Assembly (NCBI RefSeq): GCF_015390235.1
Contig: NZ_VUOH01000002.1
Location: 1 to 64,000, forward strand
Direction: 5' to 3'
DNA from: Quadrisphaera sp. INWT6
GTDB taxonomy: Bacteria > Actinomycetota > Actinomycetes > Actinomycetales > Quadrisphaeraceae
DNA length: 64,000 nucleotides
Shown here: positions 1-64,000 of the stretch, piece after piece
How positions within the stretch are numbered: position 1 is the stretch's first letter
Layout: the number at the start of each line of letters is the position of its first letter
Notes under the pieces: model-generated
What the model saw: the letters and a program-made list of their open reading frames with translations, nothing else
Told to the model about the DNA's origin: nothing
Database searches by the model: none
Program-made: the position numbers and the translations under genes

Positions 1-254
1 GTGAGGTCGCCGCCGAAGCGCTCCTGGACGGCGGCGCGGAGCCGGTCGACGTCGTCCTGCACCGTCAGGTCGGCCACGAGGACGGCGCAGCCGGTCTCGC
101 CCGCGAGCGCCTCCAGGCGGTCGGCGCGGCGGGCGACGGCGAGGACGTCGTAGCCCTCGGCGCGCAGGCGCCGCGCGGTGGCGGCGCCGATGCCCGAGCT
201 GGCGCCGGTGACGACGGCGGTGGGGACGGCGGTGGTGGTGGCGTCCTGGCTCAT
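1..254 (-). CDS. Short-chain dehydrogenase/reductase, N-terminal part (runs off left edge)
   Basis: The gene starts with ATG at 254 on the minus strand and continues past base 1, so only the first ~84 residues are visible. They show the SDR Rossmann start: a beta strand followed by TGASSGIG at about residues 16-23 (the NAD(P)-binding glycine motif), a basic ARRADR stretch after the second strand (suggesting NADP preference), and VADLTVQDD where the adenine-contacting Asp lies. The catalytic YxxxK lies off the window. The substrate cannot be named. It is divergent from the secreted FN3 gene, so the 255-408 gap must hold promoters for both. Confidence 0.85.
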
Positions 255-283
255 GCGCCGATCCCACCACCGCAGCGGTGGGG

Positions 284-403
284 CCCGCTCCCCGGGGGAG
301 GACCCCTGAGGTGCGGCAGGCGGGTGATCTCCCTCCGGCTCCCGGCCGGGGCTGCCGAAGGGGCACCGGGGAGCCGCGACCGCCGGGCTCCCCAGGAAGG
401 GAC
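284..403 (+). promoter_or_regulatory. Structured 5' leader of the FN3 protein gene; possible ydaO-type (c-di-AMP) riboswitch
   Basis: The 150 bp before the FN3 gene are unusually rich in pairing segments. They include an 8-bp stem at 368-375/386-393 that ends just before the Shine-Dalgarno AGGAAGG (394-400). In order the leader shows GGAGGACC, GGGTGATCT, GAAGGGGCACC and a final AGGAAGGGA. These resemble, in the same order, conserved blocks of ydaO/yuaA leaders, which in actinomycetes often precede secreted cell-wall proteins. This is a by-eye match from memory; the GCTAAC-like segment is not well conserved. It could simply be a GC-rich attenuating leader. Confidence 0.3.
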
Positions 404-408
404 CCACC

Positions 409-3400
409 GTGCCTGCTGATGAGCGCCGCCCCCCGCACCGCAGGGGTGCTGGCGGGTCCGGTCACCTCCCGACGGCTGCGGCGCTGGCCGCCCTCCTGCT
501 CCTCCTCCTGGGCCTCGGCAGCGGCAGCCCCACCGGCGGTGGTGGCGCGGCTCCCTCGCGCCCCCTCGACGCGCAGCTCGTGGCGGCGGACAACCCGACC
601 GCGCCCACCGGACTGCAGGCGGTCGCCGGACACCGTTCGCTGGTGGCCAGCTGGACGGCCACCGACAGCCGGGACAACCCCGAGCGCTACACCGTCTTCG
701 TCCGCCAGGGCAGCACCTTGGTCACCAGCAAGAGCGTCGACCACCCGTCGACGTCCCTGTCGGTCGGAGGACTCACGAACGGCGCGACGTACTCCGTCAC
801 GGTCAGGGTCACGACCTCCTACTACGGCGGCCTCTTCGTCGGGACCGTCTACAAGAACTCTCCGGAGTCGACCCCGGTGCAGACCACGCCGCTGCCCAGC
901 GCCCCGACCGGGCTGGGGGCCCGCGCGGGGGACAACCGCGTCGTGCTCACCTGGAACAAGAACCCCGAGGCGACGGGAGAGGTCACGAAGTACTCGGTGT
1001 ACCGCGGGGGCAGGCTGGTCGCGCAGCCGGCGACCTCCTCCGCGAGCACGACCTCGTTCACGGACACCGGGCTGACCAACGGCACGGCGGTGAGGTACAC
1101 CGTCACCGCCGTGGACGCGAACGGCGCGGAGTCGAGTCCCACGGCCGTGACCGCCACCCCCGTCGACACCGTCAGACCGTCACCCGTCACGGGGCTGCGG
1201 TCGGAGTGGACCTCGGACGGCTCCGGACAGACGCGCCTGTACTGGACGCCGTCGACGTCGGCGGACGCCGCCGTCCAGCGCGTGGTGCGCGACGGCGTCG
1301 CGGTGAAGGACCTCCCCGCGTCGGCGACGTCGTACACCGACGTCGCCGAGATCGAGGTGCGCCACTACTGGTCCATCAGCGTCGTCGACGACGACGGCCT
1401 CGTCTCGGAGAACGACCCCCAGACGACCGAGATCCCCCGCGACTGGATGGCGCCCGCTGTGCCGAGGGGGCTGACCGCCACGGCCGGCGACGGCAGGGTC
1501 GCCCTCTCGTGGACCGCCAACACCGAGAGCGACCTGGCCTCCTACCGCGTGCTGCGCGACGGTGCCGAGGTGGCAGCGGTGAACCCCCCGGCCACGTCGT
1601 TCACCGACACCGGCCTCACGAACGACACGGCCTACCAGTACGCGCTGCGGTCGGTCGACCGCTGGGGCAACACCTCGGACGCCTCGTCACCCGCCGTCAC
1701 CGCGACCCCCCTCGACATGACGGCGCCCGCGGTCCCGGCGGGTCTGGCCGCGGTCCGCGGGGACGGCCAGGTCTCCCTGGCGTGGACCGCGAACACCGAG
1801 GCCGACCTCGCCGGCTACGACCTGTTCCGCCGCGCCGACGGCGCCAGCAGCTCGGCGCGCGTGAGCGGTGCGGTGCTCGGCGCCTCCGCGACGTCCTTCA
1901 CGGACACGGGGCTCACCAACGACGTGCAGTACACGTACACGCTCCGCGCGCGGGACCGCGCCGGCAACAGCTCCGCCTCGTCGGCGGGCGCGAGCGCCAC
2001 CCCCACCGACCTCACCCCGCCCGCCGTCCCCGCCCGCCCCTCCGCGGTGGCCGGCGACGGCGTCGTGAGCCTGTCCTGGACCGCCAGCCGCGAGAGCGAC
2101 CTGGCCTCCTACCAGGTGATCCGCGACGGGGCCGTCATCGCCACGGTCACGAAGCCGACCACCACGCACACCGACCGCGGCGTCACCAACGGCCGCTCGT
2201 ACGACTACGCGCTGAAGGCCGTGGACACCCACGCCAACGCCTCGGCGGCGACCACCCCCGTCGTCACCGCCACCCCCCGCGACCTCACACCGCCCGCCGT
2301 GCCCGCGGGCCTGACCGCCACCCGCGGGGACCAGCAGGTGGTGCTGAGCTGGACGGCGAACAGCGAGGGCGACCTGGCCTCCTACCGCGTGCTGCGCGAC
2401 GGCGTCGTGGTCGCCACCGTCATCGCCCCGGCCGCCTCCTACACCGACACCGGGCTCACCAACGGCACCGCGTACAGCTACTCCCTGGCCGCGTACGACA
2501 CCGCGGGCAACGGCTCGGCGGCGTCCTCGCCCGCGGTCAGGGCCACCCCGGCGGACACCACCGCCCCGGCCGTCCCCACCGGTCTGACCGCGGTCCGCGG
2601 CGACGGCCGGGTGGCGCTCACCTGGACGGCGAACGGCGAGACCGACCTGGCCGGCTACGACCTGCTGCGCGACGGCACCGTCCTCGGCGCGGGGCTCGGG
2701 GCCGGGGCCACCTCGTACGCCGACACCGGGCTCGTCAACGACCGGACCTACTCGTACGCCCTGCGCGCGCGGGACCGGGCCGGCAACGCCTCCGCGGCGT
2801 CCTCTCCCGAGGTCTCCGCGACGCCGACCGACCTCTCCGCACCCGCCGTCCCGGCCCGCCCCTCGGCGGTCGCCGGTGACACCGCGGTGAGCCTGTCGTG
2901 GGCACCCAGCAGCGAGAGCGACCTGGCCTCCTACCGCGTGGTCCGCGGAGGCACCGAGATCGCCGTGGTGACGGCTCCGACGACCACCTACACCGACCGC
3001 GCCGTCACCAACGGCACGGCCTACGACTACGCCCTGGTGGCCGTGGACACCTACGGCAACGCGTCCGCGGCGACCACTCCGCTGGTGAGCGCCACACCGC
3101 GCGACCTCACCCCGCCCGCCGTCCCCGCGGGCCTGACCGCCACCCGCGGCGACACGCGGGTGGTGCTGAGCTGGACGGCGAACAGCGAGGGCGACCTGAC
3201 CTCCTACCGCGTGCTGCGCGACGGCGTCGTCATCGCCACCGTCACCGCGCCCACCACCTCGTACACCGACACCGGACTCACCAACGACACCGCGTACGAC
3301 TACTCCCTGGCCGCCGACGACGCCGCCGGCAACGGCTCGGCCGCGTCCTCGGTCGTGACCGCCACGCCCACCGACCTCACCCCGCCGGCGCCGCCGGCCG

Positions 3401-5553
3401 GGGTCGGATCCACCCCCGGCGACGGCGCGGTGGACGTGTCCTGGACCGCCAACACCGAGCCCGACCTCGCCGCCTACCGCGTCTACCGCGGCGGCCAGCT
3501 GGTGACGACGATCGCGGTGGTGGCCGCGCCCGGCACGACGCCGACCTCGTACCGCGACTCCGGCCTCACCAACGGCACCGCCCGCACCTACGCCGTGACC
3601 GCCGTCGACACCCACGGCAACGAGTCGCCCACCTCGACCACGAGCGCCACGCCCGCGGACACCACGGCCCCCGGAGCCCCCGGGACGCCCACCACCACGC
3701 CGTCCGACCGACGGGTGACGATCACGTGGGCGGCGAGCCCCGCCGATGACGTCGCCACCTACCGCGTGCTGCGCGACGGCGTCGAGATCGCCGGCCTGCC
3801 GGCCACGGCGAGGTCCTACACCGACACCACGCCCGTCAACGGCCACACCTACGCGTACACCGTGGTCGCGGTGGACACCGCCGGGAACCGCTCCCCCGCC
3901 TCCGGGACGGGCTCCGCGACCCCGCGCGACGGCGCACCCCCCGCTGCCCCGACGGCCGTCTCCGCGACCCCCGGAAGCGGCAGCGCCACCGTGCGCTGGA
4001 CCGCTCCCGCCGACACCGACCTCGCGACCTACCGGGTGCTCCGCGCGGACGGCTCCACCGCCGTGACGGTGGCCGCCCCGGCCACCAGCGCCGTCGTGAG
4101 CGGGCTCACCAACGGCACGCCGGTCACCTTCACCGTGGTGGTCGTCGACACCAGCGGCAACACGTCGTCCCCGTCGTCGGAGGTGACCACCACCCCCGTG
4201 GCGCCGGTCGCGACCTTCGGCTCCCAGGGCGCCGGGACGAGCGGAGCCCTGGCCGTCAGCCCCGACGGCCGCTGGGTGGTGCTCTCCACCGCTGCGCCCC
4301 TGGAGGGCGCCACCGACGGCAACGGCGCCGAGGAGCTGTACCGGGTCGACACGACGGGGACCACTAGCCCCCGGCGCATCGCGCCGCTGCGCACCCGGGG
4401 GTCGCTCGTGACCGACTCCACCCAGGACTCCGAGGTCGCACTGAGCAGCGACGGGCGCTACGTCGTGCTGGCGACGGCGGACGCCCTGGTCGACTCGGAC
4501 CAGAACGGGCAGCTGGACGTCTACCGCGCCGACATGAGCACCTCACCCCCCACCTACGCCCTGGTGTCGGTGCCGGGGGCGGCCTCGGGACGGACGGCGG
4601 GTCTCGCTCACACGAGCACCGCCGGCACCCTCGTGCAGAGCACGTCGACGGTCCAGACCAAGGTCCCCGGCCTCGCGGTCTCGGCCGACGGGACCCGTGT
4701 GCTCTTCTACTCCGCCCGCACCGACCTGCTGCCCTCCGGCGGCACCTCAGGGGTGGCGGTCTTCGCCAAGGACCTCCCGAGCTCCGACCCGAGCCTCGGC
4801 CCGGTCGCGCTGGTCTCCGCCGACACCGGCGGCGGGGCCCTCACCCGCACTCCGACCGGACCCGCTCTCGCCGTCACCCCGGACGGCCGCTACGCCGTGT
4901 TCACCGCGACCGGCAGCTCCTCCGGGTACGCGGTGCTGCGCAAGGACCTCGGCTCCACGACGCCCGGGACGGCGAGCAGCACCGGTGAGCTGCTGCTGGT
5001 GTCCAGCACCCCGCCGGTGTCCGGCCAGCAGCACGAGGTCGGCGCCGGGCGCGACACCGGGCAGGTGTCGGTGAGCGCGGACGGCAGGCTCGTGGCCTTC
5101 CTCAGCACCGCGCAGCTGGCGTCGGCGAGGCCGCGGAACACCGGCTCCGCCTCCAGCGCGTACGCCAAGGACCTCGTCACCGGGGCGGTCACCGCCATCG
5201 GCTCGCCGACCTCGGGCGTCGAGGAGGAGCAGGTCTCCCTCAGCCCCGACGGCGCGACGGCCACCTTCTCGACGGCGGCCCCGCTCGTGAGCGGCGACCA
5301 GAACGCCAAGCCGGACGCCTACCGGCGGGTCCTCGCCAGCGGCGCGCTGTCGCTGGTGACGTCCGACGCCGCAGGCGCCCCGACGCCGGCGTTCGCGGGA
5401 GCCGCCTACCGCGGACGGGTGGTGGACCTGGGCGGACCGCAGGTCGTCGCCCTCACCGTCCAGGCCCTCGACCCCGCCGACACCAACCGGGTCCGCGACG
5501 CCTACCTCAAGGACCTCGCGACCGGGGCGGTCTCCTCGCTCGTGCGCCCCTGA
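409..5553 (+). CDS. Secreted multi-domain protein: 13 fibronectin type III domains plus C-terminal beta-propeller
   Basis: This 1714-residue protein starts at GTG 409, 9 nt after AGGAAGG. Residues ~1-45 form a signal peptide: an arginine-rich start, a leucine/alanine core and small residues. Thirteen fibronectin type III repeats follow (~65-1260), each opening with a PxxPxGL..GDxxVxLSW pattern, with a [10 protein letters not shown] centre and a TNGTxYxYxLxAVD end. The last ~450 residues carry about six PD40/TolB-like blades ([38 protein letters not shown]), so a six-bladed propeller is likely. No sortase motif, membrane anchor or catalytic domain is visible. It is probably an extracellular adhesion or glycan-binding protein; the ligand is unknown. 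Repeats 4-6, 7-9 and 10 are near-copies of each other. Confidence 0.85.
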
Positions 5554-5596
5554 CGCACCGCCGTCCCGGCGGGGCTGGTCTGGGAGGATATCGGCC

Positions 5597-8302
5597 GTGC
5601 CTGAGACCGACCGCCCCACCAACGGTTCCGCCTCCAGCCCCGCGCCGGCGGCCGGCGTCCCCGACCGCCCGGCCCTGGAGGGGCTGGAGCAGGCGTGGGA
5701 CGCCGCGTGGACCGAGCGCGGCACGTACGCCTTCGACCGCGCCGGTGCGCTGGGAGCGCCCGCCGGCGTCTACGCCGTCGACACCCCGCCGCCGACGGTG
5801 TCGGGGTCGCTGCACGTGGGGCACGTGTTCAGCTACACCCACACCGACGTCGTCGCGCGCTTCCAGCGGATGCGCGGTCGCACCGTCTTCTACCCGATGG
5901 GCTGGGACGACAACGGCCTGCCCACCGAGCGCCGGGTGCAGAACTACTACGGCGTCCGCTGCGACACCTCGCTGCCCTACGAGGGCCCGGACTTCACCCC
6001 GCCCCACAGCGGCGACGCGGGGTCGGTCAAGGCCGCCGACCAGGTGCCCGTCTCCCGCCGCACCTTCGTGGCGCTGTGCGAGCGGCTCACCGCCGAGGAC
6101 GAGAAGGAGTTCGAGGCGCTGTGGCGCCGCCTGGGCCTGTCGGTCGACTGGTCGCTGACCTACTCGACGATCGGCGAGCGATCGCGCACCACGTCGCAGC
6201 GCATGTTCCTGCGCGACCTGGCCCGCGGCGCCGCCTACCAGGCGCAGGCGCCCGGGCTGTGGGACGTCACCTTCCAGACCGCCGTCGCCCAGGCGGAGCT
6301 CGAGGCCCGCGACTACCCCGGGGCTTACCACGAGGTCGCCTTCACCCGCGCTGACGGCGAGGGCGAGGTGGTCATCGAGACCACCCGGCCCGAGCTGCTC
6401 CCGGCGTGCGTCGCGCTCATCGCCCACCCCGACGACGAGCGCTACCAGGGCCTGTTCGGCACCACGGTGGTCTCCCCCGTCTTCGGCGTCGAGCTGCCGG
6501 TGCTCGCGCACCCCGCGGCCGAGCCCGACAAGGGCGCCGGCATCGCCATGTGCTGCACCTTCGGCGACCTCACCGACGTCACCTGGTGGCGCGACCTCGA
6601 CCTGCCCACCCGCCCCGTGGTCGCCCGCGACGGGCGCCTGGTCCGCGACACGCCCTCCTGGCTGCCCGAGGCCGGCGCGAGCGCGTACGAGGCGCTGGCC
6701 GGCAGGACCACGCACTCGGCCCGCGTCGCCGTCGTCGACGCGCTGCGGGAGTCCGGCGCCCTCAAGGCCGACCCGAAGCCCACCCAGCGCAAGGCCAACT
6801 TCTTCGAGAAGGGCGACAAGCCCCTCGAGATCGTGACGTCGCGCCAGTGGTACCTGCGCAACGGCGGCCGGTCCGCCGCCGGCTTCGAGGACCTGCGCGA
6901 GCAGCTGCTCGCCCGCGGCCGCGAGCTGGGCTTCCACCCCGACTTCATGCGCGTGCGCTACGAGAACTGGGTCGGTGGCCTCACCGGTGACTGGCTGGTC
7001 TCCCGCCAGCGCTTCTTCGGCGTGCCGATCCCGCTCTGGTACCGCGTCTCGGAGTCCGGGGAGGTCTCCTACGACGACGTGCTGGTGCCGTCCGAGGAGT
7101 CGCTGCCGGTCGACCCGTCCACCGACGTCCCGCCGGGGTTCACCGAGTCCCAGCGGGGTGAGCCGGGCGGCTTCGTCGGCGAGACCGACGTCTTCGACAC
7201 CTGGGCCACCTCGTCGCTGACCCCGCAGATCGCCGCCGGGTGGGAGCAGGACCCGGAGCTGTTCGCCGCGGTCTTCCCCTACGACCTGCGCCCGCAGGGC
7301 CAGGACATCATCCGCACCTGGCTCTTCTCCACCGTGGTGCGCGCCCACCACGAGCACGGGTCGCTGCCCTGGTCCGACGCCGCCATCAGCGGCTGGATCC
7401 TCGACCCCGACCGCAAGAAGATGAGCAAGTCCAAGGGCAACGTGGTCACGCCCCTGGGGCTGCTGGAGGAGCACGGCGCCGACGGCGTCCGGTACTGGGC
7501 CGCCTCGGCGCGCCTCGGCACCGACGCCGCCTTCGAGGTCGGCCAGATGAAGATCGGGCGCCGCCTGGCGCTGAAGGTCCTCAACGTGGCCAAGTTCGCG
7601 CTGTCGATGGGCGCGACCGACCCGACGGCCCCCGTCACCGAGGCGCTCGACCGCGCAGTGCTGGGCGGGCTCGCCTCCGTGGTCGAGACGGCGACGGCTG
7701 CTCTGGAGCGCTACGAGCACACGGCGGCGCTGCAGACCGTCGAGGCCTTCTTCTGGACCTTCTGCGACGACTACGTCGAGCTGGTCAAGGAGCGCGCGTA
7801 CGGCGCCCAGGGCGAGGAGGCGGCCGCCTCGGCGCGCGCCGCGCTGGCCCGCTCCCTCGACGTGGTGCTCCGCCTGCTGGCGCCCTTCCTGCCCTTCGCC
7901 ACCGAGGAGGTCTGGAGCTGGTGGCGCGCCCAGGACGGCGAGGGCTCGGTGCACACCGCCTCCTGGCCCACCGCCGAGCCGCTGCGCGAGGCGGCCGGAG
8001 CGGGCTCCGGCACGACCGGTGCCGTCGACCCGGCGCTGCTGGCCGTGGTCGGGCGAGGGCTCGCCGGCGTCCGCAAGGCCAAGAGCGAGGCCAAGGTCTC
8101 CATGCGCACCGAGGTGGTGACGGCCACCGTCGCCGTCCCCGCGGCCCTGGTGGCGTCCGTGGAGGCCGCGGCCGCCGACCTGGCAGCGGCGGGCAAGGTG
8201 CGCGACCTGCGGGTCGTGACGGCCGCCGACGGCGGTCCGGCCGGCGCCGACGGCGTCACGGTGACCGACGTCGAGCTGGTCCCCCCGGCCTCCGCCTCCT
8301 GA
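5597..8302 (+). CDS. valS: Valyl-tRNA synthetase
   Basis: Class I aminoacyl-tRNA synthetase that charges tRNA-Val in the cytoplasm. The 901 residues hold the HIGH-type motif as HVGH (residues 73-76), the [13 protein letters not shown] segment near residue 103, a CP1 editing domain (~200-400), the [10 protein letters not shown] block, and KMSKS at 608-612. The anticodon-binding helical domain and a C-terminal tail follow. Start GTG 5597 has GGGAGG about 10 nt upstream. The gene lies 43 bp after the FN3 gene on the same strand and converges on clpX. In many actinomycetes valS follows clpX and is paired with folC; no folC is present here. Confidence 0.95.
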
Positions 8303-8311
8303 CGACCCCAC

Positions 8312-8355
8312 CCGCGCCCCCGGGACGACGACGCGTCGTCGTCCCGGGGGCGCGG
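8312..8355 (+). terminator. Perfect 44-bp palindrome after valS
   Basis: A perfect inverted repeat of 22+22 bases centred at 8333/8334, 10 bp after the valS stop. The core is GGGACGACGACG and its complement, so it would fold to a very stable hairpin in either direction. There is no U tract, as is usual for actinomycete terminators. It probably ends valS transcription. Confidence 0.75.
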
Positions 8356-8431
8356 CGCGGGCCCAGCCGAGCGACCACGGGCTTCGGGACTCCGTGGTCG
8401 TCGGCGTCGGGGCCGGCGGCTGCGCGCACGC

Positions 8432-8475
8432 ACGAGGGCCCCTCCACCAGCGCGTGCTGGTGGAGGGGCCCTCGT
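8432..8475 (-). terminator. Terminator hairpin after clpX
   Basis: Perfect 20-bp stem (8432-8451 with 8456-8475) and a 4-nt loop GCGT, 19 bp beyond the clpX stop. Together with the 8312-8355 palindrome it insulates the convergent valS and clpX transcripts. Confidence 0.8.
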
Positions 8476-8494
8476 CGGTGCCCGGGGGCGAGGA

Positions 8495-9778
8495 TCAGGC
8501 GGACTTGTCGCGGCGCTCGCGCTTGCGGGCCTCGGAGGCCTTGTCCTTGGGGACCAGCGTCGGGTTGACGTTCTTGAGGACGACGTCGCGGTCGACCTCG
8601 ACGCGGGCGACGTCGTCGCGGCTCGGCAGGTCGAACATCACCGGGCCGAGCACCTCCTCCATGATCGCGCGCAGGCCGCGGGCGCCGGTGCCGCGCAGGA
8701 TCGCCTGCTCGGCGACGGCGACGAGCGCCTCGTCGGAGAACTCCAGCTCGACGCCGTCGATCTCGAACATGCGCTGGTACTGCTTGACCAGGGCGTTGCG
8801 CGGCTCGGTGAGGATCCGGACCAGGGCGGCGGCGTCGAGCTCGCGCACCGAGGTGATGACCGGCAGGCGCCCGATGAACTCGGGGATGAGCCCGAACTTC
8901 AGCAGGTCCTCCGGCATGACCTTGCCGAACATGCCCGGCAGGCCGGAGGCGGAGTGCAGCGGGGCGCCGAAGCCGATGCCCTTCTTGCCCATGCGCCCGG
9001 AGATCATCTCCTCGAGGCCGGCGAAGGCCCCGCCCACGATGAACAGGACGTTCGTCGTGTCGATCTGGATGAACTCCTGGTGGGGGTGCTTGCGCCCGCC
9101 CTGCGGCGGCACCGACGCCGTCGTCCCCTCGAGGATCTTCAGCAGCGCCTGCTGCACGCCCTCGCCGGAGACGTCACGGGTGATCGACGGGTTCTCGCTC
9201 TTGCGGGCGATCTTGTCGACCTCGTCGATGTAGATGATGCCCGTCTCGGCCTTCTTGACGTCGTAGTCAGCGGCCTGGATGAGCTTGAGCAGGATGTTCT
9301 CGACGTCCTCACCGACGTAGCCCGCCTCGGTGAGGGCCGTGGCGTCGGCGATGGCGAACGGGACGTTCAGCATCTTCGCGAGGGTCTGCGCGAGGTAGGT
9401 CTTGCCGCAGCCGGTGGGGCCGATGAGCAGGATGTTCGACTTGGCGATGTCGACAGGCTCCTCGACCTTCTTGGCCGGGTCGGACGCCTGGATGCGCTTG
9501 TAGTGGTTGTAGACGGCCACGCTCAGGGCCCGCTTGGCCTCGTCCTGGCCGATGATGTACTGCTCGAGGAAGCTGAAGATCTCCCGCGGCTTGGGCAGCT
9601 CGACCAGGCCGAGCTCGCTGGCCTCGGCCAGCTCCTCCTCGATGATCTCGTTGCACAGGTCGATGCACTCGTCGCAGATGTACACCCCCGGGCCCGCGAT
9701 GAGCTTCTTGACCTGCTTCTGGCTCTTGCCGCAGAAAGAGCACTTCAGCAGGTCCGCGCCATCGCCGATCCGTGCCAC
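8495..9778 (-). CDS. clpX: ATP-dependent Clp protease ATP-binding subunit ClpX
   Basis: AAA+ unfoldase that feeds substrates to ClpP1P2. I chose GTG 9778 because GAGGAGG lies 8 nt upstream and the protein then begins like other ClpX ([12 protein letters not shown]). An upstream ATG at 9838 gives 20 non-homologous residues. In 427 residues: zinc-binding cysteines C13, C16, C35 and C38, Walker A GPTGCGKT (120-127), Walker [10 protein letters not shown], the GGRKHP pore-2 loop, and the IGF loop (KKGIGFGA) that docks on ClpP. The C-terminus ends in a basic [10 protein letters not shown] tail. A hairpin separates it from clpP2, so it may have its own promoter as well as read-through. Confidence 0.96.
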
Positions 9779-9879
9779 GTGGGGGGCCTCCTCGAGTCGT
9801 CCCGCACGATCGCACGGGGTGGGTCCATGGAACACCACTGACGGACACCTGTCAGCGGGACGAGCGGAAGTGCCGGCGC

Positions 9880-9920
9880 CTCCCGCTGGTGCCCGGCGCA
9901 GGGCCGGGCACCAGCGGGAG
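9880..9920 (-). terminator. Hairpin between clpP2 and clpX
   Basis: Perfect 18-bp stem (9880-9897/9903-9920) with a 5-nt loop, located 30 bp after the clpP2 stop on the minus strand. It probably limits read-through from clpP1P2 into clpX. Confidence 0.7.
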
Positions 9921-9949
9921 CGGCCCCGGAGGGCCGCAGCGGGCGGGTG

Positions 9950-10600
9950 TCAGGCGGACGCGAGGGCGCTGGCCTTGCGGCTCTCCAGCACCTGGTCGAC
10001 GAGGCCGTACTCCTTGGCCTGGTCGGCGGTGAGGATCTTGTCGCGCTCGATGTCGGCCTTGACCTGCTCGACGGTGCGGCCGGTGTGGCCGGCCAGCGTC
10101 GTCTCGAGCCACGAGCGCATGCGCAGCACCTCTGCGGCCTGGATCTCGATGTCGGACGCCTGCCCGTAGTCGCCGCCGGGGCTGGCCGGCTGGTGGATCA
10201 GCACGCGGGCGTTCGGCAGCGCGAGCCGCTTGCCGGGGGCGCCGGCGGCCAGCAGGACCGCCGCGGCCGAGGCCGCCTGCCCGAGGCAGACGGTCTGGAT
10301 GTCGGGGCGGATGTACTGCATCGTGTCGTAGATCGCGGTCATCGCGGTCATCGAGCCGCCGGGGCTGTTGATGTACAGCGTGATGTCTCGGTCGGGGTCC
10401 TGCGCCTCGAGCACGAGGAGCTGGGCCATGACGTCGTCAGCGGACGCGTCGTCGACCTGGACGCCCAGGAAGATCACCCGGTCCTCGAACAGGCGCGTGT
10501 AGGGGTCCTGGCGCTTGAAGCCGTAAGCGGTGCGCTCCTCGAACTGCGGGAGCACGTAGCGCGACGACGGCGCGCCGTGGGGGAAGGCTGCGGTGGACAT
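9950..10600 (-). CDS. clpP2: ATP-dependent Clp protease proteolytic subunit ClpP2
   Basis: Serine peptidase subunit of the ClpP1P2 tetradecamer. 216 residues; ATG 10600 has GAGGAG 6 nt upstream. The catalytic triad is visible: S111 in GQAASAAA, H136 in LIHQP and D187 in IERDKIL. The oxyanion glycine motif NSPGGS precedes it. The N-terminus (~25 residues) is a propeptide-like extension as in actinobacterial ClpP2. It lies 30 bp downstream of clpP1 in the same operon. Sequence features (YxxPQF…[25 protein letters not shown]) are those of the ClpP2 clade. Confidence 0.95.
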
Positions 10601-10630
10601 GTGCTTCTCCTCGCTCTGCGGTCTGCCGGC

Positions 10631-11287
10631 TCAGGCGGCCGACGACGAGCCGGTGCCGCCGCCCTCGGGCACGTCGGAGGCGCTGGTGATGACGTGGTCG
10701 ATGAAGCCGTACTCCTTGGCCTCGGCCGCGGTGAACCAGCGGTCGCGGTCGTTGTCCTTGTTGATCTGCTCGATCGTCTGGCCGGTCTGGTCCGCCGTCA
10801 GCTGCGACAGCGTCCGCTTCATGTTGAGGATCAGCTCGGCCTGGATGGCGATGTCGCTCGCGGTGCCGCCGATGCCGCCGGAGGGCTGGTGCATCATGAT
10901 CCGCGCGTGCGGGGTGGCGTAGCGCTTGCCCTTGGCGCCGCTGGCCAGCAGGAACTGGCCCATCGAGGCGGCCAGGCCCATGCCGACCGTGGCGACGTCG
11001 GGCTGGACGTACTGCATCGTGTCGTAGATCGCCATGCCCGCGGTCACCGAGCCGCCGGGGCTGTTGATGTACAGCCAGATGTCCTTCTCGGGGTCCTCGG
11101 CGGCGAGCAGCATCAGCTGCGCGCAGATCGCGTTGGCGTTGTCGTCGCGGACCTCGGAGCCCAGCCAGATGATCCGCTCGCGGAGCAGGCGCTGGTAGAT
11201 GTGCTCGTCGAGGCCCATGGGGGAACCGCCGCCGGTGCGCGCCGTCACGTCGGCTGCCCGGTGTCCGTCAGGCCGGGAATCGCTCAC
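10631..11287 (-). CDS. clpP1: ATP-dependent Clp protease proteolytic subunit ClpP1
   Basis: First gene of the clpP1-clpP2 operon. Start GTG 11287 is preferred because AGGAG lies 9 nt upstream, giving 218 residues; ATG 11218 ([12 protein letters not shown]) is an alternative with no clear ribosome site. The triad is S108 (GLAASMG), H133 (MMHQP) and D182 (NDRDRWFT). [10 protein letters not shown] forms the oxyanion region. The open frame continues upstream to 11866, but that part is arginine/proline-rich and overlaps the tig terminator, so it is not coding. ClpP1 and ClpP2 co-assemble in actinobacteria and are usually essential. Confidence 0.94.
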
Positions 11288-11384
11288 GGGAGTTCGCTCC
11301 TGTCCGTCGTTGCCGGCGCGCCTCGTGCGGCGGTCCGGCTGACCTTCGCCGTCGCCCTCGGTGACGGGACGACGACCCGTGTCG

Positions 11385-11443
11385 ACCCTAGCGCCGGGCG
11401 CTGACGCGGCAGTCCCGACCTGCGCCGCTGTTCGCTGTCGGCG
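11385..11443 (-). promoter_or_regulatory. Probable clpP1P2 promoter with a ClgR-like operator
   Basis: On the minus strand a TAGGGT -10 box (11390-11385) lies ~98 bp before clpP1. About 50 bp further upstream is the palindrome CGCCGACAGCG (11443-11433), which fits the ClgR consensus CGCYNANRGCG as I remember it and is followed by AAC. ClgR activates clpP1P2 in Corynebacterium, Streptomyces and Mycobacterium. Position about -60 suits an activator. The -35 is not recognisable. Confidence 0.45.
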
Positions 11444-11464
11444 CACGGTCGCCGGCCGGGACGG

Positions 11465-11513
11465 CCGCGGGGTGGCGGTGCGCTCGACGGACGAGCGCAC
11501 CGCCACCCCGCGG
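11465..11513 (-). terminator. Terminator hairpin after tig
   Basis: Perfect 22-bp stem (11465-11486/11492-11513) with loop ACGGA, 21 bp beyond the tig stop. The 247-bp gap between clpP1 and tig holds this hairpin and the clpP promoter region, nothing else that I can see. Confidence 0.8.
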
Positions 11514-11534
11514 GTGGACCTGGTGGGGCGGGTG

Positions 11535-13124
11535 TCAGCTCTGCGAGCCGGCGCCCTCGGTGCCCTCAGCGGCCTCGGCCCCACCGGCGGCCTCAGCGGC
11601 CTCGGTCTTGGGCTTGCGGGTGCGCTTCGGCTTCTCCTCCGCGGCGGGCGCCTCGGCGCCCTCCTCCGCGGCGTCGCCCTCGGCGGTCTCGGCGGCGGCG
11701 GCCTTCGGCTTGCGGGTGCGCTTCGGCTTCTCCTCCGCGGCGGGCGCCTCGGCGCCCTCCTCGGCGGTCTCGGCGGCGGCGGCCTTGGGCTTGCGGGTGC
11801 GCTTCGGCTTCTCCGCGGCGGCGGGCGCCTCGGCGGCCTCGCCCTCGGCGTCGTCGTCCTCGTCACCGAGGTCGACGGCGTTGCCCGAGGCGTCCGTCAC
11901 GGTCGCCTTCTCGAGCACCGTGGCCAGCGCCTTGCGGCGGGCGACCTCCTGGACCAGGGCCGGCACCTGGCCGGCCTGGTCCATCGCCTGGGCGAAGGAG
12001 TTCGGGTCCATGCCGTAGGCGGGGGCCTGGGCGACGATGTACTCGACCAGCTCCTCCTGCGCCACGGTGACCTCCTCGGCCTCCGCGACGGCGTCGAGGA
12101 GGAACTGCGTGCGCAGCACGCGGCGGGTCTCCTCGGTCACCTCGGCGCGGTGCTCGTCGTCCTCGAGGCGCGACTCGTTCTCGAGGTGGCGGTGCACCTC
12201 GGCCTCGACGACGGAGTCGGGCACCGGGATGTCGAGGGTCTCGAGCAGCTGCTCGAGCACCTTGTCGCGCGCCTGGACGCCCTGGCGGAAGACGGCCTGG
12301 TCCTCGGCCTTGGCGGCGAGGTCGGCGCGGAGGGCGTCGATGGTCTCGAACTCGCTGGCGAGCTGGGCGAAGTCGTCGTCGAGCTCGGGGAGCTCGCGCA
12401 CCTTGACCGAGCGGGCCACGACGGTGACCTCGGCGGCCTCGCCGGCGTGCTCGCCACCGGCCAGCGTGCTGGTGAAGGAGCGGTCCTGGCCGACCTCGGC
12501 GCCCTCGAGCGCGTCGTCGAGGCCGTCGAGCATGGTGCCCAGGCCGACCTCGTAGCTGATGCCGGTGGCGGAGTCGACGTCCTCGCCGTCGATGGTGGCG
12601 GTGAGGTCGAGGGAGACGACGTCACCGGTCTGCACGGCGCGCTCGACGGGCACCAGGGTGCCGAAGCGCTTGCGCAGGGCCTCGAGCTGCTCGTCGACAG
12701 CGCCGTCGGCGACCTCGGCGTCGTCGACGGTCACGGCGATGGTGGAGAAGTCGGGCAGGTCGATGGTCGGGCGGACGTCGACCTCGGCGGTGAACTTCAG
12801 CTCACCGGCGTCCGCGCCCTCGCCCACCGGCACCTCGGTGATCTCCACCTCGGGCTGGCCGAGCGGGCGGACCGAGCTCTCCTGGACGGCCTGCTGGTAG
12901 AAGCCCGGCAGGGCCTCGTTCACGGCCTCCTGGATCACGACGCCGCGCCCGAAGCGCTGGTCGATGATGCGGGAGGGCACCTTGCCGCGGCGGAAGCCCG
13001 GAACCTGCACCTGGCCGCCGATCGAGCGGTAGGCCTTGTCGAGGCTCGGCTTCAGCTCGGCGAAGGACACCTCGACGGTCAGCTTCACCCGCGTCGGGTT
13101 GAGGGTCTCGACGTCGCTCTTCAC
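11535..13124 (-). CDS. tig: Trigger factor (ribosome-associated chaperone / peptidyl-prolyl isomerase) with repetitive basic tail
   Basis: Binds nascent chains at the ribosome exit tunnel. Start GTG 13124 ([15 protein letters not shown]) has GGAGAG ~8 nt upstream; the open frame before it is not trigger-factor-like. 529 residues: N-terminal ribosome-binding domain with GFRRGKVP (the FRxGxxP signature, near residue 45), a FKBP-type isomerase domain around 160-245 ([15 protein letters not shown]), and the helical C-terminal domain to ~425. The last ~100 residues are low-complexity: three copies of [10 protein letters not shown] separated by [17 protein letters not shown]. Such a tail is longer and more regular than in typical trigger factors. 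Confidence 0.95.
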
Positions 13125-13310
13125 AGCAGGCTCTCTCCAGGTCTTCCGGCGGGCAGAGATCAGTTCGTGGTGCTCCGTGGTGCTGCGGGCGTCGCTGCGC
13201 GGCCGTCGGCCGGAGCTCTCCGGCACCGGCCCGAGCGGGCCGGCTGGCGCAGGCAGCACCGACCCACGGCGGGCACCAGCGCCCAGCCTATGCCTGAACG
13301 GCAGCGGCGG

Positions 13311-13384
13311 TCGGGGTACCCGGATTCGAACCGGGGGCCTTCCGCTCCCAAAGCGGACGCGCTACCTGGCTGCGCCACACCCCG
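13311..13384 (-). tRNA. tRNA-Pro (anticodon TGG)
   Basis: Full cloverleaf on the minus strand: acceptor CGGGGTG pairing with the 3' end, D arm, anticodon stem TCCGC/GCGGA around loop TTTGGGA (anticodon TGG), and the T arm with GGTTCGAATCC. The discriminator is A; CCA is not encoded. Confidence 0.95.
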
Positions 13385-13494
13385 TGCCCCGCAGGACACG
13401 AGCAGGCTACGCGCTCGGAGCCCCTCGCGTGCCGGTAGGCTCGCCCCGCGCCGTGCACCTCCGGCCCGCTCTCCGGGTCGTCACGCACGGTGAT

Positions 13495-13565
13495 GCGGGT
13501 GTAGCTCAATGGTAGAGCACCAGTCTTCCAAACTGGCTACGCGAGTTCGATTCTCGTCACCCGCT
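13495..13565 (+). tRNA. tRNA-Gly (anticodon TCC)
   Basis: 71-nt cloverleaf: acceptor GCGGGTG/CACCCGC, D arm GCTCAATGGTAGAGC, anticodon loop CTTCCAA (anticodon TCC), and T arm with GTTCGATTC. CCA is not encoded. It is divergent from tRNA-Pro, 110 bp away. There is no integrase or att-like duplication next to either tRNA. Confidence 0.96.
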
Positions 13566-13667
13566 CCCCCACCGCGCCGCGGCGGCACCACGGCTCCCAC
13601 GCGCGACCCCGCACCACGCGTCATCGACGTCACGACCGTCTCGACCGCGGGCGTCGAGTCGTCACCC

Positions 13668-14099
13668 GTGGCCGACGCCCTCGCCGGGCTGCGCGCCAAC
13701 GAGGCCCGCTGCTTCCACACGGAGCACGGCCTCCCCCTCACCACCGAGCCGGCCGACAGCGAGCGGGGCGCCGCCGTCGTCGCCCACGTCACCGAGGTGC
13801 TCGCCACCGAGCGCGACCCCACCACCGCCTCGCGCCCGCTGGAGGCCTCGACCTCCGAGGTCGACGGCGTCCGCTGGTCGCACGTGTTCTCCGCGTCGGG
13901 CCTGGCCGTCAACGTGCTCTGGACGCAGGCCGACGGCGGAGAGCGCGCCGTCGGGTCCACGCCGTCCGACGGCGTGGAGGTGCCCGCCGAGCTCGCGGAG
14001 CGCTCCAGGTCCGCCCGCCAGCGCTCGGAGCTCGCCGGGACGATCCGCGGCAGCTCCTCGGTCATCAAGGGCGAGCACGCCCTGCCCGCCCGAGCCGGC
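13668..14099 (+). CDS. Possible hypothetical protein frame without an in-frame stop
   Basis: The 534 bp between tRNA-Gly and the DeoR gene contain a plus-strand frame with almost pure G/C third positions and a natural-looking composition (for example DGVRWSHVFSASGLAVNVLWTQ). The only in-frame start after the tRNA is GTG 13668, with no good ribosome site. The frame has no stop before it enters the opposite-strand DeoR gene at 14100, so either it is frameshifted or broken near its 3' end, or the signal is only compositional. Minus-strand readings here are rich in serine, threonine and cysteine and look like shadows. No family recognised. Confidence 0.3.
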
Positions 14100-14966
14100 T
14101 CAGCCGTCCGACGGCGCCACGACCACCTCGACGCCGGCAGCGGCCAGCGCCTCCGCCAGCTCACCGGTCGGCGCGGCGTCGGTGACCAGCACGTCGACGC
14201 CGTCGAGGCCCAGCAGCCGTCGCGGCCCGGCGGCGCCGAGCTTCGCGGCGTCGGCCACGACCACCACGCGGCGCGCGGCCGCGGCCATCGCCCGCCCGAC
14301 GTCGGCCTCGCCGGCGTCGGCGGTCGTGGTGCCGAAGCGCGCGTCGACCCCGTCGACCCCGAGGACGGCGACGTCGAGCACCAGCTCCTCCAGGAACGCC
14401 CGCGCGGGAGGACCGGTGATCTCCAGCGAGCGGGCGCGCACGGTGCCGCCGCACAGCTCCACGCGCACGTGGGGGCGCACGGCCAGCTCGTAGGCGACGT
14501 TGAGCGCGTTGGTGACCACGGTGACGCCGGTGCTGCCGTCGGCGGGCACGAGGTGGTCGGCGCGGGCCAGCTCGCGGGCCACCTCGGTGGTGGTGCTGCC
14601 GCCGTTGAGGCCCACGGCGTCGCCCAGGCCCAGGAGCGCGGCCACGGCGCGGCCGACGGCGCGCTTGGCGGCGGTCCGCTCCCCCGCCCGGTCGGCCACG
14701 GTCCGCTCGAAGCCGCCCGCGGCCAGCGACGAGGCGCCGCCGTGCGTGCGCAGCACCAGCTTGGCCTCGGCGAGGTGGTCGAGGTCGCGGCGCGCCGTCG
14801 CCGGGGAGGCCCCCAGCTCGGCGCAGACCTCCGCGACGCTGACGCGGCGCCGGTCGGCGAGCAGGTCGAGGATGCGCTCGAGGCGCTCCTCGCGGCGCAG
14901 GCGGCCCTCGTCGGCCGCGCCGGCCTCGGCCGGGCGGGCCTCCCCGTCGCCCACCCCGTCGCTCAC
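14100..14966 (-). CDS. DeoR-family transcriptional regulator of the nag operon
   Basis: 288 residues. An N-terminal DeoR helix-turn-helix (about 25-75: RILDLLADRRRVSVAEVCAE then GASPATARRDLDHL) is followed by a sugar-phosphate-sensing DeoRC domain with GLNGGSTTTEVAREL and LGVDGVDARFG. The GTG start at 14966 overlaps the nagA stop by 4 bp (GTGA), so the two are translationally coupled. It most likely senses an amino-sugar phosphate and represses nagB-nagA by binding the inverted repeat at 17014-17039; that link is inferred from position. The first ~20 residues are acidic and unconserved. Confidence 0.88.
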   Translation of the reverse strand: MSDGVGDGEARPAEAGAADEGRLRREERLERILDLLADRRRVSVAEVCAELGASPATARRDLDHLAEAKLVLRTHGGASSLAAGGFERTVADRAGERTAAKRAVGRAVAALLGLGDAVGLNGGSTTTEVARELARADHLVPADGSTGVTVVTNALNVAYELAVRPHVRVELCGGTVRARSLEITGPPARAFLEELVLDVAVLGVDGVDARFGTTTADAGEADVGRAMAAAARRVVVVADAAKLGAAGPRRLLGLDGVDVLVTDAAPTGELAEALAAAGVEVVVAPSDG

Positions 14967-16192
14967 CCGGCGCCGCCGGCGGTGCGCACCTCGACCACGG
15001 CCAGATCCTCGCCCAGGACGACGACGTCGGCGCGGGCACCCGGCGCGAGCACGCCGCGAGCGGCGGCCCCGCCCCCGCCGGCGGCGCCCACGGCCCGTGC
15101 GGGCGTCGAGGTCGCGGCCCGCACGAGCGCCTCCAGGGGGATCCCCGCGGCGGCGCCCAGGCGCAGCGCGACGTCGAGGGTGAGCGCCGACCCGGCGATG
15201 GTGTCGCCGCCCGCCAGGACCGCCCGGGGCGGCGCCCCCGCCGCTGCGGGCGCCTCGAGGACGACCTCCAGCCCTCCCAGGCGGTACCGCGACGGCCCGC
15301 CCGGCGGCACGGCGGCGGCCGCCATCGCGTCGGTGATGAGCGCGACCCGCCCCGGAGCGGCGGTGAGCAGCAGGGCCGCGGCGCGGGGGTGCACGTGGTG
15401 GCCGTCGAGGATGACCTCCAGGACCACGCGCTCGTCGTCCAGCGCCGCGACGACGGGGCCCGGGGCGCGGTGGTGGATGCCGGGCATGGCGTTGAAGGCG
15501 TGGGTGAGCAGCCGGGCGCCGGCGTCGAAGGCCCCGGCGGCCTGCTCGCAGCTGGCCTCGGTGTGCCCGACCGCGACCGCGGTGCCCGCCCCGGTGAAGA
15601 GGCGCAGCGCCTCGTCGGCGCCGGCGCGCTGCGGGTCGAGGGTCACCTGGCGCAGCGTGCCGCGGGCCGCGGCCAGCAGGTGGCGGACCGCGGCGGGGGT
15701 GGGGTCGGTGAGCTTGGCGGGGTCGTGCGCGCCGCGGCGGGCGTGCGCGAGGAAGGGGCCCTCGAGGTGGCTCCCGAGCACCAGCCCGCCCGCGCCCCCG
15801 GCCTCGACGAGGTCTGCGACGCCGGAGAGGTGCTCGGCCAGCACGTCGACGTCGTCGGCCACGAAGCTGACGACCCCGGCGGTGGTGCCGTGCGCCCGGT
15901 GGGCGAGCGCCGCGGCCAGGACGGCGTCGGGCCCCTCCTCGTGGGAGCGCCCACCGCCGCCGTGGCGGTGGACGTCCACGAACCCGGGGACCAGCCAGCG
16001 GCCGGCCGCGTCGAGCACCTCGGCCCCGCCGGAGCCGCGGGTGTGCTCGCGCCACCCGACGCCGGAGCCGAGGGCGACCACGCGGCCCCCCTCGGTGACC
16101 AGCCAGGCGTCCTCGAGGGCCGGGGCCCCGGTGCCGTCCAGCAGCCGCGCGGAGTGCGCGACCCAGCGCGCTGACGACCCGCGCGGGCTCAT
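14963..16192 (-). CDS. nagA: N-acetylglucosamine-6-phosphate deacetylase
   Basis: Hydrolyses GlcNAc-6-P to glucosamine-6-P and acetate. 409 residues of the amidohydrolase superfamily: the DVHRHGGGG metal motif (~70), SHLEGPFL (~142, metal-binding Glu), AVGHTEAS (~205), LTHAFNAM (~228), and LITDAM (~298, catalytic Asp). It lies between nagB (13 bp) and the deoR gene (4-bp overlap), as expected for a GlcNAc catabolic operon. No dedicated PTS or ABC GlcNAc transporter is present in the window. Confidence 0.92.
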   Translation of the reverse strand: MSPRGSSARWVAHSARLLDGTGAPALEDAWLVTEGGRVVALGSGVGWREHTRGSGGAEVLDAAGRWLVPGFVDVHRHGGGGRSHEEGPDAVLAAALAHRAHGTTAGVVSFVADDVDVLAEHLSGVADLVEAGGAGGLVLGSHLEGPFLAHARRGAHDPAKLTDPTPAAVRHLLAAARGTLRQVTLDPQRAGADEALRLFTGAGTAVAVGHTEASCEQAAGAFDAGARLLTHAFNAMPGIHHRAPGPVVAALDDERVVLEVILDGHHVHPRAAALLLTAAPGRVALITDAMAAAAVPPGGPSRYRLGGLEVVLEAPAAAGAPPRAVLAGGDTIAGSALTLDVALRLGAAAGIPLEALVRAATSTPARAVGAAGGGGAAARGVLAPGARADVVVLGEDLAVVEVRTAGGAG

Positions 16193-16205
16193 GCGGCTGC
16201 GCGGG

Positions 16206-16997
16206 TCACGCGCGGGTCAGCAGCGAGGCGGCGGCGGTGTCGAGCAGCACGTGCACGTCCGTGAAGAGCCGGACGGCGGAGGCGGGGCAGGCGGGGCCGA
16301 CCGGGCCCTCCAGGGCCGCGCGCACCGCCTCGGCCTTCGCGGCGCCGGTGGCGAGCAGCAGGTGGCGGCGGGCGGTGCCGATGGTGGCGACGCCCTGGGT
16401 CACCGCGTGGTGGGGCACCTGGGCGGGGCTGTCGAAGAAGCGGGCGTTGTCGGCGCGGGTGCGCTCGTCGAGGTCGACCACGCGGGTGCGCGACCCCAGC
16501 GGCGAGCCGGGCTCGTTGAACCCGATGTGGCCGTTGGCGCCGATCCCCAGGAGCTGCACGTCGGCGCCGCCCGCGGCCGCGAGGGCCGCCTCGTAGGCGT
16601 CGGCGGCGGCGCGCGGGTCGTCGGCGGTCCCGTCGGGCACGTGGACCTGGTCGAGCGGGACGCCCAGCGGTCCGGCCGCCTCGCGCTCGATGACGGCGCG
16701 GTAGCTCTCGGGGTGGCCGGCCGGCAGGCCGACGTACTCGTCGAGGGCGAACAGGCGCACGCCGTCCCAGCCGGGCAGGCCGCGGGCGGCGAGCTCGGCG
16801 TAGACGGGTGAGGGGGTGGAGCCGGTGGCGACGCCGAAGGTGCGCAGCCCACCGGCGAGCAGCAGCTCGGCGACGAGGTCGGCGGCGCGGCGGGCGACGG
16901 CGGCGGCGTCGGGCAGCACCTGCACCACGAGCCGGCTCTCGGTGGCCCCGCGGGGGGCGGGGGCGGGGCTCGTGGCGGTCAGCACGTGACTCCTCAT
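16206..16997 (-). CDS. nagB: Glucosamine-6-phosphate deaminase
   Basis: Converts glucosamine-6-P to fructose-6-P and ammonia. 263 residues if ATG 16997 is used. GTG 16985 (VLTATSPAP) is an alternative, with AGGAG 4 nt upstream, giving 259 residues. Motifs: FGVATGSTP (phosphate loop), ALDEYVGL (catalytic Asp region) and GIGANGHIGFNEPG (catalytic His). First gene of nagB-nagA-deoR. The operator-like inverted repeat begins 17 bp upstream of the ATG. Confidence 0.92.
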   Translation of the reverse strand: MRSHVLTATSPAPAPRGATESRLVVQVLPDAAAVARRAADLVAELLLAGGLRTFGVATGSTPSPVYAELAARGLPGWDGVRLFALDEYVGLPAGHPESYRAVIEREAAGPLGVPLDQVHVPDGTADDPRAAADAYEAALAAAGGADVQLLGIGANGHIGFNEPGSPLGSRTRVVDLDERTRADNARFFDSPAQVPHHAVTQGVATIGTARRHLLLATGAAKAEAVRAALEGPVGPACPASAVRLFTDVHVLLDTAAASLLTRA

Positions 16998-17013
16998 GAC
17001 GCGGTGGACGACT

Positions 17014-17039
17014 GATCGTGAGCGTATCTGCTCACGATC
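17014..17039 (-). promoter_or_regulatory. Inverted-repeat operator upstream of nagB
   Basis: Perfect 10-bp arms GATCGTGAGC and GCTCACGATC separated by 6 bp, 17 bp before the nagB start. The size and position suit a repressor site; the operon's own DeoR protein is the obvious candidate. Confidence 0.55.
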
Positions 17040-17126
17040 GATCAGGGAACCGCTCAGAAGCGTCAGTCCTGCTCATGTCGTTCCGAGGCAAGGCGGTCAG
17101 CACCCCACCTGCGACCACCCGGCCGG

Positions 17127-17245
17127 TCAGGCCTGCTCGGCGGCCCAGTCCTCGAGCGGGACGACGGGCGTGGAGGGGCCCTCCAGGCTGGCGGCAGCGA
17201 GCAGCGCCTCGAGTGAGGCGATCAGCTGCTCGGTCGCGGTGTCCA
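17127..17245 (-). CDS. Possible small protein of 39 residues
   Basis: A short minus-strand frame starting at GTG 17245 and ending TGA at 17127 has G or C in nearly every third position and reads like a real peptide (DTATEQLIASLEALLAAAS, ending PLEDWAAEQA). The leucine/alanine part would form an amphipathic helix. No convincing ribosome site precedes the GTG, and the same frame stays open upstream (GPAALGNLTD), so the start is uncertain. It sits between the nag operator and the SAM riboswitch. No family recognised. The remaining ~200 bp up to the riboswitch show nothing further. Confidence 0.33.
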
Positions 17246-17461
17246 CGTCGGTGAGGTTCCCCAGGGCCGCAGGGCCGTGTCCACCGGCGATCCCGCCGGT
17301 CGGGGGACTCCGGCGGGCCCGCGCCCGCCATCTCCCCCGGCCGGGTGCGTGCCCGCGACCGGGCCCTCACCCTCTGAGACCAGGGCCGTCGCGCGCCCGG
17401 CGACCGAGGAGCGGGACGACGTGCGGCCCCACCCCCGCCGTCCCCCTAGGATCGGGGCTGA

Positions 17462-17559
17462 CCATCCCGAGCGGCTGAGAGACCTGGCTCGCTGACGCCG
17501 CAGCAACCACCTCGCGCCCCCCTGCGCGCCAAGGCCGGTGCTACCGCCAGGACCGATGG
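17462..17559 (+). promoter_or_regulatory. SAM riboswitch (S-box, SAM-I/IV superfamily)
   Basis: Conserved S-box blocks occur in order: GGCTGAGAGACCTGGCTCG, TGACGCCGCAGCAACC (the GCAACC core), AAGGCCGGTGCTACC and a closing GGACCGATGG. The P1 helix can form between CCATC (17462-17466) and GATGG (17555-17559). It sits directly before the sulfonate-type ABC operon. High SAM should shut off expression; because P1's 3' strand touches the ribosome site GGAGG (17558-17562), control may be at translation initiation. Confidence 0.85.
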
Positions 17560-18398
17560 AGGATCCACGTGTCCAGCGTCCTGCGCACCGCTCCACCCGG
17601 CGCCGCGCCGACCCCGCGACCACCAGCCCCGCCACCCCCGCTGACAGCGCCGTGCGGGTCCGCCTCGAGGGGGTGGGGCGCCGCTTCGGCGACCACGTCG
17701 TGCTCGACGGCGTCGACCTCGACGTCGCCCCCGGCGAGGTCGTGGCCCTCCTCGGCCCCTCCGGGTGCGGCAAGTCCACGCTGCTGCGCGCCGTCGCCGG
17801 CCTGGACGGCGTCGACGGCGGCCGCGTGCTGCTCGACGACGGCGCCGTCCGCGACCACGACCCCCGCTGCGCCATCGCGTTCCAGGAGCCCCGGCTGCTG
17901 CCGTGGCGCTCCCTGACCGGCAACGTCGCCCTCGGCCTGCCGCGCGGCACGGCGAAGCGGGCCGGCGAGCAGCGGGTGGCCGAGCTGCTCGACGTCGTCG
18001 GGCTGTCCGGCTTCGCGGGGCACCGCCCCCGCAGCGTCTCCGGGGGCATGGCGCAGCGCACGGCGCTGGCCCGGGCGCTCGCCCGCCGGCCCGGCGTCCT
18101 CGTGCTCGACGAGCCGTTCGCCGCCCTCGACGCCCTGACCCGCCTCACCATGCAGGACCTCCTGCTCGACGTGCTGGCAGCGACCCCGACGACGGTGCTC
18201 CTGGTGACGCACGACGTCGACGAGGCGCTGCACCTGGCCGACCGCGTCGTCGTCCTGGGGCGCGAGGAGGGGCACGACGGCGCCCGGGTGGTCCGCACCA
18301 CCGCCGTCGACCTGGCCCACCCGCGCGACCGCGGCGACGCCCACCTCGCGTCGCTGCGCGCCGAGCTGCTCGAGCTCCTCGGCGTCCCGCGCGCCTGA
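17556..18398 (+). CDS. ssuB: Aliphatic sulfonate-type ABC transporter, ATP-binding protein
   Basis: Nucleotide-binding subunit of a sulfonate/taurine-class importer. Walker A GPSGCGKST, Q-loop region AFQEPRLLPW, signature SGGMAQR, Walker B VLVLDEPFAALD and switch His in LVTHDVDEA. The start is unresolved. In the correct frame the only ATG is 17556, inside the riboswitch P1 strand. A well-placed GGAGG (17558-17562) points instead to GTG 17569, which is in a different frame. Third-position G/C suggests the frame changes near 17590. Either a one-base indel exists or ATG 17556 (or internal GTG 17652) is used. Sulfur role inferred from the SAM riboswitch and downstream genes. Confidence 0.85.
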   Translation: MEDPRVQRPAHRSTRRRADPATTSPATPADSAVRVRLEGVGRRFGDHVVLDGVDLDVAPGEVVALLGPSGCGKSTLLRAVAGLDGVDGGRVLLDDGAVRDHDPRCAIAFQEPRLLPWRSLTGNVALGLPRGTAKRAGEQRVAELLDVVGLSGFAGHRPRSVSGGMAQRTALARALARRPGVLVLDEPFAALDALTRLTMQDLLLDVLAATPTTVLLVTHDVDEALHLADRVVVLGREEGHDGARVVRTTAVDLAHPRDRGDAHLASLRAELLELLGVPRA

Positions 18399-18488
18399 CG
18401 CGCCCCGCGCCAGCACCTCCTCACCCGCACCACGCCCGTCCCACCGCGCCGACGCCCCGCGCTCCCCGCGCCGACCTCTGGAGACCCC

Positions 18489-19547
18489 ATGACCAGCACG
18501 TCCCTGCCCAGCACCCCCTCCCGCCGCTCCCTGCTCGGGCTACTCGCCCTGGCGCCCCTCGGCGTCGCCGGCCTCAGCGCCTGCGCCCAGGGCGAGGACG
18601 CCTCCGGCGCGGCACCCGCCGCGAGCGCCGCCGGCTCCTCCTCGGCGGCCGCCCGCACGCTCACCCTCGACTTCGCCACCTACAACCCGCTCAGCCTCGT
18701 CATCCGCGACCAGGGCTGGCTGGAGGACGAGCTCGGCGGCCAGGGCGTCACCGTGGAGTGGGTGCAGAGCGCCGGCTCCAACAAGGCCAACGAGTTCCTG
18801 CGCAACGGCAACATCCAGGTCGGGTCGACGGCCGGCGCCGCCGCGCTGCTGGCCCGCTCGAACGGCTCCCCCATCAAGACGATCGACGTCTTCAGCCAGC
18901 CGAACTGGTCGGGCGTGGTGGTGGGCCCGTCGTCGACGATCACCGACGTCGCCGGGCTGCGCGGCAAGCGCGTGGCGGCCACCACCGGCACCGACCCCTA
19001 CTTCTTCCTCGTGCAGGCGCTGGAGCAGGCGGGGCTGAGCACCTCCGACGTCACGCTGGAGAACCTGCAGCACGCCGACGGCCGCTCCGCCCTCGACGCG
19101 GGCAACGTCGACGCGTGGGCGGGGCTCGACCCGATCATGGCCGCGGCCGAGGCCGAGAGCGGCGACGAGATCATCTACCAGAACATCGACTTCAACTCCT
19201 ACGGCTTCCTCAACGCCCGCGAGGACTTCCTGGCCGAGCACCCCGACCTCGCGCAGGCCGTCGTGAACGCCTACGAGAAGGCCCGGGCCTGGGTGCCGCA
19301 GAACGTCGAGGCGACGACGGCGCTGCTCGCCGAGGTGGCCGGCATCGCCCCCGAGGTCGCGACGACGACGCTCGGCCGCACCAAGCTCGACATCTCGCCC
19401 GTGCCGGGGGCCACGCAGACCGCGGTGCTGGAGAAGATCGGCCCGCTGTTCGTGGCCAACGGCGACGTGCCCGACCAGGGGGCCGTCGACACCGCGCTGG
19501 GGAGCCTGTTCGACACCACGTACGCCTCGAAGGCGGACCCCTCGTGA
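18489..19547 (+). CDS. ssuA: Sulfonate-type ABC transporter substrate-binding lipoprotein
   Basis: 352 residues. Twin-arginine-containing start (SRRSLLGLL) and lipobox LSAC give a lipid-anchored extracytoplasmic receptor. The mature part is of the NMT1/SsuA class: TLDFATYNPLSLVIRDQGWLEDEL, QSAGSNKANEFLRNGNIQVG, and TGTDPYFFLVQALEQAG. The start ATG 18489 has TCTGGAG just upstream. There is a 90-bp gap after ssuB. It overlaps ssuC by 4 bp. Ligand inferred as an organosulfonate or sulfate ester from the SAM-riboswitch operon; alkanesulfonate monooxygenase is not in the window. Confidence 0.85.
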   Translation: MTSTSLPSTPSRRSLLGLLALAPLGVAGLSACAQGEDASGAAPAASAAGSSSAAARTLTLDFATYNPLSLVIRDQGWLEDELGGQGVTVEWVQSAGSNKANEFLRNGNIQVGSTAGAAALLARSNGSPIKTIDVFSQPNWSGVVVGPSSTITDVAGLRGKRVAATTGTDPYFFLVQALEQAGLSTSDVTLENLQHADGRSALDAGNVDAWAGLDPIMAAAEAESGDEIIYQNIDFNSYGFLNAREDFLAEHPDLAQAVVNAYEKARAWVPQNVEATTALLAEVAGIAPEVATTTLGRTKLDISPVPGATQTAVLEKIGPLFVANGDVPDQGAVDTALGSLFDTTYASKADPS

Positions 19548-20428
19548 GCGAGGTGGTCACCGACGGGCGGAGCGCGCAGGCCCAGGGCCTGGGTGGCTCC
19601 GGCGACCCGTCGTCCCCTCGCGGTGTGCGCGCAGGCTTCAGTCCCCGCCGCCCCGCGCAGGCGGGCGCCACGGGCTCGCGCCGGCGGCTCTCCCCCTGGT
19701 GGGGCGCGCTGCTGCCGCTGGCGCTCCTCGGCGTGTGGCAGCTGATCACCAGCACCGGCGCCTACCCGGCATCGCAGCTGCCCTCCCCCGCCGCCGTCGT
19801 GCGCGCCGCCGGCGACCTGTGGGAGCGGGGCCTGCTGCAGCAGCACATCGCCATCTCCGCGCAGCGGGTCTTCGTCGGCTTCGGCCTGGGCGCCGCGGCC
19901 GGCCTGGTGGTCGGGTCGCTGGTCGGCCTCTCGCGCTGGGCCGACGCGCTGCTCGGCCCCACGATCGGGGCGCTGCGCGCCGTCCCGTCGCTGGCGTGGG
20001 TGCCGCTGCTGCTCCTGTGGATCGGCCTGGGCGAGCCCCCGAAGCTCACCCTCGTCGCCATCGGGGCGTTCTTCCCCGTCTTCACGACGACGGCGTCGGC
20101 GCTGCGCCACGTCGACGCGAACCTCGTGGAGGCGGGCCGGGCGTTCGGGCTGCGCGGCGTCTCGCTGCTCACCCAGGTGCAGCTGCCGGCCGCCGTCCCG
20201 GCGGTCATCGCCGGGCTGCGGCTCGCGCTGGCGCAGGCGTGGCTGTTCCTGGTCGCGGCCGAGCTGCTGGCCTCGTCCATCGGGCTCGGCTACCTGCTGA
20301 CCGAGAGCGTCAACAACGGTCGGACCGACCGGATCTTCCTGGCGATCATCACGCTCGCCGTCCTCGGCAAGCTCAGCGACGCGGTCGTGGGCCTGTTCGA
20401 GCGGTGGGCCCTGAAGAGGTGGGCATGA
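19544..20428 (+). CDS. ssuC: Sulfonate-type ABC transporter permease
   Basis: 294 residues starting at GTG 19544, overlapping the ssuA stop (GTGA). A ~45-residue polar N-terminus precedes six predicted membrane segments. The EAA loop is visible as EAGRAFGLRGVSLLTQVQLPAAVPAVIAGL, with G at the conserved position, typical of the SsuC/TauC class. It forms the membrane channel with SsuB. Its stop overlaps the acs start by 4 bp (ATGA), so the acetyl-CoA synthetase is translationally coupled to the transporter. Confidence 0.88.
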   Translation: MSEVVTDGRSAQAQGLGGSGDPSSPRGVRAGFSPRRPAQAGATGSRRRLSPWWGALLPLALLGVWQLITSTGAYPASQLPSPAAVVRAAGDLWERGLLQQHIAISAQRVFVGFGLGAAAGLVVGSLVGLSRWADALLGPTIGALRAVPSLAWVPLLLLWIGLGEPPKLTLVAIGAFFPVFTTTASALRHVDANLVEAGRAFGLRGVSLLTQVQLPAAVPAVIAGLRLALAQAWLFLVAAELLASSIGLGYLLTESVNNGRTDRIFLAIITLAVLGKLSDAVVGLFERWALKRWA

Positions 20429-22497
20429 CCGACACGAGCACATCGACGACCCTCACCACGCTGCTGGCCGAGGAGCGCACCTTCGCCGCGCCCGACGCCG
20501 TCGCGCGCACGGCCAACCTCGACGCCGCCACCGCCGAGGCGTGGCGGCTGCGCGGCGAGGCCGACCCGGAGGGGTTCTGGGCCGAGCAAGCCGGGCACCT
20601 GCAGTGGGAGACCCCCTGGCACACCGTGCTCCAGTGGGAGCCGGCGCAGCTCGGTGAGGGGGCGGACCCGACCGACCCGCTGGCCGAGCTGTCCGTGCCG
20701 TCGGTGCGCTGGTTCGACGGCGGCACCCTCAACGCAGCCGTGAACTGCCTGGACCGGCACGTGGCCGCCGGCCACGGCGACCGCGTGGCCACGCACTTCG
20801 AAGGCGAGCGCGGCGACACCCGCACGATCACCTACGCCGACCTGCTCGCCGAGGTCAGCCGGGCCGCCAACGCGCTGACGGCGCTCGGCGTGGAGCCGGG
20901 CGACCGCGTGGTGCTCTACCTGCCGGTCATCCCGGAGACGCTCGTCACGGTGCTGGCGTGCGCGCGCATCGGCGCGGTCCACTCGCTGGTGTTCGGCGGC
21001 TTCTCCGCGGAGGCGCTGCGCTTCCGGGTGGCGGACACGACGGCGAAGGTGGTCATCGCCACCGACGGGCAGTTCCGCCGCGGCAAGGCGGTGCCGGTGA
21101 AGGCCGCCGTCGACGAGGCCGTCGCCGGGCTCGACCACGTCGAGCACGTCCTCGTGGTCCGCCGCACGGGCGAGGAGGCCTACGCCGGGGAGCCGATCCC
21201 GTGGACCGAGGGGCGCGACGTGTGGTGGCACGACGTCGTCGACCCGGCCGACCCCGTCCACGAGGCGCGCGCCTTCGACGCCGAGCACCCGCTCTTCATC
21301 ATCTACACGTCCGGCTCGACCGGTAAGCCCAAGGGCCTGCTGCACACCACGGGCGGGTACCTCACGCACGCGCGGTACGCGCACTGGGCGCACTTCGACG
21401 CCCACCCCGAGACCGACGTCCACTGGTGCACCGCCGACCTCGCCTGGGTGACGGCGCACTCCTTCGCCATCTACGGGCCTCTGCTCAACGGCGTCACGCA
21501 GGTCATGTACGAGGGCGTGCCCGACTTCCCGGCCCCGGGGCGGCACTTCGAGATCATCGAGAGGTACCGCGCCACCACGTACTACACCGCGCCGACCCTC
21601 ATCAGGGCGTGCATGACCTGGGGCGACGACGTGCCGGCCCGGTACGACCTGTCGAGCCTCACGCTGCTCGGCAGCGTCGGGGAGCCCATCAACCCCGAGG
21701 TGTGGATGTGGTTCCGCGAGAACGTGGGCGGGGGCACCGCGCCCGTCGTCGACACGTGGTGGCAGTCCGAGACCGGCGCCACCGTGGTGGCGCCGCTGCC
21801 CGGTGCGACCACCCTCAAGCCGGGGTCGGCCACCCGCCCGCTGCCGGGCCTGGACGCCGCCGTCGTCGACGACACCGGCGCCGAGGTTGAGCCCGGGCAG
21901 GGCGGCTGGCTCGTGGTGAGGAAGCCGTGGCCGGGCATGGCCCGCACGGTGTGGGGGAACCCCGAGCGCTACCGCGACGCGTACTGGCGGCAGTTCGCCG
22001 TGCAGGGCTACTACGCGGCCGGTGACGGCGCCCGCTACGACGCCGACCGCTACCTGTGGCTGCTGGGCCGCCTCGACGACGTGGTCAACGTCTCGGGGCA
22101 CCGCCTGTCGACCACGGAGGTGGAGTCGGCCCTGGTGGCGCACCCCGACGTCGCCGAGGCGGGCGTCGTGGGCGTCGGCGACGAGCTGACCGGCCAGGCG
22201 GTGGCGGCCTTCGTCATCCCGTCGCGCCGGTCGGTGCTCGACGACGCCGACGGGCACGCCGGACTCGAGGCGGCGCTACGCGCCCAGGTCGCGACCGTCA
22301 TCGGGCCGGTGGCCAAGCCCAAGCACGTCGTGGTGGTCCGCGACCTGCCCAAGACCCGCAGCGGCAAGATCATGCGGCGCATCCTCGGCGACCTGCTCGA
22401 GGGCAGGCCGCCGGGCGACACGACGTCGCTGTCCGACGAGCGCGCCGTCGACGCCGTCCGTGACGGCATCGCGCTGCGCCGCGACCGCACGAGCTGA
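20425..22497 (+). CDS. acsA: Acetyl-CoA synthetase (AMP-forming)
   Basis: 690 residues of the ANL superfamily: N-terminal Acs domain, the AMP-binding P-loop YTSGSTGKPKG, the WWQSETG adenylate motif, the hinge GRLDDVVNVSGHR, and KTRSGKIMRR whose lysine is the usual site of acetylation control. It activates acetate (possibly propionate) to the acyl-CoA. Being the last cistron of a SAM-regulated sulfur operon is unusual. O-acetylhomoserine sulfhydrylase, encoded next, releases acetate, so Acs could recycle that acetate; this is inference. Confidence 0.9.
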   Translation: MTDTSTSTTLTTLLAEERTFAAPDAVARTANLDAATAEAWRLRGEADPEGFWAEQAGHLQWETPWHTVLQWEPAQLGEGADPTDPLAELSVPSVRWFDGGTLNAAVNCLDRHVAAGHGDRVATHFEGERGDTRTITYADLLAEVSRAANALTALGVEPGDRVVLYLPVIPETLVTVLACARIGAVHSLVFGGFSAEALRFRVADTTAKVVIATDGQFRRGKAVPVKAAVDEAVAGLDHVEHVLVVRRTGEEAYAGEPIPWTEGRDVWWHDVVDPADPVHEARAFDAEHPLFIIYTSGSTGKPKGLLHTTGGYLTHARYAHWAHFDAHPETDVHWCTADLAWVTAHSFAIYGPLLNGVTQVMYEGVPDFPAPGRHFEIIERYRATTYYTAPTLIRACMTWGDDVPARYDLSSLTLLGSVGEPINPEVWMWFRENVGGGTAPVVDTWWQSETGATVVAPLPGATTLKPGSATRPLPGLDAAVVDDTGAEVEPGQGGWLVVRKPWPGMARTVWGNPERYRDAYWRQFAVQGYYAAGDGARYDADRYLWLLGRLDDVVNVSGHRLSTTEVESALVAHPDVAEAGVVGVGDELTGQAVAAFVIPSRRSVLDDADGHAGLEAALRAQVATVIGPVAKPKHVVVVRDLPKTRSGKIMRRILGDLLEGRPPGDTTSLSDERAVDAVRDGIALRRDRTS

Positions 22498-22592
22498 CCC
22501 CTCCCCGCGACGATCACGCACATGAGCGCCACCTCCCGGGCTGCAGGCCCGCCGAGGCGGCGATGACGTGAGCGGTCGTCGCGGAGGGGGAG
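22498..22592. repeat. Family A inverted-repeat element, copy 1
   Basis: Imperfect ~95-bp palindrome between acs and metY. The left arm contains CGCGACGATCACGCAC followed by GAGCGCCACCTC; the right arm (22554-22592) is its imperfect complement. Related arms recur at 33964-34058 and 51801-51898. It may act as a terminator for acs and separate metY from the riboswitch operon. Confidence 0.65.
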
Positions 22593-22623
22593 GACTGACA
22601 GGACCGAGAGAGAGGATGGACGC

Positions 22624-24030
22624 ATGAGCCAGGACACCCCCGGCGGCGCCGCCGTGGACCCCCAGGCGGCCGAGCAGGACGCCACCCCCCAGGTCGTGCC
22701 TGACGCGGTCTCCCCCGACCCGCTGGCCGACCGCCCCAGCGGCGAGCGCACCTGGGGCTTCCGCACCCGGTCGCTGCACGCCGGCGGCACCCCCGACTCG
22801 GCGACCGGCGCCCGCGCCGTCCCGATCTACCAGTCGACGTCGTTCGTGTTCGAGGACACCGCCGACGCCGCCAACCTCTTCAGCCTGCAGAAGTACGGCA
22901 ACATCTACTCCCGCCTGGCCAACCCCACGGTCGCGGCGTTCGAGGAGCGCATCGCCTCCCTCGAGGGCGGCATCGGCGCGGTGGCCACCGCCTCGGGCAT
23001 GAGCGCGGAGTTCATCACCCTGGCCGCGCTCGCCGGGGCCGGCGACCACGTCGTCGCCAGCTCGCAGCTGTACGGCGGCACGGTCACCCTGCTCGACGTC
23101 ACGCTGCGCCGCTTCGGCGTCGACACGACGTTCGTGGCCGGCACCGACCCGGCCGACTACGCCGCCGCCATCCGCCCGAACACCAAGGCCGTCTACACCG
23201 AGGTGGTCGCCAACCCGTCGGGCCAGGTGGCCGACCTGGAGGGCCTGGCCGCCGTCGCGCACGCCGAGGGCGTGCCGCTGGTGGTCGACGCGACGCTCAC
23301 CCCGCCGTACCTCGTCCGTCCGATCGAGCACGGCGCCGACATCGTCATCCACTCCGCCACCAAGTTCCTGGGCGGCCACGGGACGACGCTGGGCGGCGTG
23401 GTCGTCGAGTCCGGACGGTTCGACTGGGGCAGCGGCCGCTTCCCGCAGATGACCGAGCCGGTGCCCAGCTACAACGGCATCCGCTGGTGGCAGAACTTCG
23501 GCGAGTACGGCTTCCTCACCAAGCTGCGCTCCGAGCAGCTGCGCGACACCGGCCCGTCGCTGTCCGCGCAGTCGGCGTTCCAGCTGCTGCAGGGCGTCGA
23601 GACCCTCGCCCCGCGCATGGAGGAGCACCTGCGCAACGCCCGCGGCGTGGCCGAGTGGCTCGACCGCGACCCCCGCGTGGCCTGGGTCAACTGGGCCGGG
23701 CTCCCCTCGCACGTGCACTTCGAGCGGGCGAAGAAGTACCTGCCGCTGGGCCCGTCGTCGGTGTTCTCCTTCGGCGTCGCCGGTGACCGCGAGGCCGGGC
23801 GCCGCTTCATCGAGGCGGTGCAGCTCGCGAGCCACCTGGCCAACGTGGGCGACACGCGCACCCTCGTCATCCACCCGGCGTCGACCACGCACCAGCAGCT
23901 GAGCGCCGAGCAGCTCGAGGCCGGTGGCGTGAAGCCGGAGCTGGTGCGCATCTCCGTCGGGCTGGAAGACCTCGACGACATCCTCTGGGACCTCGACCAG
24001 GCCCTGACCGCCGCCGTCAAGGAGGGCTGA
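22624..24030 (+). CDS. metY: O-acetylhomoserine sulfhydrylase (homocysteine synthase)
   Basis: PLP enzyme of the Cys/Met-metabolism family. It makes homocysteine from O-acetylhomoserine and sulfide, releasing acetate. 468 residues; start ATG 22624 follows GAGAGAGGA. Motifs: YSRLANPTV (active-site YxRxxNPT), SGMSAE, VVDATLTPPYL, and HSATKFLGGHG with the PLP lysine, then WWQNFGEYGF. The first ~40 residues are an unconserved acidic extension. The family's longer ~430-residue core fits MetY rather than MetB. It lies 3 bp before the CoA-binding-domain gene. Context is sulfur assimilation. Confidence 0.9.
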   Translation: MSQDTPGGAAVDPQAAEQDATPQVVPDAVSPDPLADRPSGERTWGFRTRSLHAGGTPDSATGARAVPIYQSTSFVFEDTADAANLFSLQKYGNIYSRLANPTVAAFEERIASLEGGIGAVATASGMSAEFITLAALAGAGDHVVASSQLYGGTVTLLDVTLRRFGVDTTFVAGTDPADYAAAIRPNTKAVYTEVVANPSGQVADLEGLAAVAHAEGVPLVVDATLTPPYLVRPIEHGADIVIHSATKFLGGHGTTLGGVVVESGRFDWGSGRFPQMTEPVPSYNGIRWWQNFGEYGFLTKLRSEQLRDTGPSLSAQSAFQLLQGVETLAPRMEEHLRNARGVAEWLDRDPRVAWVNWAGLPSHVHFERAKKYLPLGPSSVFSFGVAGDREAGRRFIEAVQLASHLANVGDTRTLVIHPASTTHQQLSAEQLEAGGVKPELVRISVGLEDLDDILWDLDQALTAAVKEG

Positions 24031-24033
24031 CGC

Positions 24034-24561
24034 ATGACGCTCACCGTGGACAACACCCGCACCTGGGTGGGACCGACCGCCCCGGAGCGCCTCGCGCTGC
24101 TGCGCGAGGCCAAGAGCATCGCCATCGTCGGAGCCTCGGAGAACCAGGCGCGGGCGAGCTTCTTCGTGTCGACGTACCTGCTGTCGAGCTCCCCGTACGA
24201 CGTGTACTTCATCAACCCGCGCGCCAAGGAGATCCTCGGCCACCCGGTCTACCCGACCCTGGCCGACCTCCCGGTGGTGCCCGACGTGGTCGACGTGTTC
24301 CGCCGCCACGACGACCTGCCGAGCGTCCTCGACGAGGTCATCGCCCTGCGCGAGGGCGCCGGCGGGGGGAGGGCGCCCAGCGTGCTGTGGCTGCAGCTGG
24401 GCTCGTGGCACGAGGAGGTCGCCCGCCGCGCCGAGGAGGCCGGCATCTCGGTGGTCATGGACCGCTGCGTGAAGATCGAGCACGCGCGCTTCCACGGCGG
24501 CCTGCACCTCGCGGGCTTCGACACCGGCGTCATCTCCAGCCGGCGGCAGATCCGCGCCTGA
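24034..24561 (+). CDS. CoA-binding domain protein (YccU-like)
   Basis: 175 residues of the CoA_binding_2 Rossmann family: AIVGASENQARASFFVSTYLL (glycine-rich loop) near residue 30, YDVYFINPRAKEILG, and WLQLGSWHEEVARRAEEAGISVVMDRCVKIEH with the conserved Cys. It starts 3 bp after metY, so the two form one transcription unit. Homologues often sit beside O-acetylhomoserine sulfhydrylase genes; the biochemical role is not known. A stable hairpin follows. Confidence 0.85.
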   Translation: MTLTVDNTRTWVGPTAPERLALLREAKSIAIVGASENQARASFFVSTYLLSSSPYDVYFINPRAKEILGHPVYPTLADLPVVPDVVDVFRRHDDLPSVLDEVIALREGAGGGRAPSVLWLQLGSWHEEVARRAEEAGISVVMDRCVKIEHARFHGGLHLAGFDTGVISSRRQIRA

Positions 24562-24576
24562 TCCGGCGTTGCAGCA

Positions 24577-24609
24577 GGGGGCGGCGCTCAGCAGCGCAGC
24601 GCCGCCCCC
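24577..24609 (+). terminator. Terminator hairpin after metY operon
   Basis: Perfect 12-bp stem GGGGGCGGCGCT (24577-24588) with 24598-24609, 9-nt loop, 15 bp after the CoA-binding gene stop. It separates the metY unit from the amino-acid ABC operon. Confidence 0.65.
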
Positions 24610-24659
24610 GCCCCGGAGACCCCGGGCCCCCGCTCCACCACCGACCCCGGAGGTCACCC

Positions 24660-25478
24660 GTGCTCCGCCGCTCCCCCCTCGTCCTGCTCGCCGCCGCGGC
24701 CGCCCTGGCGCTGTCCGCCTGCAGCGGCGGCTCCCCCGCCGACGGTGTCGTCGGCGGCAGCTCCAGCGCTGAGCCGTCGGGCTCCGCCTCCGGCACCGGC
24801 GGCGTGCTGCGCGTCGCCTCCGAGGGCACCTACGCCCCGTTCACCTTCCACGACCAGGCCGACGGCGGGAAGCTCACCGGCTACGACGTCGACGTCATCA
24901 CCGCCGTCGCCCAGGAGATGGGCATGCAGGTGGAGTTCACCGACGTCACGTGGGACGCGATCTTCGCCGGGCTGCAGGCGGGCCGCTACGACGTCGTGGC
25001 CAACCAGGTCACGGTGAACCCCGAGCGCCAGGCCCTCTACGACTTCTCCACCCCGTACACGACCTCCACGGGCGCGATCATCACCCGCGCCGACGACACC
25101 GCGATCACCTCCGTGGCCGACCTGGCCGGGAAGACGACGGCCCAGTCGCTGACCAGCAACTGGGCCCAGGTCGCGACCGACGCCGGCGCGCAGGTGGAGG
25201 GCGTGGAGGGCTTCACCCAGGCCGTGACGCTGCTCAAGCAGGGCCGCGTGGACGCCACCGTGAACGACGACCTCGCCGCCCTCGACTACCTCAAGACCAC
25301 CGGTGACACCTCGGTGAAGATCGCCGGCAGCACCCCGGACACCAGCCAGCAGGCGTTCGCCCTGGCCAAGGGCTCGGACCTGACGCCGAAGATCGACGAG
25401 GCGCTGGCGCAGCTGCAGGCCGACGGCACGCTCGCGGAGATCTCGACGAAGTACTTCGGCGAGGACGTCTCGCAGTGA
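24660..25478 (+). CDS. Amino-acid (cystine-like) ABC transporter substrate-binding lipoprotein
   Basis: 272 residues. GTG 24660 has GGAGG 6 nt upstream; the longer open frame upstream is noncoding. Signal peptide with lipobox LSAC (Cys ~21). The SBP_bac_3 fold is clear: LRVASEGTYAPFTFHD, GKLTGYDVDVITAVAQEMG, WDAIFAGLQAGRYDVVANQVTVNPERQ (split here by eye), and the C-terminal lobe. The closest pattern is FliY/TcyJ cystine-binding proteins, and the sulfur-gene neighbourhood supports cystine or another sulfur amino acid as ligand. That assignment is inferred. Confidence 0.83.
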   Translation: MLRRSPLVLLAAAAALALSACSGGSPADGVVGGSSSAEPSGSASGTGGVLRVASEGTYAPFTFHDQADGGKLTGYDVDVITAVAQEMGMQVEFTDVTWDAIFAGLQAGRYDVVANQVTVNPERQALYDFSTPYTTSTGAIITRADDTAITSVADLAGKTTAQSLTSNWAQVATDAGAQVEGVEGFTQAVTLLKQGRVDATVNDDLAALDYLKTTGDTSVKIAGSTPDTSQQAFALAKGSDLTPKIDEALAQLQADGTLAEISTKYFGEDVSQ

Positions 25479-25520
25479 CGGTCGCCCCGGGGGTCGCGCC
25501 CCCCGGCAGGGGGTGAGCCG

Positions 25521-26183
25521 GTGGTCGACTGGGAGCTCGTGCGCTCCTCGGCCTGGCCCCTGCTGCAGGGGCTGGTGCTGGGGACCGTCCCGCTGACGGC
25601 GGCGTCGTTCGCCTTCGGGCTCGCGATCGCCGTCGTCGTCGCCCTGATGCGGCTGTCGCCGGTGCGGCTCGTCTCCGGCGTCGCGCGCGTCTACGTCTCC
25701 GCGATCCGCGGCACCCCGCTGCTGGTGCAGCTGTTCATCGTCTTCTACGCCCTGCCCTCGCTCGGGGTGACGATCGACCCGTGGCCGAGCGCGATCCTGG
25801 CGCTCAGCCTCAACGTCGGCGGGTACGCCTCCGAGGTGGTGCGCAGCGCGATCCTGTCGGTGCCGCGGGGCCAGTGGGAGGCCGCTGCGACCGTCGGCAT
25901 GGGCTACGGGACGACGCTGCGCCGCGTGGTGCTCCCCCAGGCCTCGCGCCTGGCGGTGCCACCGCTCAGCAACACCCTGATCTCCCTGGTGAAGGACACG
26001 TCGCTGGTGTCGGTGGTGACGGTGACGGAGCTGTTCCGGGTGGCGCAGCAGATCGCGGCGCCCACGTACGAGTTCCTCGCGCTGTACTCCATGGCGGCCG
26101 TCTACTACTGGGTGGTGTGCGCGCTGCTCGCCGCGGTGCAGGACCGGCTCGAGGTGCGCCTGAACAGGTACGTGACGGCATGA
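25521..26183 (+). CDS. Polar amino-acid ABC transporter permease (cystine-like)
   Basis: 220 residues, GTG 25521 with AGGGGG about 8 nt upstream. His/Glu/Gln/Arg/Opine-type permease: N-terminal membrane segment, AIRGTPLLVQLFIVFY (family signature), the EAA loop in GQWEAAATVGMGYGTTLRRVVLPQA, and SLVKDTSLVSVVTVTELFR. About five membrane spans. Its stop overlaps the ATPase start by 4 bp. Partner of the neighbouring binding protein and ATPase. Confidence 0.87.
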   Translation: MVDWELVRSSAWPLLQGLVLGTVPLTAASFAFGLAIAVVVALMRLSPVRLVSGVARVYVSAIRGTPLLVQLFIVFYALPSLGVTIDPWPSAILALSLNVGGYASEVVRSAILSVPRGQWEAAATVGMGYGTTLRRVVLPQASRLAVPPLSNTLISLVKDTSLVSVVTVTELFRVAQQIAAPTYEFLALYSMAAVYYWVVCALLAAVQDRLEVRLNRYVTA

Positions 26184-26947
26184 GCGCGCTGCTCGAGGCC
26201 ACCGGCCTGCAGAAGTCCTTCGGCGAGAACCACGTGCTGCGCGGCGTCGACGTCGCCGTGCCCACCGGCGGGGTGAGCGTGCTCATCGGCCCCTCGGGCT
26301 CGGGCAAGACCACAGTCCTGCGCTGCCTCAACGCGCTGGAGCGCCCCGAGGCGGGCACCGTCCGCATCGGCGGCGTGGCGGTCGACTTCGGCGCGCTGCC
26401 CGCGCGTCGTCGCGCCGCCCAGCGCGCCGAGGCCGCCCTGCGGGCGCAGAGCGGCATGGTCTTCCAGAGCCACCACCTCTTCCCGCACCGCACGGTGCTG
26501 GAGAACCTGCTCGAGGGGCCCGTCGTGGTCCAGGGGCGGCCGCGCGAGGAGGTCCGCGCCGAGGCGCTGGCCCTGCTGGAGCGGGTGGGTCTCGCCGGCC
26601 GGGAGGACTCACTGCCCTCGCAGCTGTCCGGCGGCCAGCAGCAGCGGGTCGGCATCGCCCGGGCCCTCGCCATCCGGCCGCAGGTGGTGCTCTTCGACGA
26701 GCCGACGTCGTCGCTCGACCCCGAGCTGGTGGGCGAGGTGCTCGCGGTCATGCGCGACCTCGCCGACGGCGGGACGACGATGGTCGTGGTGACGCACGAG
26801 ATCCGGTTCGCCCAGCAGGTCGCCGACGAGGTGCTCTTCCTCGACGGGGGCGTGGTGGTCGAGCGGGGCCCGGCGGCGCAGGTCATCGCCGACCCGCGCG
26901 AGGAGCGCACCCGGCGCTTCCTGCGCCGCCTGCTCGAGCCGCTCTGA
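26180..26947 (+). CDS. Polar amino-acid ABC transporter ATP-binding protein
   Basis: 255 residues from ATG 26180 (ATGA overlap with the permease). Walker A GPSGSGKTT, Q-loop MVFQSHHLFPH, signature LSGGQQQRVGIARAL, Walker B VVLFDEPTSSLDPE, and switch His in VVVTHEIRFA. GlnQ/TcyN-type. Last gene of the three-gene importer; a hairpin follows at 26960-26998. Confidence 0.9.
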   Translation: MSALLEATGLQKSFGENHVLRGVDVAVPTGGVSVLIGPSGSGKTTVLRCLNALERPEAGTVRIGGVAVDFGALPARRRAAQRAEAALRAQSGMVFQSHHLFPHRTVLENLLEGPVVVQGRPREEVRAEALALLERVGLAGREDSLPSQLSGGQQQRVGIARALAIRPQVVLFDEPTSSLDPELVGEVLAVMRDLADGGTTMVVVTHEIRFAQQVADEVLFLDGGVVVERGPAAQVIADPREERTRRFLRRLLEPL

Positions 26948-26959
26948 GGCGCCCGGAGG

Positions 26960-26998
26960 CGCTCGGAGCCGCTCGACGGGCGGTGCCCGCTCCGAGCG
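26960..26998 (+). terminator. Bipartite hairpin after the amino-acid ABC operon
   Basis: Outer 9-bp stem CGCTCGGAG/CTCCGAGCG (26960-26968/26990-26998) and inner 5-bp stem CGGGC/GCCCG with loop GGT, 12 bp after the ATPase stop. The hairpin abuts the next gene's presumed promoter. Confidence 0.55.
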
Positions 26999-27013
26999 GG
27001 TAGATCTTCGAGG

Positions 27014-28648
27014 GTGGCTGACGACGACGACACGACACCCGACCTCACCCGCGGCGTGCGCCTGGGCGACCTCCCCCTCGACGGCGTCCTCGCGGGTGCC
27101 CTCGGCACGGGCGACGACGCCGAGCAGGTGCTCCTGACCCGCTACACCGACGACGACGGCGAGCAGCGCGTCTCCGCGGTCTCGGGCACCTGCACCCACG
27201 TCGGCGCTCCGCTCGCGAAGGGCCTGCGCACCGGTGACCTCGTGCGCTGCCCGTTCCACCACGCCTGCTTCGACCTGCGCTCGGGCGAGGCGCTGCTGGC
27301 GCCGGCGTACGAGCCGCTGGCGCGCTTCGCGGTGGAGGTCGACGGCGAGGGCGACGACGCGGTCGTGCGCGTCACCGGGCCCGCCGCCGAGCCGTCCCCC
27401 GGGCCGGAGACGGCCGCCACGCGCGCCGACGGCGCGCTGCGCCGGGTGGTCGTCGTGGGCGGCGGGGCCGCCGGCTTCGCGGCCGTCGAGCGGCTGCGGC
27501 GCGAGGGCTACGAGGGCGAGCTGGTGCTCGTCTCCGCCGAGCCGCACGCGCCGATCGACAGGACGCAGCTGAGCAAGTTCTACCTGGCCGGCGCAAAGCC
27601 CGCCGACGACCTCCCGCTCCTGGACGAGGGCTGGTACGCCGAGCACGGCGTCGAGCTGCGCCTCGGCACGCGCGCCACGGTGCTCGACACCGAGCAGAGG
27701 CGCCTGGGCCTCGAGGGGCCGGACGGGGCCGTCACCCTGCTCGCCTACCAGGCGCTGCTGCTCGCCCCCGGCTCGGAGCCGGTGCGCCCCGACCTGCCGG
27801 GCCTCGGCCGCGACGACGTGCACGTGCTCAGGTCGCTGGCCGACGCCGACGCGCTCCTGGCGGCCGTCGGGGACGAGCCCGAGGGGCGGACCGCCGTCGT
27901 GCTCGGCGCGGGCTTCATCGGGCTGGAGGCCGCTGCGGTGCTGCGCGAGAAGGGCGTCGACGTCACCGTCGTCTCCACCTCGGAGGTGCCGCTCGCCCGC
28001 CAGATGGGCGAGGACGTGGGCCGGGCCGTGCGCGCCGCCCACGAGTCCGAGGGCGTCACCTTCGTCACCGGACGCGCCGCCCGCTGGAACGACGGGGTCC
28101 TCGAGCTCGAGGACGGCTCGCGCGCCCCGGCCCGCGGCCGCGCCGACCTGCTCGTGGTCGGCGTCGGCGTCACCCCGCGCCTCGACCTGGCCAAGAGCGC
28201 CGACCTGGCCCTGGCGCGGGAGGACGAGGGCGGTGGCGTGGTCGTCGACGCCCGCGGCCGCACCTCCGCCGACGGCGTGTGGGCCGCCGGTGACGTCGCC
28301 GCCTGGCCCGACGCGACCACGGGCCGGCGCCGCCGGGTCGAGCACTGGGCGCAGGCGCAGCGCCAGGGGGCGGCGGCCGCCGTCGACCTGCTGCGCCGCG
28401 GCGGCGGGGAGGAGCTGGCGGAGCCGGCGTTCTTCTGGACCAAGCAGTTCAGCCGGCAGTACCGACTCGCCGGCGACGTGCCGGACCTGTCCGCCGACGG
28501 CGGCGGCAGCGCGGAGGTCGACGGCTCGCTGGCCGACGGCGACGCCGTGGTGCGCTACCGCGACGCCGACGGGCGCGTCACCGCGGTGGCCGGCGTGGGT
28601 CGCGACCTCGAGGTGCTGCGCCTCGAGGAGGAGCTGCTCCGCCCCTGA
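27014..28648 (+). CDS. Rieske-domain FAD-dependent pyridine nucleotide-disulfide oxidoreductase (AIFL-like)
   Basis: 544 residues. Residues ~1-125 form a Rieske [2Fe-2S] domain: CTHVG and CPFHHACFD supply the C-x-H/C-x2-H ligands. From ~140 an FAD/NAD(P)H reductase follows: VVVGGGAAGFAAVERL (FAD dinucleotide fold), APIDRTQLSKFYLAG, VVLGAGFIGLEAAAVL (NADH fold) and DGVWAAGDVAAWPD (second FAD motif), then a reductase C-terminal domain. It resembles ferredoxin reductases for P450 or dioxygenase systems and AIFL proteins. The electron acceptor is unknown. Start GTG 27014 lacks a usable Shine-Dalgarno; TAGATC 7 nt upstream suggests a leaderless message. Confidence 0.86.
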   Translation: MADDDDTTPDLTRGVRLGDLPLDGVLAGALGTGDDAEQVLLTRYTDDDGEQRVSAVSGTCTHVGAPLAKGLRTGDLVRCPFHHACFDLRSGEALLAPAYEPLARFAVEVDGEGDDAVVRVTGPAAEPSPGPETAATRADGALRRVVVVGGGAAGFAAVERLRREGYEGELVLVSAEPHAPIDRTQLSKFYLAGAKPADDLPLLDEGWYAEHGVELRLGTRATVLDTEQRRLGLEGPDGAVTLLAYQALLLAPGSEPVRPDLPGLGRDDVHVLRSLADADALLAAVGDEPEGRTAVVLGAGFIGLEAAAVLREKGVDVTVVSTSEVPLARQMGEDVGRAVRAAHESEGVTFVTGRAARWNDGVLELEDGSRAPARGRADLLVVGVGVTPRLDLAKSADLALAREDEGGGVVVDARGRTSADGVWAAGDVAAWPDATTGRRRRVEHWAQAQRQGAAAAVDLLRRGGGEELAEPAFFWTKQFSRQYRLAGDVPDLSADGGGSAEVDGSLADGDAVVRYRDADGRVTAVAGVGRDLEVLRLEEELLRP

Positions 28649-28665
28649 CCCCGACGCAGGTGCAC

Positions 28666-28700
28666 CGGAGGCCCATGATCACCGTGATCATGGGCCTCCG
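28666..28700. terminator. Bidirectional terminator, perfect palindrome with GTGATCATGG core
   Basis: 17-bp arms (28666-28682/28684-28700) around one base, between convergent genes. The core CCATGATCAC/GTGATCATGG recurs in the hairpins at 35556-35610 and 49745-49800. Confidence 0.75.
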
Positions 28701-28714
28701 GGACGGGGAGGCGG

Positions 28715-29770
28715 TCAGGCGGACGGCGCCATCGTCGCGGCGTCGATGACGAAGCGGTAGCGAACGTCGGAGTTCACGACGCGCTCCCAGGCCTCGTCGA
28801 CCTGGTCGGCGCTGATGACCTCGACCTCGGCACCGATGTGGTGCTCGGCGCAGAAGTCGAGCATCTCCTGGGTCTCGGCGATGGAGCCGATGTTCGAGCC
28901 CGCGAGGCTCTTGCGGCCCATGATCAGCGCGCCGGCCGGCACCTGGAACGGCTTGCTCGGCAGGCCCACCGTCACCAGCACGCCCTCGGGCTTGAGCGCC
29001 GCGAGGTAGGGCTTGATGTCGACGTCGGCGGAGATCGTCGTGATGATCAGGTCGAAGGAGGCCTTCAGGGACTCCAGCGCGCCCTCGTCACCGGTGGCGA
29101 CGTAGTGGTCGGCGCCCAGGCGGAGGCCGTCCTCCTGCTTCTTCAGCGACTGCGACAGCACCGTGACCTCGGCGCCCATGGCGTGGGCGATCTTCACGCC
29201 CATGTGGCCGAGGCCGCCCATGCCGACGATCGCGACCTGCTTGCCCTCGCCGGCGCCCCAGAAGCGCAGCGGGGAGTACAGGGTGATGCCGGCGCACAGC
29301 AGCGGGGCGGCGACGTCGAGGTCGATGCCCTCGGGGATGCGCAGCACGAAGTCCTCGTCGACGACGATCTTCTCGCTGTAGCCGCCCTCGGTGGGCCGCC
29401 CGTCCTTGCCGATCGCGTTGTAGGTGCCGACGTTGCCCCGCTCGCAGTTCTGCTCGCGGCCGGCGGTGCACTCGGAGCACTCGCGGCAGGAGTCGACCAT
29501 GCAGCCGACGCCGACGCGGTCGCCCACGGCGTGCTTGGTGACCTCGGAGCCGACCTCGGCGACGGTGCCGGCGATCTCGTGGCCGGGGGTGAGCGGGAAG
29601 AGGGTCTCGCCCCACTCCCCGCGCCCGGTGTGGATGTCGGAGTGGCAGATGCCGGCGTAGGCGATGTCGATGAGGACGTCCTTCGGGCCGAGGTCGCGGC
29701 GCTCGATGGTGACGGCCTGGAACGGCTCGCCGGGGCCGGAGGTGCTGCGGGCGTGCACGGTCGTGGGCAC
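28715..29770 (-). CDS. Zinc-dependent NADP alcohol dehydrogenase (AdhC/YahK type)
   Basis: 351 residues. GTG 29770 (VPTTVHARS) has AAGGA 6 nt upstream, so the longer ATG 29845 frame is not used. Catalytic zinc ligands: Cys in AGICHSDIH, His/Glu in TPGHEIAG, and Cys in PLLCAGIT. Structural zinc cysteines are [15 protein letters not shown]. The coenzyme fold is [20 protein letters not shown], and serine after the second strand (LSQSLKK) suggests NADPH. Cinnamyl-alcohol-type broad aldehyde reductase. Divergent from the MFS gene. Confidence 0.9.
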
Positions 29771-29883
29771 GGTGGTCCTTCCGAGTGATCGGTGTGGTGC
29801 GTCAGGGGTCCCGTCCATCCTGCGCCGGGAGGTGTGATCGCGCACGACGGGTCTGCGGCGCGACCCAGCGGCGCGGCGGTGCC

Positions 29884-29889
29884 TAGCGT
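29884..29889 (+). promoter_or_regulatory. -10 box of a leaderless promoter for the MFS gene
   Basis: TAGCGT ends 6 nt before the GTG at 29896, with no Shine-Dalgarno between. That geometry places the transcript start at or next to the start codon. The same layout occurs at several other genes in the window. Confidence 0.5.
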
Positions 29890-29895
29890 GGCCCC

Positions 29896-31182
29896 GTGAC
29901 CGCCGCCGCCCCCGCCGGACCGCCCGACGGGTACCGCGCCGGCGACCCGGCCCTCCGGCGCGCCTCCTGGGCGCTCTTCCTCGCCGGCGTCGCCGTCTTC
30001 GCCCTGCTCTACGCCCCGCAGCCCCTGCTCCCCCAGCTGGCCACCGACTACGCCGTGAGCCCGGCGCGCGCCACGCTCGCGGTGTCGGCGACGACGGCGG
30101 CGCTCGCCGTCGGGCTCCTCGTCGCCGGGCCGGTCTCGGAGCGCCTAGGACGGACCGCCCTGGTCCACGCCTCGCTGGTGGCCGCGAGCGCGCTGGGCCT
30201 GCTGGTCGCGCTGGCCCCGTCGGGGCACGGCGGGTGGGCGCTGCTCATCGGCCTGCGCGCGCTGCAGGGCCTGGTGCTGGCGGGGCTGCCGGCGGTCGCG
30301 GTGGCCTACCTGCGCGAGGAGGTGCACCCCTCGGCCGCGGGAGCCGCGACCGGCCTGTACATCGGGGGCAACGCCCTGGGCGGGATGCTCGGACGGCTGC
30401 TGTCCTCCGGGCTGGCGGAGCTCGGAGGGTGGCGGGCCGCGCAGGTCGGCGTGGGCGTCCTGGGGCTGGTGTGCGCGGTGGCGGTGTGGCGGCTGCTGCC
30501 CTCGTCGCGGCGGTTCGTGCCCGCCGACGCGGGGCTGCGCCCCCTGGCGCGGCGCACCGCGGGGGTGCTCACCGACCCGGCGCTGCTGGCGCTCTACGGG
30601 GTGTCGCTCACGCTCATGGGCGCCTTCCTCGCGGCCTGGAACGCGATCGGCTTCCGCCTGGAGGCCCCGCCGTACTCCCTCGGCCCCGCGGTGGCCGGTC
30701 TCATGTTCGCGGTCTACGCGCTGGGCTCGGTGAGCTCCGCGCGCGGGGGGCGCCTGGCCGACCGGGTGGGGCGGCGCGCCGTCGTCCCCGTCGCCGTGGC
30801 CGTCATGGGGGCGGGCCTGCTCGTGACGCTGGCGGCGCCGCTGTGGGCGGTGGTGGTCGGGATGGCGGTGCTCACGGCGGGCTTCTTCGCGGCGCACGGG
30901 GTGGCCAGCGGCTGGGTGGCCGCCCGCGCCGGCCTGGGCGGGCGGGCCACCGCGCAGGCGGCCTCCACGTACCTGTTCGCGTACTACGTCGGCTCGTCGC
31001 TGGGCGGGACGGCGGGCGGTGCGGCGTGGGCCGGCGGCGGGTGGGGGGCGGTGGTGGCGGTGGCCGGGGGCTGCGTGCTGGTGGCGCTGGTGCTCAGCGC
31101 GCTGCTGGCGCGGACGCGGTCGCTGCTGCCGGGCCGCGACGACCGGCCCGACCGCCTCGACCCCGCTGCCGGGGCCTCCTGA
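29896..31182 (+). CDS. Major facilitator superfamily transporter (YnfM-like)
   Basis: 428 residues with 12 predicted membrane spans. Visible features: [16 protein letters not shown] after helix 1, [17 protein letters not shown] (MFS motif A between helices 2 and 3), [22 protein letters not shown] (helix 4-5), and the second-half motif [15 protein letters not shown]. This pattern matches the YnfM/arabinose-polymer-type drug efflux branch. Substrate unknown. It starts without a Shine-Dalgarno (see 29884-29889). The N- and C-termini are cytoplasmic and polar. Confidence 0.85.
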
Positions 31183-31295
31183 GCGGCGCGCGGGTCCGAC
31201 CGGGTGAGCGGGTGCCCGTGGTCTCCAGCGGGCGGGCCAGCCGGACGACAGGACACCTGGGTGCCACCGCGGGGCCCGGGAGGTGAGGAGACGAC

Positions 31296-32762
31296 GTGCT
31301 CGAGGTCGCCAGGGGACTCACGGCGTCCGGCGTCGTCCCGGTGTGGGGCGGCCTGCTGCTCGCCGCGGCCCTGGGGGTGCTGCTCGTGCTGCTGCGCCGC
31401 CAGCACCGCCGGCACAGCGCCGCCGTGCGCACCGACCCGCTCACGGGCCTGGGCAACCGGGTGCGCCTCGCCGAGGTCGGTGACCGCGTGCTGGCCGGCG
31501 TCTCGGAGCTGGACGGCGACGGCCACCACGGCCCGGGGCTGCTGCTGCTCGACCTCGACGGGTTCAAGGACGTCAACGACACCCTCGGCCACGCCGCCGG
31601 TGACGCGCTGCTGGCCCAGGTGGCCGGCCGCCTCGCCGAGGCGGCTCCTCCCGGCGCGGTGGTCACGCGCCTCGGCGGCGACGAGTTCGCCGTCCTGCTC
31701 ACCGTCCCCGTCACCTCCGCGCAGGCGGTGCTGCACGGCAAGCGGCTGCTGGCCGCGCTCGGCGCCGGCGGGTTCAGCGCCGACGGGGTCGACCTCGACA
31801 TCACCAGCAGCGTGGGCGCAGCCGTCGCCCCCACCGCCGGACGCACGGTCGGCGACCTGCTGCGGCACGCCGACCTCGCCATGTACGAGGCCAAGCGCTC
31901 CCGCGCCGGCGTGCTGCCCTACACGGCCGACCTCGCCCCCGACAGCACCGACGGCCTCACCACCCTCGCGCTCCTGCGGCAGGCGATGGAGGAGGGCCAG
32001 CTGACCCTGCGCTACCAGCCGGTGGTCGACGCCGCGACGCTGGAGCTGCGGGGGTTCGAGGCGCTGCTGCGCTGGCAGCACCCCACCCGCGGCCTGCTGC
32101 TGCCCGCGGAGTTCCTGCCGCTGGCCGAGCGGACCACCCTGGTGCGCCCGCTGACCCGCTGGGTGGTGCTGACCGCGCTGCGCCAGGGCGCCGCGTGGCG
32201 CCGCGCCGGGCTCGACACCTCGATCGCCGTCAACGTCAGCGCCTCCGTGCTCGAGCCGGGCCTGCTCGGCATCGTCGACGAGGCCCTGGCCCGCAGCGCC
32301 TGGCCCGCCGAGCAGCTGGTGCTGGAGATCACCGAGACCGCCGTGTCGAACGACGTGGGCGAGGCCCTCGAGGTGGTCCGCGCGCTCGCCGACCGCGGCG
32401 TCCGCGTCTCCGTCGACGACTTCGGCGCCGGGTACACCAGCCTCGGCCAGCTCCGCGGCCTCGCCGTGCGCCAGCTCAAGGTCGACCGGCAGTTCGTCAC
32501 CGACCTGGTCGGCGTGCCCGAGGACGAGGCCATCGCCGCCAGCATCATCGACCTCGGGCACCGGCTGGGCCTGCAGGTCGTCGCCGAGGGCGTCGAGGAC
32601 GCCGCCGTCGCCGAGCGCCTGCGCGAGCTGGGCTGCGACGAGCTGCAGGGCTACTGGGTGGGCCGGCCGGTCACGCCCGAGCTGGCCCTCGCCCGGTGGG
32701 TCGTCGGCGCCGACGCCCACGGCGCCGTCGAGGACCTCAGCCCCGGCGCCACACGAGGATGA
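31296..32762 (+). CDS. Diguanylate cyclase/phosphodiesterase (GGDEF-EAL) with one membrane helix
   Basis: 488 residues; GTG 31296 follows GAGGAG. One membrane segment (~12-35, WGGLLLAAALGVLLVLLRR) is followed directly by GGDEF (intact GGDEF at 127-131; DPLTGLGNR at ~47) and EAL (E255-L257; DFGAGYTSLGQL and DRQFV later). Key EAL catalytic residues appear present, so phosphodiesterase activity is plausible; the intact GGDEF implies synthesis or GTP-binding regulation. No extracellular sensor or PAS domain. Its last 26 bp overlap the 3' end of the opposite-strand PP2C gene. Confidence 0.92.
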   Translation: MLEVARGLTASGVVPVWGGLLLAAALGVLLVLLRRQHRRHSAAVRTDPLTGLGNRVRLAEVGDRVLAGVSELDGDGHHGPGLLLLDLDGFKDVNDTLGHAAGDALLAQVAGRLAEAAPPGAVVTRLGGDEFAVLLTVPVTSAQAVLHGKRLLAALGAGGFSADGVDLDITSSVGAAVAPTAGRTVGDLLRHADLAMYEAKRSRAGVLPYTADLAPDSTDGLTTLALLRQAMEEGQLTLRYQPVVDAATLELRGFEALLRWQHPTRGLLLPAEFLPLAERTTLVRPLTRWVVLTALRQGAAWRRAGLDTSIAVNVSASVLEPGLLGIVDEALARSAWPAEQLVLEITETAVSNDVGEALEVVRALADRGVRVSVDDFGAGYTSLGQLRGLAVRQLKVDRQFVTDLVGVPEDEAIAASIIDLGHRLGLQVVAEGVEDAAVAERLRELGCDELQGYWVGRPVTPELALARWVVGADAHGAVEDLSPGATRG

Positions 32763-33870
32763 GCGCGCGGTCGTCGGACTCCGCCACCGCGGCGGCGTCG
32801 ACGAGCCGCTCCGCCTCCCCCGGCCGCCAGCCCCGCGCCGACGCCTCCGCGGCCAGGGACAGCAGCACCTCCGTGCCCACCGACAGGTCCTCCCCCGGCA
32901 CCTCGACCATCCCGTCGGTGCACAGGTAGAGCCCCTGCCCGGGCGCGAGGGTGCCGCGCAGCACCGGGAAGTCGACGTCGGGCACCAGGCCCAGCGCCGG
33001 GCCGGAGTCGTCGTCGAGGAGCCGCCAGGTGCTGCCCGCGCCGCCGGTCCCCGGGGGCGGGTGCCCCGCGAGGCTGACGCGGTAGTCGCCGGTGGCGAGG
33101 TCGACCGCCAGGTGGACGGCGGTCGCGAAGCCCTCGGGCCAGTCCTGGCGCAGCAGGTAGGCGTTCGCGGCGGGCAGGAAGCCCTCCACGGGCATCGCCC
33201 CCAGCAGGCCGCTGAGCGCCCCCGACAGCAGCAGCGCACGGGTGCCCGCCTGCTGGCCCTTGCCGGAGACGTCGACGAGGGCGACCTCCAGCACGTCGGC
33301 CCCGCCGCTGTGCCGCGAGCGCGTCGCCACCACGAAGTCGCCGCTGAAGGAGTCTCCGAACGCCGGCCGCAGCTCGGTCTCCACGTGCCAGTCGGACGGC
33401 AGCGGCGGCACCGCGCCCTGGCTGCGGAGCCTGTCGCGCAGGTCGACCAGCATCGCGTCGCCGAGGGTGCCCTGGACGCCGAGGCGCTCGCGGCTGCGCA
33501 CGAACAGGGCCACCAGGACGGCGGTGGCCCCCAGCAGCAGCAGGTCTCCCGGGCGCGTGGCCCCGTCGGGGCCGTCGGCCGCGACCGTCAGCGCGGCGCC
33601 CGCCGCGGCCACGAGGTAGAGCAGCACCATCGTGCGCATCCGCAGGAAGAACCCGCCCAGGAGCAGCACGAACACCATCGCGCTGGTGGGCGCCCACCGC
33701 GGGGCGAGCGCCCCGGTGAGGGCGACGACGACGGCCAGGGCCGTCAGCCACAGCAGCAGCAGCGCCTGCCGCGGCATGGTGCGGGGGCGGAACCTGCTCA
33801 CCAGGCGGCGGGTCAGCCTCCGCCGGCGCCGGTGGAGCCAGCGCGAGGCGCTCTCGAGGCGCAGGCGCAC
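32737..33870 (-). CDS. Membrane PP2C/SpoIIE-type serine phosphatase
   Basis: 377 residues. A basic N-terminus (RLESASRWLHRRRRRLTRRL) is followed by three or four membrane helices (~35-125), then a SpoIIE phosphatase domain: LRPAFGDSFSGDFVVA (metal-binding GD), VALVDVSGKGQQAG (metal-binding D and G), LYLCTDGMVEV (DG motif) and ESDDRALILVWR (DD motif). Such proteins dephosphorylate anti-anti-sigma factors in actinomycetes. No partner anti-sigma gene is adjacent. GTG 33870 is preceded 6 nt upstream by TAGGGT, suggesting a leaderless start. Confidence 0.88.
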   Translation of the reverse strand: MRLRLESASRWLHRRRRRLTRRLVSRFRPRTMPRQALLLLWLTALAVVVALTGALAPRWAPTSAMVFVLLLGGFFLRMRTMVLLYLVAAAGAALTVAADGPDGATRPGDLLLLGATAVLVALFVRSRERLGVQGTLGDAMLVDLRDRLRSQGAVPPLPSDWHVETELRPAFGDSFSGDFVVATRSRHSGGADVLEVALVDVSGKGQQAGTRALLLSGALSGLLGAMPVEGFLPAANAYLLRQDWPEGFATAVHLAVDLATGDYRVSLAGHPPPGTGGAGSTWRLLDDDSGPALGLVPDVDFPVLRGTLAPGQGLYLCTDGMVEVPGEDLSVGTEVLLSLAAEASARGWRPGEAERLVDAAAVAESDDRALILVWRRG

Positions 33871-33963
33871 CCGCCGACCCTAGCCGGGGGCCCCGGCGCC
33901 CATCCGGCGTTCTCGCACTCCCGCCGCCCCGGCGCGTCCCCCCACCCGCCCGCCCCGTCCCAC

Positions 33964-34058
33964 CCCGTCTCCCGCGACGATCACACGCATCCGCGCCACC
34001 ACGCCGCCTCGTGGACGACCGGTGTGGCGCTCAGGTGCGTGGTCGTCAAGGGAACGGG
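33964..34058. repeat. Family A inverted-repeat element, copy 2
   Basis: Left arm contains CCCGCGACGATCACACGC and CGCGCCACC; right arm (34021-34058) contains GTGTGGCGCTCAGGTGCGTG and GTCGTC, imperfectly complementary. It lies in the gap between nei (minus) and the PP2C gene (minus), so it could end nei transcription. Confidence 0.65.
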
Positions 34059-34092
34059 AACGGGGGCGGGAGGACGGAGGGCGGGCAGCGGC

Positions 34093-35031
34093 TCAGGCGG
34101 CGAGGGGCGAGGTGGTCACCCCGGGCGCCTGGCACTGCGGGCACCAGAACAGGTTGCGCCCCTCGAGCACGGACGTCGCCACGGTCGTCCCGCACAGCCG
34201 GCACGGCAGGCCCTGGCGCCGGTAGACGTAGTGCGCCCCCGACTGCCCGCGGCGCACCGGGCTGCCGTCGGCCTCGTCGCCCGAGGACGCGACCAGCCCG
34301 CGGCGCCGGTCGGCCGGGCGCGTGGTGACGATGCGCCCCGAGCGCACCCCGGCGCGCATGAGCACGGCGAGGTCGTCCCAGATGCCGATCAGGCGCTCGG
34401 GGTCGACGTCGCGGCCGGGCACGGCTGGGTCGAGGCCGGCGCGGTAGAGCGCCTCGGCGCGGTAGATGTTGCCGGCGCCGGCGAGCACGTCCTGGTGCAT
34501 CAGCAGCGCACCGATGGTCACGCGGCTGGCCCCCGCGCGGGCGAGGAAGCGCTCCGGGCCGTCGTCGCGGCGCAGGGGGTCGGGCCCGAGCCGGGCGCGC
34601 AGCGCGTCGACCTCCGGGCGCAGCAGCACCTCGCAGGCCGTCGGGCCGCGCAGGTCGGCCCAGCTCAGGTCGGTGCGGGGCTCGTCGTCGCCGTCCGGGT
34701 CGCTCTCGGGGCTGGCGTCGAGGGTCACCAGCCGCAGGCGCACCGCCCCGACGGGCGCGGGCGGCTCCCCCGTGCCGAACGCGACCTTGCCGTACAGGCC
34801 CAGGTGCACGTGCAGCCACCGCTCGGGCGTGCGGCGCTCGGGGGCGTCGGGCGGCAGGAAGCCGACCAGCAGGTGCTTGCCGACGGCGTCCGAGCGCGCG
34901 ACGCGGTGGCCGTCGAGCAGCGCCGCGCCGTCGGCGAAGCGCCCCTGGGGGCTGCCGGCCTCGACGAGGCGGCCGCCGAAGGCGTCGTGGACGGAGCGCG
35001 CGAGGCGGTGGAGGGTGTGACCTTCTGGCAC
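34093..35031 (-). CDS. Fpg/Nei-family DNA glycosylase/AP lyase (Nei2-like)
   Basis: 312 residues. Starts MPEGHTLHRLA: Pro2 is the Schiff-base nucleophile and Glu3 the catalytic acid of the Fpg/Nei family. H2TH region: SRVTIGALLMHQDVLAGAGNIYRAEALYRAG. The zinc finger at the C-terminus uses CRLCG…CPQC. PEGHT rather than PELPE points to the Nei2 (endonuclease VIII) branch, repairing oxidised pyrimidines. The sequence between ~120 and 150 is an acidic insertion (ESDPDGDDEPRTD). It lies 28 bp from rpiB, probably one transcript. Confidence 0.92.
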   Translation of the reverse strand: MPEGHTLHRLARSVHDAFGGRLVEAGSPQGRFADGAALLDGHRVARSDAVGKHLLVGFLPPDAPERRTPERWLHVHLGLYGKVAFGTGEPPAPVGAVRLRLVTLDASPESDPDGDDEPRTDLSWADLRGPTACEVLLRPEVDALRARLGPDPLRRDDGPERFLARAGASRVTIGALLMHQDVLAGAGNIYRAEALYRAGLDPAVPGRDVDPERLIGIWDDLAVLMRAGVRSGRIVTTRPADRRRGLVASSGDEADGSPVRRGQSGAHYVYRRQGLPCRLCGTTVATSVLEGRNLFWCPQCQAPGVTTSPLAA

Positions 35032-35059
35032 GAGGAGAGAGCCTGCCTCCCCGCGGGGA

Positions 35060-35542
35060 TCACCGCTCGGTGAGGTGCTCCGCCTCCCAGGCGGTCATGA
35101 GGTCGAGGCGGCGCTGGTGGCGCTCGTCGCCGCTGAACGGGGTGGCGAGGAACGCGTCGACGATGGCGGTGGCGTCGTCGACGGAGTGCATCCGCGCCCC
35201 CACGCTGACGACGTGCGCGTCGTTGTGCTGGCGGGCCAGCTGGGCGGTCTGCAGGCTCCACGCGAGGGCGGCGCGGATCCCGGGGACGCGGTTGGCGGCG
35301 AGCTGCTCGCCGTTGCCGGAGCCGCCGAGCACGACGCCCAGGGCCTCCACCCCCGCGCGGACGTCGGCGCGGACGCCGAGCGCGGCGGGGATGCAGAAGT
35401 CGGGGTAGTCGTCGAGGGCGTCGTAGGCCTCGGGGCCGTGGTCGACGACCTCGTGACCGGCCTCGCCCAGGTGCTGCACCAGGTGCTGCTTGAGCTCGAA
35501 GGCGGCGTGGTCGCTGGCGATGTGGACGCGCACGCCGGTCAT
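35060..35542 (-). CDS. rpiB: Ribose-5-phosphate isomerase B
   Basis: 160 residues. ATG 35542 (MTGVRVHIASDHAAFELK) has GGGGAG ~8 nt upstream; the open frame further upstream runs through a hairpin and is not coding. SDHAAFELK and GSGNGEQLAANRVPG are RpiB signatures. The active-site base is the Glu of GNGEQ, as in Mycobacterium RpiB, not the Cys of the E. coli type. Interconverts ribulose-5-P and ribose-5-P in the pentose phosphate pathway. Located just upstream of nei. Confidence 0.92.
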   Translation of the reverse strand: MTGVRVHIASDHAAFELKQHLVQHLGEAGHEVVDHGPEAYDALDDYPDFCIPAALGVRADVRAGVEALGVVLGGSGNGEQLAANRVPGIRAALAWSLQTAQLARQHNDAHVVSVGARMHSVDDATAIVDAFLATPFSGDERHQRRLDLMTAWEAEHLTER

Positions 35543-35555
35543 CCTGACACTCCCC

Positions 35556-35610
35556 CCGTGATCATGGACTTCCGCCACCTGCGCGAGGTGGCGGTCGTCC
35601 ATGATCACGG
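35556..35610 (-). terminator. Two-part hairpin with GTGATCATGG core between the Rv2466c-like gene and rpiB
   Basis: Outer 14-bp stem (CCGTGATCATGGAC at 35556-35569 with 35597-35610) and inner 9-bp stem CCGCCACCT/AGGTGGCGG (35572-35580/35586-35594). It lies directly after the 35627 stop on the minus strand. Its sequence is related to the 49745-49800 hairpin. Confidence 0.7.
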
Positions 35611-35626
35611 ACGGGGAGAGTGGGGG

Positions 35627-36271
35627 TCAGTCGAAGACGGGGCCCTGGGTGCGGGTGCGCTTCAGCTCGTAGAAGCCCTCGTAGGCGGCCACCGCGGTGA
35701 CGCCGTCCCACAGCTTCCCGGCCTCCTCGCCCTTGGGCGCGGGGGTGATCACGGGGCCGAAGAACGCCGGGCCGGGCGCGCCGTCCTTGCCGGCCACACC
35801 GATGACGGGGGTGCCGACGTCGTCGCCGACGCGGCTGATGGCCTCGTGGTGGGAGGCCTTCAGCTGCTCGTCGTACTCGGTGCTGTCCGCGAAGCGGATG
35901 AGGTCGGCCGGGAGCCCCGCGTCGGCCAGGCCGCCGACCACCGCGGCGTGGAAGTCCTCCTCGCCGCCGGGGTGGATGCGGGTGCCGATCGCCGTGTAGA
36001 GCGGCTCGACGACCTCCTGGCCGTGCAGCTCCTTCGCGGCGGTGACCACGCGCACCGGGCCCCACGCCTTCTTCATCATCTCCACGTACTGCTCGGGCAG
36101 GTCGCGCCCGTCGTTGAGCACCGCGAGGCTCATCACCCGGAAGGTGACGTCGATGTCGCGGACCTCCGCCGCCTCGAGGATCCAGCGCGACGTCATCCAC
36201 GCCCACGGGCAGACGGGGTCGAACCAGAAGTCGACGGGGCTCTTCGAGGCGCTCTGCGCTGCGTCAGTCAT
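35627..36271 (-). CDS. DsbA-family thioredoxin-fold protein (Rv2466c / mycothiol-dependent reductase type)
   Basis: 214 residues, ATG 36271. DsbA fold: [22 protein letters not shown] puts the active-site CPWA at ~residues 21-24, then a helical insertion and a C-terminal thioredoxin half with the cis-Pro segment VGTPVIGV. This matches the mycothiol-dependent oxidoreductase group of actinobacteria (Rv2466c). The second cysteine of a CPWC motif is alanine here, so only a monothiol mechanism is possible. It diverges from pepN. No strong ribosome site is seen. Confidence 0.83.
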
Positions 36272-36391
36272 GCCACCGATAACACCACCGGCCCGGCTCG
36301 TCTGCCCGGCCTGCCTGCGTGGCAGCATCAGAGGGTGCTGAGCAGCCACCACGAGGACGGGGCCGGGCAGCCGGCCGACCACCAGCAGGGC

Positions 36392-39016
36392 ATGAACCTG
36401 TCGCGGGCCGAGGCCGCCGAGCGCGCCGCGCTCGTCCGGGTCGGCTCGTACGACGTCGAGCTCGACCTCACCACCGGTCCCACGACGTTCCGCTCCCGCA
36501 CCACCGTGCGGTTCTCGGCGCGCGAGGGGGCCTCCACCTTCCTCGACCTCGTCGCCCCCCACGTGCACGAGGTGGTGCTGAACGGCACCGCCCTCGACGC
36601 CGGCGAGGTGGCCGACGGCGTGCGCGTGCAGCTGCACGGCCTGGCGGCGGAGAACGAGGTCGTGGTCGTCGCCGACTGCGCCTACATGAACACCGGCGAG
36701 GGCCTGCACCGCTTCGTCGACCCGGTCGACGGCGAGGTCTACCTCTACTCGCAGTTCGAGGTGGCCGACTCGCGCCGCGTCTTCGCGGTGTTCGAGCAGC
36801 CCGACCTGAAGTCGGTCTTCACCTTCACCGTGACCGCTCCCGACCACTGGACCGTGGTGTCGGTCTCCCCCACCCCGGAGCCGGAGCCGGCCGGCCAGAC
36901 GCACGACGGCCAGGGCGCCGCCACCTGGCGCTTCGCGCCGACCCCGGTGCTGTCGAGCTACGTGACGGCGGTCGTCGCCGGGCCGTACCACGTCGAGCGC
37001 GGCGAGCTCACGAGCAGCGACGGCCGCACCGTGCCGCTGGGCGTCTTCTGCCGCCAGAGCCTCGCCGAGCACCTCGACGCCGACGAGGTCATGGACATCA
37101 CCCGGGCGGGCTTCGCCTTCTACGAGGGCCTGTTCGAGATCCCCTACCCGTTCCCCAAGTACGACCAGCTCTTCGTGCCCGAGTTCAACGCCGGCGCCAT
37201 GGAGAACGCCGGTGCCGTGACGTTCCTGGAGCGGTACGTCTTCAGGTCCAAGCCCACCGAGGCCGTGGTCGAGCGCCGCGCGGTGACGATCCTCCACGAG
37301 CTGGCCCACATGTGGTTCGGCGACCTCGTCACCATGCGCTGGTGGGACGACCTCTGGCTGAACGAGTCCTTCGCGGAGTACGCCTCCACGCTGGCCACCG
37401 CCGAGGCCACCCGCTGGACCGACGCGTGGACCACGTTCGCCTCGATGGAGAAGGCCTGGGCCTACCGCCAGGACCAGCTGCCCTCGACCCACCCGATCGT
37501 CGCCGACATGGTCGACCTCGAGGCGGTCGAGGTGAACTTCGACGGCATCACCTACGCCAAGGGCGCCAGCGTGCTGAAGCAGCTGGTCACCTACGTGGGC
37601 CGCGAGGAGTTCTTCGAGGGCGTGCGCCGCTACCTGCGCGCCCACTCGTTCGGCAACGCGACCCTGGCCGACCTGCTGCGCGAGCTCGAGGCCACCTCCG
37701 GGCGCGACCTCTCCGCGTGGTCGGGCGTGTGGCTGGAGCGGGCCGGCGTCACCACGCTGCGCCCGGAGGTCGCCACCGACGACGAGGGCGCCATCACCTC
37801 CCTCGTCATCACCCAGACGACGCCGGCCGACCACCCCGTGCAGCGGCCGCACCGCCTCGCCGTCGGCTTCTACGACGTGCACGTCCCGGAGGGCGGCTCT
37901 GCCGGTGGGTCGGGCCCGCGCCTGGAGCGCGTGCACCGCGTGGAGGTCGACGTCGACGGCGAGCGCACCGACGTCACCGCGCAGCTGCCCGAGCTCGTGG
38001 GCGTGGAGCGCCCCGACCTGCTGCTGCTCAACGACGACGACCTCGCCTACGCCAAGGTCCGCCTCGACGACGCGTCGCTGGAGACCGCGGTCGCGCACCT
38101 GTCGTCGATCAGCGACGCCCTCCCCCGCACCCTGGTGTGGTCGGCGGCGTGGGACATGGCGCGCGACGCCGAGATGGCGGCCCGCGACTTCGTCGACCTG
38201 GTGCTCGACAACGTCGCGGTGGAGTCCACGCCCGCGACGTCGTCGGTCCTGCGCACCCTGCTCGGCCAGCTCGCCTCGGCGGCGAAGCTCTACACCGCTC
38301 CGGGCCACCGCGACGACGTCGCGGTGCAGGTCTCCGAGCGGCTCATGGAGCTGGCGCTGGCCGCCGAGCCGGCGAGCGACGCGCAGCTGCAGCTGGCCGG
38401 CGCCGCCGCCGGGTGGGCGCAGACCCCCGCGCAGCTCGACGCCGTGGCCGGGTGGCTCTCGGGCGAGGCCCCGCTGGAGGGCCTCTCGGTCGACACCGAC
38501 CTGCGCTGGGAGCTGCTGACCGCGCTCGTGGTCTCGGACCGGGCCGGGGAGGCGGAGATCGCCGCCGAGCTCGCCCGCGACGACACCGCCTCCGGACGCC
38601 TCGCCGCCGCCGGTGCGCGCGCCGCGGTGCCCGACGCCGCCGCCAAGCAGGCGGCGTTCTCCACGCTGACCAGCACGACGACGGACCCGGGGCTCGCCAA
38701 CGCCGAGCGGGCCGCGGTCACCGCCGGCTTCTCCCGGGTGCGGGGCGCCGACGCGCAGGCGCTGCTGGCGCCGTTCGTGGAGCCGTACTTCGCCGCCGTC
38801 GAGCCGGTGTGGCGCAGCCGCACCAACGAGATCGCCCAGCAGGTGGCGGTCGGGCTCTACCCGACGCTGCTCGCCTCCCAGGAGCTGCTCGACCGCACCG
38901 ACGCCTGGCTCGCGCAGGCGCCGCAGGACCTGCCGGCCCTGGTGCGTCTGGTGAGCGAGCAGCGCGACGGCGTCGCCCGCGCCCTGCGGGCCCAGGAGCG
39001 CGACCTGCAGCGCTGA
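36392..39016 (+). CDS. pepN: Aminopeptidase N (M1 zinc metallopeptidase)
   Basis: 874 residues from ATG 36392 ([12 protein letters not shown]), where actinobacterial PepN usually begins; GTG 36334 in frame is possible. Substrate-anchoring [11 protein letters not shown], zinc site [24 protein letters not shown] (HExxH plus downstream Glu; split across this description), and a C-terminal ERAP1-like domain with [17 protein letters not shown]. Releases N-terminal residues from peptides in the cytoplasm. A 27-bp perfect hairpin of repeat family B follows. Long open frames on the other frames are shadows of this gene. Confidence 0.95.
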
Positions 39017-39027
39017 CCCACCCCGTT

Positions 39028-39095
39028 CGCAGCCGAGCGCCTGGTTGCGGTTCCCGACCCTCTCGGAACCGCAACCAGGCGCTCGGCTGCGGTTC
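39028..39095. repeat. Family B repeat pair, inverted (hairpin between pepN and lipoprotein gene)
   Basis: Two units face each other, 39028-39053 (minus) and 39066-39095 (plus, GAACCGCAACCAGGCGCTCG…), giving a perfect 27-bp stem with a 10-nt loop. It is placed as a bidirectional terminator between convergent genes. Confidence 0.8.
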
Positions 39096-39134
39096 AGGGC
39101 GCGGTCAGGGGGTGGGGGCGAGGAGGACCGTCGC

Positions 39135-39782
39135 TCACGGGGTCAGGTGCGGGGTGACCTCGCTCCACGGCACGGTGCAGCTGCGCAGGCCGTGCCCGTC
39201 CAGCTGGTCGTCCTGGAACTCGAACTCCACGGCGTCCGCGGTGGTCTGCCACGCCGCCCAGTCGTCGGTCGTCGATGCGAGCCCGCTGGTCTCGCTGACG
39301 CCCGTGCCCTCGGCGTCGACCTGCGCGGCGCCCTCGCCGTCGTCGCTCATCGGGATGACCACCTGCACGCTCCGCCCGTCGTTGGTGCTGACCGTCCCCT
39401 CGCCCTCGAGCCGGGGGGTGTCGTCAGCGCCGTCCTGCTCGACCGCCGCGTCGACCGACGTGGTCACCGATGCTTCGATGCGCCGGTCCACCTCGGCCAC
39501 GGCGGATTCGGAGCCGGTGGAGGCGGGCACGGTCACGTCCCAGCTGAGCCCGCCGCGGGTGCCGGTGAGGTGCTCGGGGGTGCCCGCGGTGAGGGGGGCG
39601 CGGGCCACGAAGACGGCGCCAGGGGCCGCGCTCATGCTCGTGGCGGCCGCCGGCGCGTCGGACGTCGCAGTGCTGAGCGGTGCCGGAGCGGCGGGGGCCT
39701 CGCCGCCGCAACCGGTGAGCCGGGCGGTCAGCGCGGTCAGCGCTCCGGCGACGAGGGCGGCGCGGAACGCGCGGCGGACCAG
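39135..39782 (-). CDS. Hypothetical secreted lipoprotein
   Basis: About 215 residues. Arginine-rich start, hydrophobic core and lipobox LTGC ([15 protein letters not shown]) give a clear lipoprotein signal peptide. The mature part is low-complexity ([20 protein letters not shown]) then a soluble domain with repeated threonine/glutamate patterns. No family recognised. No ATG, GTG or TTG lies at the right place: GGAG (39795-39798) is followed 9 nt later by GTC CTG GTC, so the start is either CTG 39782 or a GTG changed to GTC (39783-39785). Family B repeats flank the gene on both sides. Confidence 0.6.
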
Positions 39783-39833
39783 GACGGTGTCCGCTCCAGA
39801 GAGGACGCCTGTGGACGAGCCGCCGCACCCGTT

Positions 39834-39942
39834 CGCAGCCGAGCGCCTGGTTGTGGTGCCTGGCCCCCCGGAACCGCAACCAGGCGCTCGGCTGCGGTTC
39901 AGAACCCCCTCCGAACCGCAACCGAGCGCTCGGCTGCGAGTC
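39834..39942. repeat. Family B repeat cluster (one inverted plus two direct units)
   Basis: Units at 39834-39860 (minus), 39871-39900 (plus) and 39913-39942 (plus). The two plus units start exactly 42 bp apart, the same period as the array at 50290-50446. The first two can form a hairpin. They lie between the Eis-type gene and the lipoprotein gene. Confidence 0.8.
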
Positions 39943-39951
39943 AGGGGGCGG

Positions 39952-41208
39952 TCAGAAGATCGTGGCGGTCGGCCAGGCGTCGGGGGTCCACGCGAGCTGG
40001 GCGGCCAGCCGCGCCACGGCCGCGCGCTCCCCCGCCACGCGGCCCGCGGCGTGCAGCGCCACCAGCGACGTCTCGCCCAGGTACGCCGCCGAGAGGGCAC
40101 CCACGTCGAGGACGACGTCGGCAGCGGCGTCCGTCGGGGTCGCCGCGAGGCGCCCGGGGGCGGAGCCGTCGAGGTCCACCCGCCAGCGCCCACCGGCCAG
40201 GCCCAGCGCGTCGTGGACCTCCAGCACGCACGCCCCCGGCGGGCCGAGCCACCCGCGGGCCGCGAGCGCGGCGGGCACGTCGAGCAGGCGGGCCCAGGTG
40301 ACGTCGCTGCCCTCGGAGGCCAGGGCGCGGCGCCGGTCGCGGAGCATCTCGGGCAGGGGGTCGTCGAGGGGGCGGTTGGTCACCCGCACGGAGTCGACGA
40401 CGTCGACGGACAGCAGGTGCTCCCACAGCGCGGCGTGCGCCGCGGGCGTGGAGGCGCACAGGTCGTCCACCTCGACCTCGTTGTCGTGGCGCATGTGGGC
40501 CCACCGCCCGTGGGTGCGGTACCGGGCGAAGCCGACGGCCCGGCCGTCGGCGTCGCGGGCCAGCAGGGCGGGGGTGGCGGCCTTCGGGTCGTCCGGGAGG
40601 GGGTCGATGCCGAGCGCGTCGTCCCACCAGGCGTCGTCGCGGCTCACCAGCCCGGGGCGGCGGGCGACGGCGGCGGCGTGGACCGCCGGGGCCTCGGCGC
40701 GCAGGTCGGCGTGCTCGCACAGCTCGACGGTGACGGCGTCGGTGCCCGCCGGCCGGTGCTCCAGCTCGGCGGGCGTCCGCACCACCAGGGTCTGCGTCGA
40801 CCCGGCGGGGCCGAAGCCGAAGCGCCCGTAGATGGGGGCCTCCCCCGCGATGAGCAGCGCCAGCGCGACGCCCCGCTCGCGGGCGGAGCGCAGGTCAGCG
40901 GTGATCATCCGCGTCAGCAGACCGCGGCGCCGGTGCGTGGGCGCCACGGTGACGCTGCTGACCAGCGTCGCCTCGAGGGTCGCCCCGTCGCCCGGTACCG
41001 GCACCTGCTCCTCCCAGGAGCGGTAGGTGCCGACCACGCGGTCGCCGTCGTACGCGCCGAGGAGCCGCTGGCGGTCCCACACCCGGGCCCGCGACGCCAC
41101 CGAGGCGGCGTCGACGCGCTGGCCGTGGAGGAAGGTGCGGCTCGCCGACCTCCGCCACTCCAGGCGCTCGTGCTCCTCGACCGACCGGACCTCCACCTGC
41201 TCCCTCAC
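39952..41208 (-). CDS. Eis-type GNAT N-acetyltransferase
   Basis: 418 residues. N-terminal GNAT fold with acetyl-CoA loop SSVTVAPTHRRRGLLTRMI (V-x-P-x-x-R-R-x-G) and IAGEAPIYGRFGFGPA (Eis motif); a central second GNAT-like half; and a C-terminal SCP2-like domain (VLEVHDALGLAGGRWRVDLDG, LDVGALSAAYLGETSLVALHAAGRV) ending in …IF, whose terminal carboxylate is the likely base in Eis proteins. Acceptor unknown; Eis enzymes acetylate amines including aminoglycosides. GTG 41208 is 7 nt after TAGCCT, so probably leaderless. Confidence 0.88.
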   Translation of the reverse strand: MREQVEVRSVEEHERLEWRRSASRTFLHGQRVDAASVASRARVWDRQRLLGAYDGDRVVGTYRSWEEQVPVPGDGATLEATLVSSVTVAPTHRRRGLLTRMITADLRSARERGVALALLIAGEAPIYGRFGFGPAGSTQTLVVRTPAELEHRPAGTDAVTVELCEHADLRAEAPAVHAAAVARRPGLVSRDDAWWDDALGIDPLPDDPKAATPALLARDADGRAVGFARYRTHGRWAHMRHDNEVEVDDLCASTPAAHAALWEHLLSVDVVDSVRVTNRPLDDPLPEMLRDRRRALASEGSDVTWARLLDVPAALAARGWLGPPGACVLEVHDALGLAGGRWRVDLDGSAPGRLAATPTDAAADVVLDVGALSAAYLGETSLVALHAAGRVAGERAAVARLAAQLAWTPDAWPTATIF

Positions 41209-41218
41209 GGGCCCCAGG

Positions 41219-43462
41219 CTAGGAGGAGCAGCCCTCTCCCCGACGGGTGCCCTCGACCACGACGGCGGCCAGCGACTGCACCCGCGGCGTGGTGCGCAGG
41301 TCCTCCAGGAGCACCACCTCGCCGGCGCCGTCGGTCAGCGGCACCCGCCAGTTCGGGTACTCGTCGGAGGTGCCCGGCTGGTTCTGCGTGCGGCGGTCGC
41401 CCACGGCGTCGGTGAGGGCGACCCCCACCAGCTTCGACGGGGTCTCCAGCAGGAAGGCGTGGAGCGCCTCCACCACCTCGCGCTCGGTGGGCCGCTCGCC
41501 GAGCAGGCCCAGGTCGCGCAGCTGGTCGAGGACGGCGGCGCGGTCGGCCTCGTCGACGCGCAGCTCCTCCTCGACGGACCGCGTCAGCAGCCCGAGCCGG
41601 TCGCGCAGCTCGATGTGCTCCCCCGCCAGGTACCCGGCGGTCGGCGGGAGGTCGTGGGTGTTGACGGTGGCCAGGCACAGCTCGCGCCACGACGTCGGCG
41701 GCAGGGGCTGGCCCTCGCCGTCCTTCTCGAACCACAGCACCGAGGTGCCCAGCATCCCGCGCTCGGCGAGGTAGCCGCGGACCCACGGCTCCACCAGGCC
41801 GAGGTCCTCGCCGACGACGACGGCGCCGGCGCGCGCGGCCTCCAGGCAGAGGATGCCGACGAGGGCGTCGTGGTCGTAGCGGACGTAGGTGCCCATGCCC
41901 GGGCCCTGGCCGTTCGGGACCCACCACAGGCGGAACAGGCCGAGCACGTGGTCGACGCGCACGCCGCCGGCGTGGCGCAGGATCGTGCGGACCATGTCGC
42001 GCCACGGCGCGTACCCGGCCTCGGCGAGGGCCACCGGCTGCCACGGCGGCTGCGACCAGTCCTGGCCCTGCTGGTTGAACGCGTCCGGCGGGGCGCCGAC
42101 CGAGACGCCGGTGGCGAGCACGTCGCGCAGCGCCCAGGCGTCGGCGCCGGAGGGGTGCACGCCGACGGCGAGGTCGTGCATGACCCCGAGCGCCATGCCC
42201 GCGTCGACGGCGGTGGCCTGGGCGGCCGCGAGCTGGGTGTCGCAGAGCCACTGGAGCCACTCGTGGAACTCGATGAGCGGCGCCAGCTGGGACCGCAGCC
42301 CCTCGACCAGCTCCGAGCCGACCCGCTCGGCGCCCTCGGGCCACGGCTGACCGGGCCCGAAGTGCTCGATCATCGCCGCCCACAGGGCGTAGTCGGCCAG
42401 GCCCCGGCCCTCGCGCTCGCGGAAGGCGTCGAAGGCGGCCTGGCGGGCGGGGCTGCGGCCGGCGTCGAAGACCGAGCGCAGCACGGAGCGCTTGGCGTCC
42501 CACACGGCGTCGCGGTCGAGGGTGCTCGGGTCGGTGTTGGAGGCCCGCAGGGGCTCGGCGCGCCACTCGACCAGCGCGCGGTCGGTGGCGGGCAGGTAGG
42601 CGAACTCCCGCACGTCCTCCACCCGCAGGTAGATCGGGTTGGTGAAGCGGCGGGTGGTGGGCAGGTAGGGGCTGTCCTGCTGGTGCCCGACCGGCTCGGC
42701 GGCCAGCAGCGGGTTGATGAGCAGGAAGTCGGCGCCGAGGTCGCGGCCGGACCAGTCGAGCAGCTCGCCCAGGTCGGCCAGGTCTCCCAGGCCCCAGGAG
42801 TCGCGGCTGCGCACCGAGTACAGCTGGGCCATGAAGCCCCAGCGCTGGCCGCCGGTGAGGGCCTCGGGGAAGGCGAGGACGTCGGGGGTCACCACGAGGG
42901 GCGCGCTCGCACCGGCGCCGTCGTCGCCCGCGACCGCCGAGCGGACCTCGTGCCAGCCGAGGGGCAGGTCGGTGGGCAGGTCGAAGGAGGTGCGCTCCAG
43001 GCGGCGCCCGTCGACCTCGCGGTGCTCGCCCTGCTGGCGGGCCGACGGCTCCAGCGCCACCTCGCCGCCGTCCTCCAGCACCACGGTGAGCGCGACGTCG
43101 GAGTCCTCGGGGACGTGCGCCACCACGGAGGCCTCGCGGCCGGAGCGCACGACGACGACGGGCGGCAGGGACCGGCGCCACGGGGCCAGCTCGTGGTCGG
43201 CCAGCGACGCCTCGACGTCGTCGTCGTCCGCGCAGGCCACGCCCATCGCGGTCAGCACCGCGACGATGGTGGCGCGGGCCACGGTGATGTGGCCGCCCTT
43301 CCAGTCCCAGTACTCCGTGGCGACGCCGTGGGCGGCGGCCAGCTCGGACAGGCGCGGCGACGGCGGCTCGTGGCGCACCTCGAGGCCGTCGGCGTGGCGG
43401 CTCTGGTCGCGGTGCCCGCCGTCCTCGCTCCGGGTCAGCGTGGACTGCGGGCTGTCACTCAC
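41219..43462 (-). CDS. malQ: 4-alpha-glucanotransferase (amylomaltase)
   Basis: 747 residues of glycoside hydrolase family 77. N-terminal ~170 residues are the MalQ extension common in actinomycetes. Catalytic domain: YSVRSRDSWGLGDLADL, GVRVDHVLGLFRLWWVP (nucleophile Asp), VVVGEDLGLVEPWV (acid/base Glu), and NTHDLPPTAGYLAGE. Transfers alpha-1,4-glucan segments in maltose/glycogen metabolism. GTG 43462 has AGGAG 7 nt upstream. Only 10 bp separate its stop from the leaderless start of the Eis gene; no other glycogen genes are nearby. Confidence 0.93.
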   Translation of the reverse strand: MSDSPQSTLTRSEDGGHRDQSRHADGLEVRHEPPSPRLSELAAAHGVATEYWDWKGGHITVARATIVAVLTAMGVACADDDDVEASLADHELAPWRRSLPPVVVVRSGREASVVAHVPEDSDVALTVVLEDGGEVALEPSARQQGEHREVDGRRLERTSFDLPTDLPLGWHEVRSAVAGDDGAGASAPLVVTPDVLAFPEALTGGQRWGFMAQLYSVRSRDSWGLGDLADLGELLDWSGRDLGADFLLINPLLAAEPVGHQQDSPYLPTTRRFTNPIYLRVEDVREFAYLPATDRALVEWRAEPLRASNTDPSTLDRDAVWDAKRSVLRSVFDAGRSPARQAAFDAFREREGRGLADYALWAAMIEHFGPGQPWPEGAERVGSELVEGLRSQLAPLIEFHEWLQWLCDTQLAAAQATAVDAGMALGVMHDLAVGVHPSGADAWALRDVLATGVSVGAPPDAFNQQGQDWSQPPWQPVALAEAGYAPWRDMVRTILRHAGGVRVDHVLGLFRLWWVPNGQGPGMGTYVRYDHDALVGILCLEAARAGAVVVGEDLGLVEPWVRGYLAERGMLGTSVLWFEKDGEGQPLPPTSWRELCLATVNTHDLPPTAGYLAGEHIELRDRLGLLTRSVEEELRVDEADRAAVLDQLRDLGLLGERPTEREVVEALHAFLLETPSKLVGVALTDAVGDRRTQNQPGTSDEYPNWRVPLTDGAGEVVLLEDLRTTPRVQSLAAVVVEGTRRGEGCSS

Positions 43463-43617
43463 GCGGAGCTCCTGGGGTGGTGCGGGCGCGGCGGGGCGCT
43501 GCTGTCAGACGGGGGGAAGAGTACGGCGGCCAGCCTGCCCGCCCCGGCGCGGCGGCGCGAGCGGGCGCGCCGGGAGTCCGCCCCGCGCGTCCCCTGCGCG
43601 GCATAGGGTCTCCAGGC

Positions 43618-45978
43618 GTGCCGCCGACCCCGCCGTCCTACCCGCCGGCCTACCCGCCAGCAGAGCGCCTCGACCTGGTCGAGGAGCTGCCCGCGAGCGC
43701 CCCGCGCTACCGCGTGGCCGACCCGTACCGGTGGCTGGAGGACGAGGCCGACGAGCGCACGGTCGCGTGGTCCGCGGCGCAGGACGCGCTGTTCGCGTCG
43801 GCGCAGGCCACCTGGCCGGGCCGTGAGCGGGTGGCCTCGCGGGTGGCGCAGCTGCTGTCCGCCGGTGGCGTGGGCCCGCCGGTGTGGCGGGGCGAGCGGT
43901 GCTTCCGCGTGCGGCGCGACCCCGAGCGCGACCACCCGCAGCTGCTGGTGGTGGAGCCGGGGGCCGACGGCCCCGTCGAGCGCGTGCTGGTCGACCCCCT
44001 GGTCTGGGACCCGGCCGGCCAGACCACCCTCGACGCCTGGCAGCCCTCCCGCGAGGGGCACCTGCTGGCCTTCCAGCTCTCCGAGGGCGGCAGCGAGGAG
44101 AGCGTGCTGCGCGTGCTCGACGTCGCCACCGGCGAGGTGGTCGACGGGCCCGTCGACAGGCTGCGGTACTCCCCGGTGTCGTGGCTGCCGGTCGGCGACG
44201 ACGGCTCCGCCCGCCTCTTCTACGTGCGCCGCCTGGCGCCCGAGGGCCTGCCCGCGGGCGAGGAGAAGTACCACCGCCGGGTGTGGCTGCACCGGGTCGG
44301 CGCCGACCCCGACGCCGCCCCCGCGGACGGCGGCGACGTGGAGGTCTTCGGCGCCGACCAGCCGGTGACCACCTACTACGGCGTCGGCACGTCGCTCGAC
44401 GGCCGCTGGCTCACGGTGACGACGTCGGTGGGCACGTCTCCCCGCTCGGACTGCTACCTGGCCGACCTCGGCTCGGGCCTCGTGGCGGGCCCTCCGCGGT
44501 TCGCGCCGGTGGCCGTGGGCCTCGACGCGCACACCAGCGCCGGGGTGGGTCGCGACGGCCGGCTGTACGTCGGCACCGACCTGGGCGCGCCGCGCGGCCG
44601 GCTGGCGGTGGCCTACCCCACCGACCCCGCCGGGCTGGGGCCGGACCGGTGGCGCGACCTCATCGGTGAGCGCGACGGCGACGAGGGGGCGGTGCTGGAG
44701 GACTACGCCGTCCTCGACGGCCCCGAGCTGGAGCGCCCGCTGCTGCTCGTGGGCTGGACCCAGCACGCCGTCGCCCAGCTGACCGTGCACGACCTCGCCA
44801 GCGGCGAGCAGCTGCCGGGAGCGCGCGGCGTCGTGGCGCTGCCGGGGCCGGGGAGCTTCGGCGGGCTGCGCGGACGCCCCGAGGGCGGCCACGAGGCGTG
44901 GTTCACCTGGACGTCCACCGCCGAGGTGCCGTGCGTGCTCCGCTGGGACGCCCGCACGGGCGAGCTGTCCGTCGAGGCCACCGCGCCCGGGCTGGCCGCG
45001 ATGGGTGAGCTGCCCGCCGTCGTCGCCCGGCAGCTGGAGGTGACCAGCGCCGACGGCACCGTCGTGCGGGCGCTGGCCGTGGCCCGCGCCGACGCCTTCG
45101 CCGACGCCTCCGACGACGCCTCCGACGACGCCTCCGAGGGCGCCGGTGGCTCCGGGGGTGGCGCGCCGCGAGCGCCCCTGCCGACGGTGCTCTACGGCTA
45201 CGGCGGCTTCGGCCACACGATGACGCCCGGGTACTCCGCCACGGCGCTGGCCTGGGTCGAGGCCGGGGGCGCGTGGGTGGTCGCCGGCCTGCGCGGCGGC
45301 AACGAGGAGGGCGAGGACTGGCACCGCGCCGGCATGCTCGCCGCCAAGCAGAACGTCTTCGACGACTTCCTCGCCGTCGCCGACGCCCTCGCGCAGCGCG
45401 GCTGGACGACGCCGGCCCAGCTCACCATCAGCGGAGGCTCCAACGGGGGCCTGCTCGTGGGGGCCGCGCTGACCCAGCGCCCCGACGCCTTCGCCGCGGT
45501 GCTGTGCTCGGCACCGCTGCTCGACATGGTCAGGTACCAGCTGCACGGGCTGGGGGCCACGTGGTCGCCGGAGTACGGCGACGCGGAGGACCCCGACGAG
45601 CTGGGCTGGCTGCTGGCCTACTCCCCGTACCACGCGTGCTCGCCCGACCCGGCCTCCGTGGAGTACCCCGCGGTGCTGTTCACGGTCTTCGACGGCGACT
45701 CCCGCGTCGACCCGCTGCACGCCCGCAAGCTGTGCGCGGCGCTGCAGCACGCCACCCGCTCCGACCCGGCGGAGAGGCCGGTGCTGCTGCGCCGCGAGGC
45801 GGGGGTCGGCCACGGGGCCCGGGCGGTGTCGCGGTCGGTGCGGCTGGCCGCTGACACCCTCGGGTTCGCTGCGGCGCACACGGGCCTCGACCTCACCGGG
45901 GGCGCGACCAGGAGCGCGACCGGGAGCGCGACCGGGAGCGTGACCGGGAGCGTGACCGGGAGCGGGGCGACGGCGTGA
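43618..45978 (+). CDS. Prolyl oligopeptidase-family serine peptidase (S9A)
   Basis: 786 residues. N-terminal YRVADPYRWLED starts the S9A family, then a beta-propeller (~80-480) and an alpha/beta-hydrolase: VLYGYGGFG, GGAWVVAGLRGGNEEGEDWHRAG (split), catalytic Ser608 in SGGSNGG, Asp in FDGDSRVDPLHARK and His in GVGHGARA. No signal peptide, so cytoplasmic. GTG 43618 lies 8 nt after TAGGGT (leaderless type). Two low-complexity spots occur: DDASDDASEG before the hydrolase domain and a C-terminal (A/V)TGS repeat. Stop overlaps mscS by 4 bp. Confidence 0.9.
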   Translation: MPPTPPSYPPAYPPAERLDLVEELPASAPRYRVADPYRWLEDEADERTVAWSAAQDALFASAQATWPGRERVASRVAQLLSAGGVGPPVWRGERCFRVRRDPERDHPQLLVVEPGADGPVERVLVDPLVWDPAGQTTLDAWQPSREGHLLAFQLSEGGSEESVLRVLDVATGEVVDGPVDRLRYSPVSWLPVGDDGSARLFYVRRLAPEGLPAGEEKYHRRVWLHRVGADPDAAPADGGDVEVFGADQPVTTYYGVGTSLDGRWLTVTTSVGTSPRSDCYLADLGSGLVAGPPRFAPVAVGLDAHTSAGVGRDGRLYVGTDLGAPRGRLAVAYPTDPAGLGPDRWRDLIGERDGDEGAVLEDYAVLDGPELERPLLLVGWTQHAVAQLTVHDLASGEQLPGARGVVALPGPGSFGGLRGRPEGGHEAWFTWTSTAEVPCVLRWDARTGELSVEATAPGLAAMGELPAVVARQLEVTSADGTVVRALAVARADAFADASDDASDDASEGAGGSGGGAPRAPLPTVLYGYGGFGHTMTPGYSATALAWVEAGGAWVVAGLRGGNEEGEDWHRAGMLAAKQNVFDDFLAVADALAQRGWTTPAQLTISGGSNGGLLVGAALTQRPDAFAAVLCSAPLLDMVRYQLHGLGATWSPEYGDAEDPDELGWLLAYSPYHACSPDPASVEYPAVLFTVFDGDSRVDPLHARKLCAALQHATRSDPAERPVLLRREAGVGHGARAVSRSVRLAADTLGFAAAHTGLDLTGGATRSATGSATGSVTGSVTGSGATA
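45904..45963 (+). repeat. 12-bp tandem repeat, five copies, at the 3' end of the peptidase gene
   Basis: Five in-frame copies of GCGACCGGGAGC with variants (GCGACCAGGAGC first, GTGACCGGGAGC last two). They encode (A/V)T(G/R)S units and end 12 bp before the mscS start codon. Copy-number change by slippage would keep the frame. Confidence 0.85.
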
Positions 45979-47102
45979 CCGGGGCCCTCCTGGCCAGCAC
46001 CGCCTCCGCGACGCCGAGCGCCACCGCAGACTTCGAGGAGCGCGTCTCCACGTACTACGACTCGGCGCAGACCATCCCCTGCACGCCCGGCGACGGGACG
46101 TTCTGCGGCGTGATGGTCGACGTCGGCGTCAACGAGACGCTCGCGCGGTTCCTCATCCTCTACGGCACCCCCGTGCTGAAGGTGCTGCTCATCCTCGTGG
46201 TGGGCCTGGTGCTGCGGAACTTCCTGCACCGGCTCATCGGGGGGCTGTCGGAGCGGATCGCCGCCGGCGAGGCGCAGCCGGGGCAGTCGCGCTGGTGGCG
46301 GGCCGGCCGGGGCCGCGGGTCCTCCGCCGGGCACAGCGACACCGCCCGCCACGACGGGACGATGGCGTTCGAGCGGCGGGCCCAGCGCGCCAGGACGCTC
46401 GGCTCGGTGCTGCGCAGCACCACCACCGCCGTCCTGATGACGGTGACGGCGCTGCTGGTGCTCGGGCAGCTCGGCATCCCGCTGGGCCCCCTGCTGGCCG
46501 GCGTCAGCGTGGTGGGCGTCGCCGTGGGCTTCGGCGCGCAGACGCTGGTGAAGGACTTCCTCGCCGGCATCTTCCTCATCGCGGAGGACCAGTTCGGCGT
46601 CGGAGACTCCGTCGACCTCTCCGCCGACGCCAAGGGCACCGTCGAGGCGGTCAGCCTGCGCGTCACGCGGCTGCGGGGCGTCGACGGGACGGTCTGGTAC
46701 GTCCGCAACGGAGACCTGCTCCGGGTGGGCAACCGCTCCCAGGGCTGGTCGCGGGCGGTGCTCGACGTCGACGTCCCCTACAGCGCCGACGCCGGCCGGG
46801 TCGCCGAGCTGCTGGAGGACGTCGGCCGCGAGCTCCACGCCGAGCGGGAGTGGCGCAGGCACCTGCTCGAGGAGCCCCAGGTCTGGGGTGTGGAGGCGCT
46901 GACGCTGGAGAAGGTGGTGGTCCGCATCGCGGTGCGGACCGCGCCGCTGCAGCAGTGGGCGGTGGCCCGCGAGCTGCGGGCCCGCATCAAGGCGCGCTTC
47001 GACGCCGAGGGCGTGGGCCACGCCGTCGACGACCCGGCCGAGCCCGGTGCGGACGCCCCGGGCTCCGACGCCGAGCCCACCGGCGGCTCCGCCCAGCGCT
47101 GA
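45975..47102 (+). CDS. Small-conductance mechanosensitive channel (MscS family)
   Basis: 375 residues; GTG 45975 overlaps the upstream stop (GTGA). An N-terminal extracytoplasmic segment with two cysteines (IPCTPGDGTFC) precedes membrane helices at ~60-80 and ~145-200. The pore helix/beta domain shows VGFGAQTLVKDFLAGIFLIAEDQFGVGD, the MscS signature (quoted in part). The C-terminal vestibule ends in a proline/acidic tail. A ~45-residue charged loop (RWWRAGRGRGSSAGHSD) between helices is longer than usual. Releases solutes under hypo-osmotic stress. Confidence 0.9.
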   Translation: MTGALLASTASATPSATADFEERVSTYYDSAQTIPCTPGDGTFCGVMVDVGVNETLARFLILYGTPVLKVLLILVVGLVLRNFLHRLIGGLSERIAAGEAQPGQSRWWRAGRGRGSSAGHSDTARHDGTMAFERRAQRARTLGSVLRSTTTAVLMTVTALLVLGQLGIPLGPLLAGVSVVGVAVGFGAQTLVKDFLAGIFLIAEDQFGVGDSVDLSADAKGTVEAVSLRVTRLRGVDGTVWYVRNGDLLRVGNRSQGWSRAVLDVDVPYSADAGRVAELLEDVGRELHAEREWRRHLLEEPQVWGVEALTLEKVVVRIAVRTAPLQQWAVARELRARIKARFDAEGVGHAVDDPAEPGADAPGSDAEPTGGSAQR

Positions 47103-47147
47103 CCCCCTGTCCGCACCCTCCGCGGAGAGTGCGCTCTGGAGCCCCGT

Positions 47148-47193
47148 CCGGACCGCACTCCCCGCAGAGGGTTCCGGGGAGAGTGCGGTCCGG
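47148..47193 (+). terminator. Hairpin after mscS
   Basis: 13-bp stem CCGGACCGCACTC/GAGTGCGGTCCGG (47148-47160/47181-47193), extended by three pairs past a one-base bulge, 46 bp after the mscS stop. A partial copy (CGCGGAGAGTGCG) lies just upstream at ~47121. Confidence 0.65.
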
Positions 47194-47235
47194 TGCCGGG
47201 TCGCGGGGCCGGGTGGCCCAGCGGAGGATCTCGGG

Positions 47236-48861
47236 GTGGCCACTCCGAGCTCTGCCGCGACGCCCCCCACCGACCCCTCAGACCCCCGTGACGAGGTGAC
47301 GGTCGACCCCGAGCTGACCACCGCCTCCGACGACGACCCCGTCCTCGCCGGCTCCGGCGAGGGCCGCCTCGCGCTGGTCACCGGCGTCACCGGCTACATC
47401 GGCGGCCGGCTGGTCCCTGAGCTGCTGGCCGCGGGCTTCCGCGTGCGGGCCCTCGCCCGCAACGCCGACCGCCTGCGCGACAGGCCCTGGCGCGACCGCA
47501 TCGAGGTCGTGGAGGCCGACGCCTCCGACCCCGAGGGCCTGGCCCGCGCGCTCGACGGCGTCGACGTCGCCTACTACCTGCTGCACTCCCTGGGCACCGG
47601 GCGAACCTTCGAGATCCAGGACCGCGGGCTCGCCCTGTCCTTCGGCAAGGCGGCTCGCGAGGCCGGCACCGGCCGGGTCGTCTACCTGGGCGGGCTCTAC
47701 CCCTCGGGTGAGGAGCTCTCCCCGCACCTCGCGGGCCGCAAGGAGGTCGAGGACATCCTCCTCGCCAGCGGCGTGCCGGTGGCGGTGCTGCGGGCCGCGG
47801 TGATCCTCGGCTCGGGCTCGGCGTCGTTCGAGATGCTGCGCTACCTCACCGAGCGGCTGCCGGTGATGATCCGGCCGAAGTGGCTGGCCAACCGCATCCA
47901 GCCGATCGCCGTGCGCGACGTGCTGCGCTACCTCGTGGGCGCCGCGTCGATCCCGCCCGAGGTCAGCCGCGGCTTCGACATCGGCGGGCCCGACGTCGTC
48001 ACCTACCTCGAGCTGATGCAGCGCTACGCGAAGGCGGCGGGCCTGCCCAAGCGGTACGCGATCCCCGTGCCGGTGCTGACGCCGCACCTGTCCAGCCACT
48101 GGATCAACCTGGTGACGCCGGTGCCGCACACCATCGCGGGCGCGCTCGTCTCCTCGATCGTCCACGAGGTGGTGGTCAAGGAGCGCGACATCACCCGGTA
48201 CGTGCCCGACCCGCCCGAGGGGCTGCTCGGCGTCGACAGGGCCATCCAGCTGGCGCTGCAGAAGATCCAGGACCTCGACGTCCAGACCTCCTGGCGCTCG
48301 GCGTCCACCCGCGGGGCCCCCAGCGACCCGCTGCCGTCGGACCCCGACTGGTCGGGCGGGGCGCTCTACGTCGACGACCGCGCCAGCGCCGTCGACGCGA
48401 CCCCCCGCCAGCTGTGGTCGGTCATCGAGGGCATCGGCGGGGTCAACGGCTGGTACTCGTGGTCGCTGGGCTGGCGGGTGCGCGGCCTCATGGACATCGG
48501 CGTGGGCGGTCCCGGGCTGCGACGGGGGCGCGCCAACCCGTACGACCTGTCGGTCGGCGACGCCCTGGACTGGTGGCGCGTGGAGCGCATCGAGGACCTC
48601 CGGCTGCTGCGGCTGCGCGCGGAGATGCGCCTGCCCGGGGAGGCGTGGCTCGACCTGTGCGTGGAGGAGGACGACGCCGGGCGCACGGTCTTCCGGCAGA
48701 AGGCGGTCTTCCACCCCAAGGGGCTGAGCGGCTTCCTCTACTGGCAGGCCATCAAGCCCTTCCACGGCATCATCTTCGGCGGCATGCAGCGCAACATCGC
48801 CAGCGCTGCCTCGGCCGTCCAGGAGACCGACGAGCACTGGAAGCCGTCCCGTGCCAGCTGA
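47236..48861 (+). CDS. NAD(P)-binding epimerase-like protein with C-terminal DUF2867 domain
   Basis: 541 residues; GTG 47236 has GGAGG 8 nt upstream. Residues ~40-300 form an extended-SDR/NmrA-like Rossmann domain: LVTGVTGYIGGRLVPELLAAG and VEVVEADASD, ending in PVPVLTPHLSSHWINLVTP typical of the YbjT-like group. Residues ~360-535 are DUF2867/SRPBCC-like: RQLWSVIEGIGGVNGWYSW and QKAVFHPKGLSGFLYWQAIKPFH (split). Function unknown; such fusions occur widely in actinobacteria. It overlaps the next SDR gene by 11 bp, suggesting a two-gene operon. Confidence 0.85.
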   Translation: MATPSSAATPPTDPSDPRDEVTVDPELTTASDDDPVLAGSGEGRLALVTGVTGYIGGRLVPELLAAGFRVRALARNADRLRDRPWRDRIEVVEADASDPEGLARALDGVDVAYYLLHSLGTGRTFEIQDRGLALSFGKAAREAGTGRVVYLGGLYPSGEELSPHLAGRKEVEDILLASGVPVAVLRAAVILGSGSASFEMLRYLTERLPVMIRPKWLANRIQPIAVRDVLRYLVGAASIPPEVSRGFDIGGPDVVTYLELMQRYAKAAGLPKRYAIPVPVLTPHLSSHWINLVTPVPHTIAGALVSSIVHEVVVKERDITRYVPDPPEGLLGVDRAIQLALQKIQDLDVQTSWRSASTRGAPSDPLPSDPDWSGGALYVDDRASAVDATPRQLWSVIEGIGGVNGWYSWSLGWRVRGLMDIGVGGPGLRRGRANPYDLSVGDALDWWRVERIEDLRLLRLRAEMRLPGEAWLDLCVEEDDAGRTVFRQKAVFHPKGLSGFLYWQAIKPFHGIIFGGMQRNIASAASAVQETDEHWKPSRAS

Positions 48862-49744
48862 CCGCGGTCCCGGCCGGGTCGTCTGGGTCACCGGGGCCAG
48901 CAGCGGCATCGGCCTGGCGACGGCGCTGGCGTGCGCCGCCCGGGGCGACCGCCTGGTGCTCTCCAGCCGCGCGCCCGGCCCCCTGGAGGAGGCCGCCCGG
49001 CAGTGCCGCGCCGCGGGGTCTCCCGACGTCCTCGTGGCTCCCCTCGACATCGGCGACGACGACGCCGTGCGCGCCGTCGGCCAGCGGGCGCGCCAGCGCT
49101 TCGGGCGCCTCGACGTCGTCGTGCAGAACGCCGGGGTCGCGGCCTACGGGCGCATCGACGAGGTCCCGGCCGAGGTGCTCGAGGCGCTGTTCCGCACCAA
49201 CGTCCTGGGGGCCGCGCACGTCGCCGGAGAGGCGGTGCGCACGTTCCGCGAGCAGGGCGACGGCGTGCTCGTCGTCGTCGGCTCGGTGCTGGGCCGCCTG
49301 ACCGTGCCGTGGATGGGCGCCTACAACGCCTCGAAGTTCGCGCTGCGGGGGCTGGTGCGCACGATGCAGCAGGAGAACCGCGACGTGCCCGGCCTCCGGA
49401 TCTCGCTGGTGGCGCCCGGCGGCGTCGACACGCCCATCTACGACCAGTCCGCCACGGTCCTCGGGCGGCGCAACCGGCCGCCTTACCCCGTCGCCTCCCC
49501 CGAGGACGTCGCGGCGAAGGTGCTGCGCGCTGCCGACACCGACCAGCGCTGGCACCGCGAGCTCGACGCCGGGTGGGCCAACCCGGCGATGAAGGCGGCC
49601 TTCGGGCTGGCCCCCGGGCTCTTCGACGCGCTGTCGCGCCCGGCGATGCGGCTGCTGGGCTTCGCCCCCGGCCGCCGGCCGAGCGGGCCCGGCAACGTGC
49701 TGGCCCCGCAGCCCGACGGCGAGCGGCTCCGCCAGCGCCGCTGA
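48851..49744 (+). CDS. Short-chain dehydrogenase/reductase (classical SDR)
   Basis: 297 residues. [17 protein letters not shown] (cofactor motif), [22 protein letters not shown] (NAG motif), VGSVLG with catalytic Ser, and YNASKFAL (YxxxK). It overlaps the preceding DUF2867 gene by 11 bp at GTG 48851. The C-terminal ~60 residues ([33 protein letters not shown]) are longer than in minimal SDRs and amphipathic. Substrate unknown; coupling to the epimerase-like protein suggests a shared pathway. Confidence 0.88.
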
Positions 49745-49800
49745 GGTGGCGGTCGCCCGTGGTCACGGCCCCGCGACCGTGATCATGGACGCTGGCCACC
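49745..49800 (+). terminator. Imperfect hairpin with GTGATCATGG core after the SDR gene
   Basis: Arms 49745-49768 and 49777-49800 match at about 17 of 24 positions. The right arm (CCGTGATCATGGACG…GCCACC) is closely related to the left arm at 35556. It begins one base after the SDR stop. Confidence 0.55.
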
Positions 49801-49832
49801 CCGGGCGGCGCCGAGGGGATGATGGAGGGGTG

Positions 49833-50279
49833 ATGCCCTCCCCCACCCCGCCGCAGGGGCCCCGCCAGGGGCTGCGCGTCGGGCGCTCCGTCCCGGCCGA
49901 GCAGCAGAGCTTCTTCGACGCCGTCGGCGGCCACGAGACGTTCGTGCGGCTGGTCGACAGGTTCTACGAGGGCGTCGCCGACGACGAGCTGCTGCGCCCG
50001 ATGTACCCCGAGGAGCAGCTCGACGGCGCCCGCGAGCGCCTGACGCTCTTCCTCGAGCAGTACTGGGGCGGTCCGACGACCTACTCCGAGACGCGCGGCC
50101 ACCCGCGGCTGCGGATGCGCCACGCGGGGTTCCGCATCGGGCCTGCTGCGCGCGACGCGTGGCTGCGGCACATGCGCGACGCCGTCGACTCCCTCGCGCT
50201 GCCGCCGCTGCAGCACGAGCTGCTGTGGGACTACCTGGAGCGGGCGGCGCACAGCCTGCTCAACACCTTCGACGACTGA
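49833..50279 (+). CDS. glbO: Truncated haemoglobin, group II (GlbO-like)
   Basis: 148 residues from ATG 49833, with GGAGG 4 nt upstream (GTG 49830 is also in frame). Group II features: [42 protein letters not shown] (YWGGP) and the proximal haem His in [11 protein letters not shown], then [10 protein letters not shown] with the conserved Trp. Binds oxygen or NO and is usually linked to aerobic or nitrosative stress. The gene is followed by a four-copy repeat array. Confidence 0.92.
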
Positions 50280-50289
50280 CCTCCCCGCC

Positions 50290-50446
50290 GGATCGCAACC
50301 AGGCGCCCGACTGCGCTTCCAGGGGGCACCCGAACCGCAACCAAGCGCCCGACTGCGCTTCCGAGGGGCACCCGAACCGCAACCAGGCGCCCGACTGCGC
50401 TTCCAAGGGGTGCCCGAACCGCAACCAGGCGCTCGGCTGCGAGTCG
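50290..50446. repeat. Family B tandem array: four ~30-bp units at exact 42-bp spacing
   Basis: Units start at 50290, 50332, 50374 and 50416. Each reads G(A)A(C)CGCAACCAGGCG followed by CYCGRCTGCG, with 11-12-bp G/C-rich spacers. The last unit matches those at 39.0-39.9 kb best; the first three share a variant (CCCGACTGCGCTTCC), so they probably arose by local duplication. No protein-coding role is likely. Confidence 0.9.
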
Positions 50447-50464
50447 TGAGGGGCGCGGACGCCG

Positions 50465-50499
50465 CGAGGCCCCCGCCCCTGCGGGGGACGAGGGCCTCG
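50465..50499 (-). terminator. Terminator hairpin after the PRC-barrel gene
   Basis: Nested stems CGAGGCCC/GGGCCTCG (50465-50472/50492-50499) and CCCCGC/GCGGGG, 16 bp beyond the stop at 50515. Confidence 0.65.
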
Positions 50500-50514
50500 G
50501 GCAGTCCGGAGGTG

Positions 50515-50868
50515 TCAGCGGCGGCCGAGGCGCCGCTCGCTCGGCGCCGCGGTGTAGGTGATGCCGTAGTGCGCGAACACGTCGCCCTCGGCCTCGGCGC
50601 GGAGCTCGCCGTCGGTCTCGATCGACGGCGCGTCCTTCACCCGGTTCTTCGGGTAGGCGACCTTGACGTAGCCCGGGCCGACGACGGCGTCGTCGATGGG
50701 CACGAAGACCAGCTTCTTGCTGACCATCCCGACCACGACGGTGGCGAAGGCCGGCTGGTCGGAGGCGGTGTCGACGTACACCGACTCCATCTTGCCGATC
50801 TTGTCACCGGCCTCGTCGACGACGTCGTGACCGCTCCACTCACGGATGTTCCCCACGCGCACTGGCAT
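50515..50868 (-). CDS. PRC-barrel domain protein
   Basis: 117 residues from ATG 50868 (MPVRVGNIREWSGHDVVDEAG). The first ~75 residues form a PRC-barrel: GHDVVDEAGDKIGKMESVYVD then KLVFVPIDDAV. The tail (GDVFAHYGI) resembles other actinobacterial PRC proteins. The function is unknown; PRC barrels occur in RimM and photosynthetic reaction centres and bind proteins or RNA. TAGCGT ends 7 nt before the ATG with no Shine-Dalgarno, so the message is probably leaderless. Confidence 0.85.
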   Translation of the reverse strand: MPVRVGNIREWSGHDVVDEAGDKIGKMESVYVDTASDQPAFATVVVGMVSKKLVFVPIDDAVVGPGYVKVAYPKNRVKDAPSIETDGELRAEAEGDVFAHYGITYTAAPSERRLGRR

Positions 50869-50935
50869 GCGTCGAACGCTAGCGATCACCTCGGGCGAGC
50901 GCCCGTCGAGAACGCCCCGGGAACCCGTCGGCGGC

Positions 50936-51757
50936 TCAGCCCTTCCGCCACTCGTCGTCGGTGAGGGTCGAGGCGCCCATCGCGGCCATCTGCGTCATGC
51001 CGCCGTCGACCACGTACGACTGACCCGTGATGTAGCTCGCCTCGTCGCGGCACAGGAGGGCGACGACGGCGGCGATCTCGTCGGCGTGGCCCACCCGGCC
51101 GAGCGGCACGCCCGGGCGGCGCTCGGACTCGACGTCGGCGTCGTGCTGCCCCGTCAGCGGGGTGGCGACCTCGCCGGGGCCGACGGCGTTGACGGTGATG
51201 CCGTGCGAGCCGAGCTCGATGGCGGCGTTCTTCACCAGGCCGCCCAGGCCGTGCTTGGCCGAGACGTAGGCGCCGGAGCCGATGCGCGGGGTGTGCTCGT
51301 GGACGCTGGTGATGGCGACCAGGCGCCCGCCCTCGCCGTCGCCCGCGGATGCCATGCGGCGGGCGCCCTTCTGCAGGGTGAGGAAGGCGCCGTCGAGGTT
51401 CAGGCCGAGGTCCTGGCGCCAGTCGGCGAAGTCCAGGTCGAGGATCGACGCCGAGGCCGACCCGCCGCCGGCGTTGGCGACCACGGCCCACAGGCGGCCG
51501 CCGCCCTCGGCGAGCTCGTCGGCCAGCTCGTCGAGCACGTCGGCGCCGCCGGGGAGGTCGGACAGGTCGAGCTGGCGGACGACGGCGCGGCGTCCCAGCG
51601 CGCGCACCTCCTCGGCGGTGCCCTCGGCGCCCTCCTGGTCGGAGTGCCAGGTGATGCCGACGTCGAGCCCGTCGCGGGCGAGGGCCACCGCGGTGGCCTT
51701 GCCGATGCCGGAGTCGGACGCGGTGACGATGGCGAAGGAGTTCTCGGGGCGGCTCAT
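50936..51757 (-). CDS. Short-chain dehydrogenase/reductase (classical SDR)
   Basis: 273 residues, ATG 51757. FAIVTASDSGIGKATAVAL has the TASDSGIG variant of the glycine motif; ANAGGG, VAITSVHEHTP (catalytic Ser), and AYVSAKHGL (YxxxK) follow; the C-terminus YITGQSYVVDGGM is typical of classical SDRs such as glucose or 3-oxoacyl dehydrogenase types. The DLSDLPGG segment suggests NAD(P) contacts. Exact substrate unknown. It is preceded by a family A repeat element and does not appear coupled to the catabolic cluster. Confidence 0.88.
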   Translation of the reverse strand: MSRPENSFAIVTASDSGIGKATAVALARDGLDVGITWHSDQEGAEGTAEEVRALGRRAVVRQLDLSDLPGGADVLDELADELAEGGGRLWAVVANAGGGSASASILDLDFADWRQDLGLNLDGAFLTLQKGARRMASAGDGEGGRLVAITSVHEHTPRIGSGAYVSAKHGLGGLVKNAAIELGSHGITVNAVGPGEVATPLTGQHDADVESERRPGVPLGRVGHADEIAAVVALLCRDEASYITGQSYVVDGGMTQMAAMGASTLTDDEWRKG

Positions 51758-51800
51758 GCCCGTCCCCTACCCCGCCGCTCCCGTCACAACGACGATCACA

Positions 51801-51898
51801 CCCCCTCCCCGCGACGATCATGCGGCTGCGCGCCACCTGTGACGTGCAGCGCCGCCCGTCGTGGCGCTGAGGTGCGTGATCGTCGCGAGAGGGGTGGT
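51801..51898. repeat. Family A inverted-repeat element, copy 3
   Basis: Left arm with CCCGCGACGATCATGCGG and CGCGCCACCTG; right arm (51858-51898) with GTGGCGCTGAGGTGCGTGATCGTCGCG (quoted as two overlapping parts: GTGGCGCTGAGGTGCG and GTGATCGTCGCG). A short half copy (ACGACGATCACACC) sits at 51789. It lies between the 51915 and 51757 genes and probably ends the leftward transcript from the catabolic cluster. Confidence 0.65.
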
Positions 51899-51914
51899 CC
51901 GCCCTCCCCGCGGG

Positions 51915-52541
51915 TCAGGCCAGGAGGGGGCGGCGCCCGAGCACGTGGCCCCGGGCGCTGGAGAGCCTGCGCCAGGGCCCGGCCGTCGCAGCGGCCACGG
52001 GCGCGGTGGCGTCCGGCGCGTCGGGTGCGGGCAGGAAGCCCAGCGCCTCGGCGGCCCGGGCGAGCGCCGCGGCGAGGTCGCGCGGGTCTCCCTGCGCCAC
52101 CTGGCGCAGCTGCGCCACCTCCTGCGGCGGGGTCGGCGTCCAGCCGGTGCGCGGGGGCAGCACGCCCGCCCACGACGACGCCGCGAGGTGGCCCACGCCG
52201 ACCGGGGGCACCGCCAGCTCGGTGACGCGCTCACCGCCGGGCCCGCTGCGGCGGGCGAGGCGGTCGGCCAGGGCCGCCAGCTCGACGGTGACGTCGACGT
52301 GCGCCGGGTCGCGCAGCGGCACGGCCCGCAGTCCGAGCACGGTCGGCAGGCCGGCCCCGTGCAGGGGGCTCACCCAGACGGCGAGCACGCGGTCGGTGGC
52401 CACGAGCCGGGCCGCGCCGTCGGCGTCCGCGCGGGCGGCGCGGGACACCAGCACGGCGAGGTCGTCGAGGGCGCGCGGGTCGGCGGGCACCAGCGCCGGC
52501 GGCGGCTCCTGGGGCCCGTGGCGGGGCGGCGGGACGGTCAC
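51915..52541 (-). CDS. Hypothetical protein
   Basis: 208 residues from GTG 52541 (VTVPPPRHG), chosen because AGGAG lies 6 nt upstream. No signal peptide, membrane helix or known motif. The middle part (LVSRAARADADGAARLVATDRVLAVWVSPL, seen in pieces) looks like a folded alpha/beta domain, while both ends are proline/alanine-rich. Third positions are almost all G/C, so it is a real gene. It follows the thioesterase gene by 46 bp on the same strand. No function can be assigned. Confidence 0.75.
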   Translation of the reverse strand: MTVPPPRHGPQEPPPALVPADPRALDDLAVLVSRAARADADGAARLVATDRVLAVWVSPLHGAGLPTVLGLRAVPLRDPAHVDVTVELAALADRLARRSGPGGERVTELAVPPVGVGHLAASSWAGVLPPRTGWTPTPPQEVAQLRQVAQGDPRDLAAALARAAEALGFLPAPDAPDATAPVAAATAGPWRRLSSARGHVLGRRPLLA

Positions 52542-52587
52542 GGGCACCTCCTGCGAGTGGCTGGCCGGGTGGACCGGGTGGGCGGCG

Positions 52588-53055
52588 TCAGCGGGACCGG
52601 CGGCGGAAGGGCACCGGCTCGTCGAGCCACGCCTCCAGCACGGCCCGCTCCCCCGGGGTGAGCCTGCGCGAGCGACCGGAGGACACGTCGTAGGCGACCG
52701 CCGTCGTCGTCGCGCGGACGTAGGAGGTGCGCGTGCCGGCGGGGGCCTCGTCGTAGACCTCGTAGCCGAGCTCGAAGCTGGCGCCGCCGACGGAGGTGAC
52801 CCACAGGTCGACCGGCACGGGCGCCAGGCGCCAGACCAGGGGCGCGAGGTACTCGACCTCGTGGTGGGCGACGACGACGCCCGACTCCAGCATGCTCGGG
52901 CCGCCGTCCTCGCGGAGCTCCTCGAAGGCGTGGACGCGCACCTCCTCGAGCAGCCGGAGCACCTGCACGTTGTTGACGTGCCCGAACGCGTCCATGTCGG
53001 ACCACCGCACGGTCACAGGGACGTTCCGCTTCACCACCGGCCCATCGTGGCGCAC
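52588..53055 (-). CDS. Acyl-CoA thioesterase (hotdog fold, 4HBT type)
   Basis: About 155 residues. VRWSDMDAFGHVNN carries the catalytic Asp and the NN of the 4-hydroxybenzoyl-CoA thioesterase/YbgC group; hotdog strands follow (SGVVVAHHEVEYLAPL, WVTSVGGASFELGYEVYD). Hydrolyses acyl-CoA; substrate unknown. The GTG 53055 start is only 1 nt after GGAGG, so one of the GTGs at ~53031-53036 may be used instead. It lies 14 bp downstream of the Fgd-like gene and may be the tail of that operon. Confidence 0.86.
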   Translation of the reverse strand: MRHDGPVVKRNVPVTVRWSDMDAFGHVNNVQVLRLLEEVRVHAFEELREDGGPSMLESGVVVAHHEVEYLAPLVWRLAPVPVDLWVTSVGGASFELGYEVYDEAPAGTRTSYVRATTTAVAYDVSSGRSRRLTPGERAVLEAWLDEPVPFRRRSR

Positions 53056-53069
53056 CCCTCCTCGCGGTC

Positions 53070-54086
53070 TCAGGCGGGGCGCAGCAGGGGGACGACGTCC
53101 TCGGTGAACTGCGTCAGGAACCGCGTCTGGTCCTGCCCCGGACCGTGGAAGACCAGGTGGTCGAACCCGGCCTCCACGTAGCCCGCCACCGCCTGGGCCA
53201 CCTGCGCCGGGTCATCAGCCACGATCCACCGCTTGGCCACCTGCTCGATCGGCAGCTCATCAGCCAGGCGCCCCATCTCCACCGGGTCGTGCACCTGGGC
53301 CTTCTGCTCCGCCGACAGCGACAGCGGCGCCCAGAACCTCGTGTTCTCCAGGGCGCGGTCGTGGTCGCGGTCGTAGGACAGCTTGACCTCGATGGTCCGC
53401 TCGATGTCGGCCTCGGTGCGCCCGGAGGCCTCCAGCCCCTCGCGCAGGGAGGGCAGCAGGGTGTCCTGGTAGAGGTCCATGCCCTTGCCGGAGGTGCAGA
53501 TGTACCCGTCGCCTGCGCGCCCGGCGTACTTGGTCACCCCCGGCCCGCCGGCGGCGATGAACACCTGCACCGGCACCTGCGGCTTGTCGTAGACCGTCGC
53601 GTCGTGCAGGCGGTAGTACTCCCCCTCGAAGGTGACCCGGTCCTCGGCCCACAGCGCCCGGATCAGGCGGACCGCCTCGCGCAGGCGCGCGAAGCGCTCC
53701 CGGGTCTGGGGGAAGTCCGCCCCGACGGCGTGCTCGTTGAGGGCCTCCCCGGTGCCCACGCCGAGGATCACGCGCCCCGGTGCCAGGCAGCCCAGGGTGG
53801 CGAAGGCCTGGGCGATGACGGCGGGGTTGTAGCGCAGGGTGGGGGTGAGCACCGAGGTGCCCAGCTGCACGCGGGTGGTCTTGGCCGCGGCCCAGCCCAG
53901 CCAGGTCAGGGCCGAGGGGGCGTGGCCGCCTTCGTGGCGCCAGGGCTGGAAGTGGTCGGAGATCCACACCGAGTCCAGGCCGGACTCCTCGGCCTGGACG
54001 GCGTAGTCGGCCAGCTGGGCGGGGTCGAACTGCTCCGCGGAGGCCTTGTACCCGATCTTGAGCTCACGGCGGGCGCTGCCCGTCAC
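53070..54086 (-). CDS. fgd: F420-dependent glucose-6-phosphate dehydrogenase family protein
   Basis: 338 residues of the luciferase-like monooxygenase fold. Very similar by eye to mycobacterial Fgd1: [28 protein letters not shown] (contains the His/Trp active-site segment), [23 protein letters not shown] (quoted in part), [10 protein letters not shown] with the catalytic Glu, [16 protein letters not shown], and [16 protein letters not shown]. Fgd oxidises glucose-6-P and reduces F420, supplying F420H2. GTG 54086 overlaps the amidase stop by 4 bp, so it is co-translated with a catabolic cluster, which is unusual. It may be a paralogue; check for another fgd elsewhere. Confidence 0.88.
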
Positions 54087-54934
54087 AGCGCCCCGCTCGA
54101 CAGGGCGGAGTACAGGTCGGGGCGGCGGTCACGCAGGAACGGCCGCGACGCCCGCGTGCGCGCCACGAGGTCGGTGTCGAGGTCGGCGACGGCCACACCG
54201 TCACCGGAGTCGACGACAGCCAGCACCTCCCCGCTGGGCCCGTACACCGCGCTGGTGCCGAAGTAGTCCTTCGCGCCCTCGCAGCCGGAGCGGTTGGCGC
54301 AGACCACGTAGAAGCCGTTGGCCACGGCCTGGGCGCGCAGCTCCAGCTGGAACACCTCCTTCATGGGGGCGCTGGCGCAGGCCACGGGGACGGCCAGCGC
54401 CACCCCGCCGTCCAGCGCCACGCAGCGGCCCAGCTCCGGGAAGTGCCGCTCGTAGCAGATGATCGTGCCGACCCTGCCGACCGTGGTGTCGACGGCGCGG
54501 GGCGGCTCCTGCCCGGGGCGGAAGTAGAACTTCTCGGGGAAGCCGTTGGAGAACGGCAGGTGCGACTTGCGGTAGACGTGCGCCAGCTCGCCGGCGACGA
54601 ACGTGCACGCCGTGTTGGCGTAGACGCCCGGCGTGGACAGCTCCTCGAAGACCGAGCTGACCACTGTGATGCCCAGCCGGCCCGACAGCTCGGCCACGAG
54701 CGCGTTCGACGGCCCGTCCAGCGCCTCGGAGTGCACGAAGAAGCCGGGGTCGGGCTCGGGCTGCACGAACGGCGCGGCGAACAGCTCCGGCAGCACCACC
54801 AGGCCGGCGCCGTCGGCGGCGGCCTGCTCGACCAGGCCGGCGGCGGCCTCGAGCACGTCGTCGCGCCCGCGGCCGGTGGCCAGCTGGACGGCGGCGACCC
54901 GCGTCGCCCCGGCGGGCGCAGGGGCGGCGCTCAT
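54083..54934 (-). CDS. Carbon-nitrogen hydrolase (N-carbamoylputrescine amidase / beta-ureidopropionase type)
   Basis: 283 residues of the nitrilase superfamily with catalytic Glu50 (VLPELF), Lys123 (YRKSHLP) and Cys160 ([10 protein letters not shown]). CYERHFPE plus FYFRPG are typical of N-carbamoyl-putrescine or N-carbamoyl-beta-amino-acid hydrolases. It would release CO2 and ammonia from an N-carbamoyl product. ATG 54934 overlaps the aminotransferase stop by 4 bp, and its own stop overlaps the Fgd start. Second such enzyme in the cluster; the two differ clearly in sequence. Confidence 0.87.
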
Positions 54935-56298
54935 GCGCGCGCCGCCTCGAGGTCGGCCTCAGCGAGGACCTCGTCGAGGATGCCGAGCGCGTGCGCGACC
55001 TCCTCCTCGCTGATGACCAGCGGCGGGGTCAGGCGCACCACGTTGTTGTTGGCGCTGAGGTACAGCCCACGCCGCCATGCCGCGGCGACGATGCGCTGCA
55101 TCGGGGCCGCGGCCGCACCGGCGGCGCCGAAGGGGACGAGCGGCTCCTTGGTGGCCGGGTCCTTGACCAGCTCGACGCCGTAGAAGAGGCCGACGCCGCG
55201 CACGTCGCCCATCACGGGGTAACGCTGCTGCATCGCCCGCAGACCCGCCTCCAGCTGCCGCCCCCGGGCGCGCACGTTGGAGAGCACGTCCTCCTCCTCC
55301 ATGATCCTCAGTGAGGCGAGGGCGCTGGCTGCCGCGAGCGGGTGCCCGGCGTAGGTCTGACCGCCCCAGAACTTGTGGGTCATGAGCCACTCGCGCGAGC
55401 GCTCCCCGACCGTCATGGCGCCCAGCGGCACGTAGCCGGAGTTGAGCCCCTTGGCCGAGGTGACGATGTCGGGTACCACGCCCCAGTTGTCCACCGCGAA
55501 GTACTGCCCGGTGCGGCCCCAGCCGGCCATGACCTCGTCGCAGATGAGGAAGATGCCGTGGCGGTCGCACACCTCGCGGATGCTGGCCAGGTAGCCGTCC
55601 GGCGGCACGAGGATGCCGTTGGTGCCCGTGACGGTCTCGATGATGACCGCCGCGATGGTGGAGGGGTCCTCGTACTGCAGCACCTCCTCCAGGTGCGGGG
55701 CGCCGAGGCAGACCGGGTCCTGCTCGGGGGGCAGCCCGCTAGCGGTCCGGTAGGCGTACGGGTCGTGGAACCTCACGACCCCGGGCACGCCGGGCCCGCC
55801 GATGTGGTGGTGGCGCGGGTCACCGGTCAGCGTCAGCGCTCCAGCCGTGGCCCCGTGGTAGGAGCGGTAGCGGGCCATGACCTTGGCTCGGCCGGTGATG
55901 TGCTGGGCCAGCCGCACGGCGTTCTCGTTCGCCTCGGCGCCGCCGGTGGTGAAGAAGCTCATCTCCAGGTCGCCGGGCGCCACGCGGGCGATGGCCTCCC
56001 CCAGCTCGGCGCGAACGCGCACCGCGAAGTTCGGACCCATGTAGGCCATCTGCCGCACCTGGTCGACGATCGCCTCGACCAGCTTGGGGTGCTGGTGCCC
56101 GAGGTTGAGGTTCACCAGCTGCGACTGGAAGTCCAGGTAGCGGTTGCCCTCTGTGTCCCAGAACCAGCAGCCCTCGCCGCGCTCGACCGCGGCCTGCGCG
56201 GGGGTGCCCTGCACCGACCACGAGCGGATGACGTAGCGCTGCTCGGCGTCGATGATGCGCTGGGTGGTCCAGGCCTCGGCCTCCAGCCCCAGGCTCAT
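54931..56298 (-). CDS. Class III PLP aminotransferase (beta-alanine/omega-amino acid:pyruvate type)
   Basis: 455 residues from ATG 56298 (overlaps the preceding stop by 4 bp). FTTGGAEANENAVRLA, YRSYHGATAGALTLTGD, ICDEVMAGWGRTG (PLP-ring Asp) and TSAKGLNSGYVPLGA with the PLP lysine define the fold-type I omega-transaminase class. Beta-alanine or 3-aminoisobutyrate as donor would fit pyrimidine breakdown; putrescine-like donors are an alternative. Central member of the 53-64 kb cluster. The N-terminal WSVQGTPAQAAVERGEGCWFWD is typical of this subclass (quoted loosely). Confidence 0.9.
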   Translation of the reverse strand: MSLGLEAEAWTTQRIIDAEQRYVIRSWSVQGTPAQAAVERGEGCWFWDTEGNRYLDFQSQLVNLNLGHQHPKLVEAIVDQVRQMAYMGPNFAVRVRAELGEAIARVAPGDLEMSFFTTGGAEANENAVRLAQHITGRAKVMARYRSYHGATAGALTLTGDPRHHHIGGPGVPGVVRFHDPYAYRTASGLPPEQDPVCLGAPHLEEVLQYEDPSTIAAVIIETVTGTNGILVPPDGYLASIREVCDRHGIFLICDEVMAGWGRTGQYFAVDNWGVVPDIVTSAKGLNSGYVPLGAMTVGERSREWLMTHKFWGGQTYAGHPLAAASALASLRIMEEEDVLSNVRARGRQLEAGLRAMQQRYPVMGDVRGVGLFYGVELVKDPATKEPLVPFGAAGAAAAPMQRIVAAAWRRGLYLSANNNVVRLTPPLVISEEEVAHALGILDEVLAEADLEAARA

Positions 56299-56858
56299 CG
56301 GGCGACCTCCGCGCCGAAGGTGGCCAGGCGGGCGAGGGGGCGGCCGGTGCTGGCCGCCACGCACGCGATGACGATCTCGTCGACGCGGGGCGCGTCGGGC
56401 ACCACCAGCGTCACCGTCTGGTGGTGGCTGCGGGTCTTGGCGTCGGTCTTGTGCTTGAGGGGGACGTCGATCGAGGCGCCCAGCAGCCCGACCTTCTCCG
56501 CTGCGGGCAGCAGCTCGGTACCGCCGGCGGCGTTGCGGAACTCGTTGCCGAACTTCAGGTTGTGGATGATCGCCGAGCCGTGCTCGACCTCGCCTCCGGC
56601 GCCGACCAAAGCGGCCTTGCCGAAGGCCTCGACGGGCTCACCGAGCAGCTCCACGCACGCGGGTCCGATGAGCGCCCCCACCTCCTGGCCGTTCGCGTCA
56701 GCCAGGGTGACGAGGTCCTCGACGTAGCCGTCGGTGCCGTACGGGTTCTCGATGACCACGGCCACCCAGGCGAGCACGTGGCGGACGGGCAGGTCGCGGC
56801 CCTGCTCGCGCAGGGTCTCCTCGCGGTGGCGGACGATCTTGCGGACGGTGATGCTCAT
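56295..56858 (-). CDS. PF06684 'amino acid synthesis' (DUF1185) family protein
   Basis: 187 residues. ITVRKIVRHREETLREQGR, AVVIENPYGTDGY, LLGEPVEAFGKAALVGAGGEVEHGSAIIH (quoted in part) and GASIDVPLKHK are hallmarks of this family. Despite the family name the reaction is not established to my knowledge; homologues accompany amidohydrolases and LLM enzymes in catabolic clusters. ATG 56858 lies 17 bp after the amidase stop; the stop overlaps the aminotransferase start. No catalytic residues can be named with confidence, but the Glu-His of GEVEHGSA is conserved. Confidence 0.78.
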   Translation of the reverse strand: MSITVRKIVRHREETLREQGRDLPVRHVLAWVAVVIENPYGTDGYVEDLVTLADANGQEVGALIGPACVELLGEPVEAFGKAALVGAGGEVEHGSAIIHNLKFGNEFRNAAGGTELLPAAEKVGLLGASIDVPLKHKTDAKTRSHHQTVTLVVPDAPRVDEIVIACVAASTGRPLARLATFGAEVAR

Positions 56859-56875
56859 GGTGGTCTGGCTCGCTC

Positions 56876-57751
56876 TCAGGCGCGGGTGGGGTCGAGGGAT
56901 GACGACGAGGGCGCCGTCGGTGGCGGCTCGTGCACGTAGGCGGTGGGCTCCCGGTCACCCAGGGGGCGGTTGAAGGGGTCCTCGCGGCGCGCCCGGCGGG
57001 AACCGACGGGATCGATCCGCGCGGTGAGGATCGCGGGGACGTCAGGGGCGGGACCGGCGAGGACCCACCCGTCGTGGCCGACGACGACGCTGTCGCCGAT
57101 GAAGCGCTGCCCGCGCTCGGTGCCCACGCGGCTGCACGCCGCGACGTACACCTGGTTGGAGTGGGCGTTGGCCATGGTCATGACGTTGGCCAGCGACGGA
57201 CCGGGCTGCTGGTGGGGGTTGGGCACCCAGTCGCTGGGCGCCAGCACCAGGTCGGCGCCCTGCAGCGCGAGGCTGCGGGTGCTCTCGGGGAACCACGCGT
57301 CGTAGCAGATGATCATGCCGACGCGCCCGAACGGCGTCTCCACGACGGGAAAGGAGTCGCCGCGGTCGAAGACCAGCTTCTCGGAGTTCCAGAGGTGCAC
57401 CTTGCGGTACACGCTCTCGACGCCGCGGGGCGAGACGAGGACGGCGCTGTTGTAGACGCGGCCGTCGCTCAGCTCGTTGATGCCCCCGCACACCCAGGCG
57501 CCGGTCTCGTCGGCCACAGCCTGCCAGGCGCGGACCACGGGCCCGTCCAGCGGCTGCGCGCAGGCGAGCGACTCGGCGTAGTCGTGGAAGGCCCACCCGG
57601 CGCTGGCGCACTCGGGCAGCACCACCAGCGACGCACCAGCCGCAGCGGCCTCGCGGACCGCGGCGGTGGTGAGGTCGGCGTTGGCCTCGACGTCACCGAT
57701 GACGGGGTCGACCTGGGCGCAGGCGATGGTGAACGCCGTGCCGCTGGTCAT
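56876..57751 (-). CDS. Carbon-nitrogen hydrolase (nitrilase superfamily amidase)
   Basis: 291 residues. ATG 57751 has AGGAGG 4-5 nt upstream. Triad Glu47 (VLPECASAGW), Lys117 (YRKVHLW) and Cys149 (IICYDAWFPE). Likely hydrolyses an amide or N-carbamoyl group in the cluster's pathway. Because of the frameshift in the upstream binding-protein gene, the two are formally one open frame of 709 codons (56876-59005). The strong ribosome site and intercistronic hairpin argue for separate translation. C-terminal tail (AYVHEPPPTAPSSSS) is unconserved. Confidence 0.86.
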   Translation of the reverse strand: MTSGTAFTIACAQVDPVIGDVEANADLTTAAVREAAAAGASLVVLPECASAGWAFHDYAESLACAQPLDGPVVRAWQAVADETGAWVCGGINELSDGRVYNSAVLVSPRGVESVYRKVHLWNSEKLVFDRGDSFPVVETPFGRVGMIICYDAWFPESTRSLALQGADLVLAPSDWVPNPHQQPGPSLANVMTMANAHSNQVYVAACSRVGTERGQRFIGDSVVVGHDGWVLAGPAPDVPAILTARIDPVGSRRARREDPFNRPLGDREPTAYVHEPPPTAPSSSSLDPTRA

Positions 57752-57796
57752 GGGGCCTCCTGGGCAGTGGTCGCTGGTGGTGGTGGGGTGGGTGGA

Positions 57797-57843
57797 GGTG
57801 GGTGCGGGAAGGTTCCGGGGGGGCGCCCCTTCCCGCACCCACC
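57797..57843 (-). terminator. Intercistronic hairpin between binding-protein and amidase genes
   Basis: Perfect 15-bp stem GGTGGGTGCGGGAAG (57797-57811) with 57829-57843; the 17-nt loop is G/C-rich. It begins 3 nt after the restored stop (57847) of the binding protein. Such hairpins often stabilise the upstream binding-protein message and lower downstream expression. Confidence 0.65.
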
Positions 57844-57846
57844 GGC

Positions 57847-59005
57847 CTACTTGCCGCCCTCGGTGAGCTGGACGGTGGCGGGGGTCCAGCTGGCTCCGCT
57901 GGCGTCCACCCCCGTCCGCCTCCAGCAGCTCCAGCGCCGCGTCGTTGAGGTCGGTGCGGTAGGCGCCGGCGTCCGGGGCGGCAGCGAGCACGCCGCCGTC
58001 GACACCCACCTGGACGGTCCTGTCCCAGGCCTCCTTCGACATCGCGCCGATGCCGCTGGTGGAGGGCCAGATCAACTTGTTGATCTCGTTCATCATGAAC
58101 GCCTGGTGCGAGCGGCCCAGAGCGCTGCCCTGCGCCACCACGGTGTCGACGCACGAGTCGGCGTCGTCGCGGCAGTGGATCCAGCCCTCGTCGGTGGCGG
58201 CGATGAAGCGGGTCGCGATGTCGGCGTTGTCACCCTGCTCCAGCCAGGCCTGCTGGGCGTAGACACCGTCCTCCAGCGTGCCGAAACCGAGGTCCTGCAG
58301 GTCCAGGGTGCTGAAGTCCGAGGGCTGGTACAGCTGGCCGGTGGCGGGGTTCACCGTCTCCAGCAGCTGCGCGTACTCGTTGTAGGTCTTGGCCTGCACC
58401 GAGTCGGCCTCGCGGTTGAGCAGCAGTGACATGTCGAAGGGCTGCTGCACCACGGTCACGTCCTTGGCGGGGTCGACGCCCGAGGCCTTCATGGCCGCGA
58501 AGAGCGTCAGCTCGTTGCCGCCGCCCCAGCTGCCCAGCGTCGTTCCCTTCAGAGCCGTCAGCGAGGTGATGCCGCTGTCGGCCCAGGAGACCTGCAGGTA
58601 GGCGCCCCGCTCGAAGGTCTGGCTGATGTTGACGATGTCGGCGCCCTGCTCGCGCGAGGCCATCGACTTGATGACGTGGCTGACTGCGAACTGCGCGTTG
58701 CCGCTGGCCAGCACCTGCTGGGGGACGACGTTGGTGCCGCCCTCCTGGATGGTGACGTCGAGGCAGCGCTTCGCGTAGTCGCCGTTCTCCTTGGCGGCGT
58801 AGTACCCGGCGAACTGCGCCTGGGTGACCCACTGGAGCACCACGGTGACCTCGTCGACCTTCGCGCAGTCGGCGCTCGAGGCCGCCGCGGCCGCGGCGGT
58901 GGATGAGGTCGTCGCCTCGGACATGCCGCCGCAGGCGGACAGCGCGGCGACCGCGCCGAAGGCGCCGAGGAGGGCCGCGCCGCGGCGGAGGGTGGAGGTG
59001 AGCAC
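57847..59005 (-). CDS. ABC transporter substrate-binding lipoprotein (THI5/NMT1 type), one-base frameshift near 3' end
   Basis: ATG 59005; lipobox LSAC gives a lipoprotein. VTVVLQWVTQAQFAGYYAAKENGDY and LASGNAQFAVSHVIKSMA (quoted in parts) are THI5/NMT1-class receptors, used for pyrimidines, riboflavin and related compounds. The frame ends naturally as GVDASGASWTPATVQLTEGGK and TAG (57847-57849) if one base is removed from the C5 run at 57908-57912; corrected length 385 residues. As given, it instead reads into the amidase gene. Either an assembly indel or a real frameshift. It is the importer's receptor; the two permeases and ATPase lie upstream. Confidence 0.82.
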
Positions 59006-59058
59006 GTGATGGCCTCGCGTTCGTCGGAGGGGCGGGGTGGGTGGGGTGGAGCGGGGAC

Positions 59059-59085
59059 CCCGGCGCCGCGGGTGACGGCGCCGGG
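59059..59085 (-). other. Small hairpin between permease and binding-protein genes
   Basis: 9-bp stem CCCGGCGCC/GGCGCCGGG (59059-59067/59077-59085) in the 112-bp gap before the binding-protein gene. May separate high expression of the receptor from the permease message. A ribosome site for the receptor (GGAGG-like) is not obvious; GAGGCC is the nearest. Confidence 0.45.
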
Positions 59086-59117
59086 AAGGCTGGTGGTGGC
59101 TCGCGGAGGGGCGGGGG

Positions 59118-59936
59118 TCAGCCGCTGGTGGCGGAGCGCCAGGGCACGGCGACGCGCTCGACCAGCGCGATGAGGCCGTAGAGCGACAGGCCCAGGAGGC
59201 TGGCCACGAAGACCGCGGCCCACGTCTGGTCGAAGCGCGACATGGCGGCGGTGTTGGCGATCAGCACGCCCAGGGCGTTGGAGGTGCCGCCGAAGTACTC
59301 GGAGACGATCACGGCGATCACCGACAGGGTGGCGCCGACGCGGAGCCCGTCGAACAGGGCGGGCAGCGCACCCGGGAGCCGCACGTGCACGAGCAGCTGT
59401 CGGCGGCTCGCCGAGACCGACTGCATGTACTCGCGGTGCGTCGGGGACACGGCCAGCAGCCCGCGCGTGGTGTTGACGACCACGGGGATGGTCACGGACA
59501 GGGTCGCGACCGCCACCTTGGAGGCGATCGAGGTGCTCCCCAGCCAGGCGTTGAAGATGGGCGCGAGGGCGACGATGGGGGCGCAGCCGGCCAGTGCGAC
59601 CAGGGCCAGCACCACCCGCGCGACGCCCTCGAACATCGCGATGACCACGGACGCGAGCACTCCGAGTGCAGCACCGGCGAGCACCGCGAGCACGACGGCC
59701 GTGGCCGTGGGACGCGCCGCCGACAGCAGGGCCGGAGCATCGCTGACCACCGCCTGCGCGATGGCGCTGGGGGCGGGCAGAAGGTAGGCCTGCACCCCGC
59801 CGACGAGCACCACGAGCTGCCAGGAGAGCAGGAGCACCACGCCGAGGACCGCTGCGGGCGCCAGGGCCGACAGCAGGCCCCGGCCGCGGCCGCGGGACAG
59901 CCTGACCGGGCGCTCGACGGGAACGAGCGCGCTCAC
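59118..59936 (-). CDS. ABC transporter permease 2 (nitrate/pyrimidine type)
   Basis: 272 residues, GTG 59936 overlapping the ATPase stop by 4 bp. Six membrane spans; EAA loop region EYMQSVSASRRQLLVHVRLPGALPALFDGLR (quoted in part), with SEYFGGTSNALGVLI after it. BPD_transp_1 class as in ThiX/SsuC. It differs from permease 1, so the channel may be a heterodimer. Three-gene ABC part plus receptor is the layout seen for reductive pyrimidine pathways. Confidence 0.87.
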   Translation of the reverse strand: MSALVPVERPVRLSRGRGRGLLSALAPAAVLGVVLLLSWQLVVLVGGVQAYLLPAPSAIAQAVVSDAPALLSAARPTATAVVLAVLAGAALGVLASVVIAMFEGVARVVLALVALAGCAPIVALAPIFNAWLGSTSIASKVAVATLSVTIPVVVNTTRGLLAVSPTHREYMQSVSASRRQLLVHVRLPGALPALFDGLRVGATLSVIAVIVSEYFGGTSNALGVLIANTAAMSRFDQTWAAVFVASLLGLSLYGLIALVERVAVPWRSATSG

Positions 59937-60748
59937 AGCCCGGCCGTGGTCGGCTCGAGGACGGCGTGCAGGCGCTCCCGGACGTGCCGCTCAGCGGCCT
60001 GGAACTCGTCGGTGAGGCGGGTCTCGTCGGTGCGCGGGTAGGGCAGGTCGACCGGGATGCGGGAGGCGATGCGCCCGGGCCGCGGCGACATCACGACCAC
60101 CTCGGTGGACAGGAACACCGCCTCCGGGATGCTGTGGGTGACGAAGACGACGGTGGTGCCGGTGGCGCGCCAGATGCGCAGCAGCTCTCGCTGGAGGTGC
60201 TCCCGGTTCATCTCGTCGAGGGCGCCGAGGGGCTCGTCCATGAGCAGCACGCGCGGCTGCATGGCCAGGGCGCGTGCGATGGCCACGCGCTGCTGCATGC
60301 CCCCGGAGAGCTGGCGGGGGCGGTGGTCGGCGAACTGCGTCAGCTTGACCAGCTCGAGCATCTCGTCAGCGCGCTGGCGGCGCTCGGCCCGCCCGACGCC
60401 CTGCACCTGCAGCGGCAGCTCGATGTTGCGGCGGACCGTGCGCCAGTCCATGAGGCCGGGCGCCTGGAAGGCCATGCCGTACTGGCGGGTGCGGCGCGCC
60501 TCGGCGGCGATGGTGCCGGCGACCTCGACGGTGCCGGTGGTGGGGGTGACGAGGTCTCCGATGACGCGCAGCAGAGTGGACTTGCCGCACCCCGACGGGC
60601 CGAGCAGCGACACGAAGCCGCCCTCGGGGATGTCGAGGTCGATGTCGTCGAGGGCGACGACGTCGCCGCTGCTCGTGGAGAAGGTCTTGCTGACGCCGGC
60701 CAGGCGGATGGCGGTGCCGGTGGGGGTCGGGGTGGTGGGGGTGGTCAT
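59933..60748 (-). CDS. ABC transporter ATP-binding protein (nitrate/sulfonate/pyrimidine type)
   Basis: 271 residues. Walker A GPSGCGKST, Q-loop MAFQAPGLMDW, signature LSGGMQQRVAIARAL, Walker B VLLMDEPLGALDEM and switch His in FVTHSIPEA. ATG 60748 shares one base with the permease 1 stop (TGATG). Energises the two-permease importer. The open frame upstream of 60748 is not coding. The N-terminal TTPTTPTPTGT is a short unconserved leader. Confidence 0.9.
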   Translation of the reverse strand: MTTPTTPTPTGTAIRLAGVSKTFSTSSGDVVALDDIDLDIPEGGFVSLLGPSGCGKSTLLRVIGDLVTPTTGTVEVAGTIAAEARRTRQYGMAFQAPGLMDWRTVRRNIELPLQVQGVGRAERRQRADEMLELVKLTQFADHRPRQLSGGMQQRVAIARALAMQPRVLLMDEPLGALDEMNREHLQRELLRIWRATGTTVVFVTHSIPEAVFLSTEVVVMSPRPGRIASRIPVDLPYPRTDETRLTDEFQAAERHVRERLHAVLEPTTAGL

Positions 60749-61695
60749 CAGTGCTCCCTCTTCGACAGGACGAGGCGCTCGGCGAGGGCGATGACCTGCA
60801 CGAAGACCACTCCCGCGAGGGAGGCCACCAGCACGGCGGCGTACAGGTTGGCCGGGGCGAGCGAGTAGTAGTAGGCGGCGGTGAGGATGGCCCGGCCGAT
60901 GCCCAGGCCGGCTCCGGCGCTCAGCTCGCCCACCACGGCGCCCACCACCGAGGCGGTGGCGGCGAGGCGCAGGCCGGTGAAGAAGCTCGGCACGGCCGCC
61001 GGCACTCGCACGAGCAGCAGGGTCTGCAGCGGCGAGGCCGCCACCGAGCGCATGAGCTCGACGTGCGTCAGGTCGGCGGAGAGCAGCCCGGTGGCGGTGT
61101 TCAGCGTCACCGGGAAGAAGGCGAGGTAGGCCGAGATGACGGTGACGGCCACCCAGCTGGGGAAGCCGGCGCCACCGATCCAGACGACAACGATGGGCGC
61201 CAGGGCCACCAGCGGGATGGTCTGCGAGACCACCAGCCACGGCATGCTCGCGCGCCCCAGCCACGGGAGCTGGCGCATCAGCAGGGCGAGGCACACGCCC
61301 ACCGCGGCCCCCAGCGCCAGGCCGTAGGCGGCCTCGCGCAGCGTGACGCTGGTCTGCTGGAGGTAGTAGGCGAGCAGCGTCTGGTCCGACGCGGTGGAGG
61401 CCGGGCCGGCCAGCGCGGCGAGCACCTGCCAGACGTGCGGCATGGCGGCGTCGTCGGTGGCCACCGGGAGCGGCAGCGAGGTGAGGGGGACGAGGTCGCC
61501 CGTGGCCTGGCCGAGCGCCTTGTACCCCTCCCAGGCGAGCAGGGCCATCGCGATGACGGCGGCGGCGGTGGCCAGGTCGCGCAGGGTGCGGCCCAGCTGC
61601 CGCGACGCCCCGCGGCGCGCGCGGACGGGGGGCGGGGGCGCCGCTGGCGGCGCGACCGCTGCGCTGGGGCGCGGGGCCGTGCGGGTGGCTGCCAT
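60748..61695 (-). CDS. ABC transporter permease 1 (nitrate/pyrimidine type)
   Basis: 315 residues from ATG 61695 (MAATRTAPRP), with GGGAG 5 nt upstream. A ~45-residue alanine/proline-rich cytoplasmic start precedes about six membrane helices; EAA loop ELMRSVAASPLQTLLLVRVPAAVPSFFTGL (quoted in part) and PTNLY-like end. First gene of the importer operon, directly behind the promoter/operator at 61726-61776. An upstream ATG at 61776 would include the operator and is rejected. Confidence 0.87.
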   Translation of the reverse strand: MAATRTAPRPSAAVAPPAAPPPPVRARRGASRQLGRTLRDLATAAAVIAMALLAWEGYKALGQATGDLVPLTSLPLPVATDDAAMPHVWQVLAALAGPASTASDQTLLAYYLQQTSVTLREAAYGLALGAAVGVCLALLMRQLPWLGRASMPWLVVSQTIPLVALAPIVVVWIGGAGFPSWVAVTVISAYLAFFPVTLNTATGLLSADLTHVELMRSVAASPLQTLLLVRVPAAVPSFFTGLRLAATASVVGAVVGELSAGAGLGIGRAILTAAYYYSLAPANLYAAVLVASLAGVVFVQVIALAERLVLSKREH

Positions 61696-61725
61696 GGGTC
61701 TCCCTCGACTATCCGGTTCATTCAC

Positions 61726-61776
61726 CGGACCATTGGTCCGATATAAATGATCCTGGCTGTACCGGGTTTCCGTCAA
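61726..61776 (-). promoter_or_regulatory. Promoter and palindromic operator of the importer-catabolic operon
   Basis: On the minus strand: -35 TTGACG (61776-61771), 18 bp, -10 GATCAT (61752-61747), then the perfect 15-bp palindrome CGGACCATTGGTCCG (61740-61726) at about +1 to +15. This fits repression, most simply by the adjacent IclR-family protein. The tract is locally A/T-rich, unlike its surroundings. Confidence 0.6.
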
Positions 61777-61849
61777 CGGCGTCTCGTGTGAACTCCGTGT
61801 TTCCGCCGCATCGGCCGGCGCGTCGTCGCGACGCGCCGTGACGCACGGA

Positions 61850-61876
61850 CGCCCCGCCGACGGCGTCGGCGGGGCG
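61850..61876 (-). terminator. Terminator hairpin after the IclR gene
   Basis: Perfect 12-bp stem CGCCCCGCCGAC/GTCGGCGGGGCG (61850-61861/61865-61876) with 3-nt loop, 60 bp after the IclR stop. It separates the hydantoinase-LLM-iclR unit from the importer operon. Confidence 0.65.
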
Positions 61877-61936
61877 CAGGGCGGTAGGACGTCGCGGCGG
61901 GGTGAGCGGGTGGAGGGCCCGAGGGGGTTACCGCGG

Positions 61937-62785
61937 TCAGTACCCGGCCGCGAAGGCCGCGACGCCGGGCCCGAGCCCGGAGCGCTCCAGGAGGGCGCCC
62001 AGCCGCTGGGCCTGGGAGGTGACCACCTCGACGGCGGAACTGAGGCGCTCCTCGGTGAGGCGGTAGTGCGGGCCGCTGGTCCACAGCGCGTAGGTGACCT
62101 GGCCGTGCACGCGCACCGGCGCCGCCACCGCGGTCAGGCCCTGCTCGAGCTGGCTCTGCGTCACCGCGTACCCGCGGGCGCGGATGGCCGCGAGCTCCGC
62201 GGCGAGGTCGTCGAAGGACCGGAAGGAGGTCAGGGGCGGCTGGGACGCGTCGCGCTCGAAGGAGGCGCGCGCCACGTCGGGGTCCTCCCAGGCGAGCAGG
62301 ACCCGACCCGTCGACGTCCTCCAGCTCGACAGCAGGCGCGGGACGCGCCGCGGGGCGTGGCCGATGAGGTGCGGCCCGGGAACCTCCACGATGACCATCG
62401 CCTGGTCACCGCTGAGCCTGTCGACGCCAGCGGTCTCCCCGGTGGCCCGCGCCACGTCGGTCAGGACGTCGCGCACGCCGCGGGTCACCGACTCCTCGGT
62501 GGCGAGCCCCTCGGTCATGAAGAGCAGGTCGAGGGAGAGCCGCACCCTCCGGGTCAGCGGGTCGGAGACCAGCCAGCCCTCCGCCTCCAGGGCGGTGGCC
62601 ACGCGGTGGCACGTGGCCTTGGCGATGCCGCTCTCGCGGGACAGGTCGGACAGGCCGATGCCCTCGGGGTAACCGGCCACCGTCCGCACCACCACGACGG
62701 TCTTCTGCACGAGGCCGAGCTCGCTGCCGCGGGCGGCTCCCGCCCCGTCGGCGGAGCCGGGAGCGGTGCTGTCAGGGGTGCTCAT
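61937..62785 (-). CDS. IclR-family transcriptional regulator
   Basis: 282 residues, ATG 62785 (4-bp overlap with the LLM gene). Winged helix-turn-helix at ~25-85: LVQKTVVVVRTVAGYPEGIGLSDLSRESGIAKATCHRVATAL (read in parts). The IclR effector domain follows: STGRVLLAW, AIRARGYAVTQSQLEQGLTAVAAPV (quoted in part). It probably binds CGGACCATTGGTCCG at 61726-61740 and responds to the pathway substrate. Both inferences rest on position. Confidence 0.88.
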   Translation of the reverse strand: MSTPDSTAPGSADGAGAARGSELGLVQKTVVVVRTVAGYPEGIGLSDLSRESGIAKATCHRVATALEAEGWLVSDPLTRRVRLSLDLLFMTEGLATEESVTRGVRDVLTDVARATGETAGVDRLSGDQAMVIVEVPGPHLIGHAPRRVPRLLSSWRTSTGRVLLAWEDPDVARASFERDASQPPLTSFRSFDDLAAELAAIRARGYAVTQSQLEQGLTAVAAPVRVHGQVTYALWTSGPHYRLTEERLSSAVEVVTSQAQRLGALLERSGLGPGVAAFAAGY

Positions 62786-63789
62786 CGGAAGTACCTCCCC
62801 AGGGCGTCGATGGTCGCCATCTTGGTCGGTCCGAGCGGGTTGAGGACGGGGACGCGCACACCGGCGGCGTGGTACTCCTCCAGCTTGGCCGCGGCGTCCG
62901 CCGTCGTCCCGGCCGCGGCGACGCGGTGCACGGCCTCGTCGGGCACCAGCCGCATGGCGCGCTTGACGTCCTCGGGGCGCGCGGGCCAGCCCGCCACCTC
63001 CTGCAGGCGCGTCACCAGCTCCGCCTCGACGCCGCAGTGCTCGGCGATGTGGGGCTGCTGCATCAGGTACAGCGCGAGGAAGGCCCGGCACTCGTCGACG
63101 GCGGCGGCCGGATCGGCGTCGTCGACGGCCACGGCGACGGCCTGCGTCACGTCGAGGGAGGTGGTGCCGTCGGTGCGCTTCGCCACCCCCCGGCCGATGG
63201 CCGCGCTCGCGCCCTCGAGGTAGGAGACCGGCAGCAGGAAGTCGAGGTAGACGCCGTCCATCACCTCACCCGCCAGCTCGAGCATGCGGGGACCGACGGC
63301 GCCCGCGTAGACGGGGATGTCGACGGCGGTGTTCTCGGCGTACATCCGGTCGAAGCGGACGCCGTCCACGTGCACGAACTGGCCGTGATGAGTGACCTCC
63401 TCGTTCGCGAAGAAGCGCTTGAGCACGTCCACGTACTCGCGCATCGCGGTGACGGGCTTGGTCACGGGGGTGCCGACGCGACTGGCCAGCGGCTCCCACC
63501 ACGCCCCCAGCCCGCAGACCACGCGGCCGGGGGCCAGCTCGTCGAGCGTCTTGAACGTCACGGCCATGAGCGCGGCGTTGCGGGTCTTGTTGTTCACCAC
63601 CCCCGAGCCGATCCGCACGGTGCGCGTCCGCTCGGCGAGGATCGCCATCAGCGTGACCGCGTCGCGGGTGAGGCGGCCCTCGGCCACCCACAGCGAGTCG
63701 AAGCCGTGCTCCTCGGCCAGCTCGGCGGCGGCCCAGGTCTCGGACAGGGTGAAGCGCTCACCGAGGTGCACGCCGAGCTGGATGCGCAT
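62782..63789 (-). CDS. LLM-class flavin/F420-dependent oxidoreductase
   Basis: 335 residues, ATG 63789. Luciferase-like TIM barrel: MRIQLGVHLGERFTLSETW, EEHGFDSLWVAEG, RIGSGVVNN, and LGAWWEPLASRVG; the C-terminal half has MDGVYLDFLL. The pattern resembles F420-dependent methylene-H4MPT reductase-like LLM enzymes rather than RutA uracil monooxygenase, which is longer in its conserved N-terminus. Cofactor (F420 or FMN) cannot be decided from sequence. It sits between the hydantoinase-like gene and iclR, so it likely acts on the same ring substrate. Confidence 0.82.
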   Translation of the reverse strand: MRIQLGVHLGERFTLSETWAAAELAEEHGFDSLWVAEGRLTRDAVTLMAILAERTRTVRIGSGVVNNKTRNAALMAVTFKTLDELAPGRVVCGLGAWWEPLASRVGTPVTKPVTAMREYVDVLKRFFANEEVTHHGQFVHVDGVRFDRMYAENTAVDIPVYAGAVGPRMLELAGEVMDGVYLDFLLPVSYLEGASAAIGRGVAKRTDGTTSLDVTQAVAVAVDDADPAAAVDECRAFLALYLMQQPHIAEHCGVEAELVTRLQEVAGWPARPEDVKRAMRLVPDEAVHRVAAAGTTADAAAKLEEYHAAGVRVPVLNPLGPTKMATIDALGRYFR

Positions 63790-63842
63790 GGGGTCTCTTC
63801 TCTCGTGGGGGTCCGGGGCCGGGGCAGCCGTCAGGGCTGCGG

Positions 63843-64000
63843 TCAGGGCTGGCGGGAGCGGTGCAGGTAGGTGCCGCGTCCACGCCGCAGGCCGGGCGCC
63901 GGCTCGCCGTCGACCGAGACCAGCTCGCCGCGCGAGTAGACGGCGGCGGGCGCACCGGTGACGCGCATCTGCTCGTAGACGCTGTAGTCGGCCAGGCTGT
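63843..64000 (-). CDS. Hydantoinase/dihydropyrimidinase, C-terminal end (runs off right edge)
   Basis: The last ~52 residues: SLADYSVYEQMRVTGAPAA then VYSRGELVSVDGEPAPGLRRGRGTYLHR (quoted in parts) and a TGA at 63845-63843. ADYSVYEG…VxGxPxxVxSRGexVxxDGe…GrGxfl is the standard C-terminus of D-hydantoinases and dihydropyrimidinases, the cyclic amide hydrolases that open dihydrouracil or hydantoin rings to N-carbamoyl amino acids. The metal-binding residues lie off the window. It is 53 bp upstream of the LLM gene, same strand. Confidence 0.8.
   Translation of the reverse strand, partial: SLADYSVYEQMRVTGAPAAVYSRGELVSVDGEPAPGLRRGRGTYLHRSRQP

Follow-up and report, generated by a model that had tools for sequence, protein, structure and literature searches.

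A conserved actinobacterial operon in Quadrisphaera sp. INWT6 that may encode F420-dependent reductive pyrimidine degradation

Twelve genes at positions 53070-65264 in Quadrisphaera sp. INWT6 form a single minus-strand operon, with a hydantoinase-type gene (HYD) first and fgd last, and the conserved core around its luciferase-like oxidoreductase, LLM1, recurs in many other actinobacteria. From the genes, their families and overlaps, the conserved actinobacterial core and its repeated association with F420-reducing and F420-biosynthetic genes, we rate as about even the chance that this operon encodes a reductive route of pyrimidine degradation whose F420H2-dependent LLM1 would be a non-orthologous replacement of PydA, both the substrate and the reaction being predicted from sequence.

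In the proposed route, the importer would take up uracil, thymine or a close relative; LLM1 would reduce the C5=C6 bond by hydride transfer from F420H2, which Fgd would supply; HYD would open the dihydro ring to give an N-carbamoyl-beta-amino acid; the CN-hydrolase CN2 (or CN1) would split off the carbamoyl group, yielding ammonia and CO2; the aminotransferase AT would transaminate the beta-amino acid, with 2-oxoglutarate as acceptor, to malonate or methylmalonate semialdehyde; and the PF06684 protein may aid oxidation of the semialdehyde by an aldehyde dehydrogenase, an enzyme for which this operon has no gene.

Gene order and encoded proteins

All gene types named in the earlier note were recovered on the minus strand by profile searches and reading of open reading frames. 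The window, that is, the whole 64,000-nucleotide stretch analysed, holds the 3' end of HYD (63843..64000); the whole gene, a dihydropyrimidinase/D-hydantoinase (63843-65264, same contig; TIGR02033), starts at position 65264, and since the contig runs on to 1,065,298 bases the operon is not cut off at the window edge. Across a gap of 53 bp follow LLM1 (62782..63789; PF00296, 204 bits), a Mer-like luciferase-fold oxidoreductase of F420 type and the proposed ring reductase, and an IclR-family regulator (61937..62785; PF01614 and PF09339) joined to it by an ATGA overlap. The importer consists of ABC permease 1 (60748..61776 as the longest frame; PF00528), with an uncertain start codon and a preceding gap of about 160 bp or more, an ATPase (59933..60748; PF00005) overlapping permease 1 by 1 bp, permease 2 (59118..59936; PF00528) overlapping the ATPase by 4 bp and, after 112 bp, an NMT1/THI5-type substrate-binding protein (57847..59005; PF09084). 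The remaining genes encode CN1 (56876..57751; PF00795, 184 bits), preceded by a gap of about 95 bp; the PF06684 protein (AAS; 56295..56858; 177 bits), a predicted semialdehyde-handling helper 17 bp further on; the class III aminotransferase AT (54931..56298; PRK06062), a predicted beta-alanine/omega-amino-acid transaminase; CN2 (54083..54934; PF00795, 150 bits), a predicted N-carbamoyl amidohydrolase; and Fgd (53070..54086; TIGR03554), whose gene overlaps that of CN2 by 4 bp. The overlaps of 1-4 bp described earlier hold at six junctions (LLM1/IclR, permease 1/ATPase, ATPase/permease 2, PF06684/AT, AT/CN2 and CN2/fgd), the others being gaps.

A feature absent from the earlier note is a frame change in the binding-protein gene, located in a G-run near 57910, by which the frame continues into CN1 in this assembly (709 aa); in a same-genus relative (L024) the gene ends normally at 385 aa.

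The whole HYD scores 465.9 bits against the TIGR02033 cut-off of 393.25, which classes it as a PydB dihydropyrimidinase; its best PDB relative is the D-hydantoinase 1k1d, and H61, H63, K157, H189, H245 and D321, which we presume to be metal ligands, are invariant in 29 alignment rows. Neither CN1 nor CN2 reaches an equivalog cut-off, and their PDB relatives include beta-ureidopropionases: CN1 matches best 3ivz, a 'nitrilase / beta-ureidopropionase' (E 1e-38), and CN2 best 6mg6, then N-carbamoylputrescine amidohydrolases, with E50, K123 and C160, presumably the catalytic triad, invariant in 30 alignment rows. AT passes PRK06062, a model described as hypothetical protein (537.4 bits, cut-off 472), and is closest in the PDB to the taurine:2-oxoglutarate aminotransferase 6jix. 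In the PF06684 protein, E90, E92, H93, H145, R173 and R177 are invariant in 28 alignment rows.

LLM1, its conserved core and F420 supply

LLM1, assigned to PF00296, has a luciferase-like TIM-barrel that lies nearest to F420 enzymes in PDB comparisons, its best matches by sequence and by fold being F420-dependent Mer (methylene-tetrahydromethanopterin reductase), followed by Adf and Fgd. Identity to these closest solved structures is only 26-28%, a score of 162.9 bits against TIGR03555 (cut-off 348.7) rules out a true Mer, and none of the best 25 of 29 NCBIfam families reaches its own cut-off, no curated F420 cut-off being passed. On the evidence, F420H2 is a more probable cofactor of LLM1 than FMN, which narrows the earlier proposal of F420H2 or FMN chemistry to its first member.

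Orthologues of LLM1 (58-92% identity) were found at 33 loci, where CN2 (32 of 33, against 3 of 44 control loci), AT (32 against 2), HYD (29 against 5) and PF06684 (27 against none) recur around them, the controls having been scored at laxer cut-offs and belonging to other lineages, so that their counts may be low because the tblastn queries were actinobacterial; L063 and L064 were excluded from both groups. This conserved core supports the earlier reading of an LLM enzyme standing where PydA would be, in the import and degradation of a pyrimidine-like ring. The plasmid matches to LLM1 (202 records) all fall below 60% identity, and those among the matches listed are haloarchaeal. Accessory genes vary: an aldehyde dehydrogenase gene, absent from this operon, lies in the cluster at 12 of the 33 related loci, and a zinc alcohol dehydrogenase gene at five, always together with an aldehyde dehydrogenase gene, the single alcohol dehydrogenase tested being nearest to the NDMA-dependent type and scoring just below its cut-off (424.9 vs 440). 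For a plain uracil pathway, the second CN-hydrolase, the PF06684 protein and, at those five loci, the zinc alcohol dehydrogenase would be superfluous.

Fgd exceeds its equivalog cut-off (TIGR03554, 501.1 bits; cut-off 420) and scores 49.7 bits against RutA TIGR03612 (cut-off 498.3); on the strength of the former it was rejected as a ring-acting enzyme, and the earlier idea of a second LLM protein working on the ring gives way to one in which it would supply reduced cofactor. Co-occurrence of LLM and Fgd genes with the rest is strong for LLM1 and thin for Fgd, which occurs at only two of the 33 loci, one of them from the same genus, and at the distant Aeromicrobium locus L064, though 17 of the 31 loci lacking fgd bear an NADPH:F420 reductase. 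Altogether, an F420-charging gene (Fgd or NADPH:F420 reductase) lies in the cluster at 19 of 33 loci vs 1 of 44 controls, and several LLM1 loci also bear F420-biosynthesis genes. The host is expected to make F420, its own cofD scoring 315.8 bits against a cut-off of 257.45, and cofD exceeds that cut-off in 32 of 34 genomes; in the family of Microbacterium, to which we assign six cluster carriers, cofD is present in five of these six and in 87 of 199 for comparison, an enrichment that is not significant (P about 0.06).

Three observations run contrary to an F420-dependent replacement of PydA: an F420 gene went undetected within the available flanks of 14 of the 33 loci; an Agrococcus carrier (L032) has the cluster while the cofD search of its genome gave no match; and the Nocardioides clusters (3 of 33 loci) have a ThDP enzyme in the HYD position, the best hydantoinase in those genomes being only 35% identical.

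No pydA, a neighbour that the earlier note would have taken as evidence against its reading, stands beside HYD. A single DHO_dh-family gene was found in the host genome (C6:322401), away from the cluster, and PydA/PreA (NF006183) exceeds its cut-off in none of 32 cluster genomes. With up to five candidates scored per genome, it likewise does so in none of 296 genomes of the class, the host included; the absence is therefore not specific and uninformative, and was dropped as evidence for replacement.

Alternative substrates and chemistries

One alternative, which we consider fairly improbable, retains the F420H2-dependent logic of reduction followed by hydrolysis and applies it to a modified pyrimidine (for example a thiamine hydroxymethyl-pyrimidine or 5-hydroxymethyluracil); the alcohol and aldehyde dehydrogenases that some clusters encode would act first, oxidising its side chain. 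In favour of this, the importer belongs to the NMT1/THI5 type, and only three PDB entries match the L024 binding protein at E <= 0.001 (4nmy, the formylaminopyrimidine-binding protein 3ix1, and THI5), two of them thiamine-pyrimidine proteins, by weak matches; the paired dehydrogenase genes at five loci and the two CN-hydrolases, which would fit an acetamide and a carbamoyl step, are consistent with it as well. Against it, the alcohol dehydrogenase is absent from this operon and undetected at 28 of 33 loci, and neither a thiaminase nor TenA nor a deaminase could be recognised in the 12 operon proteins or the neighbours tested.

Comparably doubtful is a different ring altogether, whether a cyclic imide, a pyridinone, a purine-derived hydantoin or a hydantoin bearing an exocyclic double bond; the operon would then parallel reductive nicotinate or uric-acid degradation with F420 as cofactor. 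Imides are also opened by hydantoinase-family enzymes, and in Sulfitobacter PF06684 genes lie beside a gene annotated as 6-hydroxynicotinate reductase; yet for carbamoyl-type CN-hydrolases combined with an omega-aminotransferase a ureido acid would be the better match, compared with an imide, and the 12 operon proteins include no recognisable counterpart of SsnA, XdhD, YgeW, YgeY or YgeX. A parallel comes from Chloroflexota reductive uric-acid clusters, which according to the accessible text of a 2025 paper are predicted to encode a luciferase-family reductase that uses F420 and replaces another reductase before hydrolytic opening of a nitrogen ring (PMC12507026). Those clusters differ in serving a purine pathway, in carrying SsnA and related genes and in belonging to another phylum, and that text mentions no linkage to Fgd/Fno or F420 biosynthesis (PMC12507026).

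The PF06684 family was rejected as a marker of the whole pathway, since other members of the order carry tandem pairs of it too: together with alpha/beta hydrolase, aldehyde dehydrogenase and LLM genes (L029), with a hydrolase and an aldehyde dehydrogenase but no adjacent LLM gene in the same genus (L025), and with an aldehyde dehydrogenase and an LLM gene (L026). We take these sets to resemble that of trigonelline, and on this likeness PF06684 is a general marker of heterocycle or semialdehyde catabolism. Four of 25 listed plasmid records (388 in total) were examined, from Arthrobacter, Sulfitobacter, Shinella and Bosea; the Bosea plasmid combines PF06684 with aldehyde dehydrogenase and alpha/beta hydrolase genes and no LLM gene, and elsewhere among these plasmids PF06684 adjoins pairs of flavin reductase and LLM genes. 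HcdD of 7-hydroxycoumarin degradation shares the Pfam family and a heterocycle operon in which the ring is reduced and then opened, and TgnF of trigonelline degradation, called homologous to HcdD, is said to stimulate succinate-semialdehyde oxidation, an effect that the authors could not observe for HcdD; the rings of both differ from pyrimidines (PMC7913881, accessible text).

Least probable by a wide margin is that LLM1 is a flavin-dependent oxygenase or an ordinary LLM enzyme, opening the ring oxidatively like RutA with the F420 genes as chance neighbours: RutA shares the LLM fold, and the flavin reductase and LLM pairs beside PF06684 elsewhere would suit it, but LLM1 is far closer to Mer, RutA structures ranking far below and RutA TIGR03612 not being among the best 25 of 29 families (lowest of the 25, 25.6 bits), the 12 operon proteins include no recognisable flavin reductase, and this fold ranking and the F420 linkage led to its rejection. 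The Rut pathway likewise employs an LLM-fold enzyme in pyrimidine breakdown, RutA being an FMN oxygenase, and none of the 12 operon proteins was recognised as a Rut protein.

Known pathways and implications

Among the closest described systems are F420-dependent picrate degradation and the Pyd pathway. Picrate degradation has its Npd genes paired with an NADPH:F420 reductase and, to our knowledge, contains no dihydropyrimidinase or omega-aminotransferase. It is an actinobacterial catabolism begun by an LLM enzyme that passes a hydride from F420H2 to the ring, and differs in that this is the carbon ring of a xenobiotic nitroaromatic (Fht, PMC8498797, as far as the accessible text goes). The Pyd pathway (PydA-PydB-PydC-PydD-PydE/MSDH), as given in the accessible text of PMC7332683, shares the clustering of a dihydropyrimidinase, a likely N-carbamoyl hydrolase and a predicted omega-aminotransferase, the sequence of dearomatisation, hydrolysis and transamination and, in some relatives of this cluster, an aldehyde dehydrogenase. 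It differs in that the PydA variants are Fe-S flavoproteins using NAD(P)H or ferredoxin, where this operon has a luciferase-fold, F420-type enzyme; the PydC counterpart here is of the CN-hydrolase kind, and the PF06684 protein and second CN-hydrolase are additional (PMC7332683). For an F420-dependent pyrimidine reductase, a survey of mostly open-access literature gave no matching title or abstract.

More broadly, and with somewhat less than even confidence, we propose that actinobacteria possess a complete F420-dependent pyrimidine pathway, in which LLM1 would be a luciferase-fold uracil/thymine reductase that evolved independently of PydA. The catabolic island that encodes it would bring along its cofactor supply (Fgd or NADPH:F420 reductase, joined in some genera by cofC, cofD and fbiC) and would close the gap left by PydA, which is not found across the class. 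Few catabolic reactions are better known than pyrimidine reduction, and the enzyme variants that the accessible text of PMC7332683 describes form one Fe-S flavoprotein family; if the proposal is true, a deazaflavin enzyme of unrelated fold performing PydA chemistry would be a clear non-orthologous replacement. The hypothesis proposes functions for an LLM family so far unassigned, for a subgroup of PF06684 proteins and for two CN-hydrolases. If it is true, F420 would gain a natural role in the catabolism of aerobic actinobacteria, for which the accessible text of a 2021 review names picrate as the catabolic example (PMC8498797).

Operon layout and conservation of the cluster

The window covers the first 64000 bases of a 1,065,298-base contig in a 4.2-Mb genome, and the operon runs on the minus strand from 65264 to 53070 in the order dihydropyrimidinase/D-hydantoinase (HYD, 63843-65264), Mer-like luciferase-fold oxidoreductase (LLM1, 62782..63789), IclR regulator, permease, ATPase, permease, NMT1/THI5 binding protein, first CN-hydrolase (CN1), PF06684 protein, class III aminotransferase (AT), second CN-hydrolase (CN2) and fgd, encoding an F420-reducing enzyme. 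Overlaps of 4 bp join LLM1/IclR, ATPase/second permease, PF06684/AT, AT/CN2 and CN2/fgd, and one of 1 bp joins the first permease and ATPase; LLM1 is therefore physically tied to the regulator, and fgd to the catabolic genes. Within the binding-protein gene the frame changes in a G-run near 57910; the gene is intact in a relative from the same genus, with 93% identity over that region, so a sequencing or assembly slip is the simplest reading. Another fgd copy elsewhere in this genome (G000:C3:497971-498958) is broken across two frames; taken together, the two disruptions suggest either real decay or assembly errors at G-runs. Far outside the operon, reading frames at 17765-20428 (plus strand) indicate a further apparent binding-protein/ABC permease set.

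Scanning the LLM1 alignment against 84,980 species genomes yielded 311 stretches encoding a relative, and among the best 80, kept as 79 loci, LLM1 identity is 58-92% in 33 loci (L030-L062) and then drops to 49% or less. Hosts of these 33 include Streptomyces, Micromonospora, Dactylosporangium, Microbispora, Nocardioides, Gordonia, Leucobacter, Microbacterium, Agrococcus, Arthrobacter and Acidimicrobiia. Scored by tblastn with set identity cut-offs, on loci several of which are contigs that break off, the core comprises CN2 and AT (32/33 each), HYD (29/33) and PF06684 (27/33), accompanied by IclR (28/33), binding protein (21/33), ABC ATPase (20/33), CN1 (18/33), aldehyde dehydrogenase (12), alcohol dehydrogenase (5), glutamate dehydrogenase (4), an NCS1 carrier (3) and a ThDP enzyme (3).

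Under laxer cut-offs applied to both groups, the cluster loci exceeded 44 control loci (L065-L108; LLM enzymes 40-46% identical) for HYD (31 versus 5), CN2 (32 versus 3), AT (32 versus 2), PF06684 (28 versus 0) and F420 reductase (17 versus 1), with Fisher P of 3e-7 to 4e-18. Two of the 44 controls, from Chloroflexi (L077, L091), encode the binding protein, CN2, HYD, AT, an LLM enzyme and ABC components, with identities of 31-53%. Furthermore, the pairwise distances of LLM1, HYD, AT and CN2 correlate at 0.89-0.94, a level reached by none of 500 permutations, so the core has been inherited or transferred together. Among five other same-genus genomes, only G143, which shares identical gene positions with record L030 and is not independent of it, holds an LLM1 orthologue (92%), and the best match in the remaining four is 38% or less; the cluster is thus accessory within the genus.

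F420 charging and biosynthesis genes

In two of the 33 loci, one from the window's genus and one from Microbacterium (L031), fgd is the last gene of the operon. An NADPH:F420 reductase (17/33) lies directly between LLM1 and CN2 in 16 other loci and elsewhere within the cluster in a seventeenth (L057); the three tested (L036, L050, L059) pass TIGR01915, the rest being assigned by similarity. Thus, two unrelated F420-reducing enzymes alternate next to the same LLM enzyme in 19/33 loci. As both are regarded as F420-charging enzymes in bacteria, F420H2 is most likely consumed by the LLM enzyme, which would thereby reduce its substrate. In a proteobacterial MAG, an NADPH:F420 reductase (L085:10989-11600; 199.2 > 149.8) directly follows a distant LLM1 homologue at a locus from which the hydantoinase set is absent.

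Biosynthesis genes also occur in the clusters (cofC 10/33, fbiC 8/33). A cofC gene that exceeds its cut-off comes after CN2 in L038 and L043, as does fbiC in L043 (1469.7 > 1018) and, by similarity, in L037, L046, L047, L049 and L054. The Microbacterium locus has cofC and cofD just beyond fgd, and an fbiC-like gene upstream of HYD with its CofG half over cut-off and its CofH half below; in Leucobacter, a cofC-like gene (84.8, under the 105 cut-off) and, by similarity, cofE are present. In a distant cluster version from Aeromicrobium (L064), HYD adjoins fgd (547 > 420), and the same 21 kb also encodes CofD (over cut-off), an FbiC-like protein and a partial CofE. No F420 gene was found in the flanking sequence covered at 14/33 loci. 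Among 34 genomes searched, cofD is over cut-off in 32, in fragments only in that of L058 and not found in that of Agrococcus (L032); provided that the Agrococcus assembly is complete, this counts against a strict need for F420 in that host.

Predicted pathway and its substrate

Besides LLM1, the genes would match the post-PydA steps of reductive pyrimidine degradation: HYD as PydB, CN2 or CN1 for the carbamoyl hydrolase step and AT as the PydD counterpart, while the aldehyde and alcohol dehydrogenases of some relatives may be counterparts of MSDH and PydE. In four loci, CN2 has a glutamate dehydrogenase gene beside it, which fits a 2-oxoglutarate-dependent AT. No PydA/PreA (NF006183) match exceeded the cut-off in the 32 cluster genomes scored (that of L037 left out) or in 296 class genomes (up to five candidates scored per genome); in each search, 2/14 control genomes had one.

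These enzyme activities are predicted, with a pyrimidine-like ring as the candidate substrate. The sole solved relative of the NCS1 carrier in L059 is the hydantoin carrier Mhp1, and two of three solved relatives of the binding protein are thiamine-pyrimidine proteins, albeit as weak matches. CN1, PF06684 and, in five loci, alcohol dehydrogenase go beyond the needs of uracil, which makes a modified pyrimidine a plausible alternative substrate. In three Nocardioides clusters (L045, L051, L057), a ThDP enzyme of about 535 aa occupies the hydantoinase's expected place between AT and LLM1; the hydantoinase there is only a distant one, which in L045 and L051 is also encoded in divergent orientation within the same locus.

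Within the cluster, PF06684 usually neighbours AT, which would produce a semialdehyde. TgnF is said to stimulate semialdehyde oxidation, and the authors of the paper citing it saw no effect for HcdD (PMC7913881); analogy with TgnF suggests that PF06684 may act in this oxidation. In Arthrobacter and Shinella, PF06684 is accompanied by genes for an LLM enzyme, a flavin reductase and an aldehyde dehydrogenase; in Bosea it has no neighbouring LLM gene. In Sulfitobacter (L122, NZ_CP081112.1), a PF06684 pair adjoins genes annotated as 6-hydroxynicotinate reductase, UPF0280 and molybdopterin-binding hydroxylase, possibly a plasmid-borne reductive pyridine pathway. Members of the order (L025 on G101:C7, L026, L029) also carry what look like trigonelline-type clusters, in which PF06684 genes are paired in tandem and joined, with varying completeness, by genes for alpha/beta hydrolase, aldehyde dehydrogenase and LLM enzymes.

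Relation to described systems

Titles and abstracts, with most subscription journals outside their scope, yielded no F420-dependent pyrimidine reductase. A 2021 F420 review names picrate as an actinobacterial catabolic case, and its main text contains neither 'uracil' nor 'hydantoin' (PMC8498797). The nearest precedent in the literature covered is an F420 luciferase-family reductase predicted in Chloroflexota uric-acid clusters in 2025 (PMC12507026). Described PydA variants use NAD(P)H or ferredoxin as reductant (PMC7332683), whereas LLM1 would replace PydA with F420H2 as its proposed reductant.
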